Below are positions 1 through 64,000 of a stretch of 64,000 bases of DNA, piece by piece. A program made the translations under genes and the position numbers. The first letter of the stretch is position 1, and each line of letters starts with the position of its first letter. Below the pieces are notes generated by a model, which saw only the letters and a list, made by a program, of their open reading frames with translations, searched no databases and was not told the DNA's origin. Source of the DNA: Candidatus Methanosuratincola subterraneus (GTDB taxonomy: Archaea; Thermoproteota; Methanomethylicia; Methanomethylicales; Methanomethylicaceae). The DNA is taken from contig RXGA01000002.1 in assembly GCA_004028775.1 (NCBI GenBank), positions 1-64,000 of the forward strand. Reading direction: 5' to 3'.

Positions 1-1299
1 TGGTCCGAGGTCGTGATGACCTACAATAGGAGCGATCCCGAGGTGATCAGGCAATACCAGGAGGAACTCATGAAGAGGTTCCCCGGAAAGGAGATGGAAG
101 AGATCAAGGACGAGATAGTCGGGAAGTTCAAGGAGGAGGAGAATCCCAAGATACTGATAGTCACGGACATGCTGCTCACGGGATTCGATGCACCCATACT
201 CCAGACGATGTATCTCGACAAGCCTTTGAAAGAGCACAGGTTGCTCCAGGCGATAGCAAGGACGAACAGACCTTACCAGGATCTCAAGGAAGCGGGGGTA
301 GTTGTGGATTATGTCGGCATCTTTAATGATGTAAAGAAGGCCTTTGAGATATACAGCAGCGAGGAGATACGCGGTGCAATATCGAATTTCACGGAACTAA
401 AAAGGGAATTCGAGGAAATGATGAGCAAGACCATAGGCATATTCGAAGGGGTTCCCAAGGGAGAGCTTTCGAGAGAGACCATGACAAAGTGCCTCGAGAT
501 AATTACGGAGAGCGAGGAGAAGACCAAGCAATTCGTCGAAAATTACAGGAAGATCAGGAAGCTCTTCGAGGTGATTGGCACTGACGAGAGCAAGCTGAGG
601 CTCCTCTCTGATTACAAGTGGCTGACAGCCATATATGGGTTCTACATTTCGAGCGTCAGGAGTGATCTCCGACCAAGGGAGATCGGATTCAAGAAATACT
701 TCAAGAAGACCATCGAGTACGTTTACGAAACTATGGAAATAGGCGATCCCGAAAAGATGCCAGTTATTGAGTTCGGACCGGATTTCCTTAAGAAGATTGA
801 AGAGGAAGCAAAAAGCAAGGAGGAGAAGGCTGCGAACATCGTCTTTGCGCTTCACAAATACATTCTGACGGACAAGAGAAAAGGCTTCCTTCCGGGCTCG
901 ATCTCGGACAAGGTCGACAGGATAGTGAGGATGTGGAAGGAGAAGAACAAGGATTACCTGCAGATTTACTCCCAAGGGAAGGAAGTGCTTGAGGAACTAC
1001 AGGGCCTTGAAAAAAGGAGGGCGGAATTGGGTTTCAACGATATGGAGTATTCGGTGCTTCTGGTTCTCGAAGAGGGGCTAGGGAGATCGGGGGGAATCGA
1101 GGGGGAGGTGAGGGAGTTCTCTTCGAGCCTGAAGGGCACATTATTCCCTGGATGGCAAGCTAAGCCCAGTGCTAGGAAGGAGGTGGAGAAGTCGGTCCGA
1201 AAGTTTCTCTGGTCTATGAAAAGTAAGCACGGGTTAGCATACGATCAGTTTGATTTGCTCTCCGAAAAGATCATGGAGTGCGTAAAGCAGCATGGCTAA
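1..1299 (+). CDS. hsdR: Type I restriction enzyme R subunit (HsdR), C-terminal part
   Basis: The frame is open from base 1, so this is the 3' part of a gene cut by the window edge; the GTG at 13 is probably internal. What remains is the end of the SF2 helicase motor: motif V reads TGFDAP and motif VI reads QAIARTNR, the usual signatures of HsdR translocases. The roughly 300 residues that follow are helical and charged, as in the HsdR C-terminal domain that docks to the methylase core. HsdR supplies ATP-driven DNA translocation and cleavage in type I restriction. HsdM and HsdS are not in the window and may lie upstream. The stop overlaps the next gene by 8 bases, so the two are probably co-transcribed. 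Confidence 0.9.
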   Translation, partial: WSEVVMTYNRSDPEVIRQYQEELMKRFPGKEMEEIKDEIVGKFKEEENPKILIVTDMLLTGFDAPILQTMYLDKPLKEHRLLQAIARTNRPYQDLKEAGVVVDYVGIFNDVKKAFEIYSSEEIRGAISNFTELKREFEEMMSKTIGIFEGVPKGELSRETMTKCLEIITESEEKTKQFVENYRKIRKLFEVIGTDESKLRLLSDYKWLTAIYGFYISSVRSDLRPREIGFKKYFKKTIEYVYETMEIGDPEKMPVIEFGPDFLKKIEEEAKSKEEKAANIVFALHKYILTDKRKGFLPGSISDKVDRIVRMWKEKNKDYLQIYSQGKEVLEELQGLEKRRAELGFNDMEYSVLLVLEEGLGRSGGIEGEVREFSSSLKGTLFPGWQAKPSARKEVEKSVRKFLWSMKSKHGLAYDQFDLLSEKIMECVKQHG

Positions 1300-1867
1300 G
1301 TCAATCAATGTGAATGGGTTGGAGATAAGGTACGAGACGGTGAGGCGGAACATCAGATACCCCAGACTCGAGTACAAGACGGGATCCTTGGTATTAGTAC
1401 TTCCGAAGGACGCCGGTGAAGAGGAAGTTCTTGAGAGATACAGGGACTGGATATTCAAAAGAGAGCTTGAGATAAGGGAGGCTTTGCGGAGTTCTGCTTC
1501 TAAGAGGCTTGAGTTAGAGAAGGGTTTTAGGGAGTTCAAGGATTTCGTTGATGGCTTTGCCAAGAAGATCTCTGCAGAATGCGGTTTCCGTTTTGAGAAG
1601 ATCACCTACAGGAAGATGAGGACAAAGTGGGCCAGCTTCAGTCAGAAGAGGACCCTTACTGTTAATCCATTGCTCAGGCACCTGCCCCAAAGGTATGTCG
1701 AGTATGTCATCTTCCATGAACTTGTGCACTCTGTAGAGAAGAGGCACAACGAAAGATTCTGGAGACTAGTAAAGGAAAGATTCAACGATTACCAAGAGAT
1801 AGAGAATGACCTTTTTTCATATTGGTTCGCAATCCAGAGAAAGGAGGGTGGAGATGATAAGTGGTGA
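1292..1867 (+). CDS. YgjP-like (DUF45) zinc metallopeptidase-type protein
   Basis: A 191-residue protein with the family hallmark HELVH at residues 142-146 and a third ligand His at 152, followed by RFW. This matches the HExxH-(5)-HxxxFW pattern of the YgjP/DUF45 (WLM-related) group. The central YRKMRTKWAS segment is also typical. Members are often attached to type I restriction operons, where their role is not established; a protease acting on the restriction complex or its target is only a guess. The ATG at 1292 overlaps hsdR by 8 bases and the stop overlaps the next start by 7, so it sits inside an operon. Confidence 0.85.
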   Translation: MAKSINVNGLEIRYETVRRNIRYPRLEYKTGSLVLVLPKDAGEEEVLERYRDWIFKRELEIREALRSSASKRLELEKGFREFKDFVDGFAKKISAECGFRFEKITYRKMRTKWASFSQKRTLTVNPLLRHLPQRYVEYVIFHELVHSVEKRHNERFWRLVKERFNDYQEIENDLFSYWFAIQRKEGGDDKW

Positions 1868-2379
1868 ACAAATCAAATATAATAAAAATTGGCATAGACA
1901 CCACAGTTCTCCACGCCTACTTGAGAGATGGCAAGGATCCTGAAGAAGGAAGGTGGGCTAAAACCATAATACAAAAACTGAAGGAAAAAGAGTTTTATGA
2001 GGTTGTAATAAGCCAGCTAGTTTTGGGCGAACTTCTTGCTGAGTTTCAAGAAGATTTTGACAACATCAAACCGGATGAAAGAAACAACTTTTTCGTTAAA
2101 GTTTGCAATCTAATCAGAGACGTTAGGGCTAAATGCCCACCCTTCGATATGAGGAAGATCAGAGAATTTGAGCTCTACAATTTCATTAGTGAAGCAGATT
2201 GGATCGGTCCGTCAGACCTTATTATAGTATGCCACGCCGCTTTTCAGGGATGTTCTAAGTTCATAACCAATGAAAGGCGGCTCATAAAAAACAAAACATT
2301 ACATACCCTGACGGAGCAAATTGGAAAAAAGACAGGGAAAAGCATGATTATTACCGAAGAATTACAAGGGCATAATTGA
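1861..2379 (+). CDS. PIN-domain protein (putative ribonuclease)
   Basis: 172 residues with a PIN-like layout: an early Asp in a beta strand (IGIDTT, D13), a Glu near residue 57 (LGELL), a third acidic site in GPSDLIIV and a late FITNER segment. PIN domains are Mg-dependent RNA nucleases, and many are VapC toxins or defence effectors. Start GTG 1861 is preceded by a GGAGGGTGG Shine-Dalgarno and overlaps the metallopeptidase gene, so it belongs to the hsdR operon. Base composition is much more AT-rich than the bulk of the window, which suggests recent transfer. No obvious antitoxin is adjacent, so toxin status is unproven. Confidence 0.7.
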   Translation: MVNKSNIIKIGIDTTVLHAYLRDGKDPEEGRWAKTIIQKLKEKEFYEVVISQLVLGELLAEFQEDFDNIKPDERNNFFVKVCNLIRDVRAKCPPFDMRKIREFELYNFISEADWIGPSDLIIVCHAAFQGCSKFITNERRLIKNKTLHTLTEQIGKKTGKSMIITEELQGHN

Positions 2380-2830
2380 CAGCATCATCCGCGTAGTCAG
2401 CGACATGTGGCTTCATTAGCTTTATATGATCTGCGAGCATTTTGCATTCTTTATTGTCCTTAATGCCCCAATCTTTTGCCAAGTCCATTGCCGTCGCAAC
2501 TGCTTCTAACCAACGCTCATCTTTTCCTTTGACTAATGATAAGAATTCATCAGCTTTGAACTCTTTAGGAAGAGGGACAGCAGTGGTTTCAGCGAGATCT
2601 AAGGAGTAGTAGTCCTTTGCCAATTCTGGGGAGTAAGGTCCGTGTAAGTAAAGACTGAAGGAGTAATTCATATCCAATCCAAAGTGGCGAACTATGAATA
2701 CATACTTTTGCAGTTTAAGACGGTTGCTAAATCCTTCGTTACTATCCTCACGCAAACTCTCTGTCTGGATCAAACCATTACGCTTCAACAAGTAGACAAA
2801 GGATCTCAGAAGATCCTTCCTCAATGTCAT
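2351..2830 (-). CDS. YwgA-like uncharacterised protein
   Basis: 159 residues; its 3' end overlaps the convergent PIN gene by 29 bases. The segment RLKLQKYVFIV followed by YSFSLYLHGPYSPEL resembles the YwgA/COG3432 group (related in look to the SocA/Panacea-type antitoxin fold: helix, LQK, then a GPYS turn). No function is established for YwgA. Its place beside a restriction-linked PIN gene makes an antitoxin or accessory defence role possible, but it is convergent with that gene and not in its operon. AT-rich like its neighbour. The family assignment is by eye. Confidence 0.6.
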   Translation of the reverse strand: MTLRKDLLRSFVYLLKRNGLIQTESLREDSNEGFSNRLKLQKYVFIVRHFGLDMNYSFSLYLHGPYSPELAKDYYSLDLAETTAVPLPKEFKADEFLSLVKGKDERWLEAVATAMDLAKDWGIKDNKECKMLADHIKLMKPHVADYADDAVNYALVILR

Positions 2831-2852
2831 AAAAATTACCTCTACAACTCTA

Positions 2853-2861
2853 CATTATATA
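2853..2861 (-). promoter_or_regulatory. TATA box of the YwgA-like gene
   Basis: Minus-strand TATATAATG lies 23-31 bases ahead of the ATG at 2830, so the transcript would start at or near the start codon (leaderless). The surrounding 2840-2900 is strongly AT-rich. From about 2900 to 3030 I see nothing else. Confidence 0.5.
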
Positions 2862-3039
2862 CTACTTTAAATAGATATAAAAACCTATATATATGTTAAT
2901 AATTAGCGTGCACTACTTCCCTAGCAATAAATTAAAGAATATTGGGAGATGTCTACATTAGTTGATCCCCACATTCCCGGTCGGACATGAAGTTGTTTGG
3001 GAAGTTCGCTAAAACCATTAAGAGCAAAATCGGGAAAGA

Positions 3040-3045
3040 TTTATA
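3040..3045 (+). promoter_or_regulatory. Probable TATA box of the hydBGDA operon
   Basis: TTTATA within AAAGATTTATACCC is the best archaeal TATA candidate before the hydrogenase operon. It would start transcription near 3068 and leave a 5' leader of about 50 bases before the TTG at 3122, unlike most genes in the window, which look leaderless. Confidence 0.4.
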
Positions 3046-3121
3046 CCCTTTTGATATTGATAAGTAATGTTCCCTTGTTGGCTTTGCCGCCATCCAAGAC
3101 AGGGCACAGGAAAGTGGTAGC

Positions 3122-4159
3122 TTGATCAGGGTCAAACTGGGCGAGTTCCTCCGGCTCCCCTCGATACTGGCTGGTATGGGGTACAGCGTGGTAGTCCCCA
3201 CAGAGGGGAACGGCGTGACCAAGTTCGAGTGCTACTCGCCCGATTCGGCAATCGACCTCGATTACGTACGCGCCATCAACGCCCCCAGGGACTTCCTCCT
3301 ACCGGACGGCGAGAGGCTCTACAGGTACAGGAGCACCGCGACGGTCACCTCCTACGGGCTGAAGATCAGGTTCCCGACGGTGGAGGGGCCGTGCCCGGTC
3401 ACCATAAACGCCGAGTACACCGCGCCGGGAGGGCGACTCGCCTTCTTCGCGATCCACCCGTGCCACGCCAACTCGATCAGGTACCTGGACAGGGTGATGC
3501 TGAGCGACCCCGCAGACCCGTACTACAAAGCGAGGAGGGAGGGGATGCTCACCGTCGTGCTGGAGTGCGAGGAGGGGGACGACTATTGCTTCTGCGTCCC
3601 CGCGGGATCCTGGAGGGCGGAGGAGGGGTACTGCGACATCCTCGTGAGGAGGTCAGGGGAGTGGTTCCTGGTCCAGCCGATTTCGGAGGCTGGGAGGGAG
3701 GCTGCGTCGAAGCTCAACGCCCAGGAGGAGGACGCGGGATCGCTCGAGGGCAAGCCTCCGAAGATGAAGTCCTCGTTCAGCATCCGTGCCTCCGAGGGGG
3801 AGATCGACCGCGCTCCGGCTGAGGGGCTGGATTCGTGCACCCTCTGCGCAGCCTGCACCGTCACCTGCCCCACGTGCTACTGCTCGGACATCGAGGACAG
3901 GTTCAACCTGGTGGACCCGTCGAACGTGGAGAGGGTGCGGAGGAGGATGTCGTGCCAGCGGAAATGCTACAGCATGATCGCGGGGGGCACCATATTCCTC
4001 AAGACGAAAGAGGAAAGGTACAGGTGGAGGCTCAAGCACAAGTTCCCGTTCTCTGAGAAGGCTTTCGGGATGAGCGGCTGCGTCGGCTGCGGCAACTGCA
4101 TAGCGTTCTGCCCGGCTGGCATCGACATGCGAAAGACGGTGGGGAGGGACCAGGGTTGA
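3122..4159 (+). CDS. hydB: Sulfhydrogenase-type [NiFe] hydrogenase beta subunit (Fe-S)
   Basis: 345 residues. The C-terminal third carries two ferredoxin-type clusters: C239-x2-C242-x2-C245-x3-C249-P and C320-x2-C323-x2-C326-x3-C330-P. The N-terminal part matches the HydB/AsrA family that passes electrons between the FAD subunit and the hydrogenase small subunit. This is the first gene of a four-gene cytosolic group 3b-like hydrogenase operon in the order HydB-G-D-A known from Thermococcales. The TTG start is the only usable start after the in-frame stop at 3065, and AGGAAAGTGG lies just before it. The stop overlaps the next start by 4 bases. Confidence 0.9.
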   Translation: MIRVKLGEFLRLPSILAGMGYSVVVPTEGNGVTKFECYSPDSAIDLDYVRAINAPRDFLLPDGERLYRYRSTATVTSYGLKIRFPTVEGPCPVTINAEYTAPGGRLAFFAIHPCHANSIRYLDRVMLSDPADPYYKARREGMLTVVLECEEGDDYCFCVPAGSWRAEEGYCDILVRRSGEWFLVQPISEAGREAASKLNAQEEDAGSLEGKPPKMKSSFSIRASEGEIDRAPAEGLDSCTLCAACTVTCPTCYCSDIEDRFNLVDPSNVERVRRRMSCQRKCYSMIAGGTIFLKTKEERYRWRLKHKFPFSEKAFGMSGCVGCGNCIAFCPAGIDMRKTVGRDQG

Positions 4160-4974
4160 AAACGGAGGAGAACCCGTACATACCGAAGTCGGCGACGGTC
4201 GTGGCGGTAAAGAACGAGAGCCTCGAGACCAAGACGCTCAGGCTCAGGCTCTACAACTGGAGAGCTCAGTTCCAGCCGGGGCAGTTCGTCCAGCTCCTGC
4301 TCCCAGGCGTTGGCGAGGCCCCGTTCTGCATAGCATCTTCCCCCAGCGACCAGAAGCACATGGATCTCACGATAATCAGGCGCGGGCTCGTCACGATAGC
4401 CTCGCACTACATGAGGCCCGGGGACGTCGTCGGGATCAGGGGGCCGTTCGGGAGGCCGTTCCCCATCAGCAGGATGGTGGGGAAGGACCTGCTCATAGTC
4501 GGGACGGGCATAGGGATCGCAGCCCTTAGGTCGCTGATACTCTTCGTGGCTGAGCACAGGGAGGAATTTGGGGAGGTCGACCTCCTCTACGGGGCCCGCT
4601 TCCCAGAGGACCTCGTCTACAGGGACGAGATGAAGCCTTGGGCAGAGAAGATGAACGTGAAGGTCACGCTCAGCAAGGCCTCCCCGGAGTGGGGCGGGCT
4701 GAGGGGGAGGGTTACAGACCACCTCGGCGGGGTCGTGAGGGGCGGGGAACAGGTCGCGGTCCTGTGCGGGTCCCCGATGGTGATGCACAGCATCTCTGCC
4801 GAGCTCCTGAAGAGGGGGCTCAAGGCGGATCAGGTCTTCGTCTCGCTGGAGAGGCACATGAAGTGCGGGATCGGGAAGTGCGCGAGGTGCCTGATACCCG
4901 GCGGCTGGCACGTCTGCAGGGACGGCCCCGTCTTCTCCCTCGACGAGATATCGCTGGAGGCGATAGGTGAGTAG
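4156..4974 (+). CDS. hydG: Sulfhydrogenase gamma subunit, FAD/NAD(P)-binding
   Basis: 272 residues of the ferredoxin-NADP reductase/PyrK-like family. The N-terminal beta-barrel includes PGQFVQL and a flavin-binding stretch. The GTGIGIAALRSL segment is the nucleotide-binding loop. The C-terminal Cys set (C237, C242, C245 and one near 254) should hold a [2Fe-2S] cluster. In this hydrogenase class the subunit exchanges hydride with NAD(P)H while HydB carries electrons to HydD/HydA. The TTG start overlaps the hydB stop (TTGA), a tight translational coupling. Confidence 0.9.
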   Translation: MKTEENPYIPKSATVVAVKNESLETKTLRLRLYNWRAQFQPGQFVQLLLPGVGEAPFCIASSPSDQKHMDLTIIRRGLVTIASHYMRPGDVVGIRGPFGRPFPISRMVGKDLLIVGTGIGIAALRSLILFVAEHREEFGEVDLLYGARFPEDLVYRDEMKPWAEKMNVKVTLSKASPEWGGLRGRVTDHLGGVVRGGEQVAVLCGSPMVMHSISAELLKRGLKADQVFVSLERHMKCGIGKCARCLIPGGWHVCRDGPVFSLDEISLEAIGE

Positions 4975-5722
4975 CATGAAGGCGGCTTTCTATTCCCTGA
5001 CGTCGTGCGAAGGGTGCCTCACGACGCTCATCACCAACCTGGGCCCCAACCTCGAGGCGCTGTGGAGGATCTTCGACATCGACTACTTCAAGCTCGTCCG
5101 AGAGCCGGTCGGCGGCGAGAAGGTGCCCAGGGTCGACATAGCCTTCGTCGAGGGGGCGGTCGTGACGAACCTAGACAGGAAGAGGATCTCGCAGATAAGG
5201 GCGAACTCCAGCTTCGTGGTTGCCCTCGGAACTTGCGCCTCCTGCGGCAACATAGCCTACAGCGCGTCGAGGGGCGTGGATCTGAAGAGGAGGAGGCTCC
5301 GCGAGATCGAGGTCTTCGAGGCCGAGCCGCTCTCCTCGCACGTGAACGTGGACTTTGAGCTGAGCGGCTGCCCGGTCAGCGCCGAGGAGTTCACCGAGGC
5401 CCTCCTGAGGCTGCTGAACGGCATAGAGCCCAAGCAGCCGGACTTCAGCGTCTGCTACGAGTGCAAGATGAGGGGGAACAGGTGCCTCCTCGAGGTCGGG
5501 AAGGCGTGCCTCGGGCCGCTCGCGATGGGAGGGTGCGGGGCTGCTTGCCCTTCGGTCGGCGCCCCATGCTACAGCTGCCGAGGCCCGGCTGTCGAGGCGG
5601 ATCTGACCGCATATTTGAAGACGATAAGGAGGCACGGCATCCCCGAGGAGAGGGCGTTGAGCGCGGTGAGGGCATTCACGGGAAAGAAGATATTGGGGCT
5701 GTTGAAGGATGGGAAGGGATGA
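4967..5722 (+). CDS. hydD: [NiFe] hydrogenase small (delta) subunit
   Basis: 251 residues of the NADH:quinone oxidoreductase 20 kDa/[NiFe] small subunit family. The proximal cluster Cys pair is C14/C17 in SCEGC, with later ligands in GTCASC and SGCP. A C-terminal Cys-rich tail (residues about 164-208) offers further cluster ligands. The GTG at 4967 is preferred over the ATG at 4976 because GGAGG at 4956-4960 sits 6 bases before it. It overlaps hydG by 8 bases. It passes electrons from HydB to the Ni-Fe centre of HydA. Confidence 0.9.
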   Translation: MSSMKAAFYSLTSCEGCLTTLITNLGPNLEALWRIFDIDYFKLVREPVGGEKVPRVDIAFVEGAVVTNLDRKRISQIRANSSFVVALGTCASCGNIAYSASRGVDLKRRRLREIEVFEAEPLSSHVNVDFELSGCPVSAEEFTEALLRLLNGIEPKQPDFSVCYECKMRGNRCLLEVGKACLGPLAMGGCGAACPSVGAPCYSCRGPAVEADLTAYLKTIRRHGIPEERALSAVRAFTGKKILGLLKDGKG

Positions 5723-5726
5723 GGGC

Positions 5727-7103
5727 ATGCGCGACAGCGGCAATGGGAAAACTGCGGACGGGAACGGGAACAAGAACGGCAATGGAAGCGGAACAGTCAG
5801 CGAAGTGATCCTGGACACGAACGAGCTCAGGCTCATCGAGGGGCACGGGAGGCTCAAGGTCAGGCTCTCCGGGAACAGGATAGATGCGGAGTTCCACAAC
5901 CTCGAGGGACCAAGGTTCCTGACGTCGTACCTCAGGGGGAAGCCCGCGGAGATGGCGCCCCTCGTGGCTTCGAGGATATGCGGGCTGTGCTACACCGCCC
6001 ACTCGATAAACGCTGCGGAGGCGGTCGAGGAGGCGCTCGGGGTCACGCCTGACGGGGATGTCGTCGAGCTGAGGAGGCTGCTCTACCTCGCGAACAACCT
6101 GAGGAGCCACATGATGCACCTCCTCTTTCTTTCCGTGCCGCCGATCAAGGGCCTCATCAGCGTATTCCGCCTGAGGGAGAAGGACCTGGTCGCCGCGGGG
6201 ACCCGCCTCCTGTCCACCTCGACCCAGCTGATCGAGCACTGGGGCGGGAGGTCGGTCCACGTCCCGAACGTGGTTGTCGGCGGATTCGGCGCGCTCATCA
6301 GGGGGAGGGAGCTGATGGAGTCGATCTCGAGGCTCGAGTCGTTGAGGGGGGACGCCAGGAAGTTCGTGGAGCACGTGCTTGAGATGGAGCTCCCCGAGCT
6401 CGAGAGGTTCAGGACGATGATCTCGCTCAAGGCGGACGCCTACCCCACGTACGCCAGGGAGGCGCCGCTGATAATCAACGACGGGTCCACGGTGACCGAC
6501 GAGGAGTATGTCAACGATCTCGAGGAGGTCGTGAAGGAGTACTCGACCTCGAAGCACGTCTACTTCAGGGGCTCGGAGGCCACGGTGGGCGCCCTCTCGA
6601 GGATAATGCTCAACAGGAGGAGGCTCAACCCCGAGGCGAGGGATTACGCCGAAAGGATCGAATGGAGGATCAACCCGTTCCTGATGATAAAGGCGCAGGC
6701 GGTCGAGGTGATGCACTACCTGGAGGAGATCGTCGAGGCGGGGGAGAGGCTCTCGGATGCGACGATCTCCCCGAACGGGTACCCGTGCGTTGGGAACGGC
6801 AAGGAGCGCGGGGCAGACCCGTGCTTCAGCGACAGGAGCGGGAAGGGTATCGCGATAGCAGAAGCGCCGAGGGGGACGCTTTGCCACGCATGCGAGATCG
6901 AGGGCGGGCTTATCAAGGACTACAGGGTCTACACCCCGACGGCCGTGAACTCGAAGAGCATCGAGATGGACTCGGTCGAGCTGGTGAAGAGGTTCAGGCC
7001 GCTGGGCGGGGAGAAGCTGAAGTACGTCCTCGAGGACCTAGTCAGGTGCTACGACCCGTGCCTTTCGTGCGCGGTCAGCCTGGACTTCCTCTCCGACAGG
7101 TGA
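5727..7103 (+). CDS. hydA: [NiFe] hydrogenase large (alpha) subunit
   Basis: 458 residues from the ATG at 5727, chosen over the ATG at 5709 because GGGAAGGG sits 8 bases upstream. L1 motif R83-I-C85-G-L-C88 with a His three residues later, and L2 motif D443-P-C445-L-S-C448, supply the four Ni-Fe ligands. It should oxidise or evolve H2 with NAD(P)(H) through HydBGD. Two oddities: residues about 4-28 are a Gly/Asn/Lys-rich low-complexity stretch before the conserved ILDTNELRLIEGHG start, and the usual His or Arg three residues after the last ligand Cys (maturation cut site) is Ser, with only ten residues after C448. No maturation genes are in the window. Confidence 0.92.
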   Translation: MRDSGNGKTADGNGNKNGNGSGTVSEVILDTNELRLIEGHGRLKVRLSGNRIDAEFHNLEGPRFLTSYLRGKPAEMAPLVASRICGLCYTAHSINAAEAVEEALGVTPDGDVVELRRLLYLANNLRSHMMHLLFLSVPPIKGLISVFRLREKDLVAAGTRLLSTSTQLIEHWGGRSVHVPNVVVGGFGALIRGRELMESISRLESLRGDARKFVEHVLEMELPELERFRTMISLKADAYPTYAREAPLIINDGSTVTDEEYVNDLEEVVKEYSTSKHVYFRGSEATVGALSRIMLNRRRLNPEARDYAERIEWRINPFLMIKAQAVEVMHYLEEIVEAGERLSDATISPNGYPCVGNGKERGADPCFSDRSGKGIAIAEAPRGTLCHACEIEGGLIKDYRVYTPTAVNSKSIEMDSVELVKRFRPLGGEKLKYVLEDLVRCYDPCLSCAVSLDFLSDR

Positions 7104-7152
7104 GCGGCTCCTTCTGTAGCCGTGCCCCCGAAGCTTCAGGTGCCCCCAATCC

Positions 7153-7398
7153 TTATTTCCCCTGTGCAGGCGGCTCCCAAGCCTCATCTACAGCGTTATC
7201 CCACAGCTCACGCATCTTAGCCTGCTGCACCCTGTGGAGGAACTCGTCATACTGCCCGCGGGCTCTGGATTCCTTTGCCAGCCTTACCAGGTTAGAGATA
7301 GTCTCATTGTAGGTCTCGCCAGGGCATCGCCTGAGGCTCTTCAACTCCTTTACCAGGGATTTCTTTAGCCTTATGGTGGTGGCGCCGTCTTCAGCCAT
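7153..7398 (-). CDS. Ribbon-helix-helix DNA-binding protein (VapB-like)
   Basis: 81 residues from the ATG at 7398. The sequence TTIRLKKSLVKELKSL is a classic RHH strand plus first helix, then GETYNETISNLV. Such proteins are antitoxins or small repressors; no toxin gene is adjacent, so its partner is unknown. The open frame reaches 7503, but a TATA-like TTTATTA near 7432-7440 (minus strand) places the transcript start just before 7398, and the residues before M36 of the long frame do not look conserved. The acidic, Trp-containing tail would be the partner-binding region if it is an antitoxin. Confidence 0.7.
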   Translation of the reverse strand: MAEDGATTIRLKKSLVKELKSLRRCPGETYNETISNLVRLAKESRARGQYDEFLHRVQQAKMRELWDNAVDEAWEPPAQGK

Positions 7399-7563
7399 TA
7401 TAGGGACCAAATAATTGCTGCATGACTCCATAATAAACTTTTTAGGGAAAAATGGATCGCCATGAGGCAATTTTGCAGGGCCGGCAGCCTTCCGGGGGCG
7501 CACGGAATCACGAGCCCAACTGGAGAGAAACGTTTAGATACCCTTCCTGAAGGAGTTCTTGGC

Positions 7564-7878
7564 ATGCCGATCCAAAAGATAACCAGCGGAGAGCTCGAGA
7601 AGTTGATCTCGTCCGGGAAGAGGTTCGTTGCAGTCTTCAGCGCCAGCTGGTGCGGGTTCTGCAGGGGCCTCATCAAGGATATCGAGAGGAAGGGGGAGGG
7701 GCTCGGGGTCGTCGTGGTCGACATCTCAGACGAGTCGGACCCCGCGTGGGACGCCTACAGGATCGAGATGGTCCCGACGGCCGTGCTCTTCGATGGCGGC
7801 CGCGAGGCCGCGAGGAAGCCCCCGGGCTGGGACGGCCTGAGCTTCAGCGAAGTCAAGGGGCTCCTCGGGAAGGCGTAG
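7564..7878 (+). CDS. Thioredoxin-like protein
   Basis: 104 residues with the redox motif W29-C30-G-F-C33 after a FVAVFSAS strand and the cis-Pro loop MVPTAV. It is a compact single-domain thioredoxin or glutaredoxin-like oxidoreductase in the cytoplasm. The WCGFC active site differs from the classic WCGPC and may shift its redox potential. The ATG at 7564 has GGAG upstream and a TTTAGATA promoter element near 7530; the longer open frame back to 7462 crosses this promoter and is not used. Its 3' end overlaps the convergent MFS gene by 26 bases. Confidence 0.85.
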   Translation: MPIQKITSGELEKLISSGKRFVAVFSASWCGFCRGLIKDIERKGEGLGVVVVDISDESDPAWDAYRIEMVPTAVLFDGGREAARKPPGWDGLSFSEVKGLLGKA

Positions 7879-9007
7879 CCCCGACTCGCTTATTTTTGCC
7901 AACCCTGACGGCGATGGGCAGCGAGGCTGCAGCGACAAGGGAAAGGGCGAGGAATGTGGCCCCAGAGCCGAAGAGGAACCCCACGTAGCCCATCGTGACA
8001 GGGCCCAAGAACTCCCCGAATCCTATCGCGGCCTCGAATATCCCTGCACCTGCGCCCTTCGAGGGAAGCTCGAGCATCCGCGCCAGCGCATAGGCGTAGA
8101 GGAGCCCGAGCGCGGACCCGAAGAGGATCGCCATGGCGAAGAACCCGAAAAGGGTCGGGAATGCCCAGCCGATGATCGCCGAGACGAGGAGGAGGATCAT
8201 CCCCAGGACGACCGAATTCCTCCTCAGGAAACGCCCGTACAGCATGAACGAGATCGTCCGCATCCCGCTCGCGCTCCCGACGATGTACCCAGCCACCGAG
8301 GCTGCGACGCCCACGCTCACGGCGTAGGGGGGGAGCAGGAAGTAGTAGGTGAGCATTGCGAACCCCCAGATGATCATGATGTAGACCAGCCCTGAGACGC
8401 CGCGCGGGGGCACATGCTCGTCCACGGGATCGGGCTCAGGTTTGCCTTGCGGCATCCTGATCGTCAGGATAACGAGGATGCCACAGATGACAAGGATTGA
8501 TGCCAGGGCGAAGGCATGCGCCAGGCTCAATGCCGAGAGGACCGCGCCCATGAGGAAGGGCCCAGCGGTGTAGCCCGCGCTCCACGCGACGCTGTAGTGC
8601 CCGACCTGGCGGTCCAGCCCGCCTCCCCCGCTCCTGTCCGCGACGAACGCCTCGGCAGAGGGCCATATCGAGGAGAAGGCGATCCCCTCGAGGCAGCGCA
8701 GCGCCCCGAGGACGAGGATGTCTGCGGTCGAGACGTAAGCCAGGATCACGAAGAAGTAAAGGGCGAGCCCGCCCACGAGCAGGGGCTTCCGCCCGACCCT
8801 GTCGGATACCCTGCCGAACAGGATCGACCCGATGATGTACGGGAGGGCCAGGACCGCTCCCAGGATCCCGAGCTCCCAGTCGTTGGCATTCAGCGAGAGC
8901 TTCAGGTACAGCGGGACGGCGGGCGACATTATCCCAAACGCAGTCGAGAACACGGCTACTGCCACGTAGAACAAGGTCAGCTGCGCTCTCTCCAATGGGT
9001 TGGGCAT
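7853..9007 (-). CDS. Major facilitator superfamily transporter
   Basis: 384 residues with about twelve hydrophobic segments in two halves separated by a charged loop (PQGKPEPDPVDEH). The loop after helix 2 carries the MFS signature GRVSDRVGRKPLL. Such 12-helix carriers move small solutes, often drugs or sugars, by proton exchange; the substrate cannot be read from sequence. It stands alone, convergent with the thioredoxin gene. Confidence 0.85.
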   Translation of the reverse strand: MPNPLERAQLTLFYVAVAVFSTAFGIMSPAVPLYLKLSLNANDWELGILGAVLALPYIIGSILFGRVSDRVGRKPLLVGGLALYFFVILAYVSTADILVLGALRCLEGIAFSSIWPSAEAFVADRSGGGGLDRQVGHYSVAWSAGYTAGPFLMGAVLSALSLAHAFALASILVICGILVILTIRMPQGKPEPDPVDEHVPPRGVSGLVYIMIIWGFAMLTYYFLLPPYAVSVGVAASVAGYIVGSASGMRTISFMLYGRFLRRNSVVLGMILLLVSAIIGWAFPTLFGFFAMAILFGSALGLLYAYALARMLELPSKGAGAGIFEAAIGFGEFLGPVTMGYVGFLFGSGATFLALSLVAAASLPIAVRVGKNKRVGATPSRGAP

Positions 9008-9079
9008 CGCTCCTTCGGGCTCCTGGCAATTAACCTAGGAGCGAGTAGGCAGCCGCTTTTAAAAGCTTTTTACAGCAGG

Positions 9080-10696
9080 TCACCTGATGAATGTGAACGA
9101 GACGAAGCATATCGCCAGGGCTATTGCGGAGTGGTATGTGGCGTAGACGCTCATGTCCACGATCTTTGCGATCAGGAGCCCGACCACGAATGCTGTGAGG
9201 ACTACCACCATCATGCCTGTGTCGGCTATCAGGGCAAGGGTCGCTGCGTTGGGCAGCACGGCGATTGGGGTCGATCCGAAGGACATGCTGCCCAGCGAGG
9301 GCAAGAGCATGTTCGCCATGAAGACCATTACCGCCGAGAGGAATGCCGGCGTAGCATAGCCGAGGAAAGAGTAGGTCCGCGTCGTGCTCTTCGCCTTCGA
9401 TTTCTCGATGACTACGCTGTTCACGAAGCCGGTGAGGTTCTCGAGGACCTCCGGGGTGCCGCCCCCGGTGTCGACTATCTCGCTCAGGATGAAGAAGGTG
9501 TACCTGCAGAGCCAGCTCCTCACGGCCATCTTCTCCGCGACGCGCCTGAGCGGCATGTTCATCTCGAGGTGCTCAGAGACCCTCTTCAGGAGCCTGTCGA
9601 AGACCTTGTTGTACTGGCGCTGCTTCGAGAGGTTGATGAGCGCCTGGCTGATGTCGTACCCGATCTTCATCATCTCGGTGATGTCCCTCAGGAAGTTCGG
9701 GAGCGCCTTCTCGACCTTGGAGACCTCGCTCTGCTCCCTCAGGTACTCAGCCCCCGTGATCACCGAGAATATCAGGAGGGTCGCAGCCAGCCAGTACGCC
9801 AGGGGCTGGATCAGGAAGAAGGTCGCGGCGCCGAATGCAGCCGCCGCTATGATGGCTATTGATAGCGCGCGGTTCATGTCGTACGAGTCGTAGAACTTCG
9901 GCTGGGAGAAGTGTATCCCGAATATCATGAACCCGCCGAGGAGCGGGAGGATAAGGTAGCCGTACAGCTGCATCATCACGACGCTGTAGTTGCTCGCGAA
10001 CGCGACAGACATGGCGATGAGCAGGGAGGGGAACATGAGGAAGACCGAGAGGGAGATCTCGCCAAGCGTGCTCGCGGACTCGGCGTAGCGCCTCCACTTC
10101 TCGATCACCGATGCGAGGCCGTCCTTGACCTTCGAGTTCAGGTAGACGACAAGGTCCCCGCCGCTCCTGAGTACGGAAGTGTAGCCGAGGAAGATCGTCT
10201 TGACGTTTTCGTCCGGGTGCTGCTTCGCCACATTCTCGATCGCCGCGAGGGGGTTGTGGGAGAAGAACATATAGTCCCTTTTCACGACGAGCGCCTCCCG
10301 CTTTATCTTCGGGAGTATCCGCCACTCCGCGAGCCTGTCGAGGGCGCTGAAGAGGGAGAGCCCCGCTGCTTGTATCGTGGCAGCATAGACCATGAAGAAC
10401 GGGAATTCGTTCCCCGTGTCGCTCTTCCTGTTCGAGATCTTCACCTTCACTTCCATTATGGGCAGGAGCACAATTATGAAAGGGGAGAGCACAAGGAGGA
10501 GCGCGAGCGGGTTCCTGAGGGCCAGGAAGAGTACGACCCCGGAGGGCATCAGGGCTGCGAGCGTCAGCAGGAAGAGGGCGCTGTAGAACTTGGAATAAAC
10601 GGTGGGGTTGAGGAACATCAGCGCCTTGGGGATCTCGTCCTTGACGGAGTTCTCGAGCACCCTCGAGATGTACCGGATGAGCGGCTGGTCCCCCAT
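9080..10696 (-). CDS. tadC: Type IV pilus assembly membrane protein, TadC/FlaJ-like (main part)
   Basis: About 538 residues from the ATG at 10696: a type II secretion F-domain protein with two cytosolic T2SF units and several membrane helices, ending near a final helix at the C-terminus. It is the platform protein that works with the ATPase encoded upstream. The ATG at 10696 has no Shine-Dalgarno, and good coding sequence (GRGKRYLSHLPSWMGDQP) continues upstream in this frame to about 10735, where it abuts the end of the 2-helix ORF starting at 10986. One added G near 10733 would join both into a single protein of about 635 residues. The frame is also open to 11437, but that part is a shadow of the ATPase gene. 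Confidence 0.85.
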   Translation of the reverse strand: MGDQPLIRYISRVLENSVKDEIPKALMFLNPTVYSKFYSALFLLTLAALMPSGVVLFLALRNPLALLLVLSPFIIVLLPIMEVKVKISNRKSDTGNEFPFFMVYAATIQAAGLSLFSALDRLAEWRILPKIKREALVVKRDYMFFSHNPLAAIENVAKQHPDENVKTIFLGYTSVLRSGGDLVVYLNSKVKDGLASVIEKWRRYAESASTLGEISLSVFLMFPSLLIAMSVAFASNYSVVMMQLYGYLILPLLGGFMIFGIHFSQPKFYDSYDMNRALSIAIIAAAAFGAATFFLIQPLAYWLAATLLIFSVITGAEYLREQSEVSKVEKALPNFLRDITEMMKIGYDISQALINLSKQRQYNKVFDRLLKRVSEHLEMNMPLRRVAEKMAVRSWLCRYTFFILSEIVDTGGGTPEVLENLTGFVNSVVIEKSKAKSTTRTYSFLGYATPAFLSAVMVFMANMLLPSLGSMSFGSTPIAVLPNAATLALIADTGMMVVVLTAFVVGLLIAKIVDMSVYATYHSAIALAICFVSFTFIR

Positions 10697-10986
10697 CCAC
10701 GAGGGCAGGTGGCTGAGGTAACGCTTCCCTCGCCCTTCTTCTTCCCCTCCTCCTTCGACTCCTCGGATTGCTTCAAGGCGAAAGGCTCCCTGGTCCCGAG
10801 GTAGAGCCGCCCCCTGAGGGCTACGATCACCGTCAGCACGACCGTGACAACCAGCACGCCTATTGTCGGGAAGGTGAACATGACGCCAACGTCGAGCAGG
10901 AGCTCGGCTGCGAGGGTGCCGAACGCGACGGCGACCGAGATCAGCGCGAGCGCCAGGGGGGTGTTCTTCCTCAGGCCTTTGGGCAT
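10618..10986 (-). CDS. N-terminal piece of the TadC/FlaJ-like protein (frameshifted)
   Basis: The first roughly 85 residues (two membrane helices, then a Lys/Glu-rich cytosolic stretch SEESKEEGKKKG) look genuine. After about 10730 the frame encodes Arg/Ser-rich sequence that is only the out-of-frame reading of the TadC gene. The true product is probably the N-terminus of the downstream protein, separated by one missing base in the G run around 10731-10735. A separate small two-helix membrane protein is the alternative. The ATG at 10986 lies 9 bases after the ATPase stop, so it is in the pilus operon. Confidence 0.6.
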   Translation of the reverse strand: MPKGLRKNTPLALALISVAVAFGTLAAELLLDVGVMFTFPTIGVLVVTVVLTVIVALRGRLYLGTREPFALKQSEESKEEGKKKGEGSVTSATCPRGWGTSRSSGTSRGCSRTPSRTRSPRR

Positions 10987-10995
10987 TGGCTGGGA

Positions 10996-12414
10996 TCACT
11001 TCCTTGAGACGTAGTACTTCTTTATCTCCTCGGCGACCTGCCCGTACTCGAGGATGTTCCTGGAAACGAGATCCTCGATGAATTTGGTCCTCCTCGCGAG
11101 CTCGTTGACCATCTGCCTCTTCGTGAGGCCTATCATCATTGCTATCTTCTCGAGCTTCTGGCTGGACTTCACGACGGCCGACGGCTCGAGGGGATAGTGC
11201 TTGTCGTCCTCCACGTGCCACTCGAAGATCTTGTTGCTGGCGACCTCGTTCGGACCCTTTACGCCCGTGATCTCGTCGAGCTCGATGACGCGCCTGATTG
11301 GCTTCTTCCCAGGGAGCCTGAGCATCCTGGAGATTGCGACGCAGCTGATGAGGGGCAGGAATGAGGGGGATGCGTTTATGGGCGGGGTGGTGAGCCTCAT
11401 CACCATCGACTCGATCGAGTCGCCGTGGAAGGTGCACCCGCCGCCGTGCCCGGTGGCAAGCGCCTGGATGAAGACGTAGGCCTCCTCGCCCCTGATCTCG
11501 CCGACGATTATGAACTGGGCTCTCTCCCTCAGGGATAGCTTCACCAGGTCGTAGAGCCTTATCTCGGTCTTCGACTCTGCGATCGAGTATGTGTGCCTCG
11601 CGACGAGCGGCTTCCAGCCCATGTGCGGCAGCCTGAGCTCGGGCGTGTCCTCTATGGTGACTATCTTCCAGTGCGGCGGCAGTAGCGAGGCCAGCGCGTT
11701 GAGGAGGGTGGTCTTCCCGCTTGCCATCTCACCGACTATGAACGTGGACCCACGGTTCTCCAGGATCATCCACCAGTAGGCGGCCATCAGGGGCGATATG
11801 CTCCCGAACTTGACCAGGTGGCAGAGCGTGAGGGGGTCGGTCCTGAACTTCCTTATGGTGAGGCTCGACCCGAACGGGGTCACTTCGTTGGCGAAGGTGA
11901 GCGCGCACCTGTGCCGCTCTGGAAGCGACCCCTCTGAGATGGGGAAGGCTGTCGAGATGTGCCTCTTAGCCTTGTGAGCGAAGAGCATGATGCTCGATTG
12001 TAGGGACTCCTCGTCGTTGAAGGCTATGTTGGAAGTAAGCCAGTCCAAGTATGAGTAGTCCCTGTGGAAGACCCAGACCGGCTTGTTCGATCCCGCGAGC
12101 GATATGTCCTCGATCTTGCCGTCCTTGATCAGCACGTCGAAGACCCCGTACCCGAGAACGTCCCTGATCACGTAGTACTTTATCTTCTCGAGCTGCTCCG
12201 GCGGGATCTCGATCTTCATCTCCTCGACCGCGTGCCTCAGCCTCTCCTCGAGTATCCTGATTGGCTCCTTCTCCTCTGTCGGCGGGAGCGTGTAGTAGAT
12301 CGCATTCATGAGGAGGTTATAGACGTACATGTCCTCCTCGCCCATGGGGGGCTCGGTGACCCAGTAATACCCGTCCCCAAGGACCTGGTATATCCCGACC
12401 TTTGCCCCGCCCAC
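10996..12414 (-). CDS. tadA: Type IV pilus/secretion ATPase (TadA/GspE/FlaI-like)
   Basis: 472 residues from the GTG at 12414. Walker A is GEMASGKTT, the Walker B region is FIIVGEIRGEE, and the His box reads ATGHGGGCTFHGDS. It powers pilin insertion at the membrane platform TadC. The real start is probably upstream: the frame stays open to the TAA at 12547-12549 and encodes a typical N-terminal stretch (FVQPLPKDAELLEEYAVGGA). There is no ATG, GTG or TTG in that stretch, but an ATT at 12540 sits 9 bases after GGGGG (12550-12554), so a rare ATT start overlapping the pilin gene end is plausible. Confidence 0.92.
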   Translation of the reverse strand: MGGAKVGIYQVLGDGYYWVTEPPMGEEDMYVYNLLMNAIYYTLPPTEEKEPIRILEERLRHAVEEMKIEIPPEQLEKIKYYVIRDVLGYGVFDVLIKDGKIEDISLAGSNKPVWVFHRDYSYLDWLTSNIAFNDEESLQSSIMLFAHKAKRHISTAFPISEGSLPERHRCALTFANEVTPFGSSLTIRKFRTDPLTLCHLVKFGSISPLMAAYWWMILENRGSTFIVGEMASGKTTLLNALASLLPPHWKIVTIEDTPELRLPHMGWKPLVARHTYSIAESKTEIRLYDLVKLSLRERAQFIIVGEIRGEEAYVFIQALATGHGGGCTFHGDSIESMVMRLTTPPINASPSFLPLISCVAISRMLRLPGKKPIRRVIELDEITGVKGPNEVASNKIFEWHVEDDKHYPLEPSAVVKSSQKLEKIAMMIGLTKRQMVNELARRTKFIEDLVSRNILEYGQVAEEIKKYYVSRK

Positions 12415-12527
12415 CGCATACTCCTCAAGCAGCTCGGCATCCTTTGGCAGGGGCTGGACGAAGTCGCCTGCCTTGTGCAGGGTGAACTCCCTAGTCAGGT
12501 ATCTCTTGTCAATTTTCGAGTTCGAGT

Positions 12528-13010
12528 TCAGTTTCTGAATATTACATTACCCCCTTCAACAACTATGACAAACGCATTGTCCCTCGATGTGATTATCATG
12601 ATGGTGGCATTGGAGCGTGCGGTATCGATCCCAGTGATGCTGTAATTGTACTCGGTCATGCCCGGGTTAAGAACTATGGGGATCGAGGCGATGGGGTTGA
12701 TCACGAGGGAGTTGCTCGTCTTGTTGTGCACGACGATCTGGGTGATCTTTATCGAGGAGCTGCAGGTGTTGGTAATGTTCAACCTGAGCGGGTTGCCTGC
12801 GGCGTAAGTGAAATACAGCGACTCAGAAGAGCGCTCCCTTTCGAGGTTGCTCAAGTAGTCTGCGCTCCTGACATACGAGGAGTATTCGGCTGCCACTATT
12901 GCGATTATTGAGGTGAGCGCCACGATTGCCAAGACGAAGAGTATGGCGCCTATGACGTTAGTTATGCCCTTCCTGTCCTTGTGGAGAGATTGCCTGGCCA
13001 TACCGATCAC
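12528..13010 (-). CDS. Type IV pilin-like protein
   Basis: 160 residues with an archaeal class III signal peptide: basic leader ending KDRKG, then ITNVIGAILFVLAIVALTSI as the hydrophobic pilus-core helix. Cleavage would follow the Gly. The rest is a beta-rich, Asn/Thr/Ser-rich domain with several N-glycosylation sequons (NIT, NKT, NYS, NAT). It is probably a minor or structural pilin of the adjacent ATPase/TadC machine. Its 5' end overlaps the preceding pilin gene by 4 bases, and its 3' end overlaps the likely extended ATPase reading frame. Confidence 0.8.
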   Translation of the reverse strand: MIGMARQSLHKDRKGITNVIGAILFVLAIVALTSIIAIVAAEYSSYVRSADYLSNLERERSSESLYFTYAAGNPLRLNITNTCSSSIKITQIVVHNKTSNSLVINPIASIPIVLNPGMTEYNYSITGIDTARSNATIMIITSRDNAFVIVVEGGNVIFRN

Positions 13011-13447
13011 ACCCTGAACTCTGCAGAGATCACGTTGTTCCTCTCGGTGATCAGCGATATGACGTGGACGGATTCGGTCGAGAGGCTGACATTTACCCTG
13101 ATCACTGAGACCTGCCCGACCGGGATAGTCTGGGGCGAGAATGAAGTGATGTTGGTGTCTATCACCACCCGATCTATGGTCGCATTCCTTGCACCGTAAT
13201 TCGAGACTACCAGGTAGAGCGCAGTGTTCGCGCCCGACCCATTCTGGAAGGCATAGACGATCGAGAGCCGCTCGTAGTTCTGCTCGCTTCCAGCCCTGAA
13301 TATGCCGGAGAGCAGCCCTGTCTGCCCCGAGTAATACAGGTTGAAGCCTTGGATGTATATCGCCATCGCGACCAGAGTGATTGTGAGTAGCGCAAGCGTA
13401 GCAACTACCTCAGAGACGCCCCGCCTGCCCCTGGTCATGCCCATCAC
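13007..13447 (-). CDS. Type IV pilin-like protein
   Basis: 146 residues. The leader RGRRG precedes VSEVVATLALLTITLVAM, a class III signal peptide and core helix. The ectodomain is short and rich in beta-prone segments with sequons NGS, NAT, NIT, NVS. It is sandwiched by 4-base overlaps (13007-13010 and 13444-13447) between two other pilin-like genes, so the four are made together. Its role, structural or accessory, cannot be told from sequence. Confidence 0.8.
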   Translation of the reverse strand: MMGMTRGRRGVSEVVATLALLTITLVAMAIYIQGFNLYYSGQTGLLSGIFRAGSEQNYERLSIVYAFQNGSGANTALYLVVSNYGARNATIDRVVIDTNITSFSPQTIPVGQVSVIRVNVSLSTESVHVISLITERNNVISAEFRV

Positions 13448-14625
13448 CTAAGGTTGGTGTAAAGCGCGAGCATCAGCGAGAGAGAACCGGTTTCAAACTC
13501 GCTCAGGAGGTTGCTCGGCCCGCCCCAGTGCACGTAGTACCCTGATCCGATGATGAAGCTCCTCGCAGCGGTCTGGCTGTCGCCATCTCGCTTCTGGTAG
13601 AAAACGAACTTGGTCTGGGGCAGGTCGGACGGGGGCAGGACGATCGGGTATCCGAACCGCATCTCGTCTGGCAGAGTCCTGAAATTGGTGACGGTGAGGA
13701 AGTAGTTCAGGCTGTTACCGTCTGTCTCAGTGAGCACGCAGTCAACCAGCTCCATCGGTGCATTGCTGGAAGAGATCGTGACGTGGTCAGTGTTGAAGAA
13801 CCATTCTATCCCCTTGTCAGAATTGAGGGGGACCTTGCGGGAGCCGTCAGAAAGGAGCGAGAACGGCTCTCCTCCCACATGGACCCAAGTCCAGCTGTGG
13901 TTGCCAATGATGTAACTCAGGTTCCTGAGGAACTGCTGGGGGCTGTCTACCCCCTGCGGAGGCACCGGGGTCCCGCCGCCATATGGGTTGATTACCATAA
14001 TACCGTCCATAGGGTTTGCAAGTATCGACTGCCACCTAGACATCGTAGTGACCTTCTCGTATGGTATCCCAAGCCTTATTGCGGCATCCTCAGCCCCTGC
14101 GACTATTGCAGAGAAATTGGTCACGCCATTGTAGCCAACGATCGCGGAAAAGCCATCAATGGCAAGTATGATGAGCTTATTCCTTGAGAACTCGACGCCC
14201 TTGCACTCGACCACCCCCGAAGTCCCAATGTCGCTTCCGCCAGAGACCTTGACTGCGTAGCCATTGCCCACGAAGAATTTGCTGCCAACCAACCCTGAGG
14301 AGCTGACTGTTGTCTCGCCCCTGGGGGGAACGCGCACGTTGTCCACCCTTATCGCAGGGAGGCCGTCCTCCCCGATCACGCTGACGGACAGGGCAAGCTC
14401 GCGGTCTGTGTTGCTGCGGATTGTGACCTTGAATGAGGCGTACCCGTAGTGCTTCATCAGCATGGCGTCCTGGATGATCAAATCCTCAGGGGCCGGATTG
14501 TAAACGACTCTGTTCAACTCGACCGCGAAGATACCCGTCGTGAGGAAGGCTATTCCCATCAGCACTGCCACTGCAAGTATTGGGACTATCCCCTTATCCT
14601 TTCTTCTGCTCACCTGCCCATGCAA
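13444..14625 (-). CDS. Large pilin-like protein with extended ectodomain
   Basis: 393 residues. A short basic leader (VSRRKDKG) precedes IVPILAVAVLMGIAFLTTGIF, again a class III signal peptide pattern. The remaining ~350 residues form a large extracellular domain: a beta-rich part (SVSVIGEDGLPAIRVDNV) and then an alpha/beta part with a predicted Rossmann-like strand (KLIILAIDGFSAI), a Gly-rich loop (MVINPYGGGT) and WTWVHVGGEP. I do not recognise the ectodomain. Its size and place among small pilins suggest a tip adhesin or receptor-binding subunit, which is inference. Confidence 0.75.
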   Translation of the reverse strand: MHGQVSRRKDKGIVPILAVAVLMGIAFLTTGIFAVELNRVVYNPAPEDLIIQDAMLMKHYGYASFKVTIRSNTDRELALSVSVIGEDGLPAIRVDNVRVPPRGETTVSSSGLVGSKFFVGNGYAVKVSGGSDIGTSGVVECKGVEFSRNKLIILAIDGFSAIVGYNGVTNFSAIVAGAEDAAIRLGIPYEKVTTMSRWQSILANPMDGIMVINPYGGGTPVPPQGVDSPQQFLRNLSYIIGNHSWTWVHVGGEPFSLLSDGSRKVPLNSDKGIEWFFNTDHVTISSSNAPMELVDCVLTETDGNSLNYFLTVTNFRTLPDEMRFGYPIVLPPSDLPQTKFVFYQKRDGDSQTAARSFIIGSGYYVHWGGPSNLLSEFETGSLSLMLALYTNLR

Positions 14626-15080
14626 AAGACCCTCACCTCTGCCATCCTTCCGTAATTCGCATCAGTCAGATCTATCCTGTACTCGTTCCCTATGCTGAAT
14701 GTGCTGCCAAGCGTCTGGCTCTCAAGCACGAACGAAGCCGACCCTTGGGGGGCTATGGTCTGCGCCGATCCTGCAGAGTACGGGGTCAAAGCAGAGTCGT
14801 AGAGCGTGCAGCTGAGGGTCAGCGGGCAACTGCCGGTGTTCTTCAAATTGACTATGAGGAGGAGGTAATTGTCCTGCTTCAGGAGGACCGCCTTAGTGAC
14901 AGCGATCGAAGGCACAGGCGAAGAGAGGCGCGAGGAGATCAGTGGGGATATCGCGGCAACTGCCACAATAGTGATAGTGCACAAGAAGATTGTGGAGATA
15001 ATAGGGGACACTCCTCTCTTTGATCGTTTTGAACCTCCAGCGAAGGAGGAGAGCAGCCTATAGGGTCGGCTGCCGGTCAT
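14610..15080 (-). CDS. Type IV pilin-like protein
   Basis: 156 residues; the first gene of the pilus operon. The leader KRSKRG is followed by VSPIISTIFLCTITIVAVAA, a class III signal peptide resembling archaellin and DUF1628-type pilins. The ectodomain has two Cys in GSCPLTLSC that could form a disulfide. Its 3' end overlaps the large pilin-like gene by 16 bases. A TATA box at 15106-15113 suits a leaderless start at 15080; an internal start is possible because the first 20 residues are not needed for the signal peptide. Confidence 0.78.
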   Translation of the reverse strand: MTGSRPYRLLSSFAGGSKRSKRGVSPIISTIFLCTITIVAVAAISPLISSRLSSPVPSIAVTKAVLLKQDNYLLLIVNLKNTGSCPLTLSCTLYDSALTPYSAGSAQTIAPQGSASFVLESQTLGSTFSIGNEYRIDLTDANYGRMAEVRVFCMGR

Positions 15081-15105
15081 ACTTTCCCATACCCCATATA
15101 TACCG

Positions 15106-15113
15106 TTATATAA
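15106..15113 (-). promoter_or_regulatory. TATA box of the pilus operon
   Basis: TTATATAA lies 26-33 bases ahead of the ATG at 15080 on the minus strand. All six pilus genes down to 9080 follow in the same direction with overlaps or gaps below 10 bases, so this is likely the promoter for the whole operon. Confidence 0.55.
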
Positions 15114-15194
15114 TTCGGGAAGGGAGTTTATATTCTTTTTCTATTTAACAGAATAACTGAAAAACAACAAGACAAATATAGGGCAGCCTCGGGC

Positions 15195-15971
15195 TCAGAA
15201 GGCAGGCGAAGACGAGACGCCCAATTCCCTGCACCGCGCCTGGATCTTTCGGTACACGCTGCGGTAATCGAACGTGGCAATGCTTTCGAAGTAGCTGCCT
15301 GGCATGACGCTCCTGAGCCTGAGGCTGACGAGCGGCTTCAGGTTTATCCTGTCGTAGAGCAGCCTGCTGCCAGACGTTGCCGCAGCCTCCACGATCCCGT
15401 TGATATCATCATCTGAGTCGTTGAACCCGTGGATTATGGGCCCATAGAAGATCCATGTCTTGATCCCGGCCCTGCTCAGTTGACCGATGGCGCGGAGGCG
15501 GGATGCAGGGTCAGGGGCGCCTGGCTCGAACATATCCCTGAACTCCCCCCTCAGCGAAGCGATCGTGAAACCCACCTCGGCTTCCATGCCCCTTAGCACG
15601 TCGAGATCCCTGAGGGCCAAGGGGGACTTTGTCTGGATCGAAACAGGGAAACCCGCGCCCTTGAATATCTCGAGGGCCTCCCTGACGATCCCGAGATCTG
15701 CCTCCAACGGCTGGTATGGATCCGTCGAGGTGCTGATTCCGACTACCCCAGGCTTCGACTTTCTGATTTCAGACCTGAGCTTTTCGAGCACGCCATCCTT
15801 CGCCTCGACCTTGGCTGGCCACCGGGCGAATTTCCCCCTGAACAGGTCTGGGACGTAGCAGTACAAGCAGCCGTGACCGCACCCTACGTACGGGTTGAAT
15901 GTATAGTCAAGACCCGGAAGGCGGCTCCTGGAGAGGACCGTCTTGCACTTTGCGTATGCCCTGGCTGCCAT
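15195..15971 (-). CDS. Radical SAM protein, SplB/Rv2578c-like
   Basis: 258 residues from the ATG at 15971, preceded 6 bases away by GGAGG; the longer frame to 16052 lies inside nreA. The radical SAM cysteines appear in GCGHGCLYCYVPD (C-x3-C-x2-C), and STSTDPYQPLE plus IQTKSP are typical of the SplB/COG1533 group related to spore photoproduct lyase. The substrate is unknown; DNA or nucleotide repair is suggested by the direct coupling to nreA (the ATG overlaps the nreA stop). A short C-terminus ends the protein. Confidence 0.85.
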   Translation of the reverse strand: MAARAYAKCKTVLSRSRLPGLDYTFNPYVGCGHGCLYCYVPDLFRGKFARWPAKVEAKDGVLEKLRSEIRKSKPGVVGISTSTDPYQPLEADLGIVREALEIFKGAGFPVSIQTKSPLALRDLDVLRGMEAEVGFTIASLRGEFRDMFEPGAPDPASRLRAIGQLSRAGIKTWIFYGPIIHGFNDSDDDINGIVEAAATSGSRLLYDRINLKPLVSLRLRSVMPGSYFESIATFDYRSVYRKIQARCRELGVSSSPAF

Positions 15972-17296
15972 CACAGACCTCCTGCCTTGAAGTACTCGTC
16001 CATCCTCCGCTGTAAAAACGAATCCCTCAAGATGGTGCTCTTCGAGATCCACTTCCCAAGAGGCACCCGGAGCAGCCCGCCCAGGTGGCGCAGCGCAGAG
16101 GGGAGGTCGTCGAACTCATTGTGCGGCTTCCTGAACATTGCGCGGACGTTCTCCCTCACGAACCAAACGCCCAACGGGAGCGGGAACTCGGGCATGATCT
16201 CCCTCACCACGAGCGCGGCGGCCTGCCTACGGATCGACTTCAGGTGCTCCGCCACCCCCAGCCTGCACGAGAAGTAGCACCCGCCTATCCCTGGGTATGT
16301 CTTCCTGCCGCCGTACCCCTCATAGTCGCCCTCTACTGCCGCAGAGATCCCTTCCTGGTTCCAGAAGGTCCCCGGGAACCACGCCTCCATCCACTCGAAA
16401 GACCAGGCCCTGGGCAGCAGGATGGCGGCGAATGTGTTGTGCTGGTGCTTCCAGAAGTAGACCTGGTACTTGTCGATCGTCTCATAACTCTTCACCTCGT
16501 CGATCAGCCTCTGCGAGAGGATGCTGTCGACCGCGGTTATGCTCCACCGGGTGGGCACGAGGCGCCTGTTCTTCTGGACGCCGAAGACGCCCATGCTGAA
16601 GGCACGCTGGAGCTTGGAGACCTCCACGCCCGAATTGTAGAGATCGTAGAGGGCTTCTGAAGCCAAGCAATCCCCGTCGTAGAATGCCTTCTCGATCCTG
16701 TGGTCGACCTTGACGGCGGAGATCGAGAATTGCTTCAGGGGCGCGGACGGCCCGAACGGCTGGGAGTTGTCGTCTATCGAGATCCTTCCTGCAGGGGGTT
16801 TGGCGAAAGTGACCTCTGCGTCTGCCGGGGCTGCGCCCATCGAAAGCTCCTGGAGCGAGTCCACGAGGCGCCCTCCCCTCCTTGCGGCGTCCACCTCAAC
16901 CCTTGCGGTCCCCCTCACAAGCGAGTACCTGTAGTTGACGATGGAAGGTATGCTCTCAAATAGCCAGGACTCGGGGACGTCCATCACAGAAGTGTCCCCG
17001 TAAACAGGCGGGACCATGGGCCCTATTGAGACCTTCGGGTACCCGTAGCGACCCACGAAGACCGAAGGCGGGGACGATCCCGAAAGCTCGGTCCTCATTA
17101 CCGCCCCCGAATTGCTTATCAGTGCCCTTGCCTTGAGCTCGATGGGGCAGACCGCCTTCCCGCAGAGGCGCCTCCCGCCCCTGCAGAGTATGCAGAGCGG
17201 GGCGTGCCTGGACCTCACTTCCAATGCCCGAGTGGATACACTGCCCGCTGCCTCTGCAGGCAAGATCTCGCCTATCCAGCCGTACATTTGATGCAC
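15971..17296 (-). CDS. nreA: DNA repair protein NreA
   Basis: 441 residues of the archaeal Nre family. Near the N-terminus is the zinc-finger-like CILCRGGRRLCGKAVCP; then VFVGRYGYPKVSIGP, a family signature. The C-terminus ends QRRMDEYFKAGGL, where QRRMDEYF fits the PCNA-interacting PIP box (Q-x2-aliphatic-x2-aromatic-aromatic). Family members act in repair of DNA damage and bind PCNA through this tail. Start GTG 17296 or ATG 17287; a CTTTTTAATGG promoter element lies about 25 bases upstream. It is the first gene of a two-gene unit with the SplB-like enzyme. Confidence 0.9.
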   Translation of the reverse strand: MHQMYGWIGEILPAEAAGSVSTRALEVRSRHAPLCILCRGGRRLCGKAVCPIELKARALISNSGAVMRTELSGSSPPSVFVGRYGYPKVSIGPMVPPVYGDTSVMDVPESWLFESIPSIVNYRYSLVRGTARVEVDAARRGGRLVDSLQELSMGAAPADAEVTFAKPPAGRISIDDNSQPFGPSAPLKQFSISAVKVDHRIEKAFYDGDCLASEALYDLYNSGVEVSKLQRAFSMGVFGVQKNRRLVPTRWSITAVDSILSQRLIDEVKSYETIDKYQVYFWKHQHNTFAAILLPRAWSFEWMEAWFPGTFWNQEGISAAVEGDYEGYGGRKTYPGIGGCYFSCRLGVAEHLKSIRRQAAALVVREIMPEFPLPLGVWFVRENVRAMFRKPHNEFDDLPSALRHLGGLLRVPLGKWISKSTILRDSFLQRRMDEYFKAGGL

Positions 17297-17399
17297 AGAT
17301 CAGGTAGATCTGAGCCCATTAAAAAGCGCTGTGCGGAGTTTGGCGGCGACAGTTCAATTTATTTCCTGCCTTTAGGAGATCAGGAGGGGAGACGGAGAT

Positions 17400-18260
17400 A
17401 TGAAGGTAGAGCTGCTGGCTTTCGACAGCATGGGGGTCAGGTCAATGTGCACTTTCGTGGAGACCCCGGACGTCAAGGTGATGATAGACCCGGGGGTCGC
17501 GCTGGCGCCCAACAGGTTTGGGCTTCCACCCCACCCGACCGAAATCGAGAGGATGGGGGAGGCAGCGGAGAGGATCGCCGAGAGGGGGATGGAAGCGGAC
17601 GTCCTGGTCATCTCGCATTACCACTACGATCACCACGACCCGGGGGATGTGATCCCGCTCGAGATATACGGGGGCAAGACGGTGCTGGTCAAGGATCCGA
17701 ACAACGACATCAACAGGAGCCAGAGGGACTTCAGGGCCCCGCTCTTCCTCGGGATGGTGAAGGGGAGGGCAAGCAGGGTCGAGATTGCGGACGGCAAATC
17801 CTTCGCCTTCGGCAGGACCAAGGTCTCCTTCTCCGGGGCGGTCTTCCATGGATCGAACAGCGCGCTCGGGTATGTGATCCAGACAATGGTCGAGTCCGAA
17901 GGGATGAAGGTGATCCACACGTCGGACGTGGAGGGGCCGATCCATGAGGATCAGGCATCATTCCTACTGAAGGAGAAGCCCGACCTGGCGATAATCGACG
18001 GGCCGATGACGTACATGCTGGGCTACAGGACTTCGAGGGATCAGCTGGACTCAGCCATAAGGAACCTGAGGCAGATAATCACCAGCGGCGTCAAGGAGGC
18101 CGTAGTGGACCACCACTTCCTCAGGGACCTCAAGTTCAGGGAGTACATCCAGGCAATCACCGAGGGGGCGGACGGCGGCAAGGTCATCACAGCTGCAGAG
18201 TACATGGGGCAGCCCAACGACCTGCTCGAAGCCAGGAGGAGGGAGCTCTACAGGAAATAG
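17400..18260 (+). CDS. UPF0282-family metallo-beta-lactamase fold protein
   Basis: 286 residues with the MBL metal motif SHYHYDHHDP near residues 65-74 (HxHxDH) and a further ligand region HTSDVEG and VVDHHFLRD. This matches the archaeal UPF0282 hydrolase group, of unknown substrate. The ATG at 17400 has GGAG upstream (AGGGGAGACGGAGAT). It is divergent from nreA across a 103-base spacer containing AT-rich promoter elements (AATTTATTT near 17356). Confidence 0.85.
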   Translation: MKVELLAFDSMGVRSMCTFVETPDVKVMIDPGVALAPNRFGLPPHPTEIERMGEAAERIAERGMEADVLVISHYHYDHHDPGDVIPLEIYGGKTVLVKDPNNDINRSQRDFRAPLFLGMVKGRASRVEIADGKSFAFGRTKVSFSGAVFHGSNSALGYVIQTMVESEGMKVIHTSDVEGPIHEDQASFLLKEKPDLAIIDGPMTYMLGYRTSRDQLDSAIRNLRQIITSGVKEAVVDHHFLRDLKFREYIQAITEGADGGKVITAAEYMGQPNDLLEARRRELYRK

Positions 18261-18304
18261 CTGATTGTTCCATATGAAACAAATAGTTTATTAAAAGGGC
18301 ATGG

Positions 18305-18379
18305 GTGAGATTTTATCGCCATAGGACTCCTCGGGGTTACGGTCGCGCTCTGTCGAATCTCACGATCACCTGTAACCCC
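18305..18379 (+). ncRNA. Possible structured RNA with an H-type pseudoknot
   Basis: Two perfect 8-base complementary pairs interlock: GTGAGATT (18305-18312) with AATCTCAC (18356-18363), and GGGGTTAC (18333-18340) with GTAACCCC (18372-18379). The order 1-2-1'-2' is a pseudoknot. A TATA-like TTTATTAAA (18277-18286) sits 20-30 bases upstream and no reading frame explains the stretch. It could be a small RNA or a leader of the YHS/copper genes that follow. I do not recognise a known family. This region fills most of the 203-base gap. Confidence 0.35.
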
Positions 18380-18463
18380 AGGGGCGCCGCCTTTGGCTTA
18401 ACCCGACCGAAAATTGCGGGATAGGCTTTTCTAGGCGCGCCGGGATATCATTCACTGATCCTT

Positions 18464-18610
18464 ATGGCGATAGATCCAGTCTGCGGAATGGAAGTGGACG
18501 AGAAGTCTGCGAAGTTCAGGAGCGAGTACAAGGGGAAGGCGTATTACTTCTGCGCGCCGGGCTGCAAGAAGATGTTCGACAGAGACCCGGAGAAGTACCT
18601 CAAGAAATAG
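18464..18610 (+). CDS. YHS-domain metal-binding small protein
   Basis: 48 residues starting MAIDPVCGMEVDE and containing YYFCAPGCKKMFDRDPEKYL. This is a complete YHS domain: an N-terminal DPVCGM and a C-terminal FCAPGCK provide Cys ligands. Such domains occur alone or at the N-terminus of copper ATPases and bind soft metals. It stands about 0.9 kb ahead of copA on the same strand, with the convergent Fe-S gene between. The stop is only 2 bases from the end of that gene. It could act as a copper-delivery or trafficking protein. Confidence 0.85.
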   Translation: MAIDPVCGMEVDEKSAKFRSEYKGKAYYFCAPGCKKMFDRDPEKYLKK

Positions 18611-18612
18611 GG

Positions 18613-19428
18613 TCAGAGTTCGACGGCAGAAGAGATCTGCGATATCGCTTCCCTCAAGTAGTCGCTGTCGGCGATCGTCACTGATATAGCGCCGTTGGGG
18701 CACGACTCTGCGCACCTCCCGCAGCCCCTGCACTCGCTGCTGATGAGCGCCTTGCCGCCCTCGAGGGATATTGCATTGACGAAGCACACCCCTGTGCAGG
18801 CCCCGCAGCCCCTGCACTTCTCCCGGTCGACCTTCACTTCCACCCCGGGCATCCGCGCCACTTTCCTCCTTATCTTAACCGAGAGGTCAGGGATCATCTT
18901 CCACAAGCAGCAGCAGGGGCAGCAGTTGCAGATCGTGAGGAGCCGATCCGCGGGCTTCACCCCGAGCCACAGCGAGTCGAGCTTGTTCCTCCCCACCAGG
19001 TGGACGAGCCCGGCTTCCCTGCACCTCCTCAGGTGTTCCAGAGCCTCCTCCCTCGTCACCCTGCGCCCCAGGCTCGGGTCGATCCTCTGTGAAGCCTCCC
19101 CAAGGAAGAGGCACCCGAGCTCCCGGGGGTAGTCCCTGCACCCGTTGGAGACCCTGCAGATGCAGAAGTTCATTACCCAGTGGTGATCCGCGATCTTCAC
19201 AAAGTGCTCGGCTACAGCGTAGGGGAGGGGGATGCTCTCCGGCTCCGCGAAGTTGGCGTCGAGATCGACGACCCTCGGTATGAACATTATCCGGTCCTTG
19301 TCGAAGAACGCAAGGTCTATCAGGCTCCCGAAGACCGGGATCTTGCTCAGCCTCGCTATGGAAAACCTCTTCGGGAAGAGGCGGATGATCAGCCTTACCA
19401 TCCAGTGGGGGAGGGGCATGCTCTTCAT
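18613..19428 (-). CDS. Iron-sulfur protein with C-terminal 2[4Fe-4S] ferredoxin domain
   Basis: 271 residues. The C-terminal ~60 residues form a bacterial-type ferredoxin: CRGCGACTGVC and CRGCGRCAESC, each followed after three to four residues by a hydrophobic core. The N-terminal part has extra Cys groups (NFCICRVSNGC and ICNCCPCCC near residue 170) that could hold another metal centre. Similar proteins are annotated as 4Fe-4S binding or DUF362-adjacent redox proteins of unknown role. The Cys-rich ICNCCPCCC stretch beside the copper ATPase gene might relate to metal, but this is speculation. Confidence 0.75.
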   Translation of the reverse strand: MKSMPLPHWMVRLIIRLFPKRFSIARLSKIPVFGSLIDLAFFDKDRIMFIPRVVDLDANFAEPESIPLPYAVAEHFVKIADHHWVMNFCICRVSNGCRDYPRELGCLFLGEASQRIDPSLGRRVTREEALEHLRRCREAGLVHLVGRNKLDSLWLGVKPADRLLTICNCCPCCCLWKMIPDLSVKIRRKVARMPGVEVKVDREKCRGCGACTGVCFVNAISLEGGKALISSECRGCGRCAESCPNGAISVTIADSDYLREAISQISSAVEL

Positions 19429-19511
19429 TCATCTCCAGTCGGAATTAAGCGTCGGGCTCCAATGGAAGGGGTATGCAAGGCTTAATAGAAAAACACTGCG
19501 ATTGATCACTC

Positions 19512-21857
19512 ATGCGGAAGAAAGCGTCGATCAGGATCGAAGGGATGCACTGCGCAACGTGCGCGCTGAACATCGAAAAGTCGCTGGCTGCGCTGAAAGG
19601 GGTGCACAAGGCGGAGGTCAGCTTCGGATCTGGGACTGCAATAGTCGAGTATGACCCCTCGCTGGCGAATGCCAGATCAATCAAGGGGGCGATCGAGGAG
19701 GCGGGCTACAAGCCTGTTGCCGAGAGGATCGCATTCTATGTCGAGGACATGAGGTGCGCATCGTGCATAAGGGCGCTGGAGGAGGGGCTGCTGGAGAAGG
19801 ACGGCGTTGTGGCTGTCAACGCGAACCTTGCGACGAAGTTGGTCATCGTGGAATACCTCCCGTCGGTGGCTTCTGCATCAGAGCTCAGGGACGCGATCAA
19901 GGGACTCGGCTACACCCCCATGATAAGGGAGGGAGGCACCGCCACCAAGGGAAGCAGGTTCAGGCCCAGGTTCCTCTTCAGCCTTGTCGCGACCATCCCC
20001 ATCTTTGTCATCAGCATGTTCTTGATGGACCTGCCTTACCGCTCAATCATCCTGTTCCTGCTGGGGACTGCAGTCCTGGTCGTCGGCGGCAGCCCGTTCT
20101 ACATAGGGTCTTACAAGTCGCTCAGGAGGGGGGTGCCCGACATGAATGTGCTCGTGGCGCTGGGCGCCACTGCGGCCTACCTCTACAGCGTATACAACAC
20201 ATTCTTCGCAGCGGGGGACCTCTACTACGACGCGGCTGCGATGCTGATAACTTTCGTGCTGCTCGGCAGGTACCTCGAGGATGCCGCAAAGTCGAGGGCA
20301 TCCATGTCGATAAGGAAGCTTATGGAGCTCCAGCCGAAGTACGCCTCGGTGGTCAAGGGCGGCGAGGAGAGGAAAGTCCCGGTGGATGAGCTCGCGCCTG
20401 GGGACGAGGTGGTTGTAAGGCCGGGCGAGGCGATCCCTGCGGACGGCACAATAATCTCTGGGAGCGCCGCTGTGGACGAGTCGATGGTGACTGGCGAGAG
20501 CGTGCCGGTCGACAAGGCGGAGGGCGGCTCCGTGATCGGGGGGACGATCAACAAGACGGGCTTGATAAGGGTGAGGGTCGAGAGGGTCGGGAGGGACTCG
20601 TTCCTGGCGCAGATCATCAGCTTCGTGGAGGAGGCCCAGGCCAGGAAGGCGCCGATCCAGAGGTTCGCAGACTACGTCGCCTCGCGCTTCGTGCCTGCCG
20701 TGGTATCGATCGCGCTGATCACATTCATAGCCTGGATGCTCTTGGGGAAGGGGATCGGGTTCTCCATGCTCATGGCTGTCTCAGTCCTTGTGATAGCATG
20801 CCCGTGCGCCCTGGGCCTGGCCACCCCGGCGGCAATAATGGTGGGGATCGGGAAAGGGGCGGAGATGGGCATCCTGATAAAGGGCGGGGAGGTACTCGAG
20901 GCGGTCAGGAAGCTCGACACGGTCGTCTTCGACAAGACAGGGACCCTGACTGCCGGGAAGCCATCGGTCGTGGAGGTCGTTGACCTCGCAGGGGTTGGGG
21001 AGGAGGAGATCCTGAGGGTAGCCGCCACGCTCGAAGGGGGATCGGAGCACCCGCTCGCAGCCGCGGTGATGGAGAGGGCAGCAGGGCTCCCGCGCTACAG
21101 GCTCGAGGAGTTCGAGGCTTTCCCCGGGGAGGGGATTAGGGGCAAGGTTGACGGCAAGGAGGCTGCGATCGGGAACAGGAAAATCATGGGCAGGCTCGGG
21201 ATCGCAATGGATGGGGCTGAAGGAGTAGCCGCAAGGATCGAGTCTGAGGGCAAGACGGTCTCAATACTGGCGTTGGGGGGCAAGGTCGTCGGGATGATAG
21301 CAATGATCGACAGGCCCAAGCCTGATGCCAAGGAGGCCGTGGAGGGGCTCAAGAAAGAGGGGCTCGAGGTCTACATGATCACCGGCGACAACGAGAGGGT
21401 CGCGAAGGCGATCTGCAGGGAGATCGGTATTGAGAAGTACTTCGCGGAGGTCTCCCCAGGGGAGAAGGCGCAGAGGATCTCCATGCTCCAGTCCGAGGGG
21501 AGGGTGGTCGCATTCGTGGGCGACGGCATAAACGATGCACCGGCGCTGACCCAAGCTGACGTTGGCATAGCGATCGGCAGCGGGACCGAGATAGCGAAGG
21601 AGGCGGGCGGGATAATCCTGACGAGGGATGACCTGCTGGGCGTCGTCTCTTCGATCCGGCTCGGGAGGAAGACCATGAGCAAGATCAGGCAGAACATGTT
21701 CTGGGCCCTCGCCTACAACTCTGCAGGCATACCGATTGCGGCTGGCATACTTTACCCATACCTGACGCTCAGGCCTGAGATAGCAGCGCTTGCGATGTCC
21801 CTCAGCTCAGTCTCGGTGGTGTCGAACTCGCTTCTGCTCAAGAGGCACAAGGAGTGA
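19512..21857 (+). CDS. copA: Copper-exporting P1B-type ATPase
   Basis: 781 residues. Two N-terminal heavy-metal domains carry MHCATC (C14/C17) and MRCASC (C82/C85). Eight membrane helices follow, with the ion-binding C430-P-C432 in helix 6, the phosphorylated Asp D474 in DKTGT, an SEHPLAAA loop and the GDGINDAPAL hinge. The CPC plus two CxxC domains is typical of Cu(I) export across the plasma membrane. The YHS protein upstream and Lrp-type regulator downstream (convergent) are its neighbours. An ATG follows an AT-rich stretch near 19480 (GGCTTAATAGAAAAA). Confidence 0.93.
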   Translation: MRKKASIRIEGMHCATCALNIEKSLAALKGVHKAEVSFGSGTAIVEYDPSLANARSIKGAIEEAGYKPVAERIAFYVEDMRCASCIRALEEGLLEKDGVVAVNANLATKLVIVEYLPSVASASELRDAIKGLGYTPMIREGGTATKGSRFRPRFLFSLVATIPIFVISMFLMDLPYRSIILFLLGTAVLVVGGSPFYIGSYKSLRRGVPDMNVLVALGATAAYLYSVYNTFFAAGDLYYDAAAMLITFVLLGRYLEDAAKSRASMSIRKLMELQPKYASVVKGGEERKVPVDELAPGDEVVVRPGEAIPADGTIISGSAAVDESMVTGESVPVDKAEGGSVIGGTINKTGLIRVRVERVGRDSFLAQIISFVEEAQARKAPIQRFADYVASRFVPAVVSIALITFIAWMLLGKGIGFSMLMAVSVLVIACPCALGLATPAAIMVGIGKGAEMGILIKGGEVLEAVRKLDTVVFDKTGTLTAGKPSVVEVVDLAGVGEEEILRVAATLEGGSEHPLAAAVMERAAGLPRYRLEEFEAFPGEGIRGKVDGKEAAIGNRKIMGRLGIAMDGAEGVAARIESEGKTVSILALGGKVVGMIAMIDRPKPDAKEAVEGLKKEGLEVYMITGDNERVAKAICREIGIEKYFAEVSPGEKAQRISMLQSEGRVVAFVGDGINDAPALTQADVGIAIGSGTEIAKEAGGIILTRDDLLGVVSSIRLGRKTMSKIRQNMFWALAYNSAGIPIAAGILYPYLTLRPEIAALAMSLSSVSVVSNSLLLKRHKE

Positions 21858-21889
21858 AGTGAGGCGGAAGACCAAAGACGGAAAAAGGG

Positions 21890-22318
21890 CTATTCTTTTA
21901 CCTTTTCCAGCAGGATCGAAGGGCAGATCCTCTTGATTCCCTGGATCGAGCCTATCTTTGAGAGCGTCTGCGACAGCTCGCGCCCGTCCCTGCCCCATAT
22001 CTCTGCCATGATCATGTGGTCGCCGGTCGAGGTGGCTACGTACCGGACCTCCTCGAGCTCCGACAGCTTCTGGGCGACCTCAAGGAGCATGCCCGGATCG
22101 ACATCGAAGCCCACCACTGCAATGGTGTTGTACCCGATCTTGAGGTTGTCGACGATTATGGTGAACTTCTTGATCACGCCGCGTTCCCTCAGCGTCAGCA
22201 CCCGTTTCCTTATAGTGGACTCGTTCTGGCCTAGCTGCCGCGCAAGTTCCGAGTACGAAAGGCTCGCATCCTTCTGTAGCGCATTGATTATCTTCATGTC
22301 GAGTTCGTCGAGGGCCAT
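21890..22318 (-). CDS. Lrp/AsnC-family transcriptional regulator
   Basis: 142 residues from the ATG at 22318. The N-terminal winged HTH reads LDELDMKIINALQKDASLSYSELARQLGQNESTIRKRV, interrupted nowhere, and the C-terminal half is the RAM/ligand domain with VVGFDVDPGMLLEV and TGDHMIMAEIWG. These dimeric regulators sense amino acids or metals. A TATA box at 22350-22357 places the transcript start a few bases before 22318, so the longer frame to 22345 is unlikely. It is convergent with copA and divergent from the COG1751 gene; which it regulates is unknown. Confidence 0.9.
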   Translation of the reverse strand: MALDELDMKIINALQKDASLSYSELARQLGQNESTIRKRVLTLRERGVIKKFTIIVDNLKIGYNTIAVVGFDVDPGMLLEVAQKLSELEEVRYVATSTGDHMIMAEIWGRDGRELSQTLSKIGSIQGIKRICPSILLEKVKE

Positions 22319-22349
22319 ATCAAGCACTGCCTTAAGGTGTTTCAAGGTG

Positions 22350-22357
22350 TTATATAA
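22350..22357 (-). promoter_or_regulatory. TATA box of the Lrp-type gene
   Basis: TTATATAA on the minus strand lies 32-39 bases ahead of the ATG at 22318. A second, opposite element TTTTTAAAAGG near 22376-22385 serves the divergent gene at 22416. The two promoters share an 80-base spacer, so one bound regulator could affect both. Confidence 0.5.
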
Positions 22358-22415
22358 CCTTTTAGAGCAAGATCCTTTTTAAAAGGCAGCACAGCAAATT
22401 GTAGTGGGGACGGTT

Positions 22416-23030
22416 ATGACTTTCAAGATGCGCGAGGTTTATTATTTCGAGAGGCCTGGGCCGCAGAACACTGACCTGGTGGTGGAGGCGGTCACAAAGC
22501 ACATCGAGAGGAGCGGCATAAGGGACCTTGTGGTCGCGAGCTCGACAGGGAAGACCGCGCTGGATTTCGCGAGGGCGCTCAGGGACGAGGCCAGGATAGT
22601 CTGCGTCTCCGACGGGCCGTACAGGAGGGAGATGGGCTTCGAGTGGCCGTGCATGGACCCGAGTGCCAAGGAGGAGCTGGAGAACCTCGGGGCCATCGTG
22701 CTCGATTCTGCGCCTTATATGCTCCACGGTTCCCTGTACGAGGGATCCGAGGCAGAGATCCCGACGCCTGAAAAGACCTTCAGGGACACCCTATACGCCT
22801 TTGGCCAGGGGATGAAGGTCGCAGTCGAGGTCGTCCTCTGCGCGGTCGAGTGCGGGGTCCTGGAGCCATACAAGGACGTGATAGGCGTCGGTGGCAGCGG
22901 CGATGGTGCAGACACAGCCATCGTGTTGAGGTCAACCTTCCCCGGAACCGTCTTCTCCAGGGACAAGACCAAGCGGCTCGAGATCAAGGAGATACTTGCG
23001 ATGCCGCTTGAGAAGAAGTGGTGGGACTAG
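22416..23030 (+). CDS. COG1751 protein, pyruvate-kinase C-terminal-like
   Basis: 204 residues from the ATG at 22416 (a GTG at 22404 is in frame). The sequence DLVVASSTGKTALDFARAL and VCVSDGP match the alpha/beta domain seen at the C-terminus of pyruvate kinase and as stand-alone COG1751 proteins in archaea and clostridia. IGVGGSGDGADTAIVL is another signature. The function of the stand-alone form is not known. Its 3' end overlaps the convergent acyl-CoA synthetase gene by 47 bases. Confidence 0.75.
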   Translation: MTFKMREVYYFERPGPQNTDLVVEAVTKHIERSGIRDLVVASSTGKTALDFARALRDEARIVCVSDGPYRREMGFEWPCMDPSAKEELENLGAIVLDSAPYMLHGSLYEGSEAEIPTPEKTFRDTLYAFGQGMKVAVEVVLCAVECGVLEPYKDVIGVGGSGDGADTAIVLRSTFPGTVFSRDKTKRLEIKEILAMPLEKKWWD

Positions 23031-24423
23031 GCTGCCCTTTTTTCAACCTGTACCTCTGCCACCTGTAGTAGGCTGCTAGTGCAGAAACGGCCCTCTCAGG
23101 TATCGGATACGAAGGCATGCCCCGCTCGTCAAGCTTCTGCATCGCCTCGTTGCACTGGGTGCCTCCGATGAAGCTCGTCACTACAGTCTTCTCGCAGCCG
23201 TGCGCCTCGCAGCCGTCCGCGATTGCCTTGGCGATGGATACGGGATCAGTTATCGCGGTCTGGCAGTAGAGCACTATGACAGACCCTATCCTCGGGTCCT
23301 TCAGGGCAAGCTCGACCGACTTGGCATAGCTCTCCTCGTACGCCTGCCCTGTCAGGTCCACCGGGTTCTTCGAGTTCCCGAAGACGGGCATGAGGCGCTT
23401 GAATTCAAGCTGGAGATCCTCTGGCAGCTGCCGGATAGGCACTCCAGACTCTTCGCAGGCGTCTGCAGCCATGACGCCAACCCCGCCGCCGTTTGTTATG
23501 ATGAGGCAGTTGTCGTTCAGCGGGGGAGGCTGAAGGGTCATCAGCTTCGCCCAGTCGAAAGCCTGGGCTAGATCGGACGCCCTGAGGGCCCCGCACTGCC
23601 TGAACGCTGCATCGTAGACCGCGTCAGACCCGGCCAGGGATCCTGTGTGCGAAGAGGCTGCAGAGGCGCCAGCGCCAGTCCTTCCAGACTTGAGCACTAT
23701 CACCGGCTTTTTCAGGCTCGACCTGCGCATAGAGTCGAGAAGCCGCCTCCCGTCCTTGGCGCCCTCGATGTACATCAGGACGGCCCCGGTGTTCCTGTCC
23801 TCCGAGAAGAAGTCCAGGACGTCTGCCTCCTCGATGTCTGCCTTGTTGCCCATGCTGACTACAGCAGAGACGCCGATCCTGTAAAGGTTCGTCCACCCCA
23901 TCATCGCGATGCCCAGGGCGCCGCTCTGCGTCACGAAAGCTATCCTGCCCGGGAAGACCCTGGAAAGGCCGAAGGTCGCGTTCATCTTTGACGGCGCATA
24001 GTAGAGGCCGAAGATGTTAGGGCCCAATATCCGCATGCCGTATTTCCTGGCGGTCTGGACCAGCCTCTCCTCGAGATCCAGGTTCCCGACCTCCCTGAAT
24101 CCGGAGCTGATGATCAGGGCAGCCTTGATCCCCTTCTCACCGCATTCCATCAGTACGTCCGGCACATACGCGGCTGGGACTGCTATCACCGCCAGGTCGA
24201 CCTCCCCAGGGATCTGCCTGACGGAAGTGTATGACTTCAGCCCCATCACATCCGCGCCCTCAGGGTTGACGGGGTAGAGCTTCCCCTCGTAGCCCCCAGT
24301 GAGGATGTTGCTGACGAGCTCGTATCCTATCTTCTTGGGGTTCTTGGATGCCCCTACAACTGCAATGCTCCTTGGTGAGAACATCACTTCCAGCCCGCTC
24401 ATCGAAAACACCCTGTCGGACAT
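22984..24423 (-). CDS. acdA: ADP-forming acyl-CoA synthetase, alpha subunit
   Basis: 479 residues of the ACD/NDP-forming family: N-terminal CoA-binding Rossmann domain (SIAVVGASKNPKKIGYE), then ligase-CoA domains. The phosphohistidine is H259 in SSHTGSLAGS. The enzyme converts acyl-CoA, ADP and phosphate into acid, CoA and ATP, the main substrate-level ATP step in many anaerobic archaea. The ATP-grasp beta subunit is not in the window and must be encoded elsewhere. The C-terminal tail (QPSPTTSSQAAS) is a Ser/Thr/Gln-rich linker, as if a beta domain were once fused. Start ATG at 24423 follows an AT-rich stretch. Confidence 0.9.
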   Translation of the reverse strand: MSDRVFSMSGLEVMFSPRSIAVVGASKNPKKIGYELVSNILTGGYEGKLYPVNPEGADVMGLKSYTSVRQIPGEVDLAVIAVPAAYVPDVLMECGEKGIKAALIISSGFREVGNLDLEERLVQTARKYGMRILGPNIFGLYYAPSKMNATFGLSRVFPGRIAFVTQSGALGIAMMGWTNLYRIGVSAVVSMGNKADIEEADVLDFFSEDRNTGAVLMYIEGAKDGRRLLDSMRRSSLKKPVIVLKSGRTGAGASAASSHTGSLAGSDAVYDAAFRQCGALRASDLAQAFDWAKLMTLQPPPLNDNCLIITNGGGVGVMAADACEESGVPIRQLPEDLQLEFKRLMPVFGNSKNPVDLTGQAYEESYAKSVELALKDPRIGSVIVLYCQTAITDPVSIAKAIADGCEAHGCEKTVVTSFIGGTQCNEAMQKLDERGMPSYPIPERAVSALAAYYRWQRYRLKKGQPSPTTSSQAASQVSP

Positions 24424-24536
24424 GAGGATAAGAGCAGATCAGACCCCTAATAAATTGTACTCCCTATCTCCTTCCGAACCGGTTCCAAAATCCCTTTTAT
24501 AGGAGGCGATTGTGGCTGTAATGGGGTGGGGCAGAA

Positions 24537-25538
24537 TTGGCTACGACATACAAAGTTCCCCAAGACGTGCCGCTGATAGGGGCAATATCTTTCGGACTGA
24601 TAGACAGGGGGACGAATGTGATACAGGTGAGGCCTTCAACGGCTTGCCCCCTGAACTGCATATTCTGCTCCACCGACGCCGGGCCGAAGTCAACGATGAG
24701 GAATGCTGAGTACATAGTGGATCTAGATCACCTGATGGAGTGGTTCAGGCCCGTGGCCAGCATGAAGGGGAAGGGCGTCGAGGCGCATATCGACACCGTG
24801 GGGGATCCCCTAACCTACCCAAGGATATCCGACCTGGTCCACGAGCTGTCTTCCACCAGAGGGGTCGAAGTGGTGTCGATGCAGACCCATGGCTACCTCC
24901 TGAGCGAACGGATCCTCGACGATCTCGGGGCGGCAGGCCTCTCCCGGATCAACCTTTCCCTGGACGCGTTGGACCCTGCCCTGGCGAAGGACCTCTCCGG
25001 CACCGGATCGTACAGCCCTGCCAGGATCATGGAAATGGCTGAATATGCGGTCAGGAACACCGGGATCGACATGCTGATAGCCCCAGTATGGGTCAACCCG
25101 ATAAACACATGCGAGCTGGACGGCCTCATCGATTGGGCAAAGAGCCTCGGCGCAGGGAAGAGGTGGCCCCCTCTGGGGATTCAGAAGTGCGAGAGGCACA
25201 GGTTTGGCAGGAAAGACCGGCGGATAAGGTACATCAGCTGGTACGATTTTTATGAACGCCTGAGGTGGCTGGAGGGCAAGCATGGGGTCAAGCTGGTCCT
25301 CAAGCCCTCCGACTTTGGGATGAGGAAAGAGCGGGCCATAAGGAACCCATACAGGCGCGGGGAAAGGGTAAGGGCAAGGATAGTCGGGCCTGGCTGGCTA
25401 AAGGGCGAGATGCTAGCGGTTGATCCTAGCGGCAAGAGATTGATCACTGTGGTTGAGGCGAACGGGGGGATTGGGGAGATCATAGACGTGAGGCTGCTCA
25501 GGGTCAAGGACAACATCTTGGTCGGGAGACCCGCCTGA
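24537..25538 (+). CDS. Radical SAM protein with TRAM-like C-terminus (COG2100)
   Basis: 333 residues. Radical SAM cysteines C37-x3-C41-x2-C44 (CPLNCIFC). The C-terminal ~65 residues look like a TRAM-type RNA-binding barrel (GERVRARIVGPGWLKGEMLAVDP). This architecture is the archaeal COG2100 group, predicted to modify RNA but not characterised, to my knowledge. The TTG start at 24537 is used because the ATG at 24521 is out of frame; GGGGTGGGG precedes it, and CCTTTTATAGG is the promoter element. Confidence 0.8.
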   Translation: MATTYKVPQDVPLIGAISFGLIDRGTNVIQVRPSTACPLNCIFCSTDAGPKSTMRNAEYIVDLDHLMEWFRPVASMKGKGVEAHIDTVGDPLTYPRISDLVHELSSTRGVEVVSMQTHGYLLSERILDDLGAAGLSRINLSLDALDPALAKDLSGTGSYSPARIMEMAEYAVRNTGIDMLIAPVWVNPINTCELDGLIDWAKSLGAGKRWPPLGIQKCERHRFGRKDRRIRYISWYDFYERLRWLEGKHGVKLVLKPSDFGMRKERAIRNPYRRGERVRARIVGPGWLKGEMLAVDPSGKRLITVVEANGGIGEIIDVRLLRVKDNILVGRPA

Positions 25539-25726
25539 TCCACGCCGCACCTGCCGAGTCCTGACTGGATCCCAGCGAAACTGGTCAATATAGGTCTTTG
25601 GCGCGAGATCCCAGTTGCCGAGTGGCATGGGGAGGGCGACCCGAGTTTTTCCCACCATTGACTTGAGGCGCCCCTCCAAAAGCCAATGCTTAATTTGTTG
25701 GCGCAAGGAATTAGACAGCAGGCAGG

Positions 25727-26272
25727 GTGCGCCAATTGTCCGAATGCGAAGAGGGGGAGAGGCTCGCTGAGCTTTGCAGGGTCGCCGTGTCGCTGGGTGC
25801 GGAGGATGCGAGGGTCATAGAGGCAAAAGAAGTGGTCGTCGGCAACTGGGTGAGGCTTAAGTGCCAGTACGGATGCGACGGCTACGGAAGATCCCTGGCT
25901 TGCCCTCCGTTTTCGCCTACCCCGGAGGAGTTCAGCAGGGTCCTAGGCGAGTACAGGCACGCGATACTGGTGAGGATTGAGCCCCCTGACTTGAGCGAGT
26001 TCTCATTGTTCTGCCACGACCTGATGCTCAGGCTGGAGCGCGAGGCCTTCCTGAGGGGGCACTACAAGGCTTTTGCCTTGGCCACAGACGGCTGCCCATA
26101 CTGCGAGGAGTGCAACCTCGAATCGTGCATCCACCCTGAGAAGCTGAGGCCCTCAATGGAGGGGTGCGGCATCGACGTCTTCGCCACAGCGGCAAAGGCG
26201 GGCTACAAGATCGGCGTTTGCAAGGGCAGGGATGCGAAGCCCTCCTTCTACGGCCTCCTGCTTGTAGAGTAG
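25727..26272 (+). CDS. DUF2284 Cys-rich metal-binding protein
   Basis: 181 residues starting at a GTG. The DUF2284 signatures are CQYGCDGYGRSLACPPF near residue 45 and CPYCEECNLESC near 125, with a further Cys in the EGCGID and VCKG segments. The fold is thought to hold an Fe-S or zinc centre; no reaction is known. It is followed by the convergent HhH protein gene with a 50-base gap. The 188-base gap before it holds no RNA gene that I can see. Confidence 0.8.
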   Translation: MRQLSECEEGERLAELCRVAVSLGAEDARVIEAKEVVVGNWVRLKCQYGCDGYGRSLACPPFSPTPEEFSRVLGEYRHAILVRIEPPDLSEFSLFCHDLMLRLEREAFLRGHYKAFALATDGCPYCEECNLESCIHPEKLRPSMEGCGIDVFATAAKAGYKIGVCKGRDAKPSFYGLLLVE

Positions 26273-26322
26273 CTGCAGCCCTTCTGCGCCGGCTGGGCAT
26301 ATTGCGAGCGCTTCCGCTCGGC

Positions 26323-27024
26323 TCAGATCATGTGGAGCAATCCCGAGTACTTGTCCATCCTCATGATCTTCCCCTCGGGCTGGATCATCCAGGTCATCCA
26401 GCAGAGGTCGATCGGGCGGTACCCCGTCCGCTTGGCGATCTCCTCCGCCTTCAATATGAACGCAATATTGTCCTCTACTGGTTCCTCTCCGGCTTTGACC
26501 AGCATCTCGTTTATCACGCGCTTCACGATCTTGTCTGGCATCACCGTGTCGACGCCCCCCATCATCCTGAGGTACTGGTATGTGACGAGCCCGACCCCTC
26601 TTATGCGCCCAACGGGGTCCAGCCTCCAGTTGACCAGGGAAGACGATCTGGCCCAAGACCTGAGCGCTTCCCGGTCTGTCCCGTAGGGGAGAGCGGAGAG
26701 GTAAGACGCGATCCCCCGCGCAGCCTCCCAGGACCTCCGGTTCCTCCAGACCTCCAGCAGTTCGTCGGTGCCGGACTCTGCCAGATCCTTTAGCGTTTTG
26801 ATTCGCCCAGCCTCCACGAACTCCCTCCTGAAATAGTCAACCTTCGGCACGACTGCCGTGAAATAGTTCAGCCCTATCGACGTGAATGCGGCGTCCACGA
26901 CCATCAGGGTGACGCTGCCGCCCCACCGCTCGGTCCTCAGGCACCGGGTGCACATTTCGTCTATGCCCCGCGCCATGCTCATGTACTCGTCGACTATCGC
27001 CTTGAGGTTGCCCAAGCAGCCCAC
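26323..27024 (-). CDS. HhH-GPD-like (DNA glycosylase-related) protein
   Basis: 233 residues, mostly helical. The segment IRGVGLVTYQYLRMMGG resembles the helix-hairpin-helix of the HhH-GPD glycosylases, and the following MPDKIVKRVI sits where those enzymes have the catalytic Asp (D-x-H-V-x-R in the classic form). It lacks the C-terminal Fe-S Cys set. This places it near endonuclease III/AlkA-type base excision proteins, but the match is weak and by eye. It is divergent from the CARF-HTH regulator gene and shares the palindrome-bearing promoter region, so it may be co-regulated. Confidence 0.5.
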   Translation of the reverse strand: MGCLGNLKAIVDEYMSMARGIDEMCTRCLRTERWGGSVTLMVVDAAFTSIGLNYFTAVVPKVDYFRREFVEAGRIKTLKDLAESGTDELLEVWRNRRSWEAARGIASYLSALPYGTDREALRSWARSSSLVNWRLDPVGRIRGVGLVTYQYLRMMGGVDTVMPDKIVKRVINEMLVKAGEEPVEDNIAFILKAEEIAKRTGYRPIDLCWMTWMIQPEGKIMRMDKYSGLLHMI

Positions 27025-27061
27025 CCTTTTGGCCTACTTATAGAATAAACATAAATAAATT

Positions 27062-27077
27062 ATTAAGCATACTTAAT
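27062..27077. promoter_or_regulatory. Palindromic operator ATTAAG-CATA-CTTAAT
   Basis: A perfect 16-base palindrome (arms of 6, centre CATA) ends two bases before the ATG at 27080 and lies just after the AAATAAATTA promoter element. A bound dimer would block the transcript start, so autorepression by the downstream regulator is plausible. The divergent gene (start 27024) is 38 bases away and its TATA (minus-strand TTTATGTTTATT) is also close. Confidence 0.45.
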
Positions 27078-27079
27078 TT

Positions 27080-27847
27080 ATGTCTCAAAGCATCGCCAAT
27101 GGAAGGTTCCCTGAGAGGGCCCACATCGCGCCGGTTGGCTTCGAGATCGACAGGGTCGTTCTCCCGTTCATGATGATGAAAGGAGAGAGGATCCACCTGA
27201 TTGTCAGGCAGGACAGCAACCAGAGGGGTCTCAATTGCCAAGAGAGGATAGTCGAAGAGCTTGAAAGGGCGCAGAAGCCGTACCAGATCCACAGGGCAGA
27301 GCTGGACCTATTCAAGCTGATCTACACATGCAGGAAGATAATAGAGGGGGAGCTGGAATCCGGAAACCATGTTTTCGTGAACATATCCTCGGGAGGGTCG
27401 ATACAGGGTGTCGCATGCCACTTCGCAACACTCACATTCAAGAAGGGCGTGAGCGCCTACTACGCCTACCCTGAGAGGTACATCGAGGTAGTAGATCCCA
27501 ATAGGGCGCAGAACTCGGCTGGCCTCTCCAAGATCGAGATAGTGCCGCACTACTCGATCGACCTGCCTACGCCAGATGAATTGAACTTCCTTGTCCTGGT
27601 GGACCAGTTAAGAGATCCCAAGAAGAGCCAGCTGCTGAAGAGCTGCCTGGAGAAGGGCCTCTTCTCGGTTGAAGGCAAGTCAAAGCCATACGGGCATGTC
27701 ATACTAGAGAGCAGGTACATCAGGCCGCTTGAGGAGAAGGAATTGCTGGTGGTGGACGGGAGGGGGAGGAACAGCAAGGTACGTCTTACGGAGAAGGGCA
27801 GGAACACCTTGCTGATCAATGGCTTCGAAGCCCGATCCCAAAATTAA
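27080..27847 (+). CDS. CARF-HTH transcriptional regulator (HFX_2341/DUF6293-like)
   Basis: 255 residues. The N-terminal ~130 residues have a Rossmann-like CARF layout: IHLIVRQDS strand, then VFVNISSGGSIQG, the ligand-loop position where CARF proteins carry a Gly/Ser/Thr-rich turn. The C-terminal ~80 residues form a winged HTH (LLKSCLEKGLFS, then VRLTEKGRNTLL). This resembles HFX_2341/Csa3-type regulators, which in the wider superfamily bind cyclic oligoadenylates. It is the first gene of a compact locus with no CRISPR array in the window. Identification is by motif and layout only. Confidence 0.75.
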   Translation: MSQSIANGRFPERAHIAPVGFEIDRVVLPFMMMKGERIHLIVRQDSNQRGLNCQERIVEELERAQKPYQIHRAELDLFKLIYTCRKIIEGELESGNHVFVNISSGGSIQGVACHFATLTFKKGVSAYYAYPERYIEVVDPNRAQNSAGLSKIEIVPHYSIDLPTPDELNFLVLVDQLRDPKKSQLLKSCLEKGLFSVEGKSKPYGHVILESRYIRPLEEKELLVVDGRGRNSKVRLTEKGRNTLLINGFEARSQN

Positions 27848-27886
27848 ATATATTAAACAAATTAAATAAATCATATTTAAATATTG

Positions 27887-28153
27887 ATGGCGAGAGACAT
27901 GTTTCCGGTGGTTCCGTTGTTCATAACGTTCTCTTCTTGTGAATTTTGCGGGAGGATGATAGAGGGGCGCGATTGCCTTCCTGTTGTCGAAGCTGAGTGC
28001 ACAACTTGCGGCACCAGGGCGAGGGTCTGCCCGGCATGCAAGAGGCGCGGCTGCCCAATCTGCGGCGGCAGCCTGAAAGGCTCATGGATCATCATGGCTG
28101 GAAAGGCCCCAGTTGGGCAAAGCCTGAAGAGCGCAAAGGGCAGAAGGAGATGA
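27887..28153 (+). CDS. Small zinc-ribbon protein
   Basis: 88 residues from the ATG at 27887. Four CxxC pairs: CEFC, CTTC, CPAC and CPIC, with GTRARVCPACKRRGCPICGG. This fits two zinc knuckles. The C-terminus is basic (KSAKGRRR). It may bind RNA or DNA, or mediate protein contacts. It follows the CARF-HTH gene after 40 AT-rich bases with inverted repeat TTAAATAT/ATATTTAA, so it may have its own promoter. No family name is known to me. Confidence 0.65.
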   Translation: MARDMFPVVPLFITFSSCEFCGRMIEGRDCLPVVEAECTTCGTRARVCPACKRRGCPICGGSLKGSWIIMAGKAPVGQSLKSAKGRRR

Positions 28154-28160
28154 TGAGAAC

Positions 28161-28292
28161 ATGACCCGGGATAAGGATGGACCTAAGCCAGGAGCCGGAT
28201 CGGATCAATCGGCGCGCGGGTGCAGAGGATCCGCCCGGCACCTTGGATTTGCAGGGCGAAGGGCCAAGCGTCTGACCAGGAGGCTGTTCTGA
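28161..28292 (+). CDS. Possible 43-residue basic protein
   Basis: The ATG at 28161 has AAGGAGAT upstream, 8-10 bases away. The frame ends TGA at 28290-28292, directly before the TTG of the next gene. The product begins MTRDKDGPKP and ends in a strongly basic tail (RRAKRLTRRLF). The exact fit between two operon genes and a good ribosome site support it; the short length and unbiased composition do not. It could bind nucleic acid or be a leader. Confidence 0.4.
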   Translation: MTRDKDGPKPGAGSDQSARGCRGSARHLGFAGRRAKRLTRRLF

Positions 28293-28778
28293 TTGGGGTG
28301 CAAATACATCACGATGCTGGGGAGGAGCGGATGGGCACTGGTGAATTCGTACTACGCAGTGGTAAGGGAAAGGGGCTACCAGCCGGATGAGGTCGTCATA
28401 TTCGCGGAAGAGGGCACTGCTGATGGTCTAGAAGCGGCTTCAGCCGGCATCAGGGCAGTCTCAGCCAAATACGGCTTCCAGCCGGAGATACGGAGCGAAA
28501 TTGTCAGGGACGGGGGCTTCATCGAGGCGGGCAGAAAGATAACCGAGATCATCAAGGAATGGAAGGCTTCTGGAAATAAGATTGCCGTGGACATAACCCC
28601 GGGGAGGAAGGCCCTAGTGGCCGGGGCGCTGGTGCCGTTGAATAACGTCGGGGTCGATCACATATTTTACCTGCAGATAGACGACACCAGCGACTCCGCA
28701 AAGCCCTACATGATGATCCCGCTGGGCAGGCAGACCCTCCGAGACTTCATTGAAGAGGCGGGTGTGGGGAAGCAGTGA
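28293..28778 (+). CDS. CARF-like domain protein
   Basis: 161 residues from a TTG start with AGGAGG 9 bases upstream. The N-terminal half has beta-alpha units (CKYITMLGRSGWALVNSYY and EVVIFAEEGTADGL), then KIAVDITPGRKALVAGAL, the position where CARF proteins carry a conserved D-x-[ST]-x-G-x-[KR] loop. No effector domain is attached, so it may sense or cleave a ring nucleotide, or hand it to the PIN protein. The stop overlaps the next start by 4 bases. Assigned by pattern, not search. Confidence 0.65.
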   Translation: MGCKYITMLGRSGWALVNSYYAVVRERGYQPDEVVIFAEEGTADGLEAASAGIRAVSAKYGFQPEIRSEIVRDGGFIEAGRKITEIIKEWKASGNKIAVDITPGRKALVAGALVPLNNVGVDHIFYLQIDDTSDSAKPYMMIPLGRQTLRDFIEEAGVGKQ

Positions 28779-29785
28779 GCTCAGCAAGCAGGCCCTCATT
28801 AACCCTGAACGAGGAAGAGATCCAGATACTCGTGAACCTATTCGCTGGGGATTTAGATCTCGCCTACCCGATCACCCACATTCCGCTCTTCAGATGCGCA
28901 AGCTTCAACGGAAAATACAGGCTGTCCACATCCCTCACACCAGAATCTTTCGGAATAAAGGATGAAGATCCGTACCTCGAGGGGCCCTCGTATGCAGACA
29001 TCCTCGAGTGCATGATGAGCAGCGGGATACTGGGCTTCGCGAACATGGAGGAATTCAGGGAGAAGCTAAAGGCGTACAGGGCGCACAAGAACACACTCTT
29101 CGCGCTTGACACCAACGTAATATACAGGAGGTTTGTCTCCAACACAGGGCTGCTTGACCCGAAGGATTGCATCATAGTCAGCACGGTCAGGGACGAGATA
29201 ACGAGCGTCCACAACTACAAGTACACGCAGGAACAGGTAATCCAGATGAAGAAAGCGGCGCCGTACGATAGGTGGATGCTGGACGAGCTGGTGAACAGGA
29301 GGATGAAAAAGTCGAGGAAGGCATACAGGTTCGCGAACAAGGAGCTGAAGGCGCTTGCAGCAGCCATATCAGTCGAGGCATCGGAGAGGTTCACTGGCGA
29401 AGAGGGGGAGGGGGACAGGATAATAGCCAGGACCGTCTCGAAATGCGCCCGCGAGAGGAACGCACAGATCGTCATGCTAACCGCAGACGCCGCGATGACT
29501 GACATCTGCGACGCCGAGGGCATCGACCACTTCCTGTTCGAGATGCCAAAGGAGATCCCGCGCGAGTCATCATGCACAGGATCGCAGCTGTGCAGGCTGA
29601 TAGCCGACCTTGCAAGCGTGCTGGCATTGATCAAGATGAACTCCGCCGTAATTTACGGTGAGTTCAGGGGCAAGAGGGACACGGAGCAACTCAAGGCACT
29701 CTTCCTCGATGAAAAGGTAGCCGATGGGTTTAAGAAAGACCTGGAAGCCTGCAGAGAGCTGATAGGGTTGGGGTTCAAGGGTTGA
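28775..29785 (+). CDS. PIN-domain nuclease coupled to CARF protein
   Basis: 336 residues. Near the middle, LFALDTNVIYRRF gives D112 and N114, the first PIN acid. D214 in GEGDRIIA and D238 in LTADAAMTDI are later acids, followed by a beta strand (HFLFEMP), all at expected spacing for a PIN fold. The N-terminal ~105 residues and C-terminal ~80 residues are not recognised; they could be sensor or docking parts. The GTG start overlaps the CARF gene stop by 4 bases, so the two are coupled. An RNA nuclease controlled by the CARF protein is the inferred role. No cas gene is seen. Confidence 0.7.
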   Translation: MSSASRPSLTLNEEEIQILVNLFAGDLDLAYPITHIPLFRCASFNGKYRLSTSLTPESFGIKDEDPYLEGPSYADILECMMSSGILGFANMEEFREKLKAYRAHKNTLFALDTNVIYRRFVSNTGLLDPKDCIIVSTVRDEITSVHNYKYTQEQVIQMKKAAPYDRWMLDELVNRRMKKSRKAYRFANKELKALAAAISVEASERFTGEEGEGDRIIARTVSKCARERNAQIVMLTADAAMTDICDAEGIDHFLFEMPKEIPRESSCTGSQLCRLIADLASVLALIKMNSAVIYGEFRGKRDTEQLKALFLDEKVADGFKKDLEACRELIGLGFKG

Positions 29786-30537
29786 GCAGCATAAAGGCAG
29801 TGCTCTTTGACATGGACAACACGCTGATGGACTTCGTGTATGCGCAGGTCGGGGCATGCAGGGCGGTGGCGGCCCGGTTGGGCAGGGGCAATGGGCTCGA
29901 ACTCCTGGATCTGTTCATCAGGAGCAAGGGGGAATACGAGGGCTTTTCAGTGATCGCGGAGTACATGGCAAGCCTTGGAATCTATGACTTTGACCTCTAC
30001 TTCGAGTGCTGCGAGGTCTACGACAGGACAAAGCTCGACTTGATAAAGCCCTATGAAGGGGTGGACCAGATGCTAAGGATACTCCGGAACATGGGCATAA
30101 GGACCGCCCTGGTCACCAATGCCAGGAGGGCGAACGCAGCGATAAGGATGGAGAGGACCCGCCTGAGGCAATACTTCGACGTGATCGTCAGTGCGGATGA
30201 TACCGAATGGATAAAGCCCGATCCGCGGCACCTGGAGGTTGCGCTGAGCCTGCTGGGGGTCGGACCGGAGGAGGCCCTATTCGTCGGCGACAGCATACAG
30301 CGGGACATCAAGGCTGCAAAGTGCATAGGCATGAAGGCTGCATACGCCAGTTACGGGGACTGCAATTTCTTTGAGACCCGGGATGAAAGGCCGGACTATT
30401 TCCTCTGCAAGCCCATGGACCTGATCAGCGTACTGGAGGGGGCGGCCAGGGAGATTGATCTGCAGCCAATCGCTGTCGACTACCAGCCGCTGCAAAATCC
30501 GTTCTTCATTGATCCCCAAGTTCAAAGACGGCTTTGA
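29782..30537 (+). CDS. HAD-superfamily hydrolase
   Basis: 251 residues with D10-x-D12 in LFDMDNTL (motif I), VTNAR (motif II), IKPDPRHLEVAL (motif III Lys) and VGDSIQRDIKAAK (motif IV). The cap domain is inserted after motif I, as in phosphoglycolate phosphatase-type HADs. It hydrolyses a small phosphate ester, identity unknown. The TTG start overlaps the PIN gene by 4 bases, so it may be part of that transcript; a nucleotide-clearing role in the CARF locus is possible but unproven. The 3' end overlaps the convergent ClC gene by 32 bases. Confidence 0.85.
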   Translation: MSSIKAVLFDMDNTLMDFVYAQVGACRAVAARLGRGNGLELLDLFIRSKGEYEGFSVIAEYMASLGIYDFDLYFECCEVYDRTKLDLIKPYEGVDQMLRILRNMGIRTALVTNARRANAAIRMERTRLRQYFDVIVSADDTEWIKPDPRHLEVALSLLGVGPEEALFVGDSIQRDIKAAKCIGMKAAYASYGDCNFFETRDERPDYFLCKPMDLISVLEGAAREIDLQPIAVDYQPLQNPFFIDPQVQRRL

Positions 30538-32113
30538 TTATGTCGCTCTGGGTCACGACGCCCAGCAAATTGGACTCGGCGTCCGTGACATAGACATGTG
30601 TTTCCTCAGTGTTGAGGATACGCATAACTAGACGATCCAAAGTCTCATCCGGCATGACGGGATCAGAAAAGACCACTACCTCTGAAACGGGCTTCTCCTT
30701 CTCCTCCACCAGCAAGATGTCCAGTGTAACGTAACCAACGTAAGTCCTCCCCGAAACCACCGGCATCACGCGGTATCCGAATTTTTTGAGCGTTTCGAGA
30801 GTCTCGCCCACAGTAGCGCCTGAGTCGATTGCAGCCGGCTTGGAAACCATGATCCTGTCAACCCTGACCCCCTTTATCCGGTTCCCCATCCTGTGGCTGA
30901 ACATCTCGAGGGCCATCTCTTTCTTGGTGACCCTCCTAAGGAGCTGGTGATCGTGAATTGAGCGGTCTTTTGTTATCAGGAAAGAGATCGAGGCTGCGAC
31001 TATCGAGGGGAGGAGGACCACAGGTCCGAAGGTCTCGCTTACCAACAGGATCGAGGTCAGGAGCGCCTTATTCGTGGCTGCAAACACCCCAGCGACAGCA
31101 GCAGCGACGAACACCGCACTATCAGGATGTCCCGTTATTATCGAGTAAGCCTCCCCCAGCGTCACGCCCATGAAAATACAAGGCAGGAAAAGCCCGCCCG
31201 ATCCGCCAGTCGATAGGGTAACAGAGGTGGCGAGCATCTTCATCACGAGCAGTGCGACGGCAAAGGAGAGGGTGATCGGGATTGTCCCGCTGCCTATCCC
31301 CTTTATTGTCTCAAAGCCGGTCCCAAGCACTTCTGGGAATGCAAACGAGATTGCAGCCAAGGCGCTGCCCCCGGCCAAAGGAACTAGGGCGGACTTGGTG
31401 CGATTCGCCTGCGCCTTCAGCGCCTTGAAGAGGCTAATGAAGGCAAAGGAAACGGCGGCTGAGATCAAGCCCACTGCCACTGAGTTGACCAGAAGATCAG
31501 GGGTAATTTCGACTGTCCCCGACTGGAAAGGGAAAAGCTGCTCGGTGCCGAGGCAGATCACGGTGAAGGCATAGGAGACTACAACAGCAATGAGCGATGA
31601 GACAAAGACGCCGGTTTCCATGTCATACATGTACGGTATCTCGAGCGCGAAGACAGTTCCGGTGAGGGGAGCCCTGAAGATTGCAGCGATGCCAGAGGCG
31701 GCGCCCGTGATGTAGAGGCGCTTCACCTTCTCAGGATCCAGACCAAACCTCCTTGCAACCCAAGAGCCTATCCCTGCGCCCATTGTCAAGCCTGGCCCCT
31801 CCGGTCCCGCGCTACCTCCCAGACACATCGTCAAAAGTGAAGAGGCAGCGCTGACCGCAGTGGATCGTAGTGTTGCCACACCGTGCCTCAGGTGGTAGGT
31901 TTCGAGGAACCTGTCCACGCCGGAACCGGTCTTCTTTGAGTCGGAGAGCAGGCGCACGATGAGGTAAGCAGAAGGTATGCTTAAGGAGGCAAGCAGTGGG
32001 GCAGGCAGAGACGATGATAGAGCCTTGCTTGAAAAATCCAAAATCACCAGGAAGAGGGAGACGGAAATCCCAGTCATCAGACCTGTGAGAAGCAAAGCCG
32101 CAAAGTTCCGCAA
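30506..32113 (-). CDS. ClC-family chloride channel/transporter with CBS domains
   Basis: 535 residues. Ten or more membrane segments carry the ClC signatures GSAGPEGPG (GREGP in the classic form, with the gating Glu kept) and GGSGGLFLPCIF. The C-terminal ~135 residues are two CBS domains, which often bind nucleotides to regulate the pore. It moves chloride or another anion. TTG start at 32113 directly follows an in-frame TGA, and minus-strand CTTAAAATAAAG near 32150 is the promoter element, giving an almost leaderless transcript. Confidence 0.9.
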   Translation of the reverse strand: MRNFAALLLTGLMTGISVSLFLVILDFSSKALSSSLPAPLLASLSIPSAYLIVRLLSDSKKTGSGVDRFLETYHLRHGVATLRSTAVSAASSLLTMCLGGSAGPEGPGLTMGAGIGSWVARRFGLDPEKVKRLYITGAASGIAAIFRAPLTGTVFALEIPYMYDMETGVFVSSLIAVVVSYAFTVICLGTEQLFPFQSGTVEITPDLLVNSVAVGLISAAVSFAFISLFKALKAQANRTKSALVPLAGGSALAAISFAFPEVLGTGFETIKGIGSGTIPITLSFAVALLVMKMLATSVTLSTGGSGGLFLPCIFMGVTLGEAYSIITGHPDSAVFVAAAVAGVFAATNKALLTSILLVSETFGPVVLLPSIVAASISFLITKDRSIHDHQLLRRVTKKEMALEMFSHRMGNRIKGVRVDRIMVSKPAAIDSGATVGETLETLKKFGYRVMPVVSGRTYVGYVTLDILLVEEKEKPVSEVVVFSDPVMPDETLDRLVMRILNTEETHVYVTDAESNLLGVVTQSDIIKAVFELGDQ

Positions 32114-32212
32114 ATCCGTCTCGTCTCACCATTGGCGGATCTTGACACCTTTATTTTAAGAATTTCGCATGGCGCAGCACTGGATATATTAGTGCATTGA
32201 ACAGTAGAATAA

Positions 32213-32694
32213 TTGGTGGTAATTTTGGAGGGCATATACGCTTTCCTAGCATACTATGAAAGGAAGACCGCAGAGGTATATGAAAAGATACTGCCTTCTG
32301 TAAAGAACAGCGCAGCAAGGCTCCTGATCTCGATATTGGCAATAGACTCGAGGAAGCACAGCGAAGTGTTCAGGCACCTCTCGGGGGAAAGGTCCCAGAA
32401 AGGGCTCCCGAGGCGGATGCCGGTGCCGTCGCAGCGGAGGCGGTCAAAATTCTAAATGAGGCGGAGGGCATGATAGGCAAGAAGCCACCTCTCGAGGTCC
32501 TGCAAGGTCTTGTGAAGTACGAGAAGCTCTTGAATGAGGAGTACTTGGTGGGGATATATGCGAAGGCCCTTGACCTCAAGCAGAAGAACGGGATTATCAA
32601 GAAGGTGCTCAACAGCATAGCCGAGGATGAGGAGAGGCACCGCGAATTCTTGGAGCTGGCGGTAGACCTCGAGAAGGGGAGGGCCAAACCGTGA
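32213..32694 (+). pseudogene. Ferritin-like (rubrerythrin-type) protein, frameshifted
   Basis: The first frame (TTG or GTG start at 32213-32216, ending at 32455 as an ORF) encodes about 58 good residues: YYERKTAEVYEK and SRKHSEVFRHL, typical of ferritin-like diiron helices. A second frame from about 32380 carries GKVPERAPEADAGAVAAE, then EKLLNEEYLVGIYAKAL and EDEERHREFLEL. One added G in the GGGGG run near 32380-32384 joins them into one four-helix protein of about 160 residues with two ExxH-type pairs. Either a sequencing error or a decayed gene. A TATA box GATATATT (32183-32190) suits a leaderless start. Confidence 0.7.
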
Positions 32695-32698
32695 GGGA

Positions 32699-32902
32699 AT
32701 GACGCATGGGGGTGAACCATTGGCGAGCGGATACAGGAAATATGGGGCAATACTGGGCCTGATCGTCGCAGGGGTAGGGGCAGTCGTTACAGGCTACACC
32801 ATCATGGATCCCAGTGCATTGGGGATCACCGGCACCCTGATCGGGATTACTGGGATAGCCATAGGGCTCATAATTGCAGTCGCAGCCTGGAAGGTTGACT
32901 GA
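32699..32902 (+). CDS. Small two-helix membrane protein
   Basis: 67 residues. Two hydrophobic helices (GAILGLIVAGVGAVVTGYTI and GTLIGITGIAIGLIIAVAAW) separated by a short polar turn, with little else. No family recognised. It lies 4 bases after the ferritin-like gene, so the two are probably co-transcribed. The ATG at 32699 is one of a few possible starts. Confidence 0.6.
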   Translation: MTHGGEPLASGYRKYGAILGLIVAGVGAVVTGYTIMDPSALGITGTLIGITGIAIGLIIAVAAWKVD

Positions 32903-32917
32903 ACCCAGTTAAACCCC

Positions 32918-33319
32918 CTATTTCTTCTCAAAAACCATTGCCGCGGAGTTTATGCAGTACCTTTTCCCTTTCGGGGGCGGTCCGTCGTCGAAGACGTGGC
33001 CCAAGTGCCCCCCGCAGCGGCTGCACCTGACTTCCACCCGATCCATGCCGTAGCTCGTGTCCCTGATGTACTCGATCGACCCTTCAATCGCGTCACGGAA
33101 GCTAGGCCATCCAGACCCGGAGTCGAACTTATCCGAGGGCAAGAACAGAGGATTGCCGCACCCAGCGCACTTGTAGACGCCTTCCCCCTTGTTGTGGAGC
33201 AGCTCCCCTGTGAAGGGGGGCTCAGTCTCCCCCTTCCTCAGGACTCGATACTGCTCAGGGGTCAAGGACCTTTTCCACTCATCTTCGCTCTTTTTAACTT
33301 TCAATTTCCCACCATGCAA
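32918..33319 (-). CDS. msrB: Peptide methionine-(R)-S-oxide reductase MsrB
   Basis: 133 residues from a TTG at 33319. The family hallmarks are present: zinc ligands in CAGCG and CSRCG, the SGWPSF segment, and the catalytic Cys in RYCINSAAM, which reduces methionine-R-sulfoxide with thioredoxin. A second TTG (33304) is possible; the ORF to 33442 overlaps the upstream gene and is not used. Its start lies 6 bases after the stop of the Rossmann protein gene, so it ends the cobT unit by transcription. Confidence 0.9.
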   Translation of the reverse strand: MHGGKLKVKKSEDEWKRSLTPEQYRVLRKGETEPPFTGELLHNKGEGVYKCAGCGNPLFLPSDKFDSGSGWPSFRDAIEGSIEYIRDTSYGMDRVEVRCSRCGGHLGHVFDDGPPPKGKRYCINSAAMVFEKK

Positions 33320-33324
33320 GATTC

Positions 33325-34053
33325 TCAGGCAAGCCTCATAAAGTTCACTATTGCATGGCACCTGCAGGCGGTACCTATGGCAATGCGCATCCCGCTGTGG
33401 GCGCGCGAGCTGAATTCCCTGTACGCCTCCAGTATCGCGCACCCCTCGACTCCGCCGACATCGCTCTCAAGGAGCCTGCTCTCGAATATCCTCACAAAAT
33501 CCCCCTCCACCGAGCTTTTCGCGAGCTCGATCATCGATTTTTCGCGCCTCTCACCTGAGACTGGGCAGACCTCAGGCTGAGTGCACCCGTCCAGGCAGAC
33601 ATGATCACGCGCATAGCTCGCAACCAAGACCCCGAAAATCTGGTCCTTCGCCACAATCCATTTCTCGGGAAATCTTTTTGCTACATCGAGCATCCAGTCT
33701 GGGTCGAAGAGCACCTTCATGCCGAGCGACTCTGCCCAGGAGATGAATAAAGCAGCCATCACATTCTTGGGTATCGTCAGGATCACGAAGTCTGGAACGT
33801 CGCCCCGATCGATCAGGCGGGAGAGGAATGAAGCGCCGTCGCCCAAGACGAGGGACGACCCTTTGCCAGGATCGGCATTGCCCAAAAAGATCCTTTCGGC
33901 GTATTTTCCCGCTTGGCAATCAGGGTCTATGTCAACCACGATTATCCTTTCTGATCTTCCCCGGAGCCTGTTCAGGGCAATGGTCCCGTACTTGCCCCCG
34001 CCCAAGATCAGCACTGTCCGGAAGCATCCACCTCTGTCAATCGGGGGAGGCAT
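33325..34053 (-). CDS. Rossmann-fold protein in the cobT unit, unknown function
   Basis: 242 residues. The N-terminus VLILGGGKYGTIALNRL is a nucleotide-binding Rossmann loop, followed by IIVVDIDPD at the second strand. A Cys-rich segment near residue 155-165 (VCLDGCTQPEVCP) could bind metal. It is translationally coupled to cobT (17-base overlap), so a role near cobalamin is suggested, for example in metal or NAD-dependent steps, but I do not recognise the family. It is not a complete siroheme synthase. Confidence 0.55.
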   Translation of the reverse strand: MPPPIDRGGCFRTVLILGGGKYGTIALNRLRGRSERIIVVDIDPDCQAGKYAERIFLGNADPGKGSSLVLGDGASFLSRLIDRGDVPDFVILTIPKNVMAALFISWAESLGMKVLFDPDWMLDVAKRFPEKWIVAKDQIFGVLVASYARDHVCLDGCTQPEVCPVSGERREKSMIELAKSSVEGDFVRIFESRLLESDVGGVEGCAILEAYREFSSRAHSGMRIAIGTACRCHAIVNFMRLA

Positions 34054-35140
34054 TTGTGAGCATCCCGTAGTTAACTTCGATCTCCCTCAATAAAGAGGCT
34101 TTGGTGATCGCGCCCCCCGAAGTCAACATCGCCGCTATGCTGGATCCTCCAGCGCCTACGCCCTCTTTCGCCACGCCGAGCTCGTAGGCCCTGAGACCGC
34201 TGTACATGGAGCCGGAAAAATCCAACCCAGCAGCAAGCACAGGGACCGGCGCGATCTGGGATACGAGCTCCCTTATGTCGGAGGTCTTGTCCTCCAGGAT
34301 CCACCGGGTAGTGCCTATCGCGAGGTTTTCCAAGACGCCCGGAGAGAGGGCCTGTATCACCTTTAGTACAGCGCACATCTGCGTGCCGCCAGCCATGATC
34401 ACAGGCACCTCCTCGGCGGCGCCAGCGATCAAACCAGCCGCAGCGGGCATCATCGGATCCCCGACAGAGGAGATTGCCCTGAAGGGATCGCGCTCCAAAG
34501 ATCCGAAGTGGATGCCAGCTGCAGCCAATGCTTCTTCAACGACCCTCAGCTTGAGGTCGTGCGGGTTGTTTGGCATGCTGCTGCTCACTTTCCTGCTGGC
34601 ATCGACCCCCATTGCCAGGAGCACCGAAAGTGCGGTGGTCGTGCCTCCTGGGATGCTCTCCCCAACCACGAGATAATCGGCAAGCCTCGACAACTGCCTC
34701 CCAACTATTGACGATCTCTCGTAAACTTCCTTTGGGTCCTCCACCGATCTGCCGGACCTGATGTCCTTCCCCGGGTTCCCTCCCACATCTATGAAGGGAA
34801 CCTTGGGCAAGACCCTGAGCCCCCCGTTCACTACAAAGTAGGGGATTCCCGAGAGCCTTATGGCGGAAATTGTGATCAGGGCAGGCGTCGGGATCCCGTC
34901 TGGCGTGACAGGGACGCCTTCTATGCACCTGCACTTGCCGTAAAAGAGCAGCTCAACATCTGCGGGGGGCGTATAATCGGTTATCTCGGGCATCGCTCCG
35001 GCTGCTGAGAGGCCAGGTATCTTTGCAGTATCAGTCGAGGCGATTACGCATGCGAAGATTGGCCTTGAGCCGCCTATCCTTCTCATAAAATCGAGGCACT
35101 TCGACTCATCATATCCGCAGATTATGTCAGGTTTTTCCAT
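34037..35140 (-). CDS. cobT: Archaeal CobT-type nicotinate-nucleotide phosphoribosyltransferase
   Basis: 367 residues of the archaeal CobT family (TIGR00303-like). Features include VVGESIPGGTTTALSVLLAMG, SMPNNPHDLK and AGAAEEVPVIMAGGTQM, all seen in this group. It activates the lower-ligand base (such as dimethylbenzimidazole or another base) to its alpha-ribotide phosphate for cobalamin assembly. It opens the second B12 unit; boxes at 35165-35195 flank its TATA element. The ATG at 35140 lies 36 bases after the cobY stop. Confidence 0.88.
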   Translation of the reverse strand: MEKPDIICGYDESKCLDFMRRIGGSRPIFACVIASTDTAKIPGLSAAGAMPEITDYTPPADVELLFYGKCRCIEGVPVTPDGIPTPALITISAIRLSGIPYFVVNGGLRVLPKVPFIDVGGNPGKDIRSGRSVEDPKEVYERSSIVGRQLSRLADYLVVGESIPGGTTTALSVLLAMGVDASRKVSSSMPNNPHDLKLRVVEEALAAAGIHFGSLERDPFRAISSVGDPMMPAAAGLIAGAAEEVPVIMAGGTQMCAVLKVIQALSPGVLENLAIGTTRWILEDKTSDIRELVSQIAPVPVLAAGLDFSGSMYSGLRAYELGVAKEGVGAGGSSIAAMLTSGGAITKASLLREIEVNYGMLTNASPD

Positions 35141-35164
35141 AGAATGATCACCATCATTGCTTAC

Positions 35165-35195
35165 AAGGATGGATTCTTATAAGGATGGATTATCC
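35165..35195 (-). promoter_or_regulatory. Repeated operator boxes around the cobT promoter
   Basis: The + strand reads AAGGATGGATT (35165-35175), CTTATAAG and AAGGATGGATTATCC (35181-35195). The 15-base second box is identical to the one in the btuF/apgM spacer, 9.4 kb away. CTTATAAG (35176-35183) is the likely TATA, so a repressor on the two boxes would cover it. It overlaps the end of cobY. Confidence 0.6.
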
Positions 35196-35806
35196 GTCCT
35201 ATTGTTTATCAGCCTTTCGGCTACAGAAAGGTCGTGCATGGTGTTGACATTGACGCACGCCGATGGATCATCGACCACAAAGTAACTTTCTTCCATGTAG
35301 GGCTCATCTATCAACGCCCCATCCAAAATGTTTATCCCGCAGGGCACAAATTTCTCTCCTCCGATTTCAAGAACCCAAGTCGGATCCAGCCCCAACTCTT
35401 CGAATAGCCGGAGTGGAGAAACGACAGTCAGCGACGGTTTTCCACGCGCGTTGTAGGCTGCCGTAGCCGCCTCTATTGTCCCAGGTTTTAGCAGGGGGAG
35501 ATCTGCCGAGACCACAACGAAGCAACCATTGCCAAGCTTTTTTATCGCGTACCGCATGTCGTCATGGTAGTCAAAACCAGGCGTATCGACTACAGAAGCT
35601 GCAGCTAGAGAAAGGACGTATCGCTTGGTCTCCGGCGTGTGCGGAGAGACTGCAACATAAGCCTTGCAGATTGAGGGTGACCTGTTAAGGGCACTGACTA
35701 CACGCATTATCATCGGCATTTTCCCTACGCTCAACATTGGTTTTTCTACATCCGCACTGAGCCGGCTTCCCCTCCCTCCCGCCATTACCAAGCCAATGAA
35801 TTTCAT
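35177..35806 (-). CDS. cobY: Adenosylcobinamide-phosphate guanylyltransferase CobY
   Basis: 209 residues from the ATG at 35806, which overlaps the cobS stop (ATGA). The NTP-transferase signature GLVMAGGRGSRL followed by EKPMLSVG is near the N-terminus, and a VVVSADLPLL strand carries the metal-binding Asp. CobY is the archaeal enzyme that makes adenosyl-GDP-cobinamide from adenosylcobinamide phosphate and GTP. Last gene of the btuF-cobY unit. Confidence 0.88.
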   Translation of the reverse strand: MKFIGLVMAGGRGSRLSADVEKPMLSVGKMPMIMRVVSALNRSPSICKAYVAVSPHTPETKRYVLSLAAASVVDTPGFDYHDDMRYAIKKLGNGCFVVVSADLPLLKPGTIEAATAAYNARGKPSLTVVSPLRLFEELGLDPTWVLEIGGEKFVPCGINILDGALIDEPYMEESYFVVDDPSACVNVNTMHDLSVAERLINNRTDNPSL

Positions 35807-36555
35807 GTGAAAGCACCCTGGAGAACAATGAATGCGAAGAGCGACACAAGCCGCGTAAGCTCGCTTGTGCACCCGAGCATGTCACCTGTGAGGCATCCAA
35901 AGAGATTTTGGAGATACGTCACCCAGAGTGCAGAGAATATTATCGAGACGGAGAGCAGGATCCCGCCAAAGAAGGGTCCGCACGAGGCGATTGCCACGGC
36001 AAGAGCTATGGCGATTGCTAAGGCAATGTTAGTGAATAGCCTTTCTCTCAACTTGGTTATGAACAAGCTGCCTATCCCCTTGGGGCACGGCTTGCCCATT
36101 CCCCCTGCGATCACCATCGAGCTCTTGCCCAGCGTCTCTGCGACCAAGAGTGCAAGGAATACGTGAGACCCAAGCAGCGAAAGCACAGACCCGGTCAGAA
36201 CTAGTAAAAAGAAGAGTGAGGCATGGCCGCCGATGCCGTGGTGCTTGTCATGCAGTATCTCTAGGCGCCTCTCCCTCGATCCCCTGACCATGAGGGCGTC
36301 CCCCAGATCAAGGACCCCGTCAATGTGGTTGAAGCCAGTCAGCAGGAGCAGCGTCAGGAGGGTGAGCCAACCCGCAAGACTGTGATCCAGAAACTTGAAC
36401 AGGAAAAGACCGGCGCCGCCGCTGATCATTCCTATCAGGGCTCCGGCGGCAGGGAAGAAGAAGGCGTATCGTGCCATATCATCGATCGTCCCTGCCCCAG
36501 AAGGCAGGATCGTCAGGAAGGAAATCACTGACCTTAAGCCTCTTATGAGCCCCAT
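35803..36555 (-). CDS. cobS: Adenosylcobinamide-GDP ribazoletransferase CobS
   Basis: 250 residues with several membrane helices and the CobS signature GFNHIDGVLDLGDALM (D-G-x-x-D-x-x-D-A pattern). It joins GDP-cobinamide and alpha-ribazole at the membrane to give cobalamin. It lies between cbiS and cobY, with a 3-base gap and a 4-base overlap. Confidence 0.9.
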   Translation of the reverse strand: MGLIRGLRSVISFLTILPSGAGTIDDMARYAFFFPAAGALIGMISGGAGLFLFKFLDHSLAGWLTLLTLLLLTGFNHIDGVLDLGDALMVRGSRERRLEILHDKHHGIGGHASLFFLLVLTGSVLSLLGSHVFLALLVAETLGKSSMVIAGGMGKPCPKGIGSLFITKLRERLFTNIALAIAIALAVAIASCGPFFGGILLSVSIIFSALWVTYLQNLFGCLTGDMLGCTSELTRLVSLFAFIVLQGAFT

Positions 36556-36558
36556 TTT

Positions 36559-37677
36559 TCAGCCCCTCTTTTCCCTAAGCATCTCAGAGTACATGCGGCT
36601 TGAGGCGCCTGCCAAAAGCGCTCCGATTGCGTCGTCGACAAAGGGCGGAAGCCTCTGAAGGATCCCTGGCTTTCTCCTGTCGAACCTGTAGAACTCGAAT
36701 AGCCCGTAGTACCCCGCTATCTGCAGAGCGATCGATATCCCCAATATCTCGTCTGCAACCAGGTAAACAGGATCTCCCTCGAAGGACACGCTGTCCACAC
36801 CAGGCAGGAGACCCCTTTCGCCGTCCTCATTCATTCTGAATGCTGCCATGACGAGTGCTGAGATGTTCACGTCTGACATCGCATCGAGAAGGCATTTCTC
36901 AAAAATCTTTTTCGCCCTCTCTCTTGTGAACTTCGGGTGAGGCACGTACATCTCCATCGCCGTCTCCACAAGATCATCGATAGTTATCCCGCGCTCGCCT
37001 AGCCTAGAGAGGAGGGGGCGGTGTGGGACGAGCCCGTCATGCATTATTACCGCTCTCCTCACCGCTTCTTCGACGCATTCGCCTACGAGCCTCCCAAGCT
37101 CAGTGGCGGACCCCGCGTATCTTAGGGCACCCCCATTGCCAGCAGACGCGACGAGTACTGCATCTGACGAGGTGCCGGTGGCGGATTCTCTGCTGGCGGC
37201 GCTGCGCACATCCAGGGAAGATAGCGCCTTGCACTTTGCCTCTGTCGCTGACATGACGATATTGGCCATGCACCCATCCGTCAGGTCTCTGTCTACCAAG
37301 ATTATGAGATTTATCGTCCCGGTTGTCCCTGATGGAAATTTATCGCCAATAGAAGTTGCATTAGAAACTCCTGCGGTAACCAGGGCTACTACGAGCACCT
37401 CTCCGGATCTCTCAGCCACCTCGGCTTTGGTCAAGTCTGCTGCGGTCATTAAGCAGACTGCATCTTCTAACCCTAATGGCTTTGCCCAGGATCTGAAGTG
37501 TTCCTCCGGATCCCCGCTGAAGTTCTTGTCGACTTTGAGGTTCACTATCCTTGAGGAGACCTGGAGACCGCCGTTAACCGGCGCGGAGCTCAAGATTTTC
37601 AGCGGGCGGCTGGACTCGACAACGATCGCATCTTGGCTCAATATCGCTTCTACGCCATCAAACAAAGTACGCCTCAT
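36559..37677 (-). CDS. cbiS: CbiS: adenosylcobinamide amidohydrolase/alpha-ribazole phosphatase
   Basis: 372 residues of two fused parts. Residues ~1-225 are CbiZ-like (TAADLTKAEVAE, VTAGVSNATSIGD), the amidohydrolase that opens salvaged cobamides. Residues ~226-365 are PgpA-like (LVETAMEMYVPHPKFT, PFVDDAIGALLAG), as in the archaeal alpha-ribazole-phosphate phosphatase CobZ. The fusion is that of CbiS, known from Methanopyrus. It allows both salvage and lower-ligand processing in one enzyme. It overlaps cbiB by 20 bases. Confidence 0.85.
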   Translation of the reverse strand: MRRTLFDGVEAILSQDAIVVESSRPLKILSSAPVNGGLQVSSRIVNLKVDKNFSGDPEEHFRSWAKPLGLEDAVCLMTAADLTKAEVAERSGEVLVVALVTAGVSNATSIGDKFPSGTTGTINLIILVDRDLTDGCMANIVMSATEAKCKALSSLDVRSAASRESATGTSSDAVLVASAGNGGALRYAGSATELGRLVGECVEEAVRRAVIMHDGLVPHRPLLSRLGERGITIDDLVETAMEMYVPHPKFTRERAKKIFEKCLLDAMSDVNISALVMAAFRMNEDGERGLLPGVDSVSFEGDPVYLVADEILGISIALQIAGYYGLFEFYRFDRRKPGILQRLPPFVDDAIGALLAGASSRMYSEMLREKRG

Positions 37678-38608
37678 AAATAATCCCTCCGATAACCAAA
37701 AAAGAAGAGAATATAAGAACGGTTAAAATCGCAGATGCAGCATAAATTCTGAGAGAGGCCCTTATCTTTTCTGATGACAGTGGTTCGATCTCCTCCCCGA
37801 GCGAATAGCACCCCGGCTTCTCAAGCCTTACCCGCAGAGCGCCAGCCATAGACGACATTGGCCACCCCGCATTGATGCTCGAAGTCGAAGCATGGTAGGC
37901 CCTGCAGAACTTGATCGATGACCTCCAGTCCTGCTTTAGCAAGAAAGCAGAGAGCGCGAAGATCAAGGGGGTCAGCCTTGAGGGGATGTAATTTGCGATT
38001 GTGTCAAGCCTTGCGGAGAACTGCCCGAACCTCAGGTATCGTTCATCCTTGTACCCCACCATCGAGTCCAGCGTGTTTATGACCCTGTAGGCCACAGCAC
38101 CAGGCAAACCCAAGACGCAGTAATAGAAGATCGGGGATATGAAACCATCGACAAATCCCTCTGCCACTGTTTCTACAGCTCCCGAGGCAACAAGGCGGCG
38201 GTCAAGGACCTTCGTGTCCCTCCTGACTACGAGTGAGAGAGCCTTCCTGGAGGAGTCCAAGTCAGAGTCTAGTTCCTTGGCTATGGGCGCTACATGCTTG
38301 TGCATGCATTTAAGGGCAAATGTCATTTTCAGGAAGAAGGCAGAAACCAGAATATGCAGCGGCCAGCTTATGCTTGAGAGGCTCGTGACCAAGATTGCAA
38401 GCAGCACGAAGGCAGCAATTACCGAAATGGCCATCGCCGCGCCTCCGATCCGTTCATCCTTGGAGATCTTCCTAAAGCTGGGTTCAAGCTTCTCGATCGA
38501 TTTTCCAGCCCACACGGTAAGGTGCAGGTTTCCTGGGGGCTCGCCTAAAAGCAAATCGATCATAAGGGCGAGCCAAAGAGTCAGCAGTGAATCAGTCAAG
38601 GCGGGCAT
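37658..38608 (-). CDS. cbiB: Adenosylcobinamide-phosphate synthase CbiB
   Basis: 316 residues, integral membrane. LLLGEPPGNLHLTVWAGK (the CbiB GxPxxxHPV region, here with a Leu-Thr-Val variant), an YVPSRLTPLIFA-like YIPSRLT segment and FRAYHASTSSINAGWPMSSMAGAL are typical. It attaches aminopropanol phosphate to adenosylcobyric acid. Its partner CobD is upstream, with a 13-base overlap. Confidence 0.9.
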   Translation of the reverse strand: MPALTDSLLTLWLALMIDLLLGEPPGNLHLTVWAGKSIEKLEPSFRKISKDERIGGAAMAISVIAAFVLLAILVTSLSSISWPLHILVSAFFLKMTFALKCMHKHVAPIAKELDSDLDSSRKALSLVVRRDTKVLDRRLVASGAVETVAEGFVDGFISPIFYYCVLGLPGAVAYRVINTLDSMVGYKDERYLRFGQFSARLDTIANYIPSRLTPLIFALSAFLLKQDWRSSIKFCRAYHASTSSINAGWPMSSMAGALRVRLEKPGCYSLGEEIEPLSSEKIRASLRIYAASAILTVLIFSSFLVIGGIIYEAYFV

Positions 38609-39984
38609 GTTTCGAGCACTCGCCTCCTTACGTTGAGGATTGTTTCAGGATCATCAGACCTTGTGTTTATGCGCGAAAGCCCATCCACCAAAGCTTCTGC
38701 CACATCAGTGCGGTGCACCCAGCTGCAGTCCTTGCATCCCCAGACGACCCCTCCGTTCGCCCTGACCACGAAAGCCCCACCTGTTGCATTGTCAAGGCAT
38801 GGGTAGAATGGGCAGAAGCAGAGTCGGCAGTCTTCCACCTTTTGATGGCATTTCTTTTCTTCGCAGACCATGTTGTGCGGGTGCATCTTGTCGAGTGAGC
38901 TGATCACGTTCCTCAGCGCCTCCAAGAGGAAACGGTTCTCCTCGGGACGCCTGACGCAGACCCTAATGAAATTGCCAGGCAGCCCCTTCACCGAGCCCAG
39001 TTCCCTTACCAGGACGCCGTAGGAGAGCAGGCGCCACCTCAGGTTCCTCGGGGCAAGACCTGCGCCAGAGATATCAACCATCATGAAATTCGACACCGAT
39101 TCAATGGGGCGCAAGCCTCTTATGGATCCAATGTCCCTAAACAGTTTCTCCTTTTCAAGGCGTATCTTTTTCTTCGACTCCTGTAGGAATCCACTCTCTT
39201 GAAGGGCAGAGACTGCAGCCGCTTCCTCAAGTACCCCTACCCGCCAGCTCATTGCGGTAGACTCGAACTCCCTCGCTGAGGCAGGGTTGCATACAGCGTA
39301 GCCGACCCTTAATCCGGGGAACCCAAAGGGCTTTGTGAGCGATCTCAGGACGAACAGGTTGCGGAACTCCCTCACAGCATGCGCGAGGGTTAAGCTCTCC
39401 GACCCCTCGCAGAGATCAATATAGGCCTCGTCTAACAAGATCGTCACTCCCCTCTCCTCTGCCGATTCAATCAGTTCCTTGACGAGCCCAAGATCCAAAA
39501 ATTCACCTGTCGGGTTGTTAGGGTTGCAAAGGATTACGCACCTGGCGACACCTTCCTCGACTAGGGCCAAAATGCTATGCAGGTCGACTTTCAACCCGTC
39601 GGGGTTGATGAATCGTGTCTCGAGGCCCAGTGCTGCGGCGGCGGCCTCGTACTCACTGAAGGACGGGAGGGGCAGCACCACTGGGCCTTTGCGGACGAAC
39701 CTTGAGAGTATCGAGTGTATTAGCTCGGTACTGCCGCACCCCACGATCACGTACTCCGCCTCCAGTCCCACGAAGCCCGAGATCGAAGACTTCAGCCTGC
39801 GGTAAGATCTCTCAGGATAGTAGCGGATTTGAGTGGAATGAGCCTTAATCGCGTCATAAACCGAGGATGGCGGGCCGTACGGGTTGACATTGAGACTGAA
39901 ATCCAGCATTGAATCCAATGGCAGCCCCAGCCTCCTGCTCACCTCGATTGCATCCCCACCATGCCTTGCAACAGGATCAATCAT
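38596..39984 (-). CDS. cobD: CobD L-threonine-phosphate decarboxylase with Cys-rich C-terminus
   Basis: 462 residues from the ATG at 39984. PLP fold class I: FSLNVNPYGPP, CNPNNPTGEF, LDEAYIDL, and the Schiff-base Lys in LRSLTKPFGFPGLRVGY. Residues about 368-430 add a Cys-rich tail (VCEEKKCHQKVEDCRLCFCPFYPCLD and WGCKDCSW, spread) that may bind zinc or an Fe-S cluster. Some archaeal CobD proteins and related CbiB/CobD fusions carry this extra domain; its role is unknown. The product is the aminopropanol phosphate used by CbiB. Confidence 0.88.
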   Translation of the reverse strand: MIDPVARHGGDAIEVSRRLGLPLDSMLDFSLNVNPYGPPSSVYDAIKAHSTQIRYYPERSYRRLKSSISGFVGLEAEYVIVGCGSTELIHSILSRFVRKGPVVLPLPSFSEYEAAAAALGLETRFINPDGLKVDLHSILALVEEGVARCVILCNPNNPTGEFLDLGLVKELIESAEERGVTILLDEAYIDLCEGSESLTLAHAVREFRNLFVLRSLTKPFGFPGLRVGYAVCNPASAREFESTAMSWRVGVLEEAAAVSALQESGFLQESKKKIRLEKEKLFRDIGSIRGLRPIESVSNFMMVDISGAGLAPRNLRWRLLSYGVLVRELGSVKGLPGNFIRVCVRRPEENRFLLEALRNVISSLDKMHPHNMVCEEKKCHQKVEDCRLCFCPFYPCLDNATGGAFVVRANGGVVWGCKDCSWVHRTDVAEALVDGLSRINTRSDDPETILNVRRRVLETCPP

Positions 39985-40639
39985 TTTTAGCCTCCACCCT
40001 GAACTTCTTAACTTCAAGCATGAGTCGATCACCGAATTCTATGGTTGAGCATTCACCGATCGACAATCGGCCTGACATGATCGGCGCATCCAAAACTAGC
40101 GTATGGTATTCGCCACCTTCGCCACAAGGATCTATTAGCCTCGCCAAGTCCCTCGCTAGAACAGGGTCGATGATACGACCCAGGAATTCTTCTGATAGGG
40201 CTGGCTTCTTTACGCTGAAGATCATCGCTTTCACTCCAGATTTAATCAAATCCATCAGTGCCGAAAGACTCGAACTGCCAGCGCCGGCCCACAAGGGGGC
40301 GTACAGAGCTGCACCTGAATCTTTGCAAAGCTTTTCGTACCATTCCAACTGGTCCATGACATTGATGTTGCCTACAGTCACCACTCCAATGTTGAGTTGG
40401 CATATTAGCCTTGAAAGCACCTCATGCTCCCTACCAGGCTCAAGATGGAGAACCTTTAGTGGGATCCCAATGAGATCGGCCATCGCCCTAACGAGGCAGA
40501 TGTTTATTTCGTGGACGTTCGGGATCTGGAATTCGTGGGTGTTGAAGAGCAGGTAGTCGACAGGGACGCCGTTCTGCTTTGCCTTCATTAATGAAAAGAC
40601 GGAGTCTTTGCCTCCTGAGAAAAACGCCAAGCCCCGCAA
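39977..40639 (-). CDS. DUF71/COG2102 PP-loop ATPase, B12-type
   Basis: 220 residues. PP-loop SGGKDSVFSLMKA at the N-terminus, then FNTHEFQIPNVHE and PLWAGAG, signatures of the DUF71 group that includes diphthine-ammonia ligase Dph6. A comparative study predicted one DUF71 branch to act in B12 salvage, and the position between cobD and the asparagine-synthetase-like gene supports that branch here. It could amidate a corrinoid side chain. Overlaps cobD by 8 bases. Confidence 0.8.
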   Translation of the reverse strand: MRGLAFFSGGKDSVFSLMKAKQNGVPVDYLLFNTHEFQIPNVHEINICLVRAMADLIGIPLKVLHLEPGREHEVLSRLICQLNIGVVTVGNINVMDQLEWYEKLCKDSGAALYAPLWAGAGSSSLSALMDLIKSGVKAMIFSVKKPALSEEFLGRIIDPVLARDLARLIDPCGEGGEYHTLVLDAPIMSGRLSIGECSTIEFGDRLMLEVKKFRVEAKND

Positions 40640-40645
40640 AATTAC

Positions 40646-41605
40646 TCACCAATTAGAACCATTGCTAAACCCGCAGTAACTGCAAACCATCCTTCTCGAA
40701 ACCAGGGCAGCGCCGCAGCAGGCGCAGGCTTGGTCGCGGATCGATGCCCGCGGCACTTTGCCAAAGATCTCCTTGTATATTTTGTAGAAGTAAGCCTGTT
40801 CTTTGCTCCAGAACCGTACCCCGTCGTCTAGGGCCTCGGCGACAATATCATCAGCCTCGTCTCCCAAGGCCTCGTTCAGAAGCCTTGATATAGACTCGCT
40901 CCCGCTCCCGAGCTCAATAGGCTCCTTACTTCTGCATGCTATCTCTGGGAAACCAAGCTCTTCGAGCAGAGATCTGAGAATCCATTTTCCTAGGACCTTG
41001 CCGGATCGGCGCACCTTCCATTCGTAAGGCAATTGGCGTGCGAACTCGATCACTCCGGGATCAAGGTATGGCTGAGAGACCTCAATTCCCAAATGCGTCC
41101 CCAGCCGGCTCGAAGAGAAAGACCACTTGTCGATAAGGGAATCGGTGTAGTCTATTAGATCGCGTTCTCTCATCTTCAGCATATAGTCGTAACCTGCAAA
41201 AAGTTCATCCCCGCCGTCGCCGGTCATCACACATCCTATGCCTTCATCTCGGCAGAATTTCATTGCGATGTAGATCGTTATGTCGTTCCTTATCTCAACA
41301 TGGTCGAATGTCCTAAGCAGCCTCACAATCTCTCTTGCAGCACCGGCTGCTTCATCCATCCCGTACTCAACAATGGCATGCCTTATCCCGAGCCTATCAG
41401 CAACCATTTTTGAGTAGGCTCTATCATGAGCTTCTGAGCCTTCAAAGGCTGCGGTCACTCCAAGTCTAATCATACCCTTAGGGGTGAGAGCGGCGATCAG
41501 GCTGCTGTCAATGCCTCCTGAAAGCACAACGCCGTCAGGTTTCCGCCTCAGGATCGCGTCCCTCAGTAGGCAGAAGAGCATCTCCTTCGGGTTCACATTA
41601 GGCAA
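40646..41605 (-). CDS. Asparagine-synthetase-like PP-loop protein in the B12 unit
   Basis: 319 residues. The PP-loop is LSGGIDSSL and the second signature is TGDGGDELFAGYDY, both as in AsnB synthetase domains. The N-terminal glutaminase domain is absent and there is no Cys at the start, so it would need free ammonia or a partner. The C-terminus is a zinc ribbon (ACACCGAAL and CSYCG). It sits between btuD and the DUF71 gene, so it is a candidate for adenylating and amidating a corrinoid. I know no described family with this role. Confidence 0.75.
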   Translation of the reverse strand: MPNVNPKEMLFCLLRDAILRRKPDGVVLSGGIDSSLIAALTPKGMIRLGVTAAFEGSEAHDRAYSKMVADRLGIRHAIVEYGMDEAAGAAREIVRLLRTFDHVEIRNDITIYIAMKFCRDEGIGCVMTGDGGDELFAGYDYMLKMRERDLIDYTDSLIDKWSFSSSRLGTHLGIEVSQPYLDPGVIEFARQLPYEWKVRRSGKVLGKWILRSLLEELGFPEIACRSKEPIELGSGSESISRLLNEALGDEADDIVAEALDDGVRFWSKEQAYFYKIYKEIFGKVPRASIRDQACACCGAALVSRRMVCSYCGFSNGSNW

Positions 41606-42405
41606 GATATCTCCCCTCTCTGAAGGCGCCCTGTCTTTGGTACAATTACAGGGTAGTCGATCTCTTCATCCCACTTGACCACCGCCTCGACCCCGTAAAC
41701 GCTGCTCAAGAGTTCAGATGTGATTACCTCCCTCGGCTTTCCGGCAGCCACTACCTTGCCCTCGCTTAGAACCACCACATTCTCGCAGTACTTTGATGCC
41801 AAGTCTATCTCGTGAAGAGTCACCAGGACGGTCTTCCCCATGTCTGCAAGGGCCCTGAGGACGGTCATGACCTCAAGCTTGTGCTTCATGTCGAGGTATG
41901 CAACAGGCTCGTCCAACAATATTATCCCAGTCCTCTGCGCCAACGATTTGGCGATAAGGACCTTCCTCTGCTCCCCGCTGCTGAGCGTATCAAAATCCCT
42001 TTCATATAGATCCATGGCGTTCAGAACGCCCAAGGCTGCACGTGCGACCTCGAGCTCTTTTTCACCCTCCCACCAAACTCCAGTAGACTGGTTACGGCAG
42101 CCCATCAGGACTATCTCGTAGGATTTCATGCTGAATCCGCTGGGCCACTGTGGAAGCATTGCGCTGACTGTTTTGGAGTACTCGCGATTGCTGTACTCCC
42201 TAGCAGGCCTGCCGCAGACAATTATCTCCCCACTGACAGGGCTGATGGTTCTAGAAATGCACTTGAGTAGGGTGGTCTTCCCAGATCCGTTGGGACCAAT
42301 TATAGCCAGAATCTCCCCTCCCCCGACCCTGATCTCGATATTGTCAAATATCTTGCAGGATCCGATTTCAACCCTAATTCCATCAACAACCAAATTACAT
42401 GCCAA
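41593..42405 (-). CDS. btuD: Cobalamin ABC transporter ATPase BtuD
   Basis: 270 residues. Walker A GPNGSGKTTLL, signature LSSGEQRKVLIAKSLA (LSGGQ variant LSSGE), Walker B IILLDEPVAYLD and H-loop LVTLHEIDLA. Position in the btuFCD set and the B12 operon supports vitamin B12 or a corrinoid as substrate, though FecE-like siderophore ATPases are close relatives. Confidence 0.9.
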   Translation of the reverse strand: MACNLVVDGIRVEIGSCKIFDNIEIRVGGGEILAIIGPNGSGKTTLLKCISRTISPVSGEIIVCGRPAREYSNREYSKTVSAMLPQWPSGFSMKSYEIVLMGCRNQSTGVWWEGEKELEVARAALGVLNAMDLYERDFDTLSSGEQRKVLIAKSLAQRTGIILLDEPVAYLDMKHKLEVMTVLRALADMGKTVLVTLHEIDLASKYCENVVVLSEGKVVAAGKPREVITSELLSSVYGVEAVVKWDEEIDYPVIVPKTGRLQRGEISCLM

Positions 42406-43417
42406 AGCTCTTACCCTTCTTTATCAGGAGATATACGAAGAACGGGACGCCTATCATCGACGTGACGCTCCCCACGGGCATCTCCGCTATTGGGTTTAGC
42501 GGATTCCTCACTATATTGTCTGCAATAACTATGAGCAGGGAACCTGTGAAGCCCGCAAGGGGGAGAACAAACCTATTGTCAGACCCTATGGTTAACCTCA
42601 CCATGTGAGGCGCAACGAGACCTATGAAACCAATTATGCCGCAGAACGAGACGCAGGCAGACACGGCTAGGCTCGATAGCAGTAGCATTAGGAGCCACAA
42701 TCGCCTTGAGTCGATCCCAAGCTGGGCTGCGTGTTCTTCTCCTAGAAGCAGTATATTGAGATCCCTTGCTTTATATAGTGCAAATATTATGGCAGGCATC
42801 GAGACTGCAGATGCAGTCTGTAAATCGCCCCATGTGGAGGTTGAGAAGGATCCGAAGAGCCAGTAGAGTATGCCATGTGACTTTTCGGATGCGAGCGCTA
42901 GGACTACCATAAGTATCGCGCTTGCGAAGGTGCCCACAGCTACTCCAGCAAGAATAAACCCTATCGGTCCCGCTCCAGCCTTCTTCGCAAGGAATATCGA
43001 CAACAAAAGCATCGAGACTCCACCCAAGAACGCCATGATTGGAACCGCATAGTACGGCAAAAATGGAACGACAAAAGCGATTGCGGCCCCTAGGGCGGCG
43101 CCGGAGGACATCCCGGTTATGTACGGGTCTGCAAGCGGGTTTCTAGTGAGCGTCTGTATCACCCCTCCAGAGACGCCCAGAACAAAGCCTGTCAGCGATG
43201 CGAACAGGATGCGCGGTATCCTGTATCCCAACACTATGCTCCTGGCTACAGGGTCGCTGTTAGGGTTGATGATCGAATCGGCAACCTCGAATGGCGAGAG
43301 CTGCATAGTTCCAATCATTACCGAAATCATGAAGGCCAGGCTAAAAAAAATGGATAGGGTTATGACGTAGAGGGAAAGCCTAAGCCTCTTGTTAACCGGC
43401 TGTGCATGCAATGGCAC
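42395..43417 (-). CDS. btuC: Cobalamin ABC transporter permease BtuC
   Basis: 340 residues with about ten membrane helices of the FecCD family. The signatures RIPRILFASLTGFVLGVSG and FCGIIGFIGLVAPHMVR are present, the latter at the ATPase-coupling site. Overlaps btuD by 11 bases and starts (GTG) at the last base of the btuF stop. Confidence 0.9.
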   Translation of the reverse strand: MPLHAQPVNKRLRLSLYVITLSIFFSLAFMISVMIGTMQLSPFEVADSIINPNSDPVARSIVLGYRIPRILFASLTGFVLGVSGGVIQTLTRNPLADPYITGMSSGAALGAAIAFVVPFLPYYAVPIMAFLGGVSMLLLSIFLAKKAGAGPIGFILAGVAVGTFASAILMVVLALASEKSHGILYWLFGSFSTSTWGDLQTASAVSMPAIIFALYKARDLNILLLGEEHAAQLGIDSRRLWLLMLLLSSLAVSACVSFCGIIGFIGLVAPHMVRLTIGSDNRFVLPLAGFTGSLLIVIADNIVRNPLNPIAEMPVGSVTSMIGVPFFVYLLIKKGKSFGM

Positions 43418-44523
43418 TATCTCCCCAAATAGCTTGTGTAGTTCCCGGCGAGCACGTTTGGCAGCTGGACCTTGAAGGCTTCGGGATGGAGTATGTATCC
43501 CAGTATGTAAACGCCATCGACCAGCCTCGGTCCTGCCCTCTCCAACGCGTTCGAAGCATCCTCAGTAAGAATGTAAACCCTGTTATTCCTCACCGCATTG
43601 ACATTTTCGAATCCGGGCAGCGATCTGAAATAAGCAAAAATCTGTTCTGGATTCATTGGCAGAGACATCGAGCTCATTATCAATACGTCAGGGTTTGCAG
43701 CTACTACCTGCTCAGGATTTACAACGACCCATCCAGTCCTGTTGCCTGCAATATTTACTCCGCCTGCAATCGAGATCAATTCCCCCAGGTATGTTCCGTT
43801 TCCGGCGGCATACATAGGGTCATGCCAAACCACGAAGAGCACTTTTGTTGGACTTGACCCAGAGACTTTCCCAGAGACGTTCTGGATGGCTGTGTTAAGC
43901 CGGTCCACTATTCTTACGCCTTCGCTCAGCTTGTACGTTATCTTTGCAAGCAACTGGAAGTTGCTCTTTGCGCTTTCGATGCTCTTTGTATCAAGCGCTA
44001 CAACCGTAAGCCCCAGGCTTTCGAGCGCAGGGATGAACTTGCCTTGGAGGCTTGCATCTATGACAACGAGATCTGGCTTCTGGGCAGCAACTTTTTCAGG
44101 GTCTAGCGTCGTGACCCCGCCTACAATTGCTATCTTGCCCTGCGCCTTCAGCTGGAGAAACTCGCTTGGGTAATTCGAGTATGAATCGGCGCCCACTACT
44201 CTGCTTGAAAGCCCTAGCGCAAAGAGGGTCTCGGTGATTGACGGCGCTCCAGAGACTATCCTTGTTGGTTCTGATTTTATCGTCACTACCCTTCCCAGCG
44301 CATCTTCAATCACGAGAGGGTAATAGGAAGCCCTGACTATATTCAGCTCATCCTGGAGAGAGCTAAGTTCGCCCTTGAGATTGTTTAGCGTCGAGTTCAT
44401 TGCGATCAGCCGGGAGTCGAGCGCAGAAAGAGTGCTGTTGTTTGAAAATACCAAAGCAGCGGTAACTAGGCTTATTGCTAAAGCAATGACGGCTAGTGCA
44501 CCGATTGTTTTTATTTTTGGCAC
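43417..44523 (-). CDS. btuF: Cobalamin-binding lipoprotein-type receptor BtuF
   Basis: 368 residues, periplasmic-binding family III (Fe/B12 type). An N-terminal membrane anchor (IGALAVIALAISLVTAALVF) is followed by a coiled stretch (SLQDELNIVRAS) and then SGAPSITETLFALGLSSRVVG, DLVVIDAS, ANPDVLIMSSM. No lipobox Cys is seen, so it is probably held by the signal anchor on the outer face. GTG start with a shared operator at 44538-44552 and TATA 44556-44568. Confidence 0.85.
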   Translation of the reverse strand: MPKIKTIGALAVIALAISLVTAALVFSNNSTLSALDSRLIAMNSTLNNLKGELSSLQDELNIVRASYYPLVIEDALGRVVTIKSEPTRIVSGAPSITETLFALGLSSRVVGADSYSNYPSEFLQLKAQGKIAIVGGVTTLDPEKVAAQKPDLVVIDASLQGKFIPALESLGLTVVALDTKSIESAKSNFQLLAKITYKLSEGVRIVDRLNTAIQNVSGKVSGSSPTKVLFVVWHDPMYAAGNGTYLGELISIAGGVNIAGNRTGWVVVNPEQVVAANPDVLIMSSMSLPMNPEQIFAYFRSLPGFENVNAVRNNRVYILTEDASNALERAGPRLVDGVYILGYILHPEAFKVQLPNVLAGNYTSYLGR

Positions 44524-44537
44524 CCCCGTTCTTTCTC

Positions 44538-44552
44538 AAGGATGGATTATCC
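44538..44552. promoter_or_regulatory. B12-regulon operator AAGGATGGATTATCC
   Basis: Identical to the box at 35181-35195. It lies between the TATA elements and the btuF start on one side, and just upstream of the TATA of apgM on the other. The core TGGAT-T-ATCCA is a palindrome, fitting a dimeric repressor. Only these two sites with the full 15 bases were seen in the window. Confidence 0.6.
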
Positions 44553-44555
44553 AAC

Positions 44556-44570
44556 CATAAATATAAAAAG
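44556..44570. promoter_or_regulatory. Shared TATA region of btuF and apgM
   Basis: CATAAATATAAAAAG serves both directions: plus-strand ATAAATATAAAAAG is 25-38 bases ahead of the apgM ATG (44595); minus-strand TTTATATTTATGG is about 33-45 ahead of the btuF GTG (44523). apgM would be leaderless. Confidence 0.5.
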
Positions 44571-44594
44571 TTGTTGCCACAAATCAAAAAATGT

Positions 44595-45809
44595 ATGCAG
44601 ATTCTGCTCATAGTCGCAGACGGCATGGCCGACCTGCCCATAGGCGATCTCGGCGGCAAGACCCCGCTCCAAGCGGCGGGGGCAGAGAATTTGGATACAC
44701 TCGCGGCAACAGGTCGTTCCGGTCTAATGGATCCCCCAATCGCCGGCATTCCGCCAGGAAGCGATGTTGCGCACCTGAATTTCCTTGGGTACAACCCGCG
44801 ACGCTACTATACAGGCCGCGGACCGCTGGAGGCCGCTGGCGCAGGAATAGAGATGCAGCCTGACGGCGCTTTTTATAGGTGCAACCTCTGCATGCTGAGC
44901 CCGGATGGGGTTGTAATAGACGAAAAGGTAGAGCTAGACGAAGGGATCCGGTCAGAGGTTGAGAAAGAGATAAACCAAGAGCTTCAGGATCGGTTCGAAG
45001 GGATAGAGGCAAGCTTCAGGTTTACGCTGGGTTACAGGGGAATTCTGACCCTTCGGGGCAAGCGGTCGGCTCCTGAAATCACCTACCCACAACCGAAGCG
45101 GCTGGGCTGCCTCCCGGATCGCCCGAGGGGAACAGGATCTGGGGGGGAGAAGACCGCCGAGGTGCTTTATCAATTCAGGGAATTGAGCGCCAGAATAATC
45201 AGTGGCAAGCTGAGGGTGGAAAGCCCGGCTGGATGCTTCACACTGATCCCTGGGGGCGGGGGGAGGGCGCCGATGCTGCCCAGCTTTAATGAAAGGCACG
45301 GGATGGAGGGGGCAGGGATTGCTGCTGTGCCGCTAATCAAGGGGATTTGCAGGTTATGTGGGATGCATGTGCCCCAAGTGCAGGGAGCTACAGGCAAGCC
45401 AGATACGGATCTCATTTCTAAGGCGAGATCTGCGTTGGACGCCCTCGAGAAATTTGACTTTGCACTCCTGCACGTGGAGGCTACCGATGAGCTCAGCCAC
45501 AATGGGGACGTCCAAGGAAAGATCAGAATGATAAGGAGGATAGACGAGATGATCGGATTCTTGCTGGAACGTATCGAACTTAAAGAATGCCTTGTTGCCG
45601 TACTTGCTGACCACGTTACATCCACCGAGCTGCGGAGGCATACTGCTGATCCTGTTCCTGTTGTGGCATCAGGATGGAAACTCAACCCAGATGGCGTGAA
45701 GGAGTATTCCGAGGCTGCGGCAGCGAAGGGCAAGCTCGGGCGTTTCAATGGGAGCGAACTCTTTCATATACTAAAGCTTCAAGGGGGCTTCACCCAATTC
45801 GGCCCGTAG
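44595..45809 (+). CDS. apgM: Cofactor-independent phosphoglycerate mutase, archaeal type
   Basis: 404 residues from the ATG at 44595; the ORF back to 44496 crosses the promoter. Alkaline phosphatase superfamily: VADGMAD metal site, GSDVAHLNFLGYNP with the probable Ser nucleophile, LLHVEATDELSHNGD and LADHVTSTE. It interconverts 2- and 3-phosphoglycerate in glycolysis. Sharing an operator with btuF raises the option that this copy acts on a phosphoester of the B12 pathway; that is inference. A convergent gene follows after 21 AT-rich bases. Confidence 0.85.
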   Translation: MQILLIVADGMADLPIGDLGGKTPLQAAGAENLDTLAATGRSGLMDPPIAGIPPGSDVAHLNFLGYNPRRYYTGRGPLEAAGAGIEMQPDGAFYRCNLCMLSPDGVVIDEKVELDEGIRSEVEKEINQELQDRFEGIEASFRFTLGYRGILTLRGKRSAPEITYPQPKRLGCLPDRPRGTGSGGEKTAEVLYQFRELSARIISGKLRVESPAGCFTLIPGGGGRAPMLPSFNERHGMEGAGIAAVPLIKGICRLCGMHVPQVQGATGKPDTDLISKARSALDALEKFDFALLHVEATDELSHNGDVQGKIRMIRRIDEMIGFLLERIELKECLVAVLADHVTSTELRRHTADPVPVVASGWKLNPDGVKEYSEAAAAKGKLGRFNGSELFHILKLQGGFTQFGP

Positions 45810-45830
45810 TATAAAAAAATAAAATGTATT

Positions 45831-46880
45831 TCAATCCCTATCCTTTGCCTTGAACCAGCCTCTCGTTGCCTTGCAGAGGTAAACCAGCAGCAGCATGAAT
45901 GGGACCTCAGTGAGCACCCCGACCACTGTGGAGAGTGCGGCACCAGACTCGAGCCCGAAAAGGGTTATTGCCACCGCTATGGCTACCTCAAAGTGGTTGC
46001 TCCCGCCGATGAGCGCCGTGGGTGCGGCATCCTCGTAGGGGAGCCCAATCAGCTTCGATATGGCGTAAGCTATTATGAAGATCACGAGTATGTTGATGAA
46101 GATGGGCAACGCGATCATGCCGATGACCAGGGGCTGCTCGAGGATCAAATAGCCTTGTGTAGAGAAGAGGATGATCAGCGTGACAAGGAGGGCAATTATT
46201 GACGCCCTTCCGAGCTTCGGCTTCAGGGAGGTGTTGAGCCACTCGAGACCCTTCCTCCTGAGGGCATACCTTCTCGTGTAGAAGCCCGCTATCAGCGGCA
46301 GCAGTATGTACATTGTTATTGCGAATCCTATCGTTTCCCAGGGGATAGAAATCCCAGATATGCCCAGCAGGAATACCGCGAGGGGGGCGTACAGAGCAAC
46401 CATTGTCAGCGAGTTTATTGCAACCATGACCAGCGTGTGCCCCATGTTCCCCCTTGCAAGGTAGCTCCACACGAGGACCATCGCTGTGCACGGGGCCACG
46501 CCGAGCAGAATTAGCCCGTACTGGTATTGCGCAGCCAGAGAATTGGGTATGAACGGCGAGAACATCACCAGCAGGAATGCCCAGCCGAAGAAAGCCATGG
46601 TGAAGGGCTTTATCGCCCAGTTCACAAAGAGCGTGGCCGCGATCGGCTTTATGGTCTTCCCAGCCCTGATCACTTCATTGAAGTCAATCTGCACCATTAT
46701 TGGGTAGATCATGGCGAAGAGGCAGATCGCGATAGGCACATTCACGTACGCAACTGAGAACTGCCCGAGCAGGTCAGAAACGCCAGGGAAGAGCCTCCCT
46801 ATGGCTATTCCAACCACGATGAAAAGGAATACCCATACGCTAAGGTATTTTTCCCATATCCCGAACTTTACCTCAGACAT
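45831..46880 (-). CDS. acr3: Acr3-type arsenite efflux transporter
   Basis: 349 residues with ten predicted helices. GVAPCTAMVLVWSYLARGN carries the conserved Cys of Acr3, and GGSNHFEVAIAVAITLFG is the second signature. It exports arsenite driven by the membrane potential. A 13-base palindrome ends 13 bases before the start codon region (46893-46905), so an ArsR-type repressor is likely. No ArsR gene is adjacent; the FMN reductase gene is divergent. Confidence 0.9.
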   Translation of the reverse strand: MSEVKFGIWEKYLSVWVFLFIVVGIAIGRLFPGVSDLLGQFSVAYVNVPIAICLFAMIYPIMVQIDFNEVIRAGKTIKPIAATLFVNWAIKPFTMAFFGWAFLLVMFSPFIPNSLAAQYQYGLILLGVAPCTAMVLVWSYLARGNMGHTLVMVAINSLTMVALYAPLAVFLLGISGISIPWETIGFAITMYILLPLIAGFYTRRYALRRKGLEWLNTSLKPKLGRASIIALLVTLIILFSTQGYLILEQPLVIGMIALPIFINILVIFIIAYAISKLIGLPYEDAAPTALIGGSNHFEVAIAVAITLFGLESGAALSTVVGVLTEVPFMLLLVYLCKATRGWFKAKDRD

Positions 46881-46892
46881 CAGGATCGCCTC

Positions 46893-46905
46893 ATTACAAT
46901 GTAAT
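46893..46905. promoter_or_regulatory. Palindromic operator ATTACA-A-TGTAAT upstream of acr3
   Basis: A perfect 6-1-6 palindrome 13 bases before the acr3 ATG, overlapping the transcript start region set by the minus-strand TATA GATTAATATTAC (about 46901-46912). ArsR-family repressors bind such sites. The divergent FMN reductase gene is 108 bases away. Confidence 0.5.
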
Positions 46906-47013
46906 ATTAATCGAGAATTGTGAATGTGAATATATAAGGGTATCGACCTGGAAACGCGACCAACACCAGGGGTCCGCTAATAATTTATTTGCTGTGCGGG
47001 GATCACTTATCTG

Positions 47014-47592
47014 ATGGTTCGCATGAAGGTCTTGGCAATCCCCGGTAGCCTCAGGAGAGGGTCTTTCAACAGGGCGCTCGCGCTCAACGCGAGGGATCTC
47101 GCCCCAAATGGGATCGAGGTCGAGATCTTTGATCTGGAGGGCATACCGCCGTTCAACCAGGATCTCGAGAACGCGCCTCCCGAGAGGGTCGTAGCGCTGA
47201 AGGAGAAGGTAAGGTCAGCCGATGCGCTGTTGTTCTGCACCCCTGAATACAACTATTCGGTCCCAGGCGTCCTCAAGAATGCGATCGACTGGGCATCCAG
47301 GCCATTTGAGGAGAGCCCTTTCGAAGGCAAGCCTGTTGCGATCGCAGGGGCTTCCACGGGATCGATGGGAACATCGAGGGCGCAGTACCACCTGAGGCAG
47401 ATATGCGTCGGGCTAGGTATGCATGCGCTGGTGTACCCGGAGCTCTTTGTCCCTAATGCAGAGAAGAAGTTCGGCGCAGACGGGAAGATAGCCGACGCCA
47501 GGACCAGGGAGAAGCTTGTGGAGCTGCTCGAGGCCCTCAGGGAGCTGGCGGAGAAGCTGGGATGCGGCAATGCGCCAGATGGAAGAGGATGA
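47014..47592 (+). CDS. NADPH-dependent FMN reductase (YieF/ChrR-like)
   Basis: 192 residues. The flavodoxin-like fold carries PGSLRRGSFNRAL (FMN phosphate loop), TPEYNYSVPGVLKNAIDW and GASTGSMGTSRAQYHLR, all typical of the YieF/ChrR NADPH:FMN reductases. It may reduce quinones, chromate or metals. Divergent from acr3, so a link with arsenic stress is plausible but ArsH is only one option. ATG 47014 or 47023; AATTTATTT at 46981-46990 is a possible promoter. Confidence 0.85.
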   Translation: MVRMKVLAIPGSLRRGSFNRALALNARDLAPNGIEVEIFDLEGIPPFNQDLENAPPERVVALKEKVRSADALLFCTPEYNYSVPGVLKNAIDWASRPFEESPFEGKPVAIAGASTGSMGTSRAQYHLRQICVGLGMHALVYPELFVPNAEKKFGADGKIADARTREKLVELLEALRELAEKLGCGNAPDGRG

Positions 47593-47612
47593 GCCAAGGG
47601 CTATCGGCGCAC

Positions 47613-48881
47613 CTAAGGCTGGGGTTTCCTCCGGTCGACCACCCTTGGCAGCTTGCCCCTCCCGGTCATTGAGAATGAGGAGAAGGATGCGTCAAGAACT
47701 ACCTTGATCTCAATGGTCTTGTCCAAGGCGTAAGCCTCCTCAAGGTCAGGGATCGAGGAGAGGAAGGACCTCAAGACTCGATCGCGAACCTCGTCGGATC
47801 CGCCCTTCTGGATAACCAGCGTCATGACCTCTTTCCCGCCACTCCCTTCCAGGATGATCTGGTATAGCGGCACGTACCCGAGCACGGACCTTATGGCTCC
47901 CTCGATTGGCTGCAGGGAGATCTTCAGCCCGTTGTAGAGGTAGATGATCTCGGAAGCCCTCCTGATGAACTTGATCCTGGGCATGCTGGACCCGCACCTG
48001 CAGGGCTTCTCGTCGACCTCAACGATGTCGCCGACGGAATACCTCAACAGCACAGTCCCGGTGCGGTTTATCTTGCTCAGGACAAGAAGCCCGGTACGCC
48101 CCCCTGCAGGCATGAGCGTCTCAGGGTCAAGAATCTCAACGATGAGGTCCTCGTCCACAAGGTGGTAGCCGTCGTGAGCCGCGCACTCGTAGGCTATCCC
48201 ATCGACCTCCTCGGTGCCGTAGGTACCGAAGATCTCGGCTCCCCACGCCTTCCTGACCGACTCGCGGTGCGCCTCAAGTATCGGCTCGCCGGTGCAGAGC
48301 ACCCTCTCCAGGCACAGCCCTCCCTTATGCAGCGAGGCTAAGAATGAGGCGCGGGACGGGGTTGCGAATATGACGTTGCAGCAGAGCTTCTCCAGGATCC
48401 AGAGAACGTACTCGTCCGTCCCGGAGAGGCCCAAAGGGAAGCTCAGCGCCCCGATCCGCTGGAAAGCCGCCATCGCATGGTGCCCGATGTTCCACATGTC
48501 GAAAGGCTGCAGGATAGCTATCCTGTCACCCCTCTTCACGCCAGCCCCGCGGAATACCTTCGCCACAGTATCGACGCTCCGATCGAGATCCTCTTCGGTC
48601 CTGAAGATCATCTTCCGCTTCCCCGACGTCCCCCCTGAGGTAGTCGCGCGGACAACCCTGTCCTGGAATGCCACGAAGGAGAGCGGGTCGGACGATAGGC
48701 TGTCGTCCTTAGTAAGCGGCATCTCGTAGTACCTGCTGAAGTCCGCGCAGAAGTCCTGCAGAGACCGCCTGTAGTAGGGGACGTACCACCTCGCAAAGCA
48801 GATGTACGAGTTCACCTTGTCCCTGAACTCGGGTTCGAGCCGATCATAATCTTTTTTGTCCTTGAGTACTATCAATATCAT
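47613..48881 (-). CDS. PaaK/F390 synthetase-like AMP-forming ligase
   Basis: 422 residues of the adenylate-forming superfamily. ATTSGGTSGKRK is the nucleotide-binding P-loop, FGTYGTEE(V) holds the A5 motif and YSVGDIVEV the A7/A8 hinge, followed by a C-terminal domain. Closest by eye to phenylacetate-CoA ligase and coenzyme F390 synthetase. The substrate is unknown. Convergent with the FMN reductase gene. Confidence 0.8.
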   Translation of the reverse strand: MILIVLKDKKDYDRLEPEFRDKVNSYICFARWYVPYYRRSLQDFCADFSRYYEMPLTKDDSLSSDPLSFVAFQDRVVRATTSGGTSGKRKMIFRTEEDLDRSVDTVAKVFRGAGVKRGDRIAILQPFDMWNIGHHAMAAFQRIGALSFPLGLSGTDEYVLWILEKLCCNVIFATPSRASFLASLHKGGLCLERVLCTGEPILEAHRESVRKAWGAEIFGTYGTEEVDGIAYECAAHDGYHLVDEDLIVEILDPETLMPAGGRTGLLVLSKINRTGTVLLRYSVGDIVEVDEKPCRCGSSMPRIKFIRRASEIIYLYNGLKISLQPIEGAIRSVLGYVPLYQIILEGSGGKEVMTLVIQKGGSDEVRDRVLRSFLSSIPDLEEAYALDKTIEIKVVLDASFSSFSMTGRGKLPRVVDRRKPQP

Positions 48882-48967
48882 CTACCACGGCTAAACATGC
48901 GTTCCGCGCGCAGAGCGCATGATCACTTACGCAGGCGTGATAGAAAAACCTTGGCAGTCGCTTGGTG

Positions 48968-49996
48968 TCAGCGAGCTGCCAGACCACTTGATCGCATGAA
49001 AGAGATCACTGCCCCCAAGAACTCTTGAGGGGTTTCTTCGTGGGGGATGTGCCCGCAGTCAGGTATCACGACTAGGGAAGAACCAGGGATCTCCTCGGAG
49101 AGGCGGATTGCGTTGTCGGGCGGGACTATCTTGTCATCGGAACCTGTCATTACCAGAACGGGGACCGAGATTCTGCTCAGGTTCGATTTAAGGTCCGACC
49201 CACCCGAGGCGAGCGTGTACTGCCAGAGGGCATAGTCCCATCCATCAGCCATCAGCGGCCTACGGTAGCCCTCTATTATGTCCGGGGTTATCTTGGAGTC
49301 GTCGTGCCACGCGAGGTAAATTGTGCTTATCCCGCTATCCCCAGCGATCCCCCTGACCAGGAGCGGACCGAGCCTCTGGACCTGCGGCAGCCACAGGAAT
49401 AGCCCGATGTACCAGGGCATCCCTCCGCCGTAGACTGCGGCGTCCTCGAGTATCAACGCGCTCACCCTCTCGGGGTGGCGGTAGTACGTTAGGATTGCGA
49501 CAGCGCCCCCGGCAGAATGCCCGACCAGGATCGCCTTGCCTATCCCCAGCTCGTCCATGAGGCCTACCGCAAGGTCAGCCGCGAACTCGTTCGTGTAGGG
49601 GTTGGGGCCTTCCCAAGTGTCCAGTATTGGGCGCTCGGTGAATCCGAACGCTGGCCTGTCGAACGCGATGACCGTCCCGTATTCGGAGAGGGGCTGCATT
49701 ACGGGATCGAATGAGAAAGAATAGGCCCCGAAGCCATGCATGAGGATGACCACGGGCTCTCCCGACCCGTACATCTTGTAATGCACTTTTATCCCGTTCA
49801 CTACAGCGAAACGGCTGTCGGATTTCCCGAGCCTGTCTGAGGGGAATGTGCCCGTGAGCGGCGGGATCGGTATCAGGAAAGGCACCACCAGAAACACTAT
49901 CAGGGCGATTGCAAGCGCTGAGACCAGGACTTTTCTTCTCCTGCTGAATTTCATTCCAGTTACCTCTTTTACTCCATTTTTTCCAGTTTCCGTCAT
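48968..49996 (-). CDS. Membrane-anchored alpha/beta hydrolase
   Basis: 342 residues. An N-terminal signal anchor (VLVSALAIALIVFLVVPFLI) precedes the alpha/beta hydrolase domain: oxyanion HGFG, nucleophile in GHSAGG, acid in SDDKIVPP, and His in CGHIPHEE. Probably an outer-face esterase or peptidase; the substrate is unknown. Its start overlaps the stop of the symporter gene by 4 bases, so the two share a transcript. Confidence 0.85.
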   Translation of the reverse strand: MTETGKNGVKEVTGMKFSRRRKVLVSALAIALIVFLVVPFLIPIPPLTGTFPSDRLGKSDSRFAVVNGIKVHYKMYGSGEPVVILMHGFGAYSFSFDPVMQPLSEYGTVIAFDRPAFGFTERPILDTWEGPNPYTNEFAADLAVGLMDELGIGKAILVGHSAGGAVAILTYYRHPERVSALILEDAAVYGGGMPWYIGLFLWLPQVQRLGPLLVRGIAGDSGISTIYLAWHDDSKITPDIIEGYRRPLMADGWDYALWQYTLASGGSDLKSNLSRISVPVLVMTGSDDKIVPPDNAIRLSEEIPGSSLVVIPDCGHIPHEETPQEFLGAVISFMRSSGLAAR

Positions 49997-51396
49997 TTTC
50001 CGAAGTACTCGTCGATCAGCGGCTTCGGCTGGGGCTTCGTTGCAAGGCTGACGAGCACGGTCGCTGCGAGGCTCACAGGGACCCCTACAAGCGATGGATC
50101 GAACGGCGATGCGGTCAGGCGGAGGTAGAGCGCTACTATAGATCCTGCCATTATCCCAGCCGCGACTCCCGGGGGCGTAGCCCTCCTCCAGAAGAGCGTT
50201 GCAAGAACCGGCACCCCGAGCCCGCTTGCAATCGTGGAGAAGAAAGCCACTATCAGACCCAGGATGTCTGGGTAGAGGATCGCGATCCCGACCGCAAGGA
50301 GCGTCAGTAGCAGGGCGCTCAGCCTGGTCACCTGGAGCATCCGCCTGTCGTCCATATCCGGGAAGGCAACGCCCACTATGTCCTTCGAGAGGCTCGAGGA
50401 GACCCCAATCAGGAAGGAGTCCACGCTCGACATTATGATTGAGAGGAGGGCGGCGATGACGAAGCCGCTGAGGCCCGCGGGCACGACCTCGTTCACCACG
50501 AGAGGAAGGAGCGACTGCGCTGAAGAGAGGCTTGGGAAGACCACTGCGCCCGCAAGACCTATCACTGTGCAGACGGCTGCCCAGAGGAAGAATGTGAGGT
50601 TTGCAAGGACTGCCGACCTAAGCAGCACCTTCCTGTCCTTGGCGACCCACTGCCTCTGCACCAAGTGGTTCTGGAACTGGACCCCAAAGACCATTGAGGT
50701 CAGCCCGCCGGCTATTGCGTAAGCTGAGAGGGATGAGAGGCTCAGGCGATCAGGGGGGAGGGTCGAGGCGATTTTTTCCCAGCCTCCTGCGCTCGCCAGG
50801 GCCAGCGGCAACACAATGAACGCAATCCCGAATGCCGCTATTGCCCACTGTATCATGTCCGTCCTGATGACTGCAACCTGACCGCCTAGCACGGTGTAAA
50901 AGGCAGTTATGGCCGCAGCCACAAGTATCCCGACCCAGAGGTCTATGCCGAAGTATACTTTGAAGATCGTCCCGAGACCCACGAAGTTGTCGGCTATGAA
51001 TCCGGAGATGCCCACCACCGTAACTATTCCCGCGAGCACCCGGACGCCCCTCCCCATCCTCTTGCCTACCATCTCCGGGAGGGTGGTGAACCGGTACTTC
51101 TCGCCAAGGCGCCTTACCCTCGGCATCAGGAGGTATATCATCGCGAACCCGAACCCGAATGCCAACAGCGTCCAAGCCCCAGAAATGCCCAATCGGTACA
51201 CGTTGCCGATGATCCCCATCGCGAAGCCTGCACCTATCGCCGTTGCAGCAAAAGTCGAATATGAAGAGAGGAAGCCCATGCGACCTCCAGCGACCATGTA
51301 TTCGTATGTCGAACTGGACTTCCGGTATATGACTCCTATTAAGAAGACAACGACCATGTAGGCAGCTATGACGGCAAGGTCAGCTGTGCTGATCAT
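49993..51396 (-). CDS. Sodium:solute symporter (SSS) family
   Basis: 467 residues from the ATG at 51396 (the frame opens at 51444). Thirteen or so membrane helices, with SSF features (YMVVVFLIGVIYRKSS, RLGEKYRFTTLPEMVGKR, GFGFAMIYLL). The substrate could be proline, sugar or another organic solute. Coupled by overlap to the alpha/beta hydrolase, so the hydrolase may release the transported product. The last residues are Lys-rich. Confidence 0.82.
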   Translation of the reverse strand: MISTADLAVIAAYMVVVFLIGVIYRKSSSTYEYMVAGGRMGFLSSYSTFAATAIGAGFAMGIIGNVYRLGISGAWTLLAFGFGFAMIYLLMPRVRRLGEKYRFTTLPEMVGKRMGRGVRVLAGIVTVVGISGFIADNFVGLGTIFKVYFGIDLWVGILVAAAITAFYTVLGGQVAVIRTDMIQWAIAAFGIAFIVLPLALASAGGWEKIASTLPPDRLSLSSLSAYAIAGGLTSMVFGVQFQNHLVQRQWVAKDRKVLLRSAVLANLTFFLWAAVCTVIGLAGAVVFPSLSSAQSLLPLVVNEVVPAGLSGFVIAALLSIIMSSVDSFLIGVSSSLSKDIVGVAFPDMDDRRMLQVTRLSALLLTLLAVGIAILYPDILGLIVAFFSTIASGLGVPVLATLFWRRATPPGVAAGIMAGSIVALYLRLTASPFDPSLVGVPVSLAATVLVSLATKPQPKPLIDEYFGK

Positions 51397-51472
51397 GATT
51401 GTATATGCGCAAAGATGGCTAATAAAATTTGCCAAGAAATTCATAAAATATTATTGCTTTGAACCCAATTCG

Positions 51473-51516
51473 CTTTTCAATCAGCAGGGATCGAATTGCA
51501 GCCCGTGATTGAAAAG
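51473..51516. repeat. Perfect 11-base inverted repeat between the symporter and polB
   Basis: CTTTTCAATCA (51473-51483) and TGATTGAAAAG (51506-51516) are exact complements with a 22-base loop. It lies upstream of the symporter start and downstream of polB, both on the minus strand. It may be an operator of the symporter gene or the end of the polB message. A second, bulged hairpin (CCCCT, CAAA/TTTG, AGGGG) lies at about 51595-51626. Confidence 0.4.
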
Positions 51517-51646
51517 ACAGCTAATCAAGCACATGAGGCGCCCCAACGACCATGGATATAAGCCGTCTAGAGGGATCCCCATTCTGCCCGAAAACCCCTC
51601 GATTCCAAACCATTATGATTTGAGGGGGGAAATGGCTAGTTTGGGG

Positions 51647-53815
51647 CTAACCCATCCACTGCACCAGGCTTGCCTGCTGCCTGTCAGCGACCTCACCGGC
51701 GCCGATGCTCTCGAATACAACCCTGGCAGCCTCGGTCAAGAGCCTTCCATAATATGCCCTGTCGAAGTTGCCGCTGAAGAGATCCGGGATCCTTACCCTG
51801 CACAAGGGGTTCTGGTGGGAGGCGCTGGATCGGACGAACTCGACCTCTTCGCCTGGAGAGGCACCCTTCCCGAGGGCGAGAAGCTGGAGGGCCGCAGAGC
51901 GCTCAGCTGTGCTCACCTTGTAGGATCCTGGATCCTTCCCCAGGCGCCTCCTGACCACAAGACCTTCCTTGCAGGGCATGCCAGCGCTGATCTCCCTGAG
52001 GGCTCTCCTGAGAAGGACCCTCCCCCGACAGACGCCCAAGGAGAGGACTTCCTCAGAGTCCCTGCAGGAGAAGACCTCCCTTATCAGCCCCTCCTGGAAC
52101 CTCCTAACCACCCCCGGCATGTCCCCCCTCCGCATCTCTATGCCCCGCGCCACGACCTCGCCATCGTAGGTCACGCCGAAGTACCGCTTCAGCGCTGAAG
52201 AGGACGGGTCTCGCCTGAGCCTCGGGAATGCCAAGAACTTGAAGTGGCGGTCGATCGAAATGGAAAGCCCGGTCTCTGACCCAATGGTGCCAGCTAGGTC
52301 CGCGTATTCGGAAATGGACGCGCCTCGCCTGGTAACGAAGATCGAGTCGACATCGGCATAGATAACGCGGAATCCCTTTGCGTCGGCGATCCTCTTGGCA
52401 GCCACCATCGCCTCCCTGGATCTCCGGTTGATCTCCTCGAAGACAACAGGGTTCCCGAAGCGGTTCCTGCAGCACCCCGAGACCCCGTATATAGTGACGA
52501 GTATCATCTTGATCGCGCTTATCCGCTCCTCGCAGAACCTCCGCTCGTCCGTTCCTTCTGCAAGGGTCCTGCGGAGGCGCTTCAGCGCGAGCCGCCTCCT
52601 GAGCCACTCTTCGATCACGGACCCGAGGATCGGCTTGCCCCTGCCGTCGCCGGCGCAGGGGGCCCCTGCATCGCCGGTGCTGCCCCCGCTCCCGTATGGG
52701 CTCTCGTAGCTGATCCCGTCCCTCAGGATCAGGCTGGGGTATTGGGAGTCGAAGTCTAGGGCGGCAACGTTCTCGTAGAGCATTCCCGGTACGGGGGTGA
52801 AGGTGATCCCGCCCCGGTCCCTTGCAGCGAGCTCGCCCAGCGGCCTTGCGCACTCCCTGTAGTCCTCCTCAGGCACCGCATGCCCCTTGCTGATCAGCTC
52901 GAACGATGTCCTGGAGTCGATCGCCCTATTGCTGAGCCACCTCGTCGCCTGCCCCATCGTGGCGAATGCGAACCTGGATCGCTCAACTAGGCCGGCAATG
53001 CCCCACCTGTCGGCGCTGAACCCGTAGAAGACTGAGCCTAGGAAGACCCTGCCCGCTGCAGACCCTTGGAGGCGCTTGTAAGGATCGCCGCACCTCCCCA
53101 GCCTGAGCGGCACCCCTTCCTCCTTTGAAAGCCACTGTATCGAAGGGTAAAACCGCCTGTCCAGATCGGGGATCAGGACGAGGTCAGGATCCTCGGAGGC
53201 GAGATGGTCAAAAAATGATTCCAGGACGTGCGCCTCGCCTCCGGATGCTTCGTACCCGCAGGAAGTGCATCGGACCGACCTCAATTCCCACCGACCGCCA
53301 CGCCTCTCCATCCTGGGGGCGAAAGCAGCCAGGCTGAAGGGCGGAGGCGCCAGCCCCTCCTCGTCATCCAGCTTCCTGACTGCCAGAAGCCGGTCCCCGT
53401 CGAAGTCAGCCTCGACCCTAGAAGTTGGCTCTGCCCTGAGCCTCGTGAAGAGGTAGCGCTGCACGTGGCTGAGGGGAAGGTTGTAGACGGCTTCGACCCC
53501 AGGGATCCGCTTTGCCGCAAAGGCCAGCCTCCGGAGGTGCAGACCCCAAGTCTCTACCTTCAACATCTGCCTGGCGCGATCGCCAAAAGACGGGATTAGC
53601 TCCTCAGCGCAGACCCTCCTGACCTCGGGGCACTCGGAGATCTGGTAAGCGATCCCTTCCTCGCATCCCGGGCTGCAGAGAACATGGAAGAACGGGGCGT
53701 ACTGATCCCTCAAGCGCAGGGCCCGCCCGCCCTCGGTCTTTATCCAGACGACCGCCTCTGTTCCATTGACGTATGCGTCCAATATCCAACCGCGTTCGCG
53801 CCCCAAACACACCAC
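51647..53815 (-). CDS. Divergent family B DNA polymerase (PolB2/Dpo2-like?)
   Basis: 722 residues. The polymerase motifs are kept: motif A ALDFDSQYPSLI, motif B KMILVTIYG (the usual Asn-Ser are Val-Thr), and motif C YADVDSIF with the catalytic Asps. The exonuclease motifs I, II and III are not visible in the N-terminal part. There is a CTSCGYEAS pair near residue 200 where other PolBs have the exonuclease. It may be a lesion-bypass or repair polymerase like the crenarchaeal Dpo2, not the replicase. The GTG at 53815 is uncertain. Element at 53910-54003 is shared with the RadA-like gene. Confidence 0.75.
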   Translation of the reverse strand: MVCLGRERGWILDAYVNGTEAVVWIKTEGGRALRLRDQYAPFFHVLCSPGCEEGIAYQISECPEVRRVCAEELIPSFGDRARQMLKVETWGLHLRRLAFAAKRIPGVEAVYNLPLSHVQRYLFTRLRAEPTSRVEADFDGDRLLAVRKLDDEEGLAPPPFSLAAFAPRMERRGGRWELRSVRCTSCGYEASGGEAHVLESFFDHLASEDPDLVLIPDLDRRFYPSIQWLSKEEGVPLRLGRCGDPYKRLQGSAAGRVFLGSVFYGFSADRWGIAGLVERSRFAFATMGQATRWLSNRAIDSRTSFELISKGHAVPEEDYRECARPLGELAARDRGGITFTPVPGMLYENVAALDFDSQYPSLILRDGISYESPYGSGGSTGDAGAPCAGDGRGKPILGSVIEEWLRRRLALKRLRRTLAEGTDERRFCEERISAIKMILVTIYGVSGCCRNRFGNPVVFEEINRRSREAMVAAKRIADAKGFRVIYADVDSIFVTRRGASISEYADLAGTIGSETGLSISIDRHFKFLAFPRLRRDPSSSALKRYFGVTYDGEVVARGIEMRRGDMPGVVRRFQEGLIREVFSCRDSEEVLSLGVCRGRVLLRRALREISAGMPCKEGLVVRRRLGKDPGSYKVSTAERSAALQLLALGKGASPGEEVEFVRSSASHQNPLCRVRIPDLFSGNFDRAYYGRLLTEAARVVFESIGAGEVADRQQASLVQWMG

Positions 53816-54260
53816 GCCCCCTTGAGCCCCAGCGACCCGTCGGACAGTGCTCGGATGCCGCAGCTCCCATTACAGCGGTTGCCACATTCTTAACTGCTCG
53901 TGATCATTCTGTCACTTTCGCCAAAAATTCTTGGCACTACCATGGAATCAACATTGCACCGGCAAGCCTGGGGCAGGAAACATTTTCGCCCAACAGACTC
54001 TCCAAGGAAAAGTTTGTTTATGAAGATACCTTGATCAACTGGAGTTTTTATTTGCATGCCATGCTTCATTGGTTTTTTGGGATTAGGGAAGCGATCAGGC
54101 AGTACAATCTTGAACGCGCCCGGGATGCGCAGGATTGAAAAAAGATAGGCTGATGAATGCGCCGCATCGAATCATCTCTTTGCGTCAGACGGAAAAAAGC
54201 GTGGTTTGGTTGCACCATTCAGAAAAAAGAAAAATGCAATTGGTTATTTTTGATTGGCGG
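53816..54260. other. polB upstream region, no clear gene
   Basis: A 445-base gap. It holds the element described at 53910-54003. An open frame from 53773 to 54138 on the plus strand has a helical end (MLHWFFGIREAIRQYNLERA) but starts inside polB, has no good ribosome site and crosses the shared element, so I do not call it. The 54140-54260 part is A-rich with no feature seen. Confidence 0.5.
53910..54003. promoter_or_regulatory. Shared upstream element, polB copy
   Basis: Parts, on the plus strand: TGTCACTTTCGCC (53910-53922), TACCATGG (53938-53945), ATTTTCGCC (53982-53990) and CTCC (about 54000). The same parts in the same order lie 23 bases upstream of the RadA-like gene's ORF (56196-56290). 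The two TTTCGC hits are 68-70 bases apart in both. No good TATA box is seen near either gene, so this may include the promoter. Confidence 0.5.
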
Positions 54261-54914
54261 TCATCCCGTCGAGGGTGCGGGAGGGGCGACCGCTGCGGTT
54301 GCGGCTGCGGGGGCTTCTGGCTGTGCCCTTATTTGGAAGAAGGCAATCGCGATCAGGAGTATGGAGATCCAGATTAGAAGGAACCCTATGAGTATGATGG
54401 TAAGGAAAGTTCCAATGAAAAATATCAGCCCTGCTGTCGAGAAGAGCCTGATGCCTGTTTTCTCCGATAGGGCCTTGAACGACCGCCTGGTGAAGAAGCC
54501 GCCTAAGATTGCGGTTATATAAAGTATCACGAGTACAACAAGGATCCCGCCCAATAGGGATAATATTGTGCCCGTTTCCAGGTTAGAGGTGTCTGGCGTC
54601 ATCCCCTGGAGGGCGGTCCAGTCGCCATTCCATCCTGGGAAGATTTCATAAAGAAGTTGGGTCAAGACGGACAAAACAGAAAATAAGGCTACCGCAACTG
54701 CAACTGCCGCGCCAATTATTCCTGCAATTATACCGTATAGGAAATTGTTGAAGATCCTCCTGTCCCCGTATATACTGGCGAAGCCGTACAGCGCGACCAG
54801 AATCAGTATCAGGCCGACAAGCGAAATTACACCCATGTAACGGAACGGGATTACCCCGATGAATAGCAATATCGCACCAACGCCGCCTAGGATCTTGTTC
54901 GATTCGATCGACAT
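54261..54914 (-). CDS. DUF996 membrane protein
   Basis: 217 residues with about six hydrophobic segments and the DUF996 start (SNKILGGVGAILLFIG). The tail is Pro/Ala-rich (QPEAPAAATAAVAPPAPS) and probably disordered. No function is known for the family. The GAGG just before the ATG at 54914 is a good ribosome site. Confidence 0.8.
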   Translation of the reverse strand: MSIESNKILGGVGAILLFIGVIPFRYMGVISLVGLILILVALYGFASIYGDRRIFNNFLYGIIAGIIGAAVAVAVALFSVLSVLTQLLYEIFPGWNGDWTALQGMTPDTSNLETGTILSLLGGILVVLVILYITAILGGFFTRRSFKALSEKTGIRLFSTAGLIFFIGTFLTIILIGFLLIWISILLIAIAFFQIRAQPEAPAAATAAVAPPAPSTG

Positions 54915-55046
54915 CTTTTTTCCTCAATATCATTAGAACACGGATCTTTATTTACCCGTTGGGATCCCGCATGGATGGCTGGAAAAAGCAGGGCGTTTGG
55001 CCAGCAGTTCCAGGATCAGGAGTCGCCCCCTCCCTTCTTTGGGGCA

Positions 55047-55060
55047 GCGACGGGCGTCGC
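55047..55060. terminator. Hairpin downstream of the RadA-like gene
   Basis: GCGACG and CGTCGC flank a 2-base centre (GCGACGGGCGTCGC), 16 bases after the stop at 55076 on the minus strand. On the plus strand a T run (ATTTTTC) follows. It may end one or other message. Confidence 0.3.
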
Positions 55061-55075
55061 ATTTTTCAGGCAACG

Positions 55076-56119
55076 CTAATGGCCAGGCGTCCGATACTCT
55101 AGTGCAGCAACCTTGGCCTCCAATGCTTTTATCCTGGCCTCCTTCTCAGCGAGCTCGCGCTTCAGAGCCTCTATCTCGCCCCTGTTGTGCGCGTTCGCGG
55201 TCAGGTTCATTACATCCAGGGCGATTGGGATCCCGGAGGCTGCCATCGCAGCATACTCCCTGTCCCATGCATCCCGAACCAGCAGTTCAAACCCAGACCT
55301 GTTCTCCTGGCATCTCATAAGCGGCAGGTATGCGCCCCTCAGCGACCCCAAAAGATCCTGGTACGACTGCCTGAATGGCGGGGTTATCCTCCCCATAAGA
55401 TCACCTCCATGCCAATTTTCTGGAAAGGCTATCAGGGCAGATGCGGGCGTTGCCCGGTCGGGGTGCCGCAGGAGCGTCGCGCGGACGCCCCCCTTGACGC
55501 TGCGGAAGTCAACGGCCACCTGTGACAGATCCAAGACCAGGCTGGAGCAGAGCCTGCGGTCTCGGGAGGTGAAGACGGCTGCGGCACCGGTCTCCGAGGC
55601 CAATCTCCACAAGGAGGAGGCGACCAGGTCCATCTCAAAGGAGCCCTCACCCGCCTCGCCCCGGAAAGCCGATATGTCATGGGCTGCGATCAGGGCTGCT
55701 CTCCCGGATTCCCTTACTGCCCTCTCAAGCGCCCCTGCCGCCCAGGGCTGCCTCTCCCTGCTGTATGCTGCGGTGAAGATGATCCTCTCTAGCACTGCAG
55801 TATAGTCGAGACCATTCTGCTTCGCGATCAGGGCTATCCTGCCTGGCGAGATCTCGCTCCTGGTGCCATAGTAGTCGGTGTTGTTCATGTAGGCGACCTC
55901 CCCCCTGGAGCACCCCGCGACCAGGATGTTGTGCAAGAGCGCATCCAAGAACGCAGGGGCGCCCGAGAAAAGGTAGGTGACGCCGCCGCAGATCCCTCCC
56001 ATTAGCGAGTCCAAGGCAGGGCAGCCGGTCATCAGGGGTGCGCCCCGCGGCTGGATCGAGGAGGCCCTGACAAAGCCCGCGCCTCGCAAAGCCGCATCAG
56101 CGTAAGCTTCAGAAGGCAT
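55076..56119 (-). CDS. RadA/RecA-like protein with degenerate Walker A
   Basis: 347 residues from the ATG at 56119 (GGGGGCGGT upstream; the frame opens at 56173). The layout follows RadA/KaiC: LMTGCPALDSLMGGICGGVTYLFSG, but where RadA has GxxGxGKT it has SGAPAFLD, with no Lys. Later ALIAAHDIS and VFTSRDRRL match the Walker B and loop regions. The C-terminal 35 residues form a coiled coil (EIEALKRELAEKEARIKALEAK). It probably does not hydrolyse ATP; it could bind RadA or the polymerase as an accessory. It shares its upstream element with polB. Confidence 0.65.
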   Translation of the reverse strand: MPSEAYADAALRGAGFVRASSIQPRGAPLMTGCPALDSLMGGICGGVTYLFSGAPAFLDALLHNILVAGCSRGEVAYMNNTDYYGTRSEISPGRIALIAKQNGLDYTAVLERIIFTAAYSRERQPWAAGALERAVRESGRAALIAAHDISAFRGEAGEGSFEMDLVASSLWRLASETGAAAVFTSRDRRLCSSLVLDLSQVAVDFRSVKGGVRATLLRHPDRATPASALIAFPENWHGGDLMGRITPPFRQSYQDLLGSLRGAYLPLMRCQENRSGFELLVRDAWDREYAAMAASGIPIALDVMNLTANAHNRGEIEALKRELAEKEARIKALEAKVAALEYRTPGH

Positions 56120-56195
56120 CCCCTGACCGCCCCCTGCACCCCAGCATGCCCTAGCATTGATCCCCAAAGGCAACGCACCGACCAGATTATGGTAT

Positions 56196-56290
56196 TGTCA
56201 CTTTCGCCTAGAAATGCCATTCCAATAACATCAAATTACCATGGCAGGACGGGTGCCGCGCAACAGGATAATTTCGCTGAAGAGTCTCTC
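56196..56290. promoter_or_regulatory. Shared upstream element, RadA-like gene copy
   Basis: Parts: TGTCACTTTCGCC (56196-56208), TACCATGG (56237-56244), AATTTCGCT (56270-56278) and CTCC near 56291. It begins 77 bases ahead of the ATG at 56119. The first 13 bases are identical to the polB copy. Beyond it, TCCCGA is repeated three times near 56305-56323. Confidence 0.5.
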
Positions 56291-56404
56291 TCCGGGTTTG
56301 CCTTTTTCCCGATCCCGATCCCGATCGGGCACAAGCCAAAGGCTCGGGTCGCCTCAGCGCAGCATGGGTTGTCGTTGGAAAATGAAAAGAAGATAAAAAG
56401 AAGG

Positions 56405-56791
56405 CTAGTGCAGAAGTTCGAGGTTGTTGTCCAGCTTATTCTCCGCGAGGAGGGAAATGGCTTCGTCGATGTCCTCAACTTTAGTTACGTACACCTCGAC
56501 CCCGCTCAGCATCAGGGACTGGTAAGCACCCATGCCCATCCCCCCTGAGACGACTATTTCGCAGCCGTCAGCCTGCTGGATCATGGATTTGTGCCTCTCC
56601 TCGCTCCCCAAGTGGACGCCCTCATGGGCTTCATCACCGTGATGGCCGCGGTTGGCGCAGCCGCCCTTCGGGACCAGCCGCTTGCTGACCACATTCTTGC
56701 CGTCCAGCTCAACCAAGAGGTAGTACGGCGCCCTCCCAAAGTGCCTGCAGATAGTCTTGCCGTCCTCCGTAACAAAAGCAACCTTCATCAT
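56405..56791 (-). CDS. NifX/NifB-type dinitrogenase cofactor-like protein
   Basis: 128 residues from the ATG at 56791 (AAGGTG upstream). KVAFVTEDGKTICRHFGRAPYYLL and IVVSGGMGMGAYQSL match the NifB/NifX/VnfY-like small domain. The His-rich GCANRGHHGDEAHEGVH loop may bind metal or cofactor. No nitrogenase genes are in the window; such stand-alone proteins are common in archaea with unknown roles, for example in Fe-S cluster carriage. Confidence 0.8.
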   Translation of the reverse strand: MMKVAFVTEDGKTICRHFGRAPYYLLVELDGKNVVSKRLVPKGGCANRGHHGDEAHEGVHLGSEERHKSMIQQADGCEIVVSGGMGMGAYQSLMLSGVEVYVTKVEDIDEAISLLAENKLDNNLELLH

Positions 56792-57013
56792 GAACACCTT
56801 TTTGAGATATATCACACTATGCAGTGGTATTTAAATTTTGTGATAAGTCACTATTTTGGCACTCCCCTCATTGCTGGAAAAAACACAACCACCGAGGGCG
56901 AAAATTGAGCACCCAAATGGCTTCGAGAAAGGGGAATAATTAGCAGCCCATTTAAGCGGCTCCTAAGCGCCATGGGGCGCTTGCAAGCACCGGCCCATTG
57001 CAAAGCGAGACTG

Positions 57014-57565
57014 TTACCGCCTCCTCAGGAACGCCGCCAGCAACCCAATAACAAGGGCTGCGACTGTGACCACAAATACTGGTTCAGGGAGGGGACTGGC
57101 CGCTCCAGGATGGTCTGCAATCGCCTTGGGGAGATACAGCACAAATGAGCGGGGATCGAACTCGTTTGGATAGTCCTTTATTTCAGCGTAGCCGCCGTCG
57201 ATGAGGGCCTTGTTGACATTGAGATAGTGGGTAGAGTTGTAGTCGACGTAGACCACGCAGACAAGCCTGCCGTATTTGTCGGTCCTGTTCATGTCGTCTA
57301 TGTCCAAGTAGACTGTCTTCTGCCTGACCAGCGAGGAGAGGTAGTCCCTAGCCTCTATGGAGCCTTTCTCACCCATCTCTGGCGCATTGATGTCTGCAAG
57401 CCGGACTTTATCTCCCGTTGCAAGGGTGAAAGTGTCCCCGTCGTAAACCGAAACAACGGTGAAGACCATGTCGATCTCCGAGCACGCTACTGAATGGAAG
57501 CACTGCGCAGTAAAGGAGAGAAGGATAGCGGCGAGCAGCATTGCCGTCTTCGCCAGAGTCTCCAA
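57014..57565 (-). CDS. Secreted thermonuclease-like (SNase) protein
   Basis: 183 residues. Signal peptide (residues ~7-30), then SNase domain: YDGDTFTL, VRLADINAPE and DKYGRLVCVVYV cover the metal-binding and catalytic Arg/Glu/Arg segments. A C-terminal helix (VFVVTVAALVIGLLAAFLRRR) anchors it to the membrane with the enzyme outside. It may degrade extracellular DNA or RNA. The 220 bases upstream (57566-57785) hold a 7-base hairpin GGCAATG/CATTGCC (57641-57662) and nothing else I can call. Confidence 0.85.
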   Translation of the reverse strand: METLAKTAMLLAAILLSFTAQCFHSVACSEIDMVFTVVSVYDGDTFTLATGDKVRLADINAPEMGEKGSIEARDYLSSLVRQKTVYLDIDDMNRTDKYGRLVCVVYVDYNSTHYLNVNKALIDGGYAEIKDYPNEFDPRSFVLYLPKAIADHPGAASPLPEPVFVVTVAALVIGLLAAFLRRR

Positions 57566-57785
57566 TAGATCACCATCCCCTCAAATCATATACCCACAGG
57601 GATAAAACATTTGACCTGCCTGAACGGGCTGGTCTGAGTTGGCAATGCGAGAAATCATTGCCACGTCTAAGGACGGGTTGACCGCTTGATCTTGGGGATT
57701 CCGTGATGCAGAGGACCCAAAGCCCAGCTTCCTCAAAGTCTTCCGCGTTTCTGTGGTCGAGCCTCGGATCGGTGAGAAGAATTGT

Positions 57786-58667
57786 TCAGCTCACCAAAAG
57801 GATGCCGATCGCTATCAGCACCCCGCCGAACACGCCTACAGGCAGCAGCGTCTCTCCGAGGAACAGGAAAGAGACCCCTATCGCGATCACTATCTCAAAA
57901 AGCATGACCATCCCGCTGTTGACCACCGTAAGCTTCTGGAGGGCCTTGTAGAAGAGGAAGAAGGCGACTATTGTGCAGAGCAGGGCCACGTAGACCATCG
58001 CCGAGATAGAGAGCGGGTTAAGTTCGAACTTGAAGGATGAGAAGGGAAGGAACGGCAGCAGCGCGACTGTCGAGGTCAAGATCATCGACTCGGTCACCTC
58101 CATTGGCGTGAGCCCCTCCTGCGTCGCCGCCTTCTTGTTGTATATCATCGAGTACGCCCAGATGATGCCTCCGGCGAAGATAATAGCATCGCCTATTGCG
58201 GATCCGCTGCTCAGGACTGAGAGGTCTCCCCCTGTCGTGGTCAGGAATACCCCCAGGAGACCGACCAGTATCCCAAGCTTTCCCCTGGTGTTGAGCCTCT
58301 CCCCCAGCAGGAGGGAGCTGAATATCGCCATGAAGACGACATTCACATTCACGAGCAGCGAGGCCTTTGAAGCGGTAGTGAAACTCATCCCATAGGTCTC
58401 CATTGCGAAGCCTACCCCGTTCGTGATCCCGAGTATCCACAGCACCCGCCCCCTTAGAAGCCTGCGCACAGGTCTCCTCGTGAAAAGCAAGTAGGCGATC
58501 ACCAGCAGCGATGCCAGAATGAACCGTACGCAAACGAAGAGGAGAGGGTCGACATCGTAAAGGGCGACCTTGATCATCGGGAACGAGATGCCCCAGATCA
58601 GCGTCGAGATGAAGAGGCTCGCGATGGCCTTCTGCTTTTCATTGAGGGGGCTCGGCAAATGGGGCAC
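57786..58667 (-). CDS. EamA/DMT-family exporter
   Basis: 293 residues from the GTG at 58667. Ten hydrophobic helices in two EamA halves, with the first-helix pattern LFISTLIWGISFPMIK and the final-half GMVMLFEIVIAIGVSF. Probably exports an amino acid or metabolite. The frame opens at 58724, but the minus-strand TTTTTTAA near 58695-58705 fits a leaderless start at 58667. Confidence 0.82.
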   Translation of the reverse strand: MPHLPSPLNEKQKAIASLFISTLIWGISFPMIKVALYDVDPLLFVCVRFILASLLVIAYLLFTRRPVRRLLRGRVLWILGITNGVGFAMETYGMSFTTASKASLLVNVNVVFMAIFSSLLLGERLNTRGKLGILVGLLGVFLTTTGGDLSVLSSGSAIGDAIIFAGGIIWAYSMIYNKKAATQEGLTPMEVTESMILTSTVALLPFLPFSSFKFELNPLSISAMVYVALLCTIVAFFLFYKALQKLTVVNSGMVMLFEIVIAIGVSFLFLGETLLPVGVFGGVLIAIGILLVS

Positions 58668-58758
58668 CTTTTTGGATTTTGAGCCAGGAACCACCTTAAA
58701 AAACTTCGGTGTGCAAACCCCCAAATAGCCGACTTTTTACGCCGGGTATTATGAATGA

Positions 58759-59046
58759 ATGGCATTAGACAGAAAGTGGGAAGGCAAAGAGGTCGGTGTG
58801 AGGACGGAGAAAGGGGACTATCCAGCGGATCTGGCAATAGTCAACGCGGACTACCCGTTCTCAGAGCTGCAGCCGCTCTCCCCCGAGGCGCTTGGGGGGC
58901 TGTTCTTCGTGATGGTAACGCTCTCTTTCTGGACAGGATTCCTCTTCAAAATAGGTTACTTCCTGCCGGGCACAGTCGGGGCGGCGCTGATTGCGCTGGT
59001 TTACTATGCGGCATGGATTCCGGCGAAGGGCAAACAAGCACTATGA
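58759..59046 (+). CDS. Small membrane protein, unknown
   Basis: 95 residues. After a polar 45-residue N-terminal region (EGKEVGVRTEKGDYPADLA), two hydrophobic helices (LFFVMVTLSFWTGFLFKIGY and TVGAALIALVYYAAWI). No family recognised. It stands alone on the plus strand, divergent from the exporter gene. Confidence 0.5.
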   Translation: MALDRKWEGKEVGVRTEKGDYPADLAIVNADYPFSELQPLSPEALGGLFFVMVTLSFWTGFLFKIGYFLPGTVGAALIALVYYAAWIPAKGKQAL

Positions 59047-59125
59047 GATTAGACCATGATTGTCGCGATTTTGCATTCCAAGAAGCAACAGTTCATAAAT
59101 AAGAGAAAACTCTATCACGTCAATA

Positions 59126-59147
59126 AATTCGAAAATTCGAAAATTTT
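59126..59147. repeat. AT-rich direct repeat before the secreted protein gene
   Basis: AATTCGAAA occurs twice in tandem, followed by an ATTTT run, about 50-75 bases ahead of the start at 59200 and upstream of the TATA TTATAT (59173-59178). It may be a regulator site; the evidence is the repeat alone. Confidence 0.25.
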
Positions 59148-59199
59148 ATCCAAATTTTAAACTTAGAAGAGGTTATATTGGGTTCGTGCAAATCCTAAC

Positions 59200-60918
59200 A
59201 TGGTGATTCTGATGGAAGGACGCAGAGTAGCTGGTTTGTTGATTGTCATGCTGCTCCTCGTAGGGGGGGTAGCAGCCTTCCCGCAGGCATCCGCCCAGCC
59301 GAGTGCGGCCAGTGCCAGTTTGCAGATGACGGACGAAGGCAATTACAAGAAAATCACCACCGACGACCTTACGATCGTCTTCCCGAGGAATGAGACTAAG
59401 CCGTTCTTCGTGTGGTGGGCAAACAATGACACCTCCAAGGTCTATGTGGTGCACTTCAAGGGCCTCATAGAATATGCAGAGGTCAACGGATCCAGATTCA
59501 GCACGTTGAATGTTGCAGAAGGGACCCTATGGCAGAGGATCATACAGACCGCAAATGCCCTCGATCTTGCCAAGGCAGGGGCTGCGGCCAAGGGGCTTTC
59601 AGTGGCATTCGAGGCACATAGCAGGCTGATGCTTGCCGCAGGGAAACTTATGCTCTTCAAGCCTGATCTTAGCCAGGTCAAGACCATGCTGCAAGAAGCG
59701 GAAAACGAGCTGGCCGGACTAAAACCAAAGGTAAACGATTCTGAAATCTCCCAGGAGATAGACGATGCTATAGCTGCAATAAACAGCGCCATAGGTGCAA
59801 TAGACAGCGGGGCTAGCAGGAACACAATCCAGAATTCGATCTCGACAGCCATAAGGGCATGCCAGAGGCTGACCCAGACGATAACGGAAAGGACAAAAGC
59901 GATGATAGGCGACCTCATAGAGAAGAGGCAGGAGTTGGACAGCATAGCCGAAGGCTTCCACCCTGGACTGCTTCCATTCTCAGGGTGCAAGTGGGAGATG
60001 GGCGATGTCAGGGAGATCACTGCCAGCAACGGGACGCCGATAGGGCTCGCTTTCAACCTCACTCTTGTGGATGCCCCGCAAAAGTTCGACTTTGCCGAAG
60101 GGAATGTAAACCTCTCTGTGAGAATATACAAGCAGCCAGTCACCGAGACTGTCAACGCAGCTGGCGAACAGTACTCTTACAATGTGGCGGCCGGGGAGAT
60201 GAAGGTCGACCTAGTGGTCAAGGACTGGGATTGGAACTTCGATCCGAAAACCATATCATTCCTCAACACCACCTCGGTAACAATCTCGCCAGCATTGGCG
60301 CTCTGGGTGGATGCATCTTCATTCCATGTCAACGGGAGTGTCTCAGACCTTTTCAACAACCTCGAGGACGTCAAGATGCAGGCAGCAGGCGGCAACTTCA
60401 TATTCAGCGCAGACGACGCTAATGCCACTCTCAATGTACAGAGGCAGGATCAGGACGCCAACAGCTTCAATTTCCACATCAAATGGGCTCAGAAGAACAT
60501 CGCAGGCAGGCTCATGAAGTTCCTGGCGCCTGCAAAGCTAAAGCTGACAGAAGAAGGGACGCTAGGGGGCTTCTTCAAGTTTGTTCCGACCGCAATCGTC
60601 ATAGACAAGGATGGTAACCAGTCGACAGTGGATGTCACAGCCTCCTACCTCAGCGCGGGCAACCATGTCAAGGTGTACCTCTGCTACCCATACTTCAACG
60701 GAACCCTGATCCATGACCCAAGCCTAGGCATTGAGCAACCGTCTGGAGACTCAGCATACATAGTGACGCTTGGGCCGACGGGCATCTCGTCAGTCCAGGC
60801 AGTGCCATCGGCGCCGAGCTGGGGAAGATCGTATGAGCTCTTCGCCGCAAGCGCAATTGTGTTGGCCGGGGCAGTCGCACTGATATTGTTCATAAGAAGG
60901 CACCCGGCTGCAGCCTGA
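59200..60918 (+). CDS. Large secreted membrane-anchored protein, unknown
   Basis: 572 residues. Signal peptide (VAGLLIVMLLLVGGVAAF, cut near AQPSA), then a long extracellular region with many N-glycosylation sequons, a helical middle (TMLQEAENELAGLKPKV to LIEKRQELDSIAEG) and a beta-rich second half. A C-terminal helix (LFAASAIVLAGAVALILFIRR) anchors it. No known domain is recognised. Possibly a surface-layer or sensory protein. TATA at 59173-59178 suggests a nearly leaderless start. Confidence 0.65.
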   Translation: MVILMEGRRVAGLLIVMLLLVGGVAAFPQASAQPSAASASLQMTDEGNYKKITTDDLTIVFPRNETKPFFVWWANNDTSKVYVVHFKGLIEYAEVNGSRFSTLNVAEGTLWQRIIQTANALDLAKAGAAAKGLSVAFEAHSRLMLAAGKLMLFKPDLSQVKTMLQEAENELAGLKPKVNDSEISQEIDDAIAAINSAIGAIDSGASRNTIQNSISTAIRACQRLTQTITERTKAMIGDLIEKRQELDSIAEGFHPGLLPFSGCKWEMGDVREITASNGTPIGLAFNLTLVDAPQKFDFAEGNVNLSVRIYKQPVTETVNAAGEQYSYNVAAGEMKVDLVVKDWDWNFDPKTISFLNTTSVTISPALALWVDASSFHVNGSVSDLFNNLEDVKMQAAGGNFIFSADDANATLNVQRQDQDANSFNFHIKWAQKNIAGRLMKFLAPAKLKLTEEGTLGGFFKFVPTAIVIDKDGNQSTVDVTASYLSAGNHVKVYLCYPYFNGTLIHDPSLGIEQPSGDSAYIVTLGPTGISSVQAVPSAPSWGRSYELFAASAIVLAGAVALILFIRRHPAAA

Positions 60919-60928
60919 TCTTCATTAA

Positions 60929-60960
60929 TTTTTTTTATTATTCTTTTTTCTTTTAATTTT
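60929..60960 (+). terminator. T-rich terminator after the secreted protein gene
   Basis: Within 32 bases after the stop, most bases are T (ATTTTTTTTATTATTC, then CTTTTTTC). Archaeal transcription ends at such U-runs. It also lies after the stop of the convergent HTH gene and may serve both. Confidence 0.6.
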
Positions 60961-60966
60961 AAAAAA

Positions 60967-61701
60967 TCACCACATCCGTGAATAAACTAGGAGATTCCCA
61001 TAGAGGATGATCAAGCATATCATTATCGAGTACTCCTGGCGCAGCCCTCTTGATAGAGAGAGGAATATGGACATGATGAAGACCGAAAGCAACTGGGCTA
61101 GTGCGGTCATAATTATTGAAAAAATGGATCCCCCTAAACCAGCAGCAGGTATCAGGAAAAGGAGCAGAAGGGGGGCTCTGGAGATCATCGTTCCTGCAAA
61201 CAGAGCAGCCTCCCCTCCCAGCCTCCGGGTGATTGCCAACGAGGCAAACTCGAATACAATGAATGCCACGACTAGGCTTGCAGCGTAATTAAAGAAGAGA
61301 CTTGATGCCTCAAGGACAGGGACGTAGCCCATGAGGAGTGGGACATAGCCCAATATGCTGCAGGCTGACAATTCTGCAGCCGCTGCAGCAAGCCCCATCA
61401 CCAGCAGAAGGACGGGCCTTGAAATGATCCTGTAAACGAAAGCGTGGGAAGTCCCAACCGATTCGGGCGAGTTCAAGACCTCCTTCTTGTAGGCTTCCAT
61501 GCCCTTGTCAGTGATCGAGAACTCGCCCCTTGCTGTCTTCTGCACGTACTCCCTGAGGATTTCGAGGTGGTAGTAAACCGTTGGGACGCCTATCTTTAGG
61601 TCCTCCGCTATCTCCTTCGGGGTCATTGCCTTTCGGCTGTAGAGCAGCTCCAATATCCTCCGCCTATGCGGATTCTTCAGCACACTAGCCACAGCCAACA
61701 C
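60967..61701 (-). CDS. HTH-domain membrane protein (ArsR-like regulator)
   Basis: 244 residues. The first ~75 form an ArsR-like winged helix (PHRRRILELLYSRKAMTPKEIAEDL, then GVPTVYYHLEILREY). The rest has five to six membrane helices. A membrane-bound regulator that senses a signal in or across the membrane is the likely role. The GTG start lies 4 bases after the aminotransferase stop, so they are one operon. Confidence 0.75.
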   Translation of the reverse strand: MLAVASVLKNPHRRRILELLYSRKAMTPKEIAEDLKIGVPTVYYHLEILREYVQKTARGEFSITDKGMEAYKKEVLNSPESVGTSHAFVYRIISRPVLLLVMGLAAAAAELSACSILGYVPLLMGYVPVLEASSLFFNYAASLVVAFIVFEFASLAITRRLGGEAALFAGTMISRAPLLLLFLIPAAGLGGSIFSIIMTALAQLLSVFIMSIFLSLSRGLRQEYSIMICLIILYGNLLVYSRMW

Positions 61702-61705
61702 CTGT

Positions 61706-62866
61706 TCATGCTAAACCATGCTTTTCAAGAACGCCCCTTATCCTATCGGCAGCAGCACGCAGCCTTTCCATCGAGTTGGCATAAGAGAGCCGTATGTGCC
61801 CAGAGAACCCGCCGAATGCCTCCCCTGGGGTGGTGCTTACATGGCCCTCCTCAAGAAGCAGATTGCAGAGCTCGACAGACTCGATCCCAGTTCCGGAAAT
61901 GTCAGGGAAGAGGTAGAACGCGCCCTTCGGCGGCAGAACCTTGAATGCGCCCATCCTGTTAAGTTCGCTGCAGAGGAAGTCTCTCCTCCTCCTGAACTCC
62001 TCGATCATGGGCCTTACAGGGGTCTCTGGGCTGAGGGCAGCGAGAGCCGCCTTCTGGACGAACGATGCGGGGCAGCTCGCAGAGTGCTGCTGGAGCTTGT
62101 TCATCGCGGCTATCACGTCGCGCGGGCCCGCGGCGTAACCGATGCGCCACCCGGTCATCGCGTAAGTCTTCGAGAACCCGTTGACGGTGATCACCAGATC
62201 ATCTACGCCCGGAAATGATCCAAAGCTCCTGAATTCCCCCTCGTAGAGCATCTTCTCATAGATCTCGTCAGAGAGGACGTATATCCTCGAGTCTGAGGCT
62301 ATCTCTGCAAGGGCCCCCAGCTCTTCCTTGGTGTAGACATACCCGGTCGGGTTGTTCGGCGAGTTCAGGATCATCAGCTTGGTCCTCTCGTTCACGGCTG
62401 ACTTTATCCCTTCGATGTCAGGCGAAAAGCCGTCTTTTGCAGGGATCTCCCTCACCGTCCCGCCCGCGACAGTCACCATCTCAACGTATGAGGGCCAGGC
62501 TGGCGTGGGCACAATCACCTCCTCGCCCTCCTCGACCAGAGCCATCACCGCGTAGAAAAGCGCCTGTTTTGAGCCAGGCGTTATCAGCACGTTCTCGCGC
62601 CTGACGTCCAGCCCGTTCTCGGACCTGAGCTTCTCCGCGACTGCATCCCTAAGCTCAGGGATCCCGGCGCTGGGGGTGTAGTGGGTGAACCCTTCGAGCA
62701 TCGCCCGGTGGGCAGCCTCAACGATGTTCCTAGGAGTGTCGAAGTCAGGCTCGCCAACGTCTAGCTGGATCACGTCAATCCCCTTGGACTGAAAGGACTT
62801 GACCTTGTCGAGTATTTTCAGCGTGCCAGACTCCTTGAGGTTAAGCATTCGGCCAGAGAGCGACAA
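61706..62866 (-). CDS. Class I/II aminotransferase (aspartate-type)
   Basis: 386 residues. PLP-dependent fold I: QLDVGEPDFDTP, YTPSAGIPELRDAV, NSPNNPTGYVY, and the Schiff-base Lys in NGFSKTYAMTGWRIGY. Typical of AspC/AlaT-like enzymes moving amino groups to 2-oxoglutarate. Followed in the operon by the HTH membrane protein. The substrate cannot be fixed from sequence. Confidence 0.9.
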   Translation of the reverse strand: MSLSGRMLNLKESGTLKILDKVKSFQSKGIDVIQLDVGEPDFDTPRNIVEAAHRAMLEGFTHYTPSAGIPELRDAVAEKLRSENGLDVRRENVLITPGSKQALFYAVMALVEEGEEVIVPTPAWPSYVEMVTVAGGTVREIPAKDGFSPDIEGIKSAVNERTKLMILNSPNNPTGYVYTKEELGALAEIASDSRIYVLSDEIYEKMLYEGEFRSFGSFPGVDDLVITVNGFSKTYAMTGWRIGYAAGPRDVIAAMNKLQQHSASCPASFVQKAALAALSPETPVRPMIEEFRRRRDFLCSELNRMGAFKVLPPKGAFYLFPDISGTGIESVELCNLLLEEGHVSTTPGEAFGGFSGHIRLSYANSMERLRAAADRIRGVLEKHGLA

Positions 62867-63019
62867 TCTCTCACCACTTCTCTTATTGGGTAGAGTCAGG
62901 TTTAATAAAAGCTTCCAAAAGCGACTCTAGGAAGCCCGATTCGCAATGGGGCATCCATCAATCGCAGCGAGGGCGCCTGCTAACGCCCAGAGGACAGCTG
63001 CTGATCCATCCCTGCTGCA

Positions 63020-63919
63020 TCACTGATTGCGAGGCATCGGGTAGTTGAATATTATATACTCCGGGATCCTCCCCCTGCCGTCCCCCAGGCACGAGATCGC
63101 CCTTGCAGCCATCGCAACCCTGAATTGCCCCCTTGATATGTAATCGCGGTAAAGACCCTCCACCAGCGGGCTGGAGGAGTTGCTCATCACGACCTTGCAC
63201 CCCCTCCCGTCCAGATCCCTGAATGCCTCAGCAAGCGCCCGCTGGTCCTCCTCGGAGAATGAATCGGGCGTGTACTGCGTGAAAGAGGATGTTCGGCTGA
63301 GCGGTTGGTATGGAGGGTCAAAGTAGACGAGGTCTCCGGCTCTAGCCAGCTTCACCGCCTCCCTGTAGTCGCAGCACATTATCTCAACCCATCTCTGATC
63401 AAGCGCCCTGCTCACAGCCCTTAGGTTCGCCTCGTCGAAGAGCGAGGGGGAGTCATACCGACCCCAAGGGACATTGAACTCCCCCTTCGAGTTAACTCGG
63501 TAGAGCCCGTTGAAGCAGGTCTTGTTCAGGTATATCAGCAGCGCAGCCTTCTCGACATTCTTCTCAAGTCCATTCTTCAGCCTGATCTTGTTGAACGAAG
63601 GCCGTGCGACCTCGTAGAAGAAGTCCTTCGCTCCGACATACTTCTGGTAGTACTCCAGCCGGGAGATCAGGGCGTCGAGCTCGTCCCTGACCACGACATA
63701 GCAGTTTATCAGGTCCCTGTTCAGATCTGAAAGGATGGCGCGCCTCACCTTCCCCATCGAGACGAGCCTGAAGAAGAGCGCGCCGCCTCCGAGGAAAGGC
63801 TCAAAGTAAGTCCCGAAGTCCTCCGGCATGCACCCCACGATGTTGTCCAGCAGCTGGGACTTTCCGCCAGCCCACTTAAGGAATGGGTAGATTGGGGGGG
63901 AGGAAGAGTTGCCTGGCAT
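63020..63919 (-). CDS. dam: D12-class DNA adenine methyltransferase
   Basis: 299 residues of the Dam/M.DpnII family: SAM-binding FLKWAGGKSQLL, FEPFLGGGALFF and catalytic DPPYQPLS. It should methylate adenine in a short palindrome such as GATC. No restriction partner is seen, so it may be an orphan regulator or part of a system outside the window. Start ATG at 63919; the minus-strand TTTTTAAAAC near 63940-63950 gives a leaderless transcript. The 80 bases before it hold only this promoter. Confidence 0.9.
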   Translation of the reverse strand: MPGNSSSPPIYPFLKWAGGKSQLLDNIVGCMPEDFGTYFEPFLGGGALFFRLVSMGKVRRAILSDLNRDLINCYVVVRDELDALISRLEYYQKYVGAKDFFYEVARPSFNKIRLKNGLEKNVEKAALLIYLNKTCFNGLYRVNSKGEFNVPWGRYDSPSLFDEANLRAVSRALDQRWVEIMCCDYREAVKLARAGDLVYFDPPYQPLSRTSSFTQYTPDSFSEEDQRALAEAFRDLDGRGCKVVMSNSSSPLVEGLYRDYISRGQFRVAMAARAISCLGDGRGRIPEYIIFNYPMPRNQ

Positions 63920-64000
63920 GTGCCTCGCTCAGAATATCGTGCGAGGTTTTAAAAACAGTATCGGAGCTGCAGATCAAGTCAAGGAGATTCCCTGATCTGA

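Follow-up and report, generated by a model that had tools for sequence, protein, structure and literature searches.

The bacterial SOS response places LexA boxes before umuDC, imuA-imuB-dnaE2 and bacterial polB2 operons, and the ImuA-ImuB-DnaE2 mutasome pairs a family C polymerase, DnaE2, with the Y-family-like ImuB. In archaea, the published complex that has been likened to Pol V is the PolB2 (Dpo2) mutasome, composed of PolB2, iRadA and PPB2 (Makarova 2014, PMC4104785; Timinskas 2025, PMC11791011). The PPB2 component begins with an MGRT-like motif containing Arg3 and Arg9 (PMC11791011). PolB2 operons are damage-induced in Sulfolobales, and the Sulfolobus PolB2 is both damage-induced and mutagenic; such induction, like translesion activity, is known for the mutasome in Sulfolobales only (PMC7390963). 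The element associated with the damage response of Sulfolobales (DDRE), whose regulator is Orc1-2 (PMC9738581), is ANTTTC; it is read on the sense strand and occupies roughly -44 to -39, immediately ahead of BRE (PMC5817253). In the literature found, archaeal DNA-damage transcriptional control is known mainly from this group.

The window (the whole 64,000-nucleotide stretch of DNA analysed) contains a polB2 gene and an iRadA-PPB2 fusion gene (Table 1), which together are a PolB2 mutasome of the published type with proteins that are not new. An earlier note on this DNA had suggested that an archaeal damage-response analogue built from a polymerase and a degenerate recombinase would be new; this novelty does not stand, as the PolB2 mutasome has been published (PMC11791011, PMC4104785) and damage induction of the Sulfolobus PolB2 has already been reported (PMC7390963). 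The PDB matches of the polymerase are archaeal PolB structures, while Pfam DNA_pol_B covers residues 334-636 only. Comparison with relatives indicated that polymerase motifs A (DFDSQYPSLI), B (KMILVTIYG) and C (YADVDS) are intact. Inspection of the translation revealed a degenerate exonuclease region with the canonical ExoI/II residues missing, and the C-terminus is PIP-like (QASLVQWMG). As a family B enzyme with a decayed exonuclease domain the protein is of the PolB2 type, an assignment based on the Pfam match, the motifs and the translation.

Residues 28-237 of the iRadA match Rad51/RadA structures in the PDB. The P-loop is devoid of GK[ST], with LFSGAP standing where GxxxxGK[ST] is expected, and only about 45 residues precede the RadA/Rad51-like domain, the N-terminal helical domain being missing. 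The protein is thus a RadA/Rad51 homologue that has neither the ATPase P-loop nor the N-terminal helical domain, as is characteristic of iRadA. The PPB2 part was not recognized by NCBIfam, and the structure predicted for it, all-helical with a long C-terminal helix, is of low confidence (pLDDT 62). It corresponds to PPB2, a small helical protein with an MGRT-like start, Arg3/Arg9 and a C-terminal coiled coil, and GRITPPFR, including both arginines, is identical in each of the 12 homologues examined, residue 1 differing in three. PPB2 is probably also made alone from an internal ATG at 55396, and the Shine-Dalgarno sequence at this start is identical or alike in most relatives. The two mutasome genes are parted by a DUF996 gene, which is probably no component of the mutasome and which also lies between the halves in genomes G009, G011 and G013. 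The single-operon adjacency that is usual, if not absolute, for the PolB2 mutasome is therefore interrupted here. Since mutasome genes are in rare cases interspersed (PMC11791011), the split locus represents a variant and is no ground for exclusion.

Table 1 Features of the split mutasome locus and of the two copies of its upstream element.
Feature	Position	Strand	Remarks
polB2	51647..53815	-	722-aa family B DNA polymerase; Pfam DNA_pol_B E 1e-16
Control element, polB2 copy	53903..54004	-	model matches; held-out HMMs E 2e-11 to 3e-9
Proximal box GGCGAAAGTGACA, polB2 copy	53910..53922	-	exact sequence
Distal box GGCGAAAAT, polB2 copy	53982..53990	-	orientation as proximal box, 68 bp upstream of it
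GAGAGnCTCT-type box GGAGAGTCTGTT, polB2 copy	53992..54003	-	far end of element; conserved in alignment A1
DUF996 membrane-protein gene	54261..54914	-	Pfam DUF996 E 1e-29
iRadA-PPB2 fusion	55076..56173	-	365 aa, TTG start; Pfam Rad51 E 8e-5
PPB2 part of fusion	55076..55396	-	106 aa, MGRITPPFR...
Shine-Dalgarno sequence GGAGGTGAT	55400..55408	-	directly upstream of internal PPB2 start
Control element, iRadA-PPB2 copy	56183..56295	-	model matches; held-out HMMs E 9e-21 to 4e-9
Proximal box GGCGAAAGTGACA, iRadA copy	56196..56208	-	exact sequence
Distal box GCGAAATT, iRadA copy	56270..56277	-	70 bp upstream of proximal box
GAGAGnCTCT-type box GGAGAGAGACTCT, iRadA copy	56281..56293	-	alignment A1

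Both genes are preceded by a two-box element of about 100 bp that has TGTCACTTTCGCC as its core. Results confirmed the earlier observation of this 13-mer, the proximal box of the element, ahead of each gene (53910 and 56196) with a second TTTCGC following it, 74 and 76 bases further on (53984 and 56272). The core CGAAANTGA is a direct repeat with 66-72 bp separation and includes, in reverse complement, the ANTTTC of the Sulfolobus DDRE. In the iRadA copy the first G of GCGAAA lies 34 bases ahead of the TTG start, and at nine or more sites the proximal box begins 33-35 nt ahead of the start codon, where a leaderless gene would have its core promoter or an operator overlapping with it. When aligned, the 116-bp regions upstream of the two genes agree at 73 of 108 positions (68% identity); relative to Markov shuffles the score has z = 7.0, and 0 of 5000 shuffles scored as high. 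Two further components that had been proposed were rejected. TACCATGG, described as similarly spaced in both copies, is found at 53938 and 56237, its distance to the 13-mer being 28 bases in one copy and 41 in the other. Alignments of 13 to 23 homologous promoters place it at the first conserved ATG of the iRadA promoters and at the second of the polB2 promoters, and because these positions are non-homologous the match is coincidental. The weaker third copy suspected near 56843-56863, before the NifX-like gene, was not matched by any of four promoter HMMs even at E up to 50, and the box of this gene, TTTAAATA, is an ordinary one. The distal GAGAGnCTCTC box, the conservation of the element in relatives and the PPB2 domain had escaped the earlier note.

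Searches of the genome showed that the element is no common repeat. Exact matches to TGTCACTTTCGCC occur only at the two mutasome genes in all 1,512,112 bases, and a single mismatch adds two further matches, one of which (16802) is within the nreA coding sequence. GCGAAAGTGAY is present 4 times in this genome and 1-4 times per genome across the genus, in whose genomes the occurrences away from mutasome loci are mostly intragenic; the whole element occurs twice. An HMM containing no mutasome promoter, built from 8 secondary sites in other genera, detected in the window exactly the two sites ahead of the mutasome genes (E 4e-9 and 3e-9, with the next match at 0.05), and an HMM containing no member of the genus (12 sites) likewise detected exactly these two at E 2e-11. 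No further regulon members were found in this genome among the 150 of about 300 first-look candidates that were scored.

Analysis of relatives demonstrated that four genera belonging to a single family, that of Methanosuratincola, share the element, with 1-6 sites per genome, whereas 18 other genomes from the class yielded none. It is present in G000, G001, G004-G007 and G009-G015 and absent from G002, G003, G008 and G016-G022. It precedes iRadA at 12 loci in 11 genomes, and 10 of the 11 relatives having the iRadA gene carry both genes. Where polB2 adjoins iRadA-PPB2 (6 loci: G014, the second copy in G009, G001, G004, G005 and G006), a single element stands ahead of iRadA; where polB2 lies apart (5 loci: G000, G009, G010, G011 and G013), each half has an element of its own. 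In relatives the distance between the halves reaches 16 kb, and promoter alignments indicate that the polB2-type and iRadA-type copies are each conserved separately across species. The shared control of polymerase and degenerate recombinase put forward in the earlier note is well supported, since in this genome the element is confined to the two genes, it persists from genus to genus and its copies follow the splitting of the operon. The proposal also withstood both refutations named in the note, a common repeat and the lack of co-occurrence in relatives. In relatives the element also stands ahead of nreA and small zinc-finger ORFs, and several secondary targets are short ORFs without known function. 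The nreA site was seen in one species (G015; Pfam Nre_N/Nre_C), and deletion of nreA in Haloferax results in mitomycin C hypersensitivity (PMC4929162). As a shared target in Methanosuratincola nreA was rejected, for it has an ordinary promoter with no element and the 13-mer with one mismatch at 16802 is intragenic.

The explanation that we consider likely as a whole is a PolB2 mutasome under a dedicated, probably damage-responsive promoter/operator, with a second copy following the separation of polB2. The two genes encode the three parts PolB2, iRadA and PPB2, the last two as a fusion from which PPB2 may also be made by internal initiation. The upstream element, in which a distal box of GAGAGnCTCTC plus CGAAAnT is followed 66-72 bp downstream by the proximal box GGCGAAAGTGAY, would act as the dedicated promoter/operator of the mutasome. 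A single sequence-specific regulator, most likely damage-responsive, would bind the repeated CGAAAnTGA core and switch the promoter by activation or repression; damage induction is assumed by analogy with Sulfolobales and with the single species that has the element at nreA. Ancestrally, one element would have driven iRadA-PPB2-polB2 as a single operon. In the Methanosuratincola lineage polB2 would then have become separated, with a second, co-conserved element holding both halves under the same control. Such an arrangement suggests an undescribed SOS-like switch for a split mutasome. We propose only tentatively, and regard as rather doubtful, the wider scheme of a compact SOS-like regulon in Methanosuratincola and its family, in which a damage-sensing transcription factor acts through the two-box CGAAAnTGA element on the PolB2 mutasome and, depending on the species, on nreA, small zinc-finger proteins and an integrase-like mobile-element gene, the boxes and the Sulfolobus DDRE having a common ancestor in a TACK damage-response element.

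Somewhat less likely again is that the element represents a local version of the ANTTTC damage-response element of Sulfolobus and that a Cdc6 paralogue of the Orc1-2 type binds it. The four ANTTTC hits noticed earlier are indeed on the plus strand, opposite to the genes (53914, 53982, 56200 and 56270). Their likeness to the Sulfolobus hexamer holds for the core, as GAAANT, the reverse complement, is present in both boxes of nearly all 23 element copies, but not for orientation or position: the hexamer is antisense and the proximal copy lies about -34 from the predicted start rather than at -44 to -39 upstream of BRE (PMC5817253, PMC9738581). A second Orc1/Cdc6 paralogue is encoded (C1:67362-68552), ANTTTC is bound by Orc1-2 in S. 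islandicus (PMC9738581), and orc1/cdc6 genes are enriched in archaeal PolB2 neighbourhoods (PMC11791011). However, the paralogue is also found in element-free genomes, its own promoter lacks the element, and a five-letter match may be chance. Genomes throughout the order contain both Orc1/Cdc6 paralogues, whose distribution therefore gives no support for either as a regulator that co-varies with the element. For now the connection with the Sulfolobus hexamer is a lead. An Orc1-2-type factor would be compatible with the dedicated promoter/operator and would name its regulator.

We consider it unlikely that the element is simply a core promoter of variant form, with GCGAAA as BRE and GTGAYANTA as a weak TATA, which TBP and one of the two TFBs would read without a dedicated damage regulator, both genes carrying it through a common promoter ancestor. 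The placement of the proximal box 33-35 nt upstream of starts is the BRE/TATA position of leaderless genes, a canonical TATA box is missing at most element sites, and the genome has two TFB genes. Yet a core promoter should recur at many genes, contrary to the rarity of GCGAAAGTGAY and of the whole element, and it offers no place for the conserved distal box. A residue of recent segmental duplication without regulatory meaning would suit copies 2.3 kb apart on one strand, but is very improbable and refuted by the conservation pattern: the boxes are invariant despite the low overall identity, the two copy types are conserved separately, and unlinked genes in other genera are preceded by the same element. 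Least credible is a chance match, for although matches to TGTCACTTTCGCC with up to 3 mismatches do not exceed the chance level in the window (17 versus 16.4 expected), the z of 7 for the full region, the held-out HMM E of 2e-11, the cross-genus conservation and the element in relatives' mutasome promoters refute it.

The new part of this locus appears to be the control element and its logic, not the proteins, and no such control element is described in the PolB2 mutasome papers PMC4104785 and PMC11791011. Methanosuratincola petrocarbonis is a pure-culture isolate of the genus (PMC12244365), and a mutasome-specific cis-element in a genus with an isolate offers a direct handle on the regulator. 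The element also bears on whether the Sulfolobus ANTTTC response predates that group, and would provide a case of co-regulation kept after an operon break, with the same control element copied to each half.

In its genome organisation the locus resembles bacterial SOS, a small dedicated operator set serving a translesion polymerase and a RecA-like partner. It differs in having an archaeal promoter and a core box unlike the palindromic box of LexA; none of the genes seen beside the two encodes LexA, and no homology is claimed. The polymerase belongs to family B, unlike that of ImuA-ImuB-DnaE2, and an ImuB-like ORF is present neither between polB2 and iRadA-PPB2 nor next to them. With the Sulfolobales DDRE the element shares a short, non-palindromic, TTTC-containing box ahead of repair genes, a box that appears here in reverse complement as the near-invariant core GAAANT. 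In contrast to the DDRE and its large site set, there are two boxes within one element, in the opposite orientation and at another distance from the start, the sites per genome are few, and Orc1-2 binding is only a candidate. The closest likeness in composition is to the PolB2 mutasome, with which the locus has in common the three components, the degenerate RadA without P-loop, the PPB2 MGR motif with Arg3/Arg9, an iRadA-PPB2 fusion with an internal Shine-Dalgarno sequence as in other described fusions, and the intact DxD polymerase motif found in some TACK members. Unlike PolB2 mutasomes generally, polB2 is here split from iRadA-PPB2 by the DUF996 gene, and each half carries one copy of the element.

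The earlier note had proposed that an archaeal damage-response polymerase complex would be new; the complex itself, however, is the published PolB2 mutasome (PolB2, iRadA and PPB2), described by Timinskas et al. (PMC11791011) and also in PMC4104785. In PolB2 of the window the polymerase motifs A, B and C are intact (YADVDS included), whereas the exonuclease region is degenerate; the C-terminus is PIP-like. Its closest named relatives are from Methanosuratincola MAGs, with a near-identical copy in M. petrocarbonis V4. Inspection of the RadA-like protein revealed no P-loop lysine. The last 106 residues of this protein, the PPB2 part, start with MGRITPPFR, which is kept in 12 homologues, and are preceded by a GGAGGTGAT Shine-Dalgarno sequence and an internal ATG; a single-sequence model, of low confidence, shows only helices in this part, the C-terminal one being long. 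PPB2 has been reported to carry an MGRT motif with conserved Arg3 and Arg9; some operons encode it as a fusion with iRadA, and Shine-Dalgarno sequences are enriched ahead of the PPB2 part in fusions (PMC11791011). The window's iRadA-PPB2 follows exactly this pattern (MGR-type PPB2 start, iRadA fusion, preceding Shine-Dalgarno), and the fit of the gene features to that description identifies the pair as the known PolB2 mutasome. In the related genome G014 (L039/L199, G014:C36) the PPB2 internal start is ACG rather than ATG, so free PPB2 may not arise there by normal initiation.

Both genes had been claimed to follow TGTCACTTTCGCC, TACCATGG and a second TTTCGC in the same order at near-equal spacing. 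This holds for the 13-mer TGTCACTTTCGCC and TTTCGC, which lie 74 and 76 bases apart in the two copies, but not for TACCATGG, which occurs in both upstream regions at 28 and 41 bases from the 13-mer; because aligned relatives place it at different conserved positions in each copy, its match is a coincidence. The upstream regions share 68% identity across 108 aligned bases (z = 7 against Markov shuffles), and a genome-wide search detected exactly two copies of the 13-mer, at 53910 and 56196, in 1,512,112 bases. Cis-control shared by polB2 and iRadA-PPB2 is almost certain. HMM searches of the window placed no third element ahead of the NifX-like gene, where one had been suspected.

Alignment of iRadA-PPB2 promoters from 11 genomes and polB2 promoters from five defined an element of about 100 bp, consisting of a GAGAGnCTCTC-like box, GGCGAAAnT, a less conserved middle (TTTGATGGTC in many copies) and ATTTnnGGCGAAAGTGAY, with the two CGAAAnT boxes as direct repeats separated by 66-72 bp. 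Each genome of the genus contains 1-4 copies of GCGAAAGTGAY, whose matches outside the mutasome are mostly inside genes. A sequence-only model, R1, and a broader one, R2, each recovered only the two window sites in the genome among the candidates scored; these numbered 97-150 in a genome, out of as many as ~340 first-look candidates, and weak sites may be missed. To avoid circularity, HMMs were trained either on 12 sequences, all from other genera, or on just the eight sites not preceding mutasome genes. In the window both singled out the sites at 53.9 and 56.2 kb, with E-values of 2e-11 for the former and 3e-9 to 4e-9 for the latter; the next-best match was only at E 0.03-0.05. By sequence, the element is a real, conserved, mutasome-specific control element of an already known complex.

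The MAGs among the relatives are fragmentary. Where polB2 directly follows iRadA-PPB2 (G014, G001, G004, G005, G006 and the second mutasome of G009), the element occurs at iRadA only; where the two are 1.3 to 16 kb apart (the window's own genome G000, G009, G010, G011 and G013), it occurs at both. G000 and G009 are near-identical at the split locus, so these represent four independent cases rather than five. Copies of the same type (polB2 or iRadA) are more alike across species than are the two types within one genome, so the second copy did not arise by recent duplication in the individual genomes. By the trees, G014 may either have kept the ancestral state or have reverted. The simplest reading is that promoter duplication would have kept co-regulation once the operon was split. 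In G010 and G011 (L198, L197) a HerA-like ATPase ORF of ~800 aa separates iRadA-PPB2 from polB2, and in G013 (L196) a shorter homologous ORF does so. The second complete iRadA-PPB2-polB2 operon of G009 (G009:C52:3739-7057; L201, L026, L053) has its own element and is ~58-65% identical to the first; it was not found in G000, to which G009 is nearly identical over the first locus.

Element sites outside the mutasome are present in other genera; among 40 class genomes, they were detected only in genera g1, g2, g4 and g5. Genome G015, which has iRadA as a fragment only and no close polB2, carries the element ahead of nreA, a gene needed in Haloferax for mitomycin C repair; Nre genes adjoin SplB-like genes in diverse species (PMC4929162). 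Beyond the mutasome, nreA is the only repair gene directly tied to the element, and in a single species. The window's own nreA (15970-17296) has an ordinary promoter, and a 1-mismatch 13-mer lies within its coding sequence at 16802. A short CxxCxGxG ORF follows each KPLTLWDLRYGGK-tailed zinc-finger ORF. The G005 site neighbours tRNA-Val, a tyrosine-recombinase-like ORF and a DNA methylase-like ORF, and may represent a mobile element using the host switch.

Mutasome genes of the window and element sites in related genomes
Feature	Location	Loci	Match or element
polB2 polymerase gene	51647-53815		DNA_pol_B match
RadA-like gene (iRadA-PPB2)	55076-56173		Rad51/RadA match, residues 28-237
nreA, then SplB-like radical-SAM ORF	G015:C1:46702-47985	L110, L125	ahead of nreA
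Small C2H2-like zinc-finger ORF, tail KPLTLWDLRYGGK	G001:C5:69133-69342	L109, L119	upstream
Small C2H2-like zinc-finger ORF, tail KPLTLWDLRYGGK	G007:C18	L102, L124	upstream
Second zinc-finger ORF	G001		element site
Two near-identical short ORFs, MEHPKTIIYGELYSGQRKKRR	G001:C23 and G001:C11, unlinked	L115, L116	copy upstream of each
Integrase-C-terminus-like ORF	G005:C71:27000-35000	L123	upstream
Orphan element site	G015		one site

The proximal box, represented in the window by the 13-mer, starts 33-35 nt ahead of the predicted start codon at nine or more sites. A leaderless gene has its BRE/TATA at this distance, and these sites lack canonical TATA boxes, though several other window genes have one. 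The proximal box would therefore serve as a specialised core promoter or else as an operator that overlaps the core promoter. The distal box, the second CGAAAnT farther upstream, argues for a putative regulator contacting both boxes.

PolB2/Dpo2 of Sulfolobus islandicus is induced by damage and accounts for targeted mutagenesis (PMC7390963). Damage inducibility is somewhat favoured here too. Methanosuratincola, to which the window belongs, is a methyl-reducing methanogen (PMC12244365) of the TACK archaea; the element offers a way to test the damage response in an archaeon other than Sulfolobus. The Sulfolobus DDRE, ANTTTC, is bound by Orc1-2 (PMC5817253, PMC9738581). A regulator of Orc1-2 type appears rather unlikely here, and no co-variation of an Orc paralogue with the element was observed across the genomes compared. 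The near-invariant GAAANT of the element is the reverse complement of ANTTTC, whereas its hexamer differs from the Sulfolobus DDRE in orientation and position (PMC5817253, PMC9738581).
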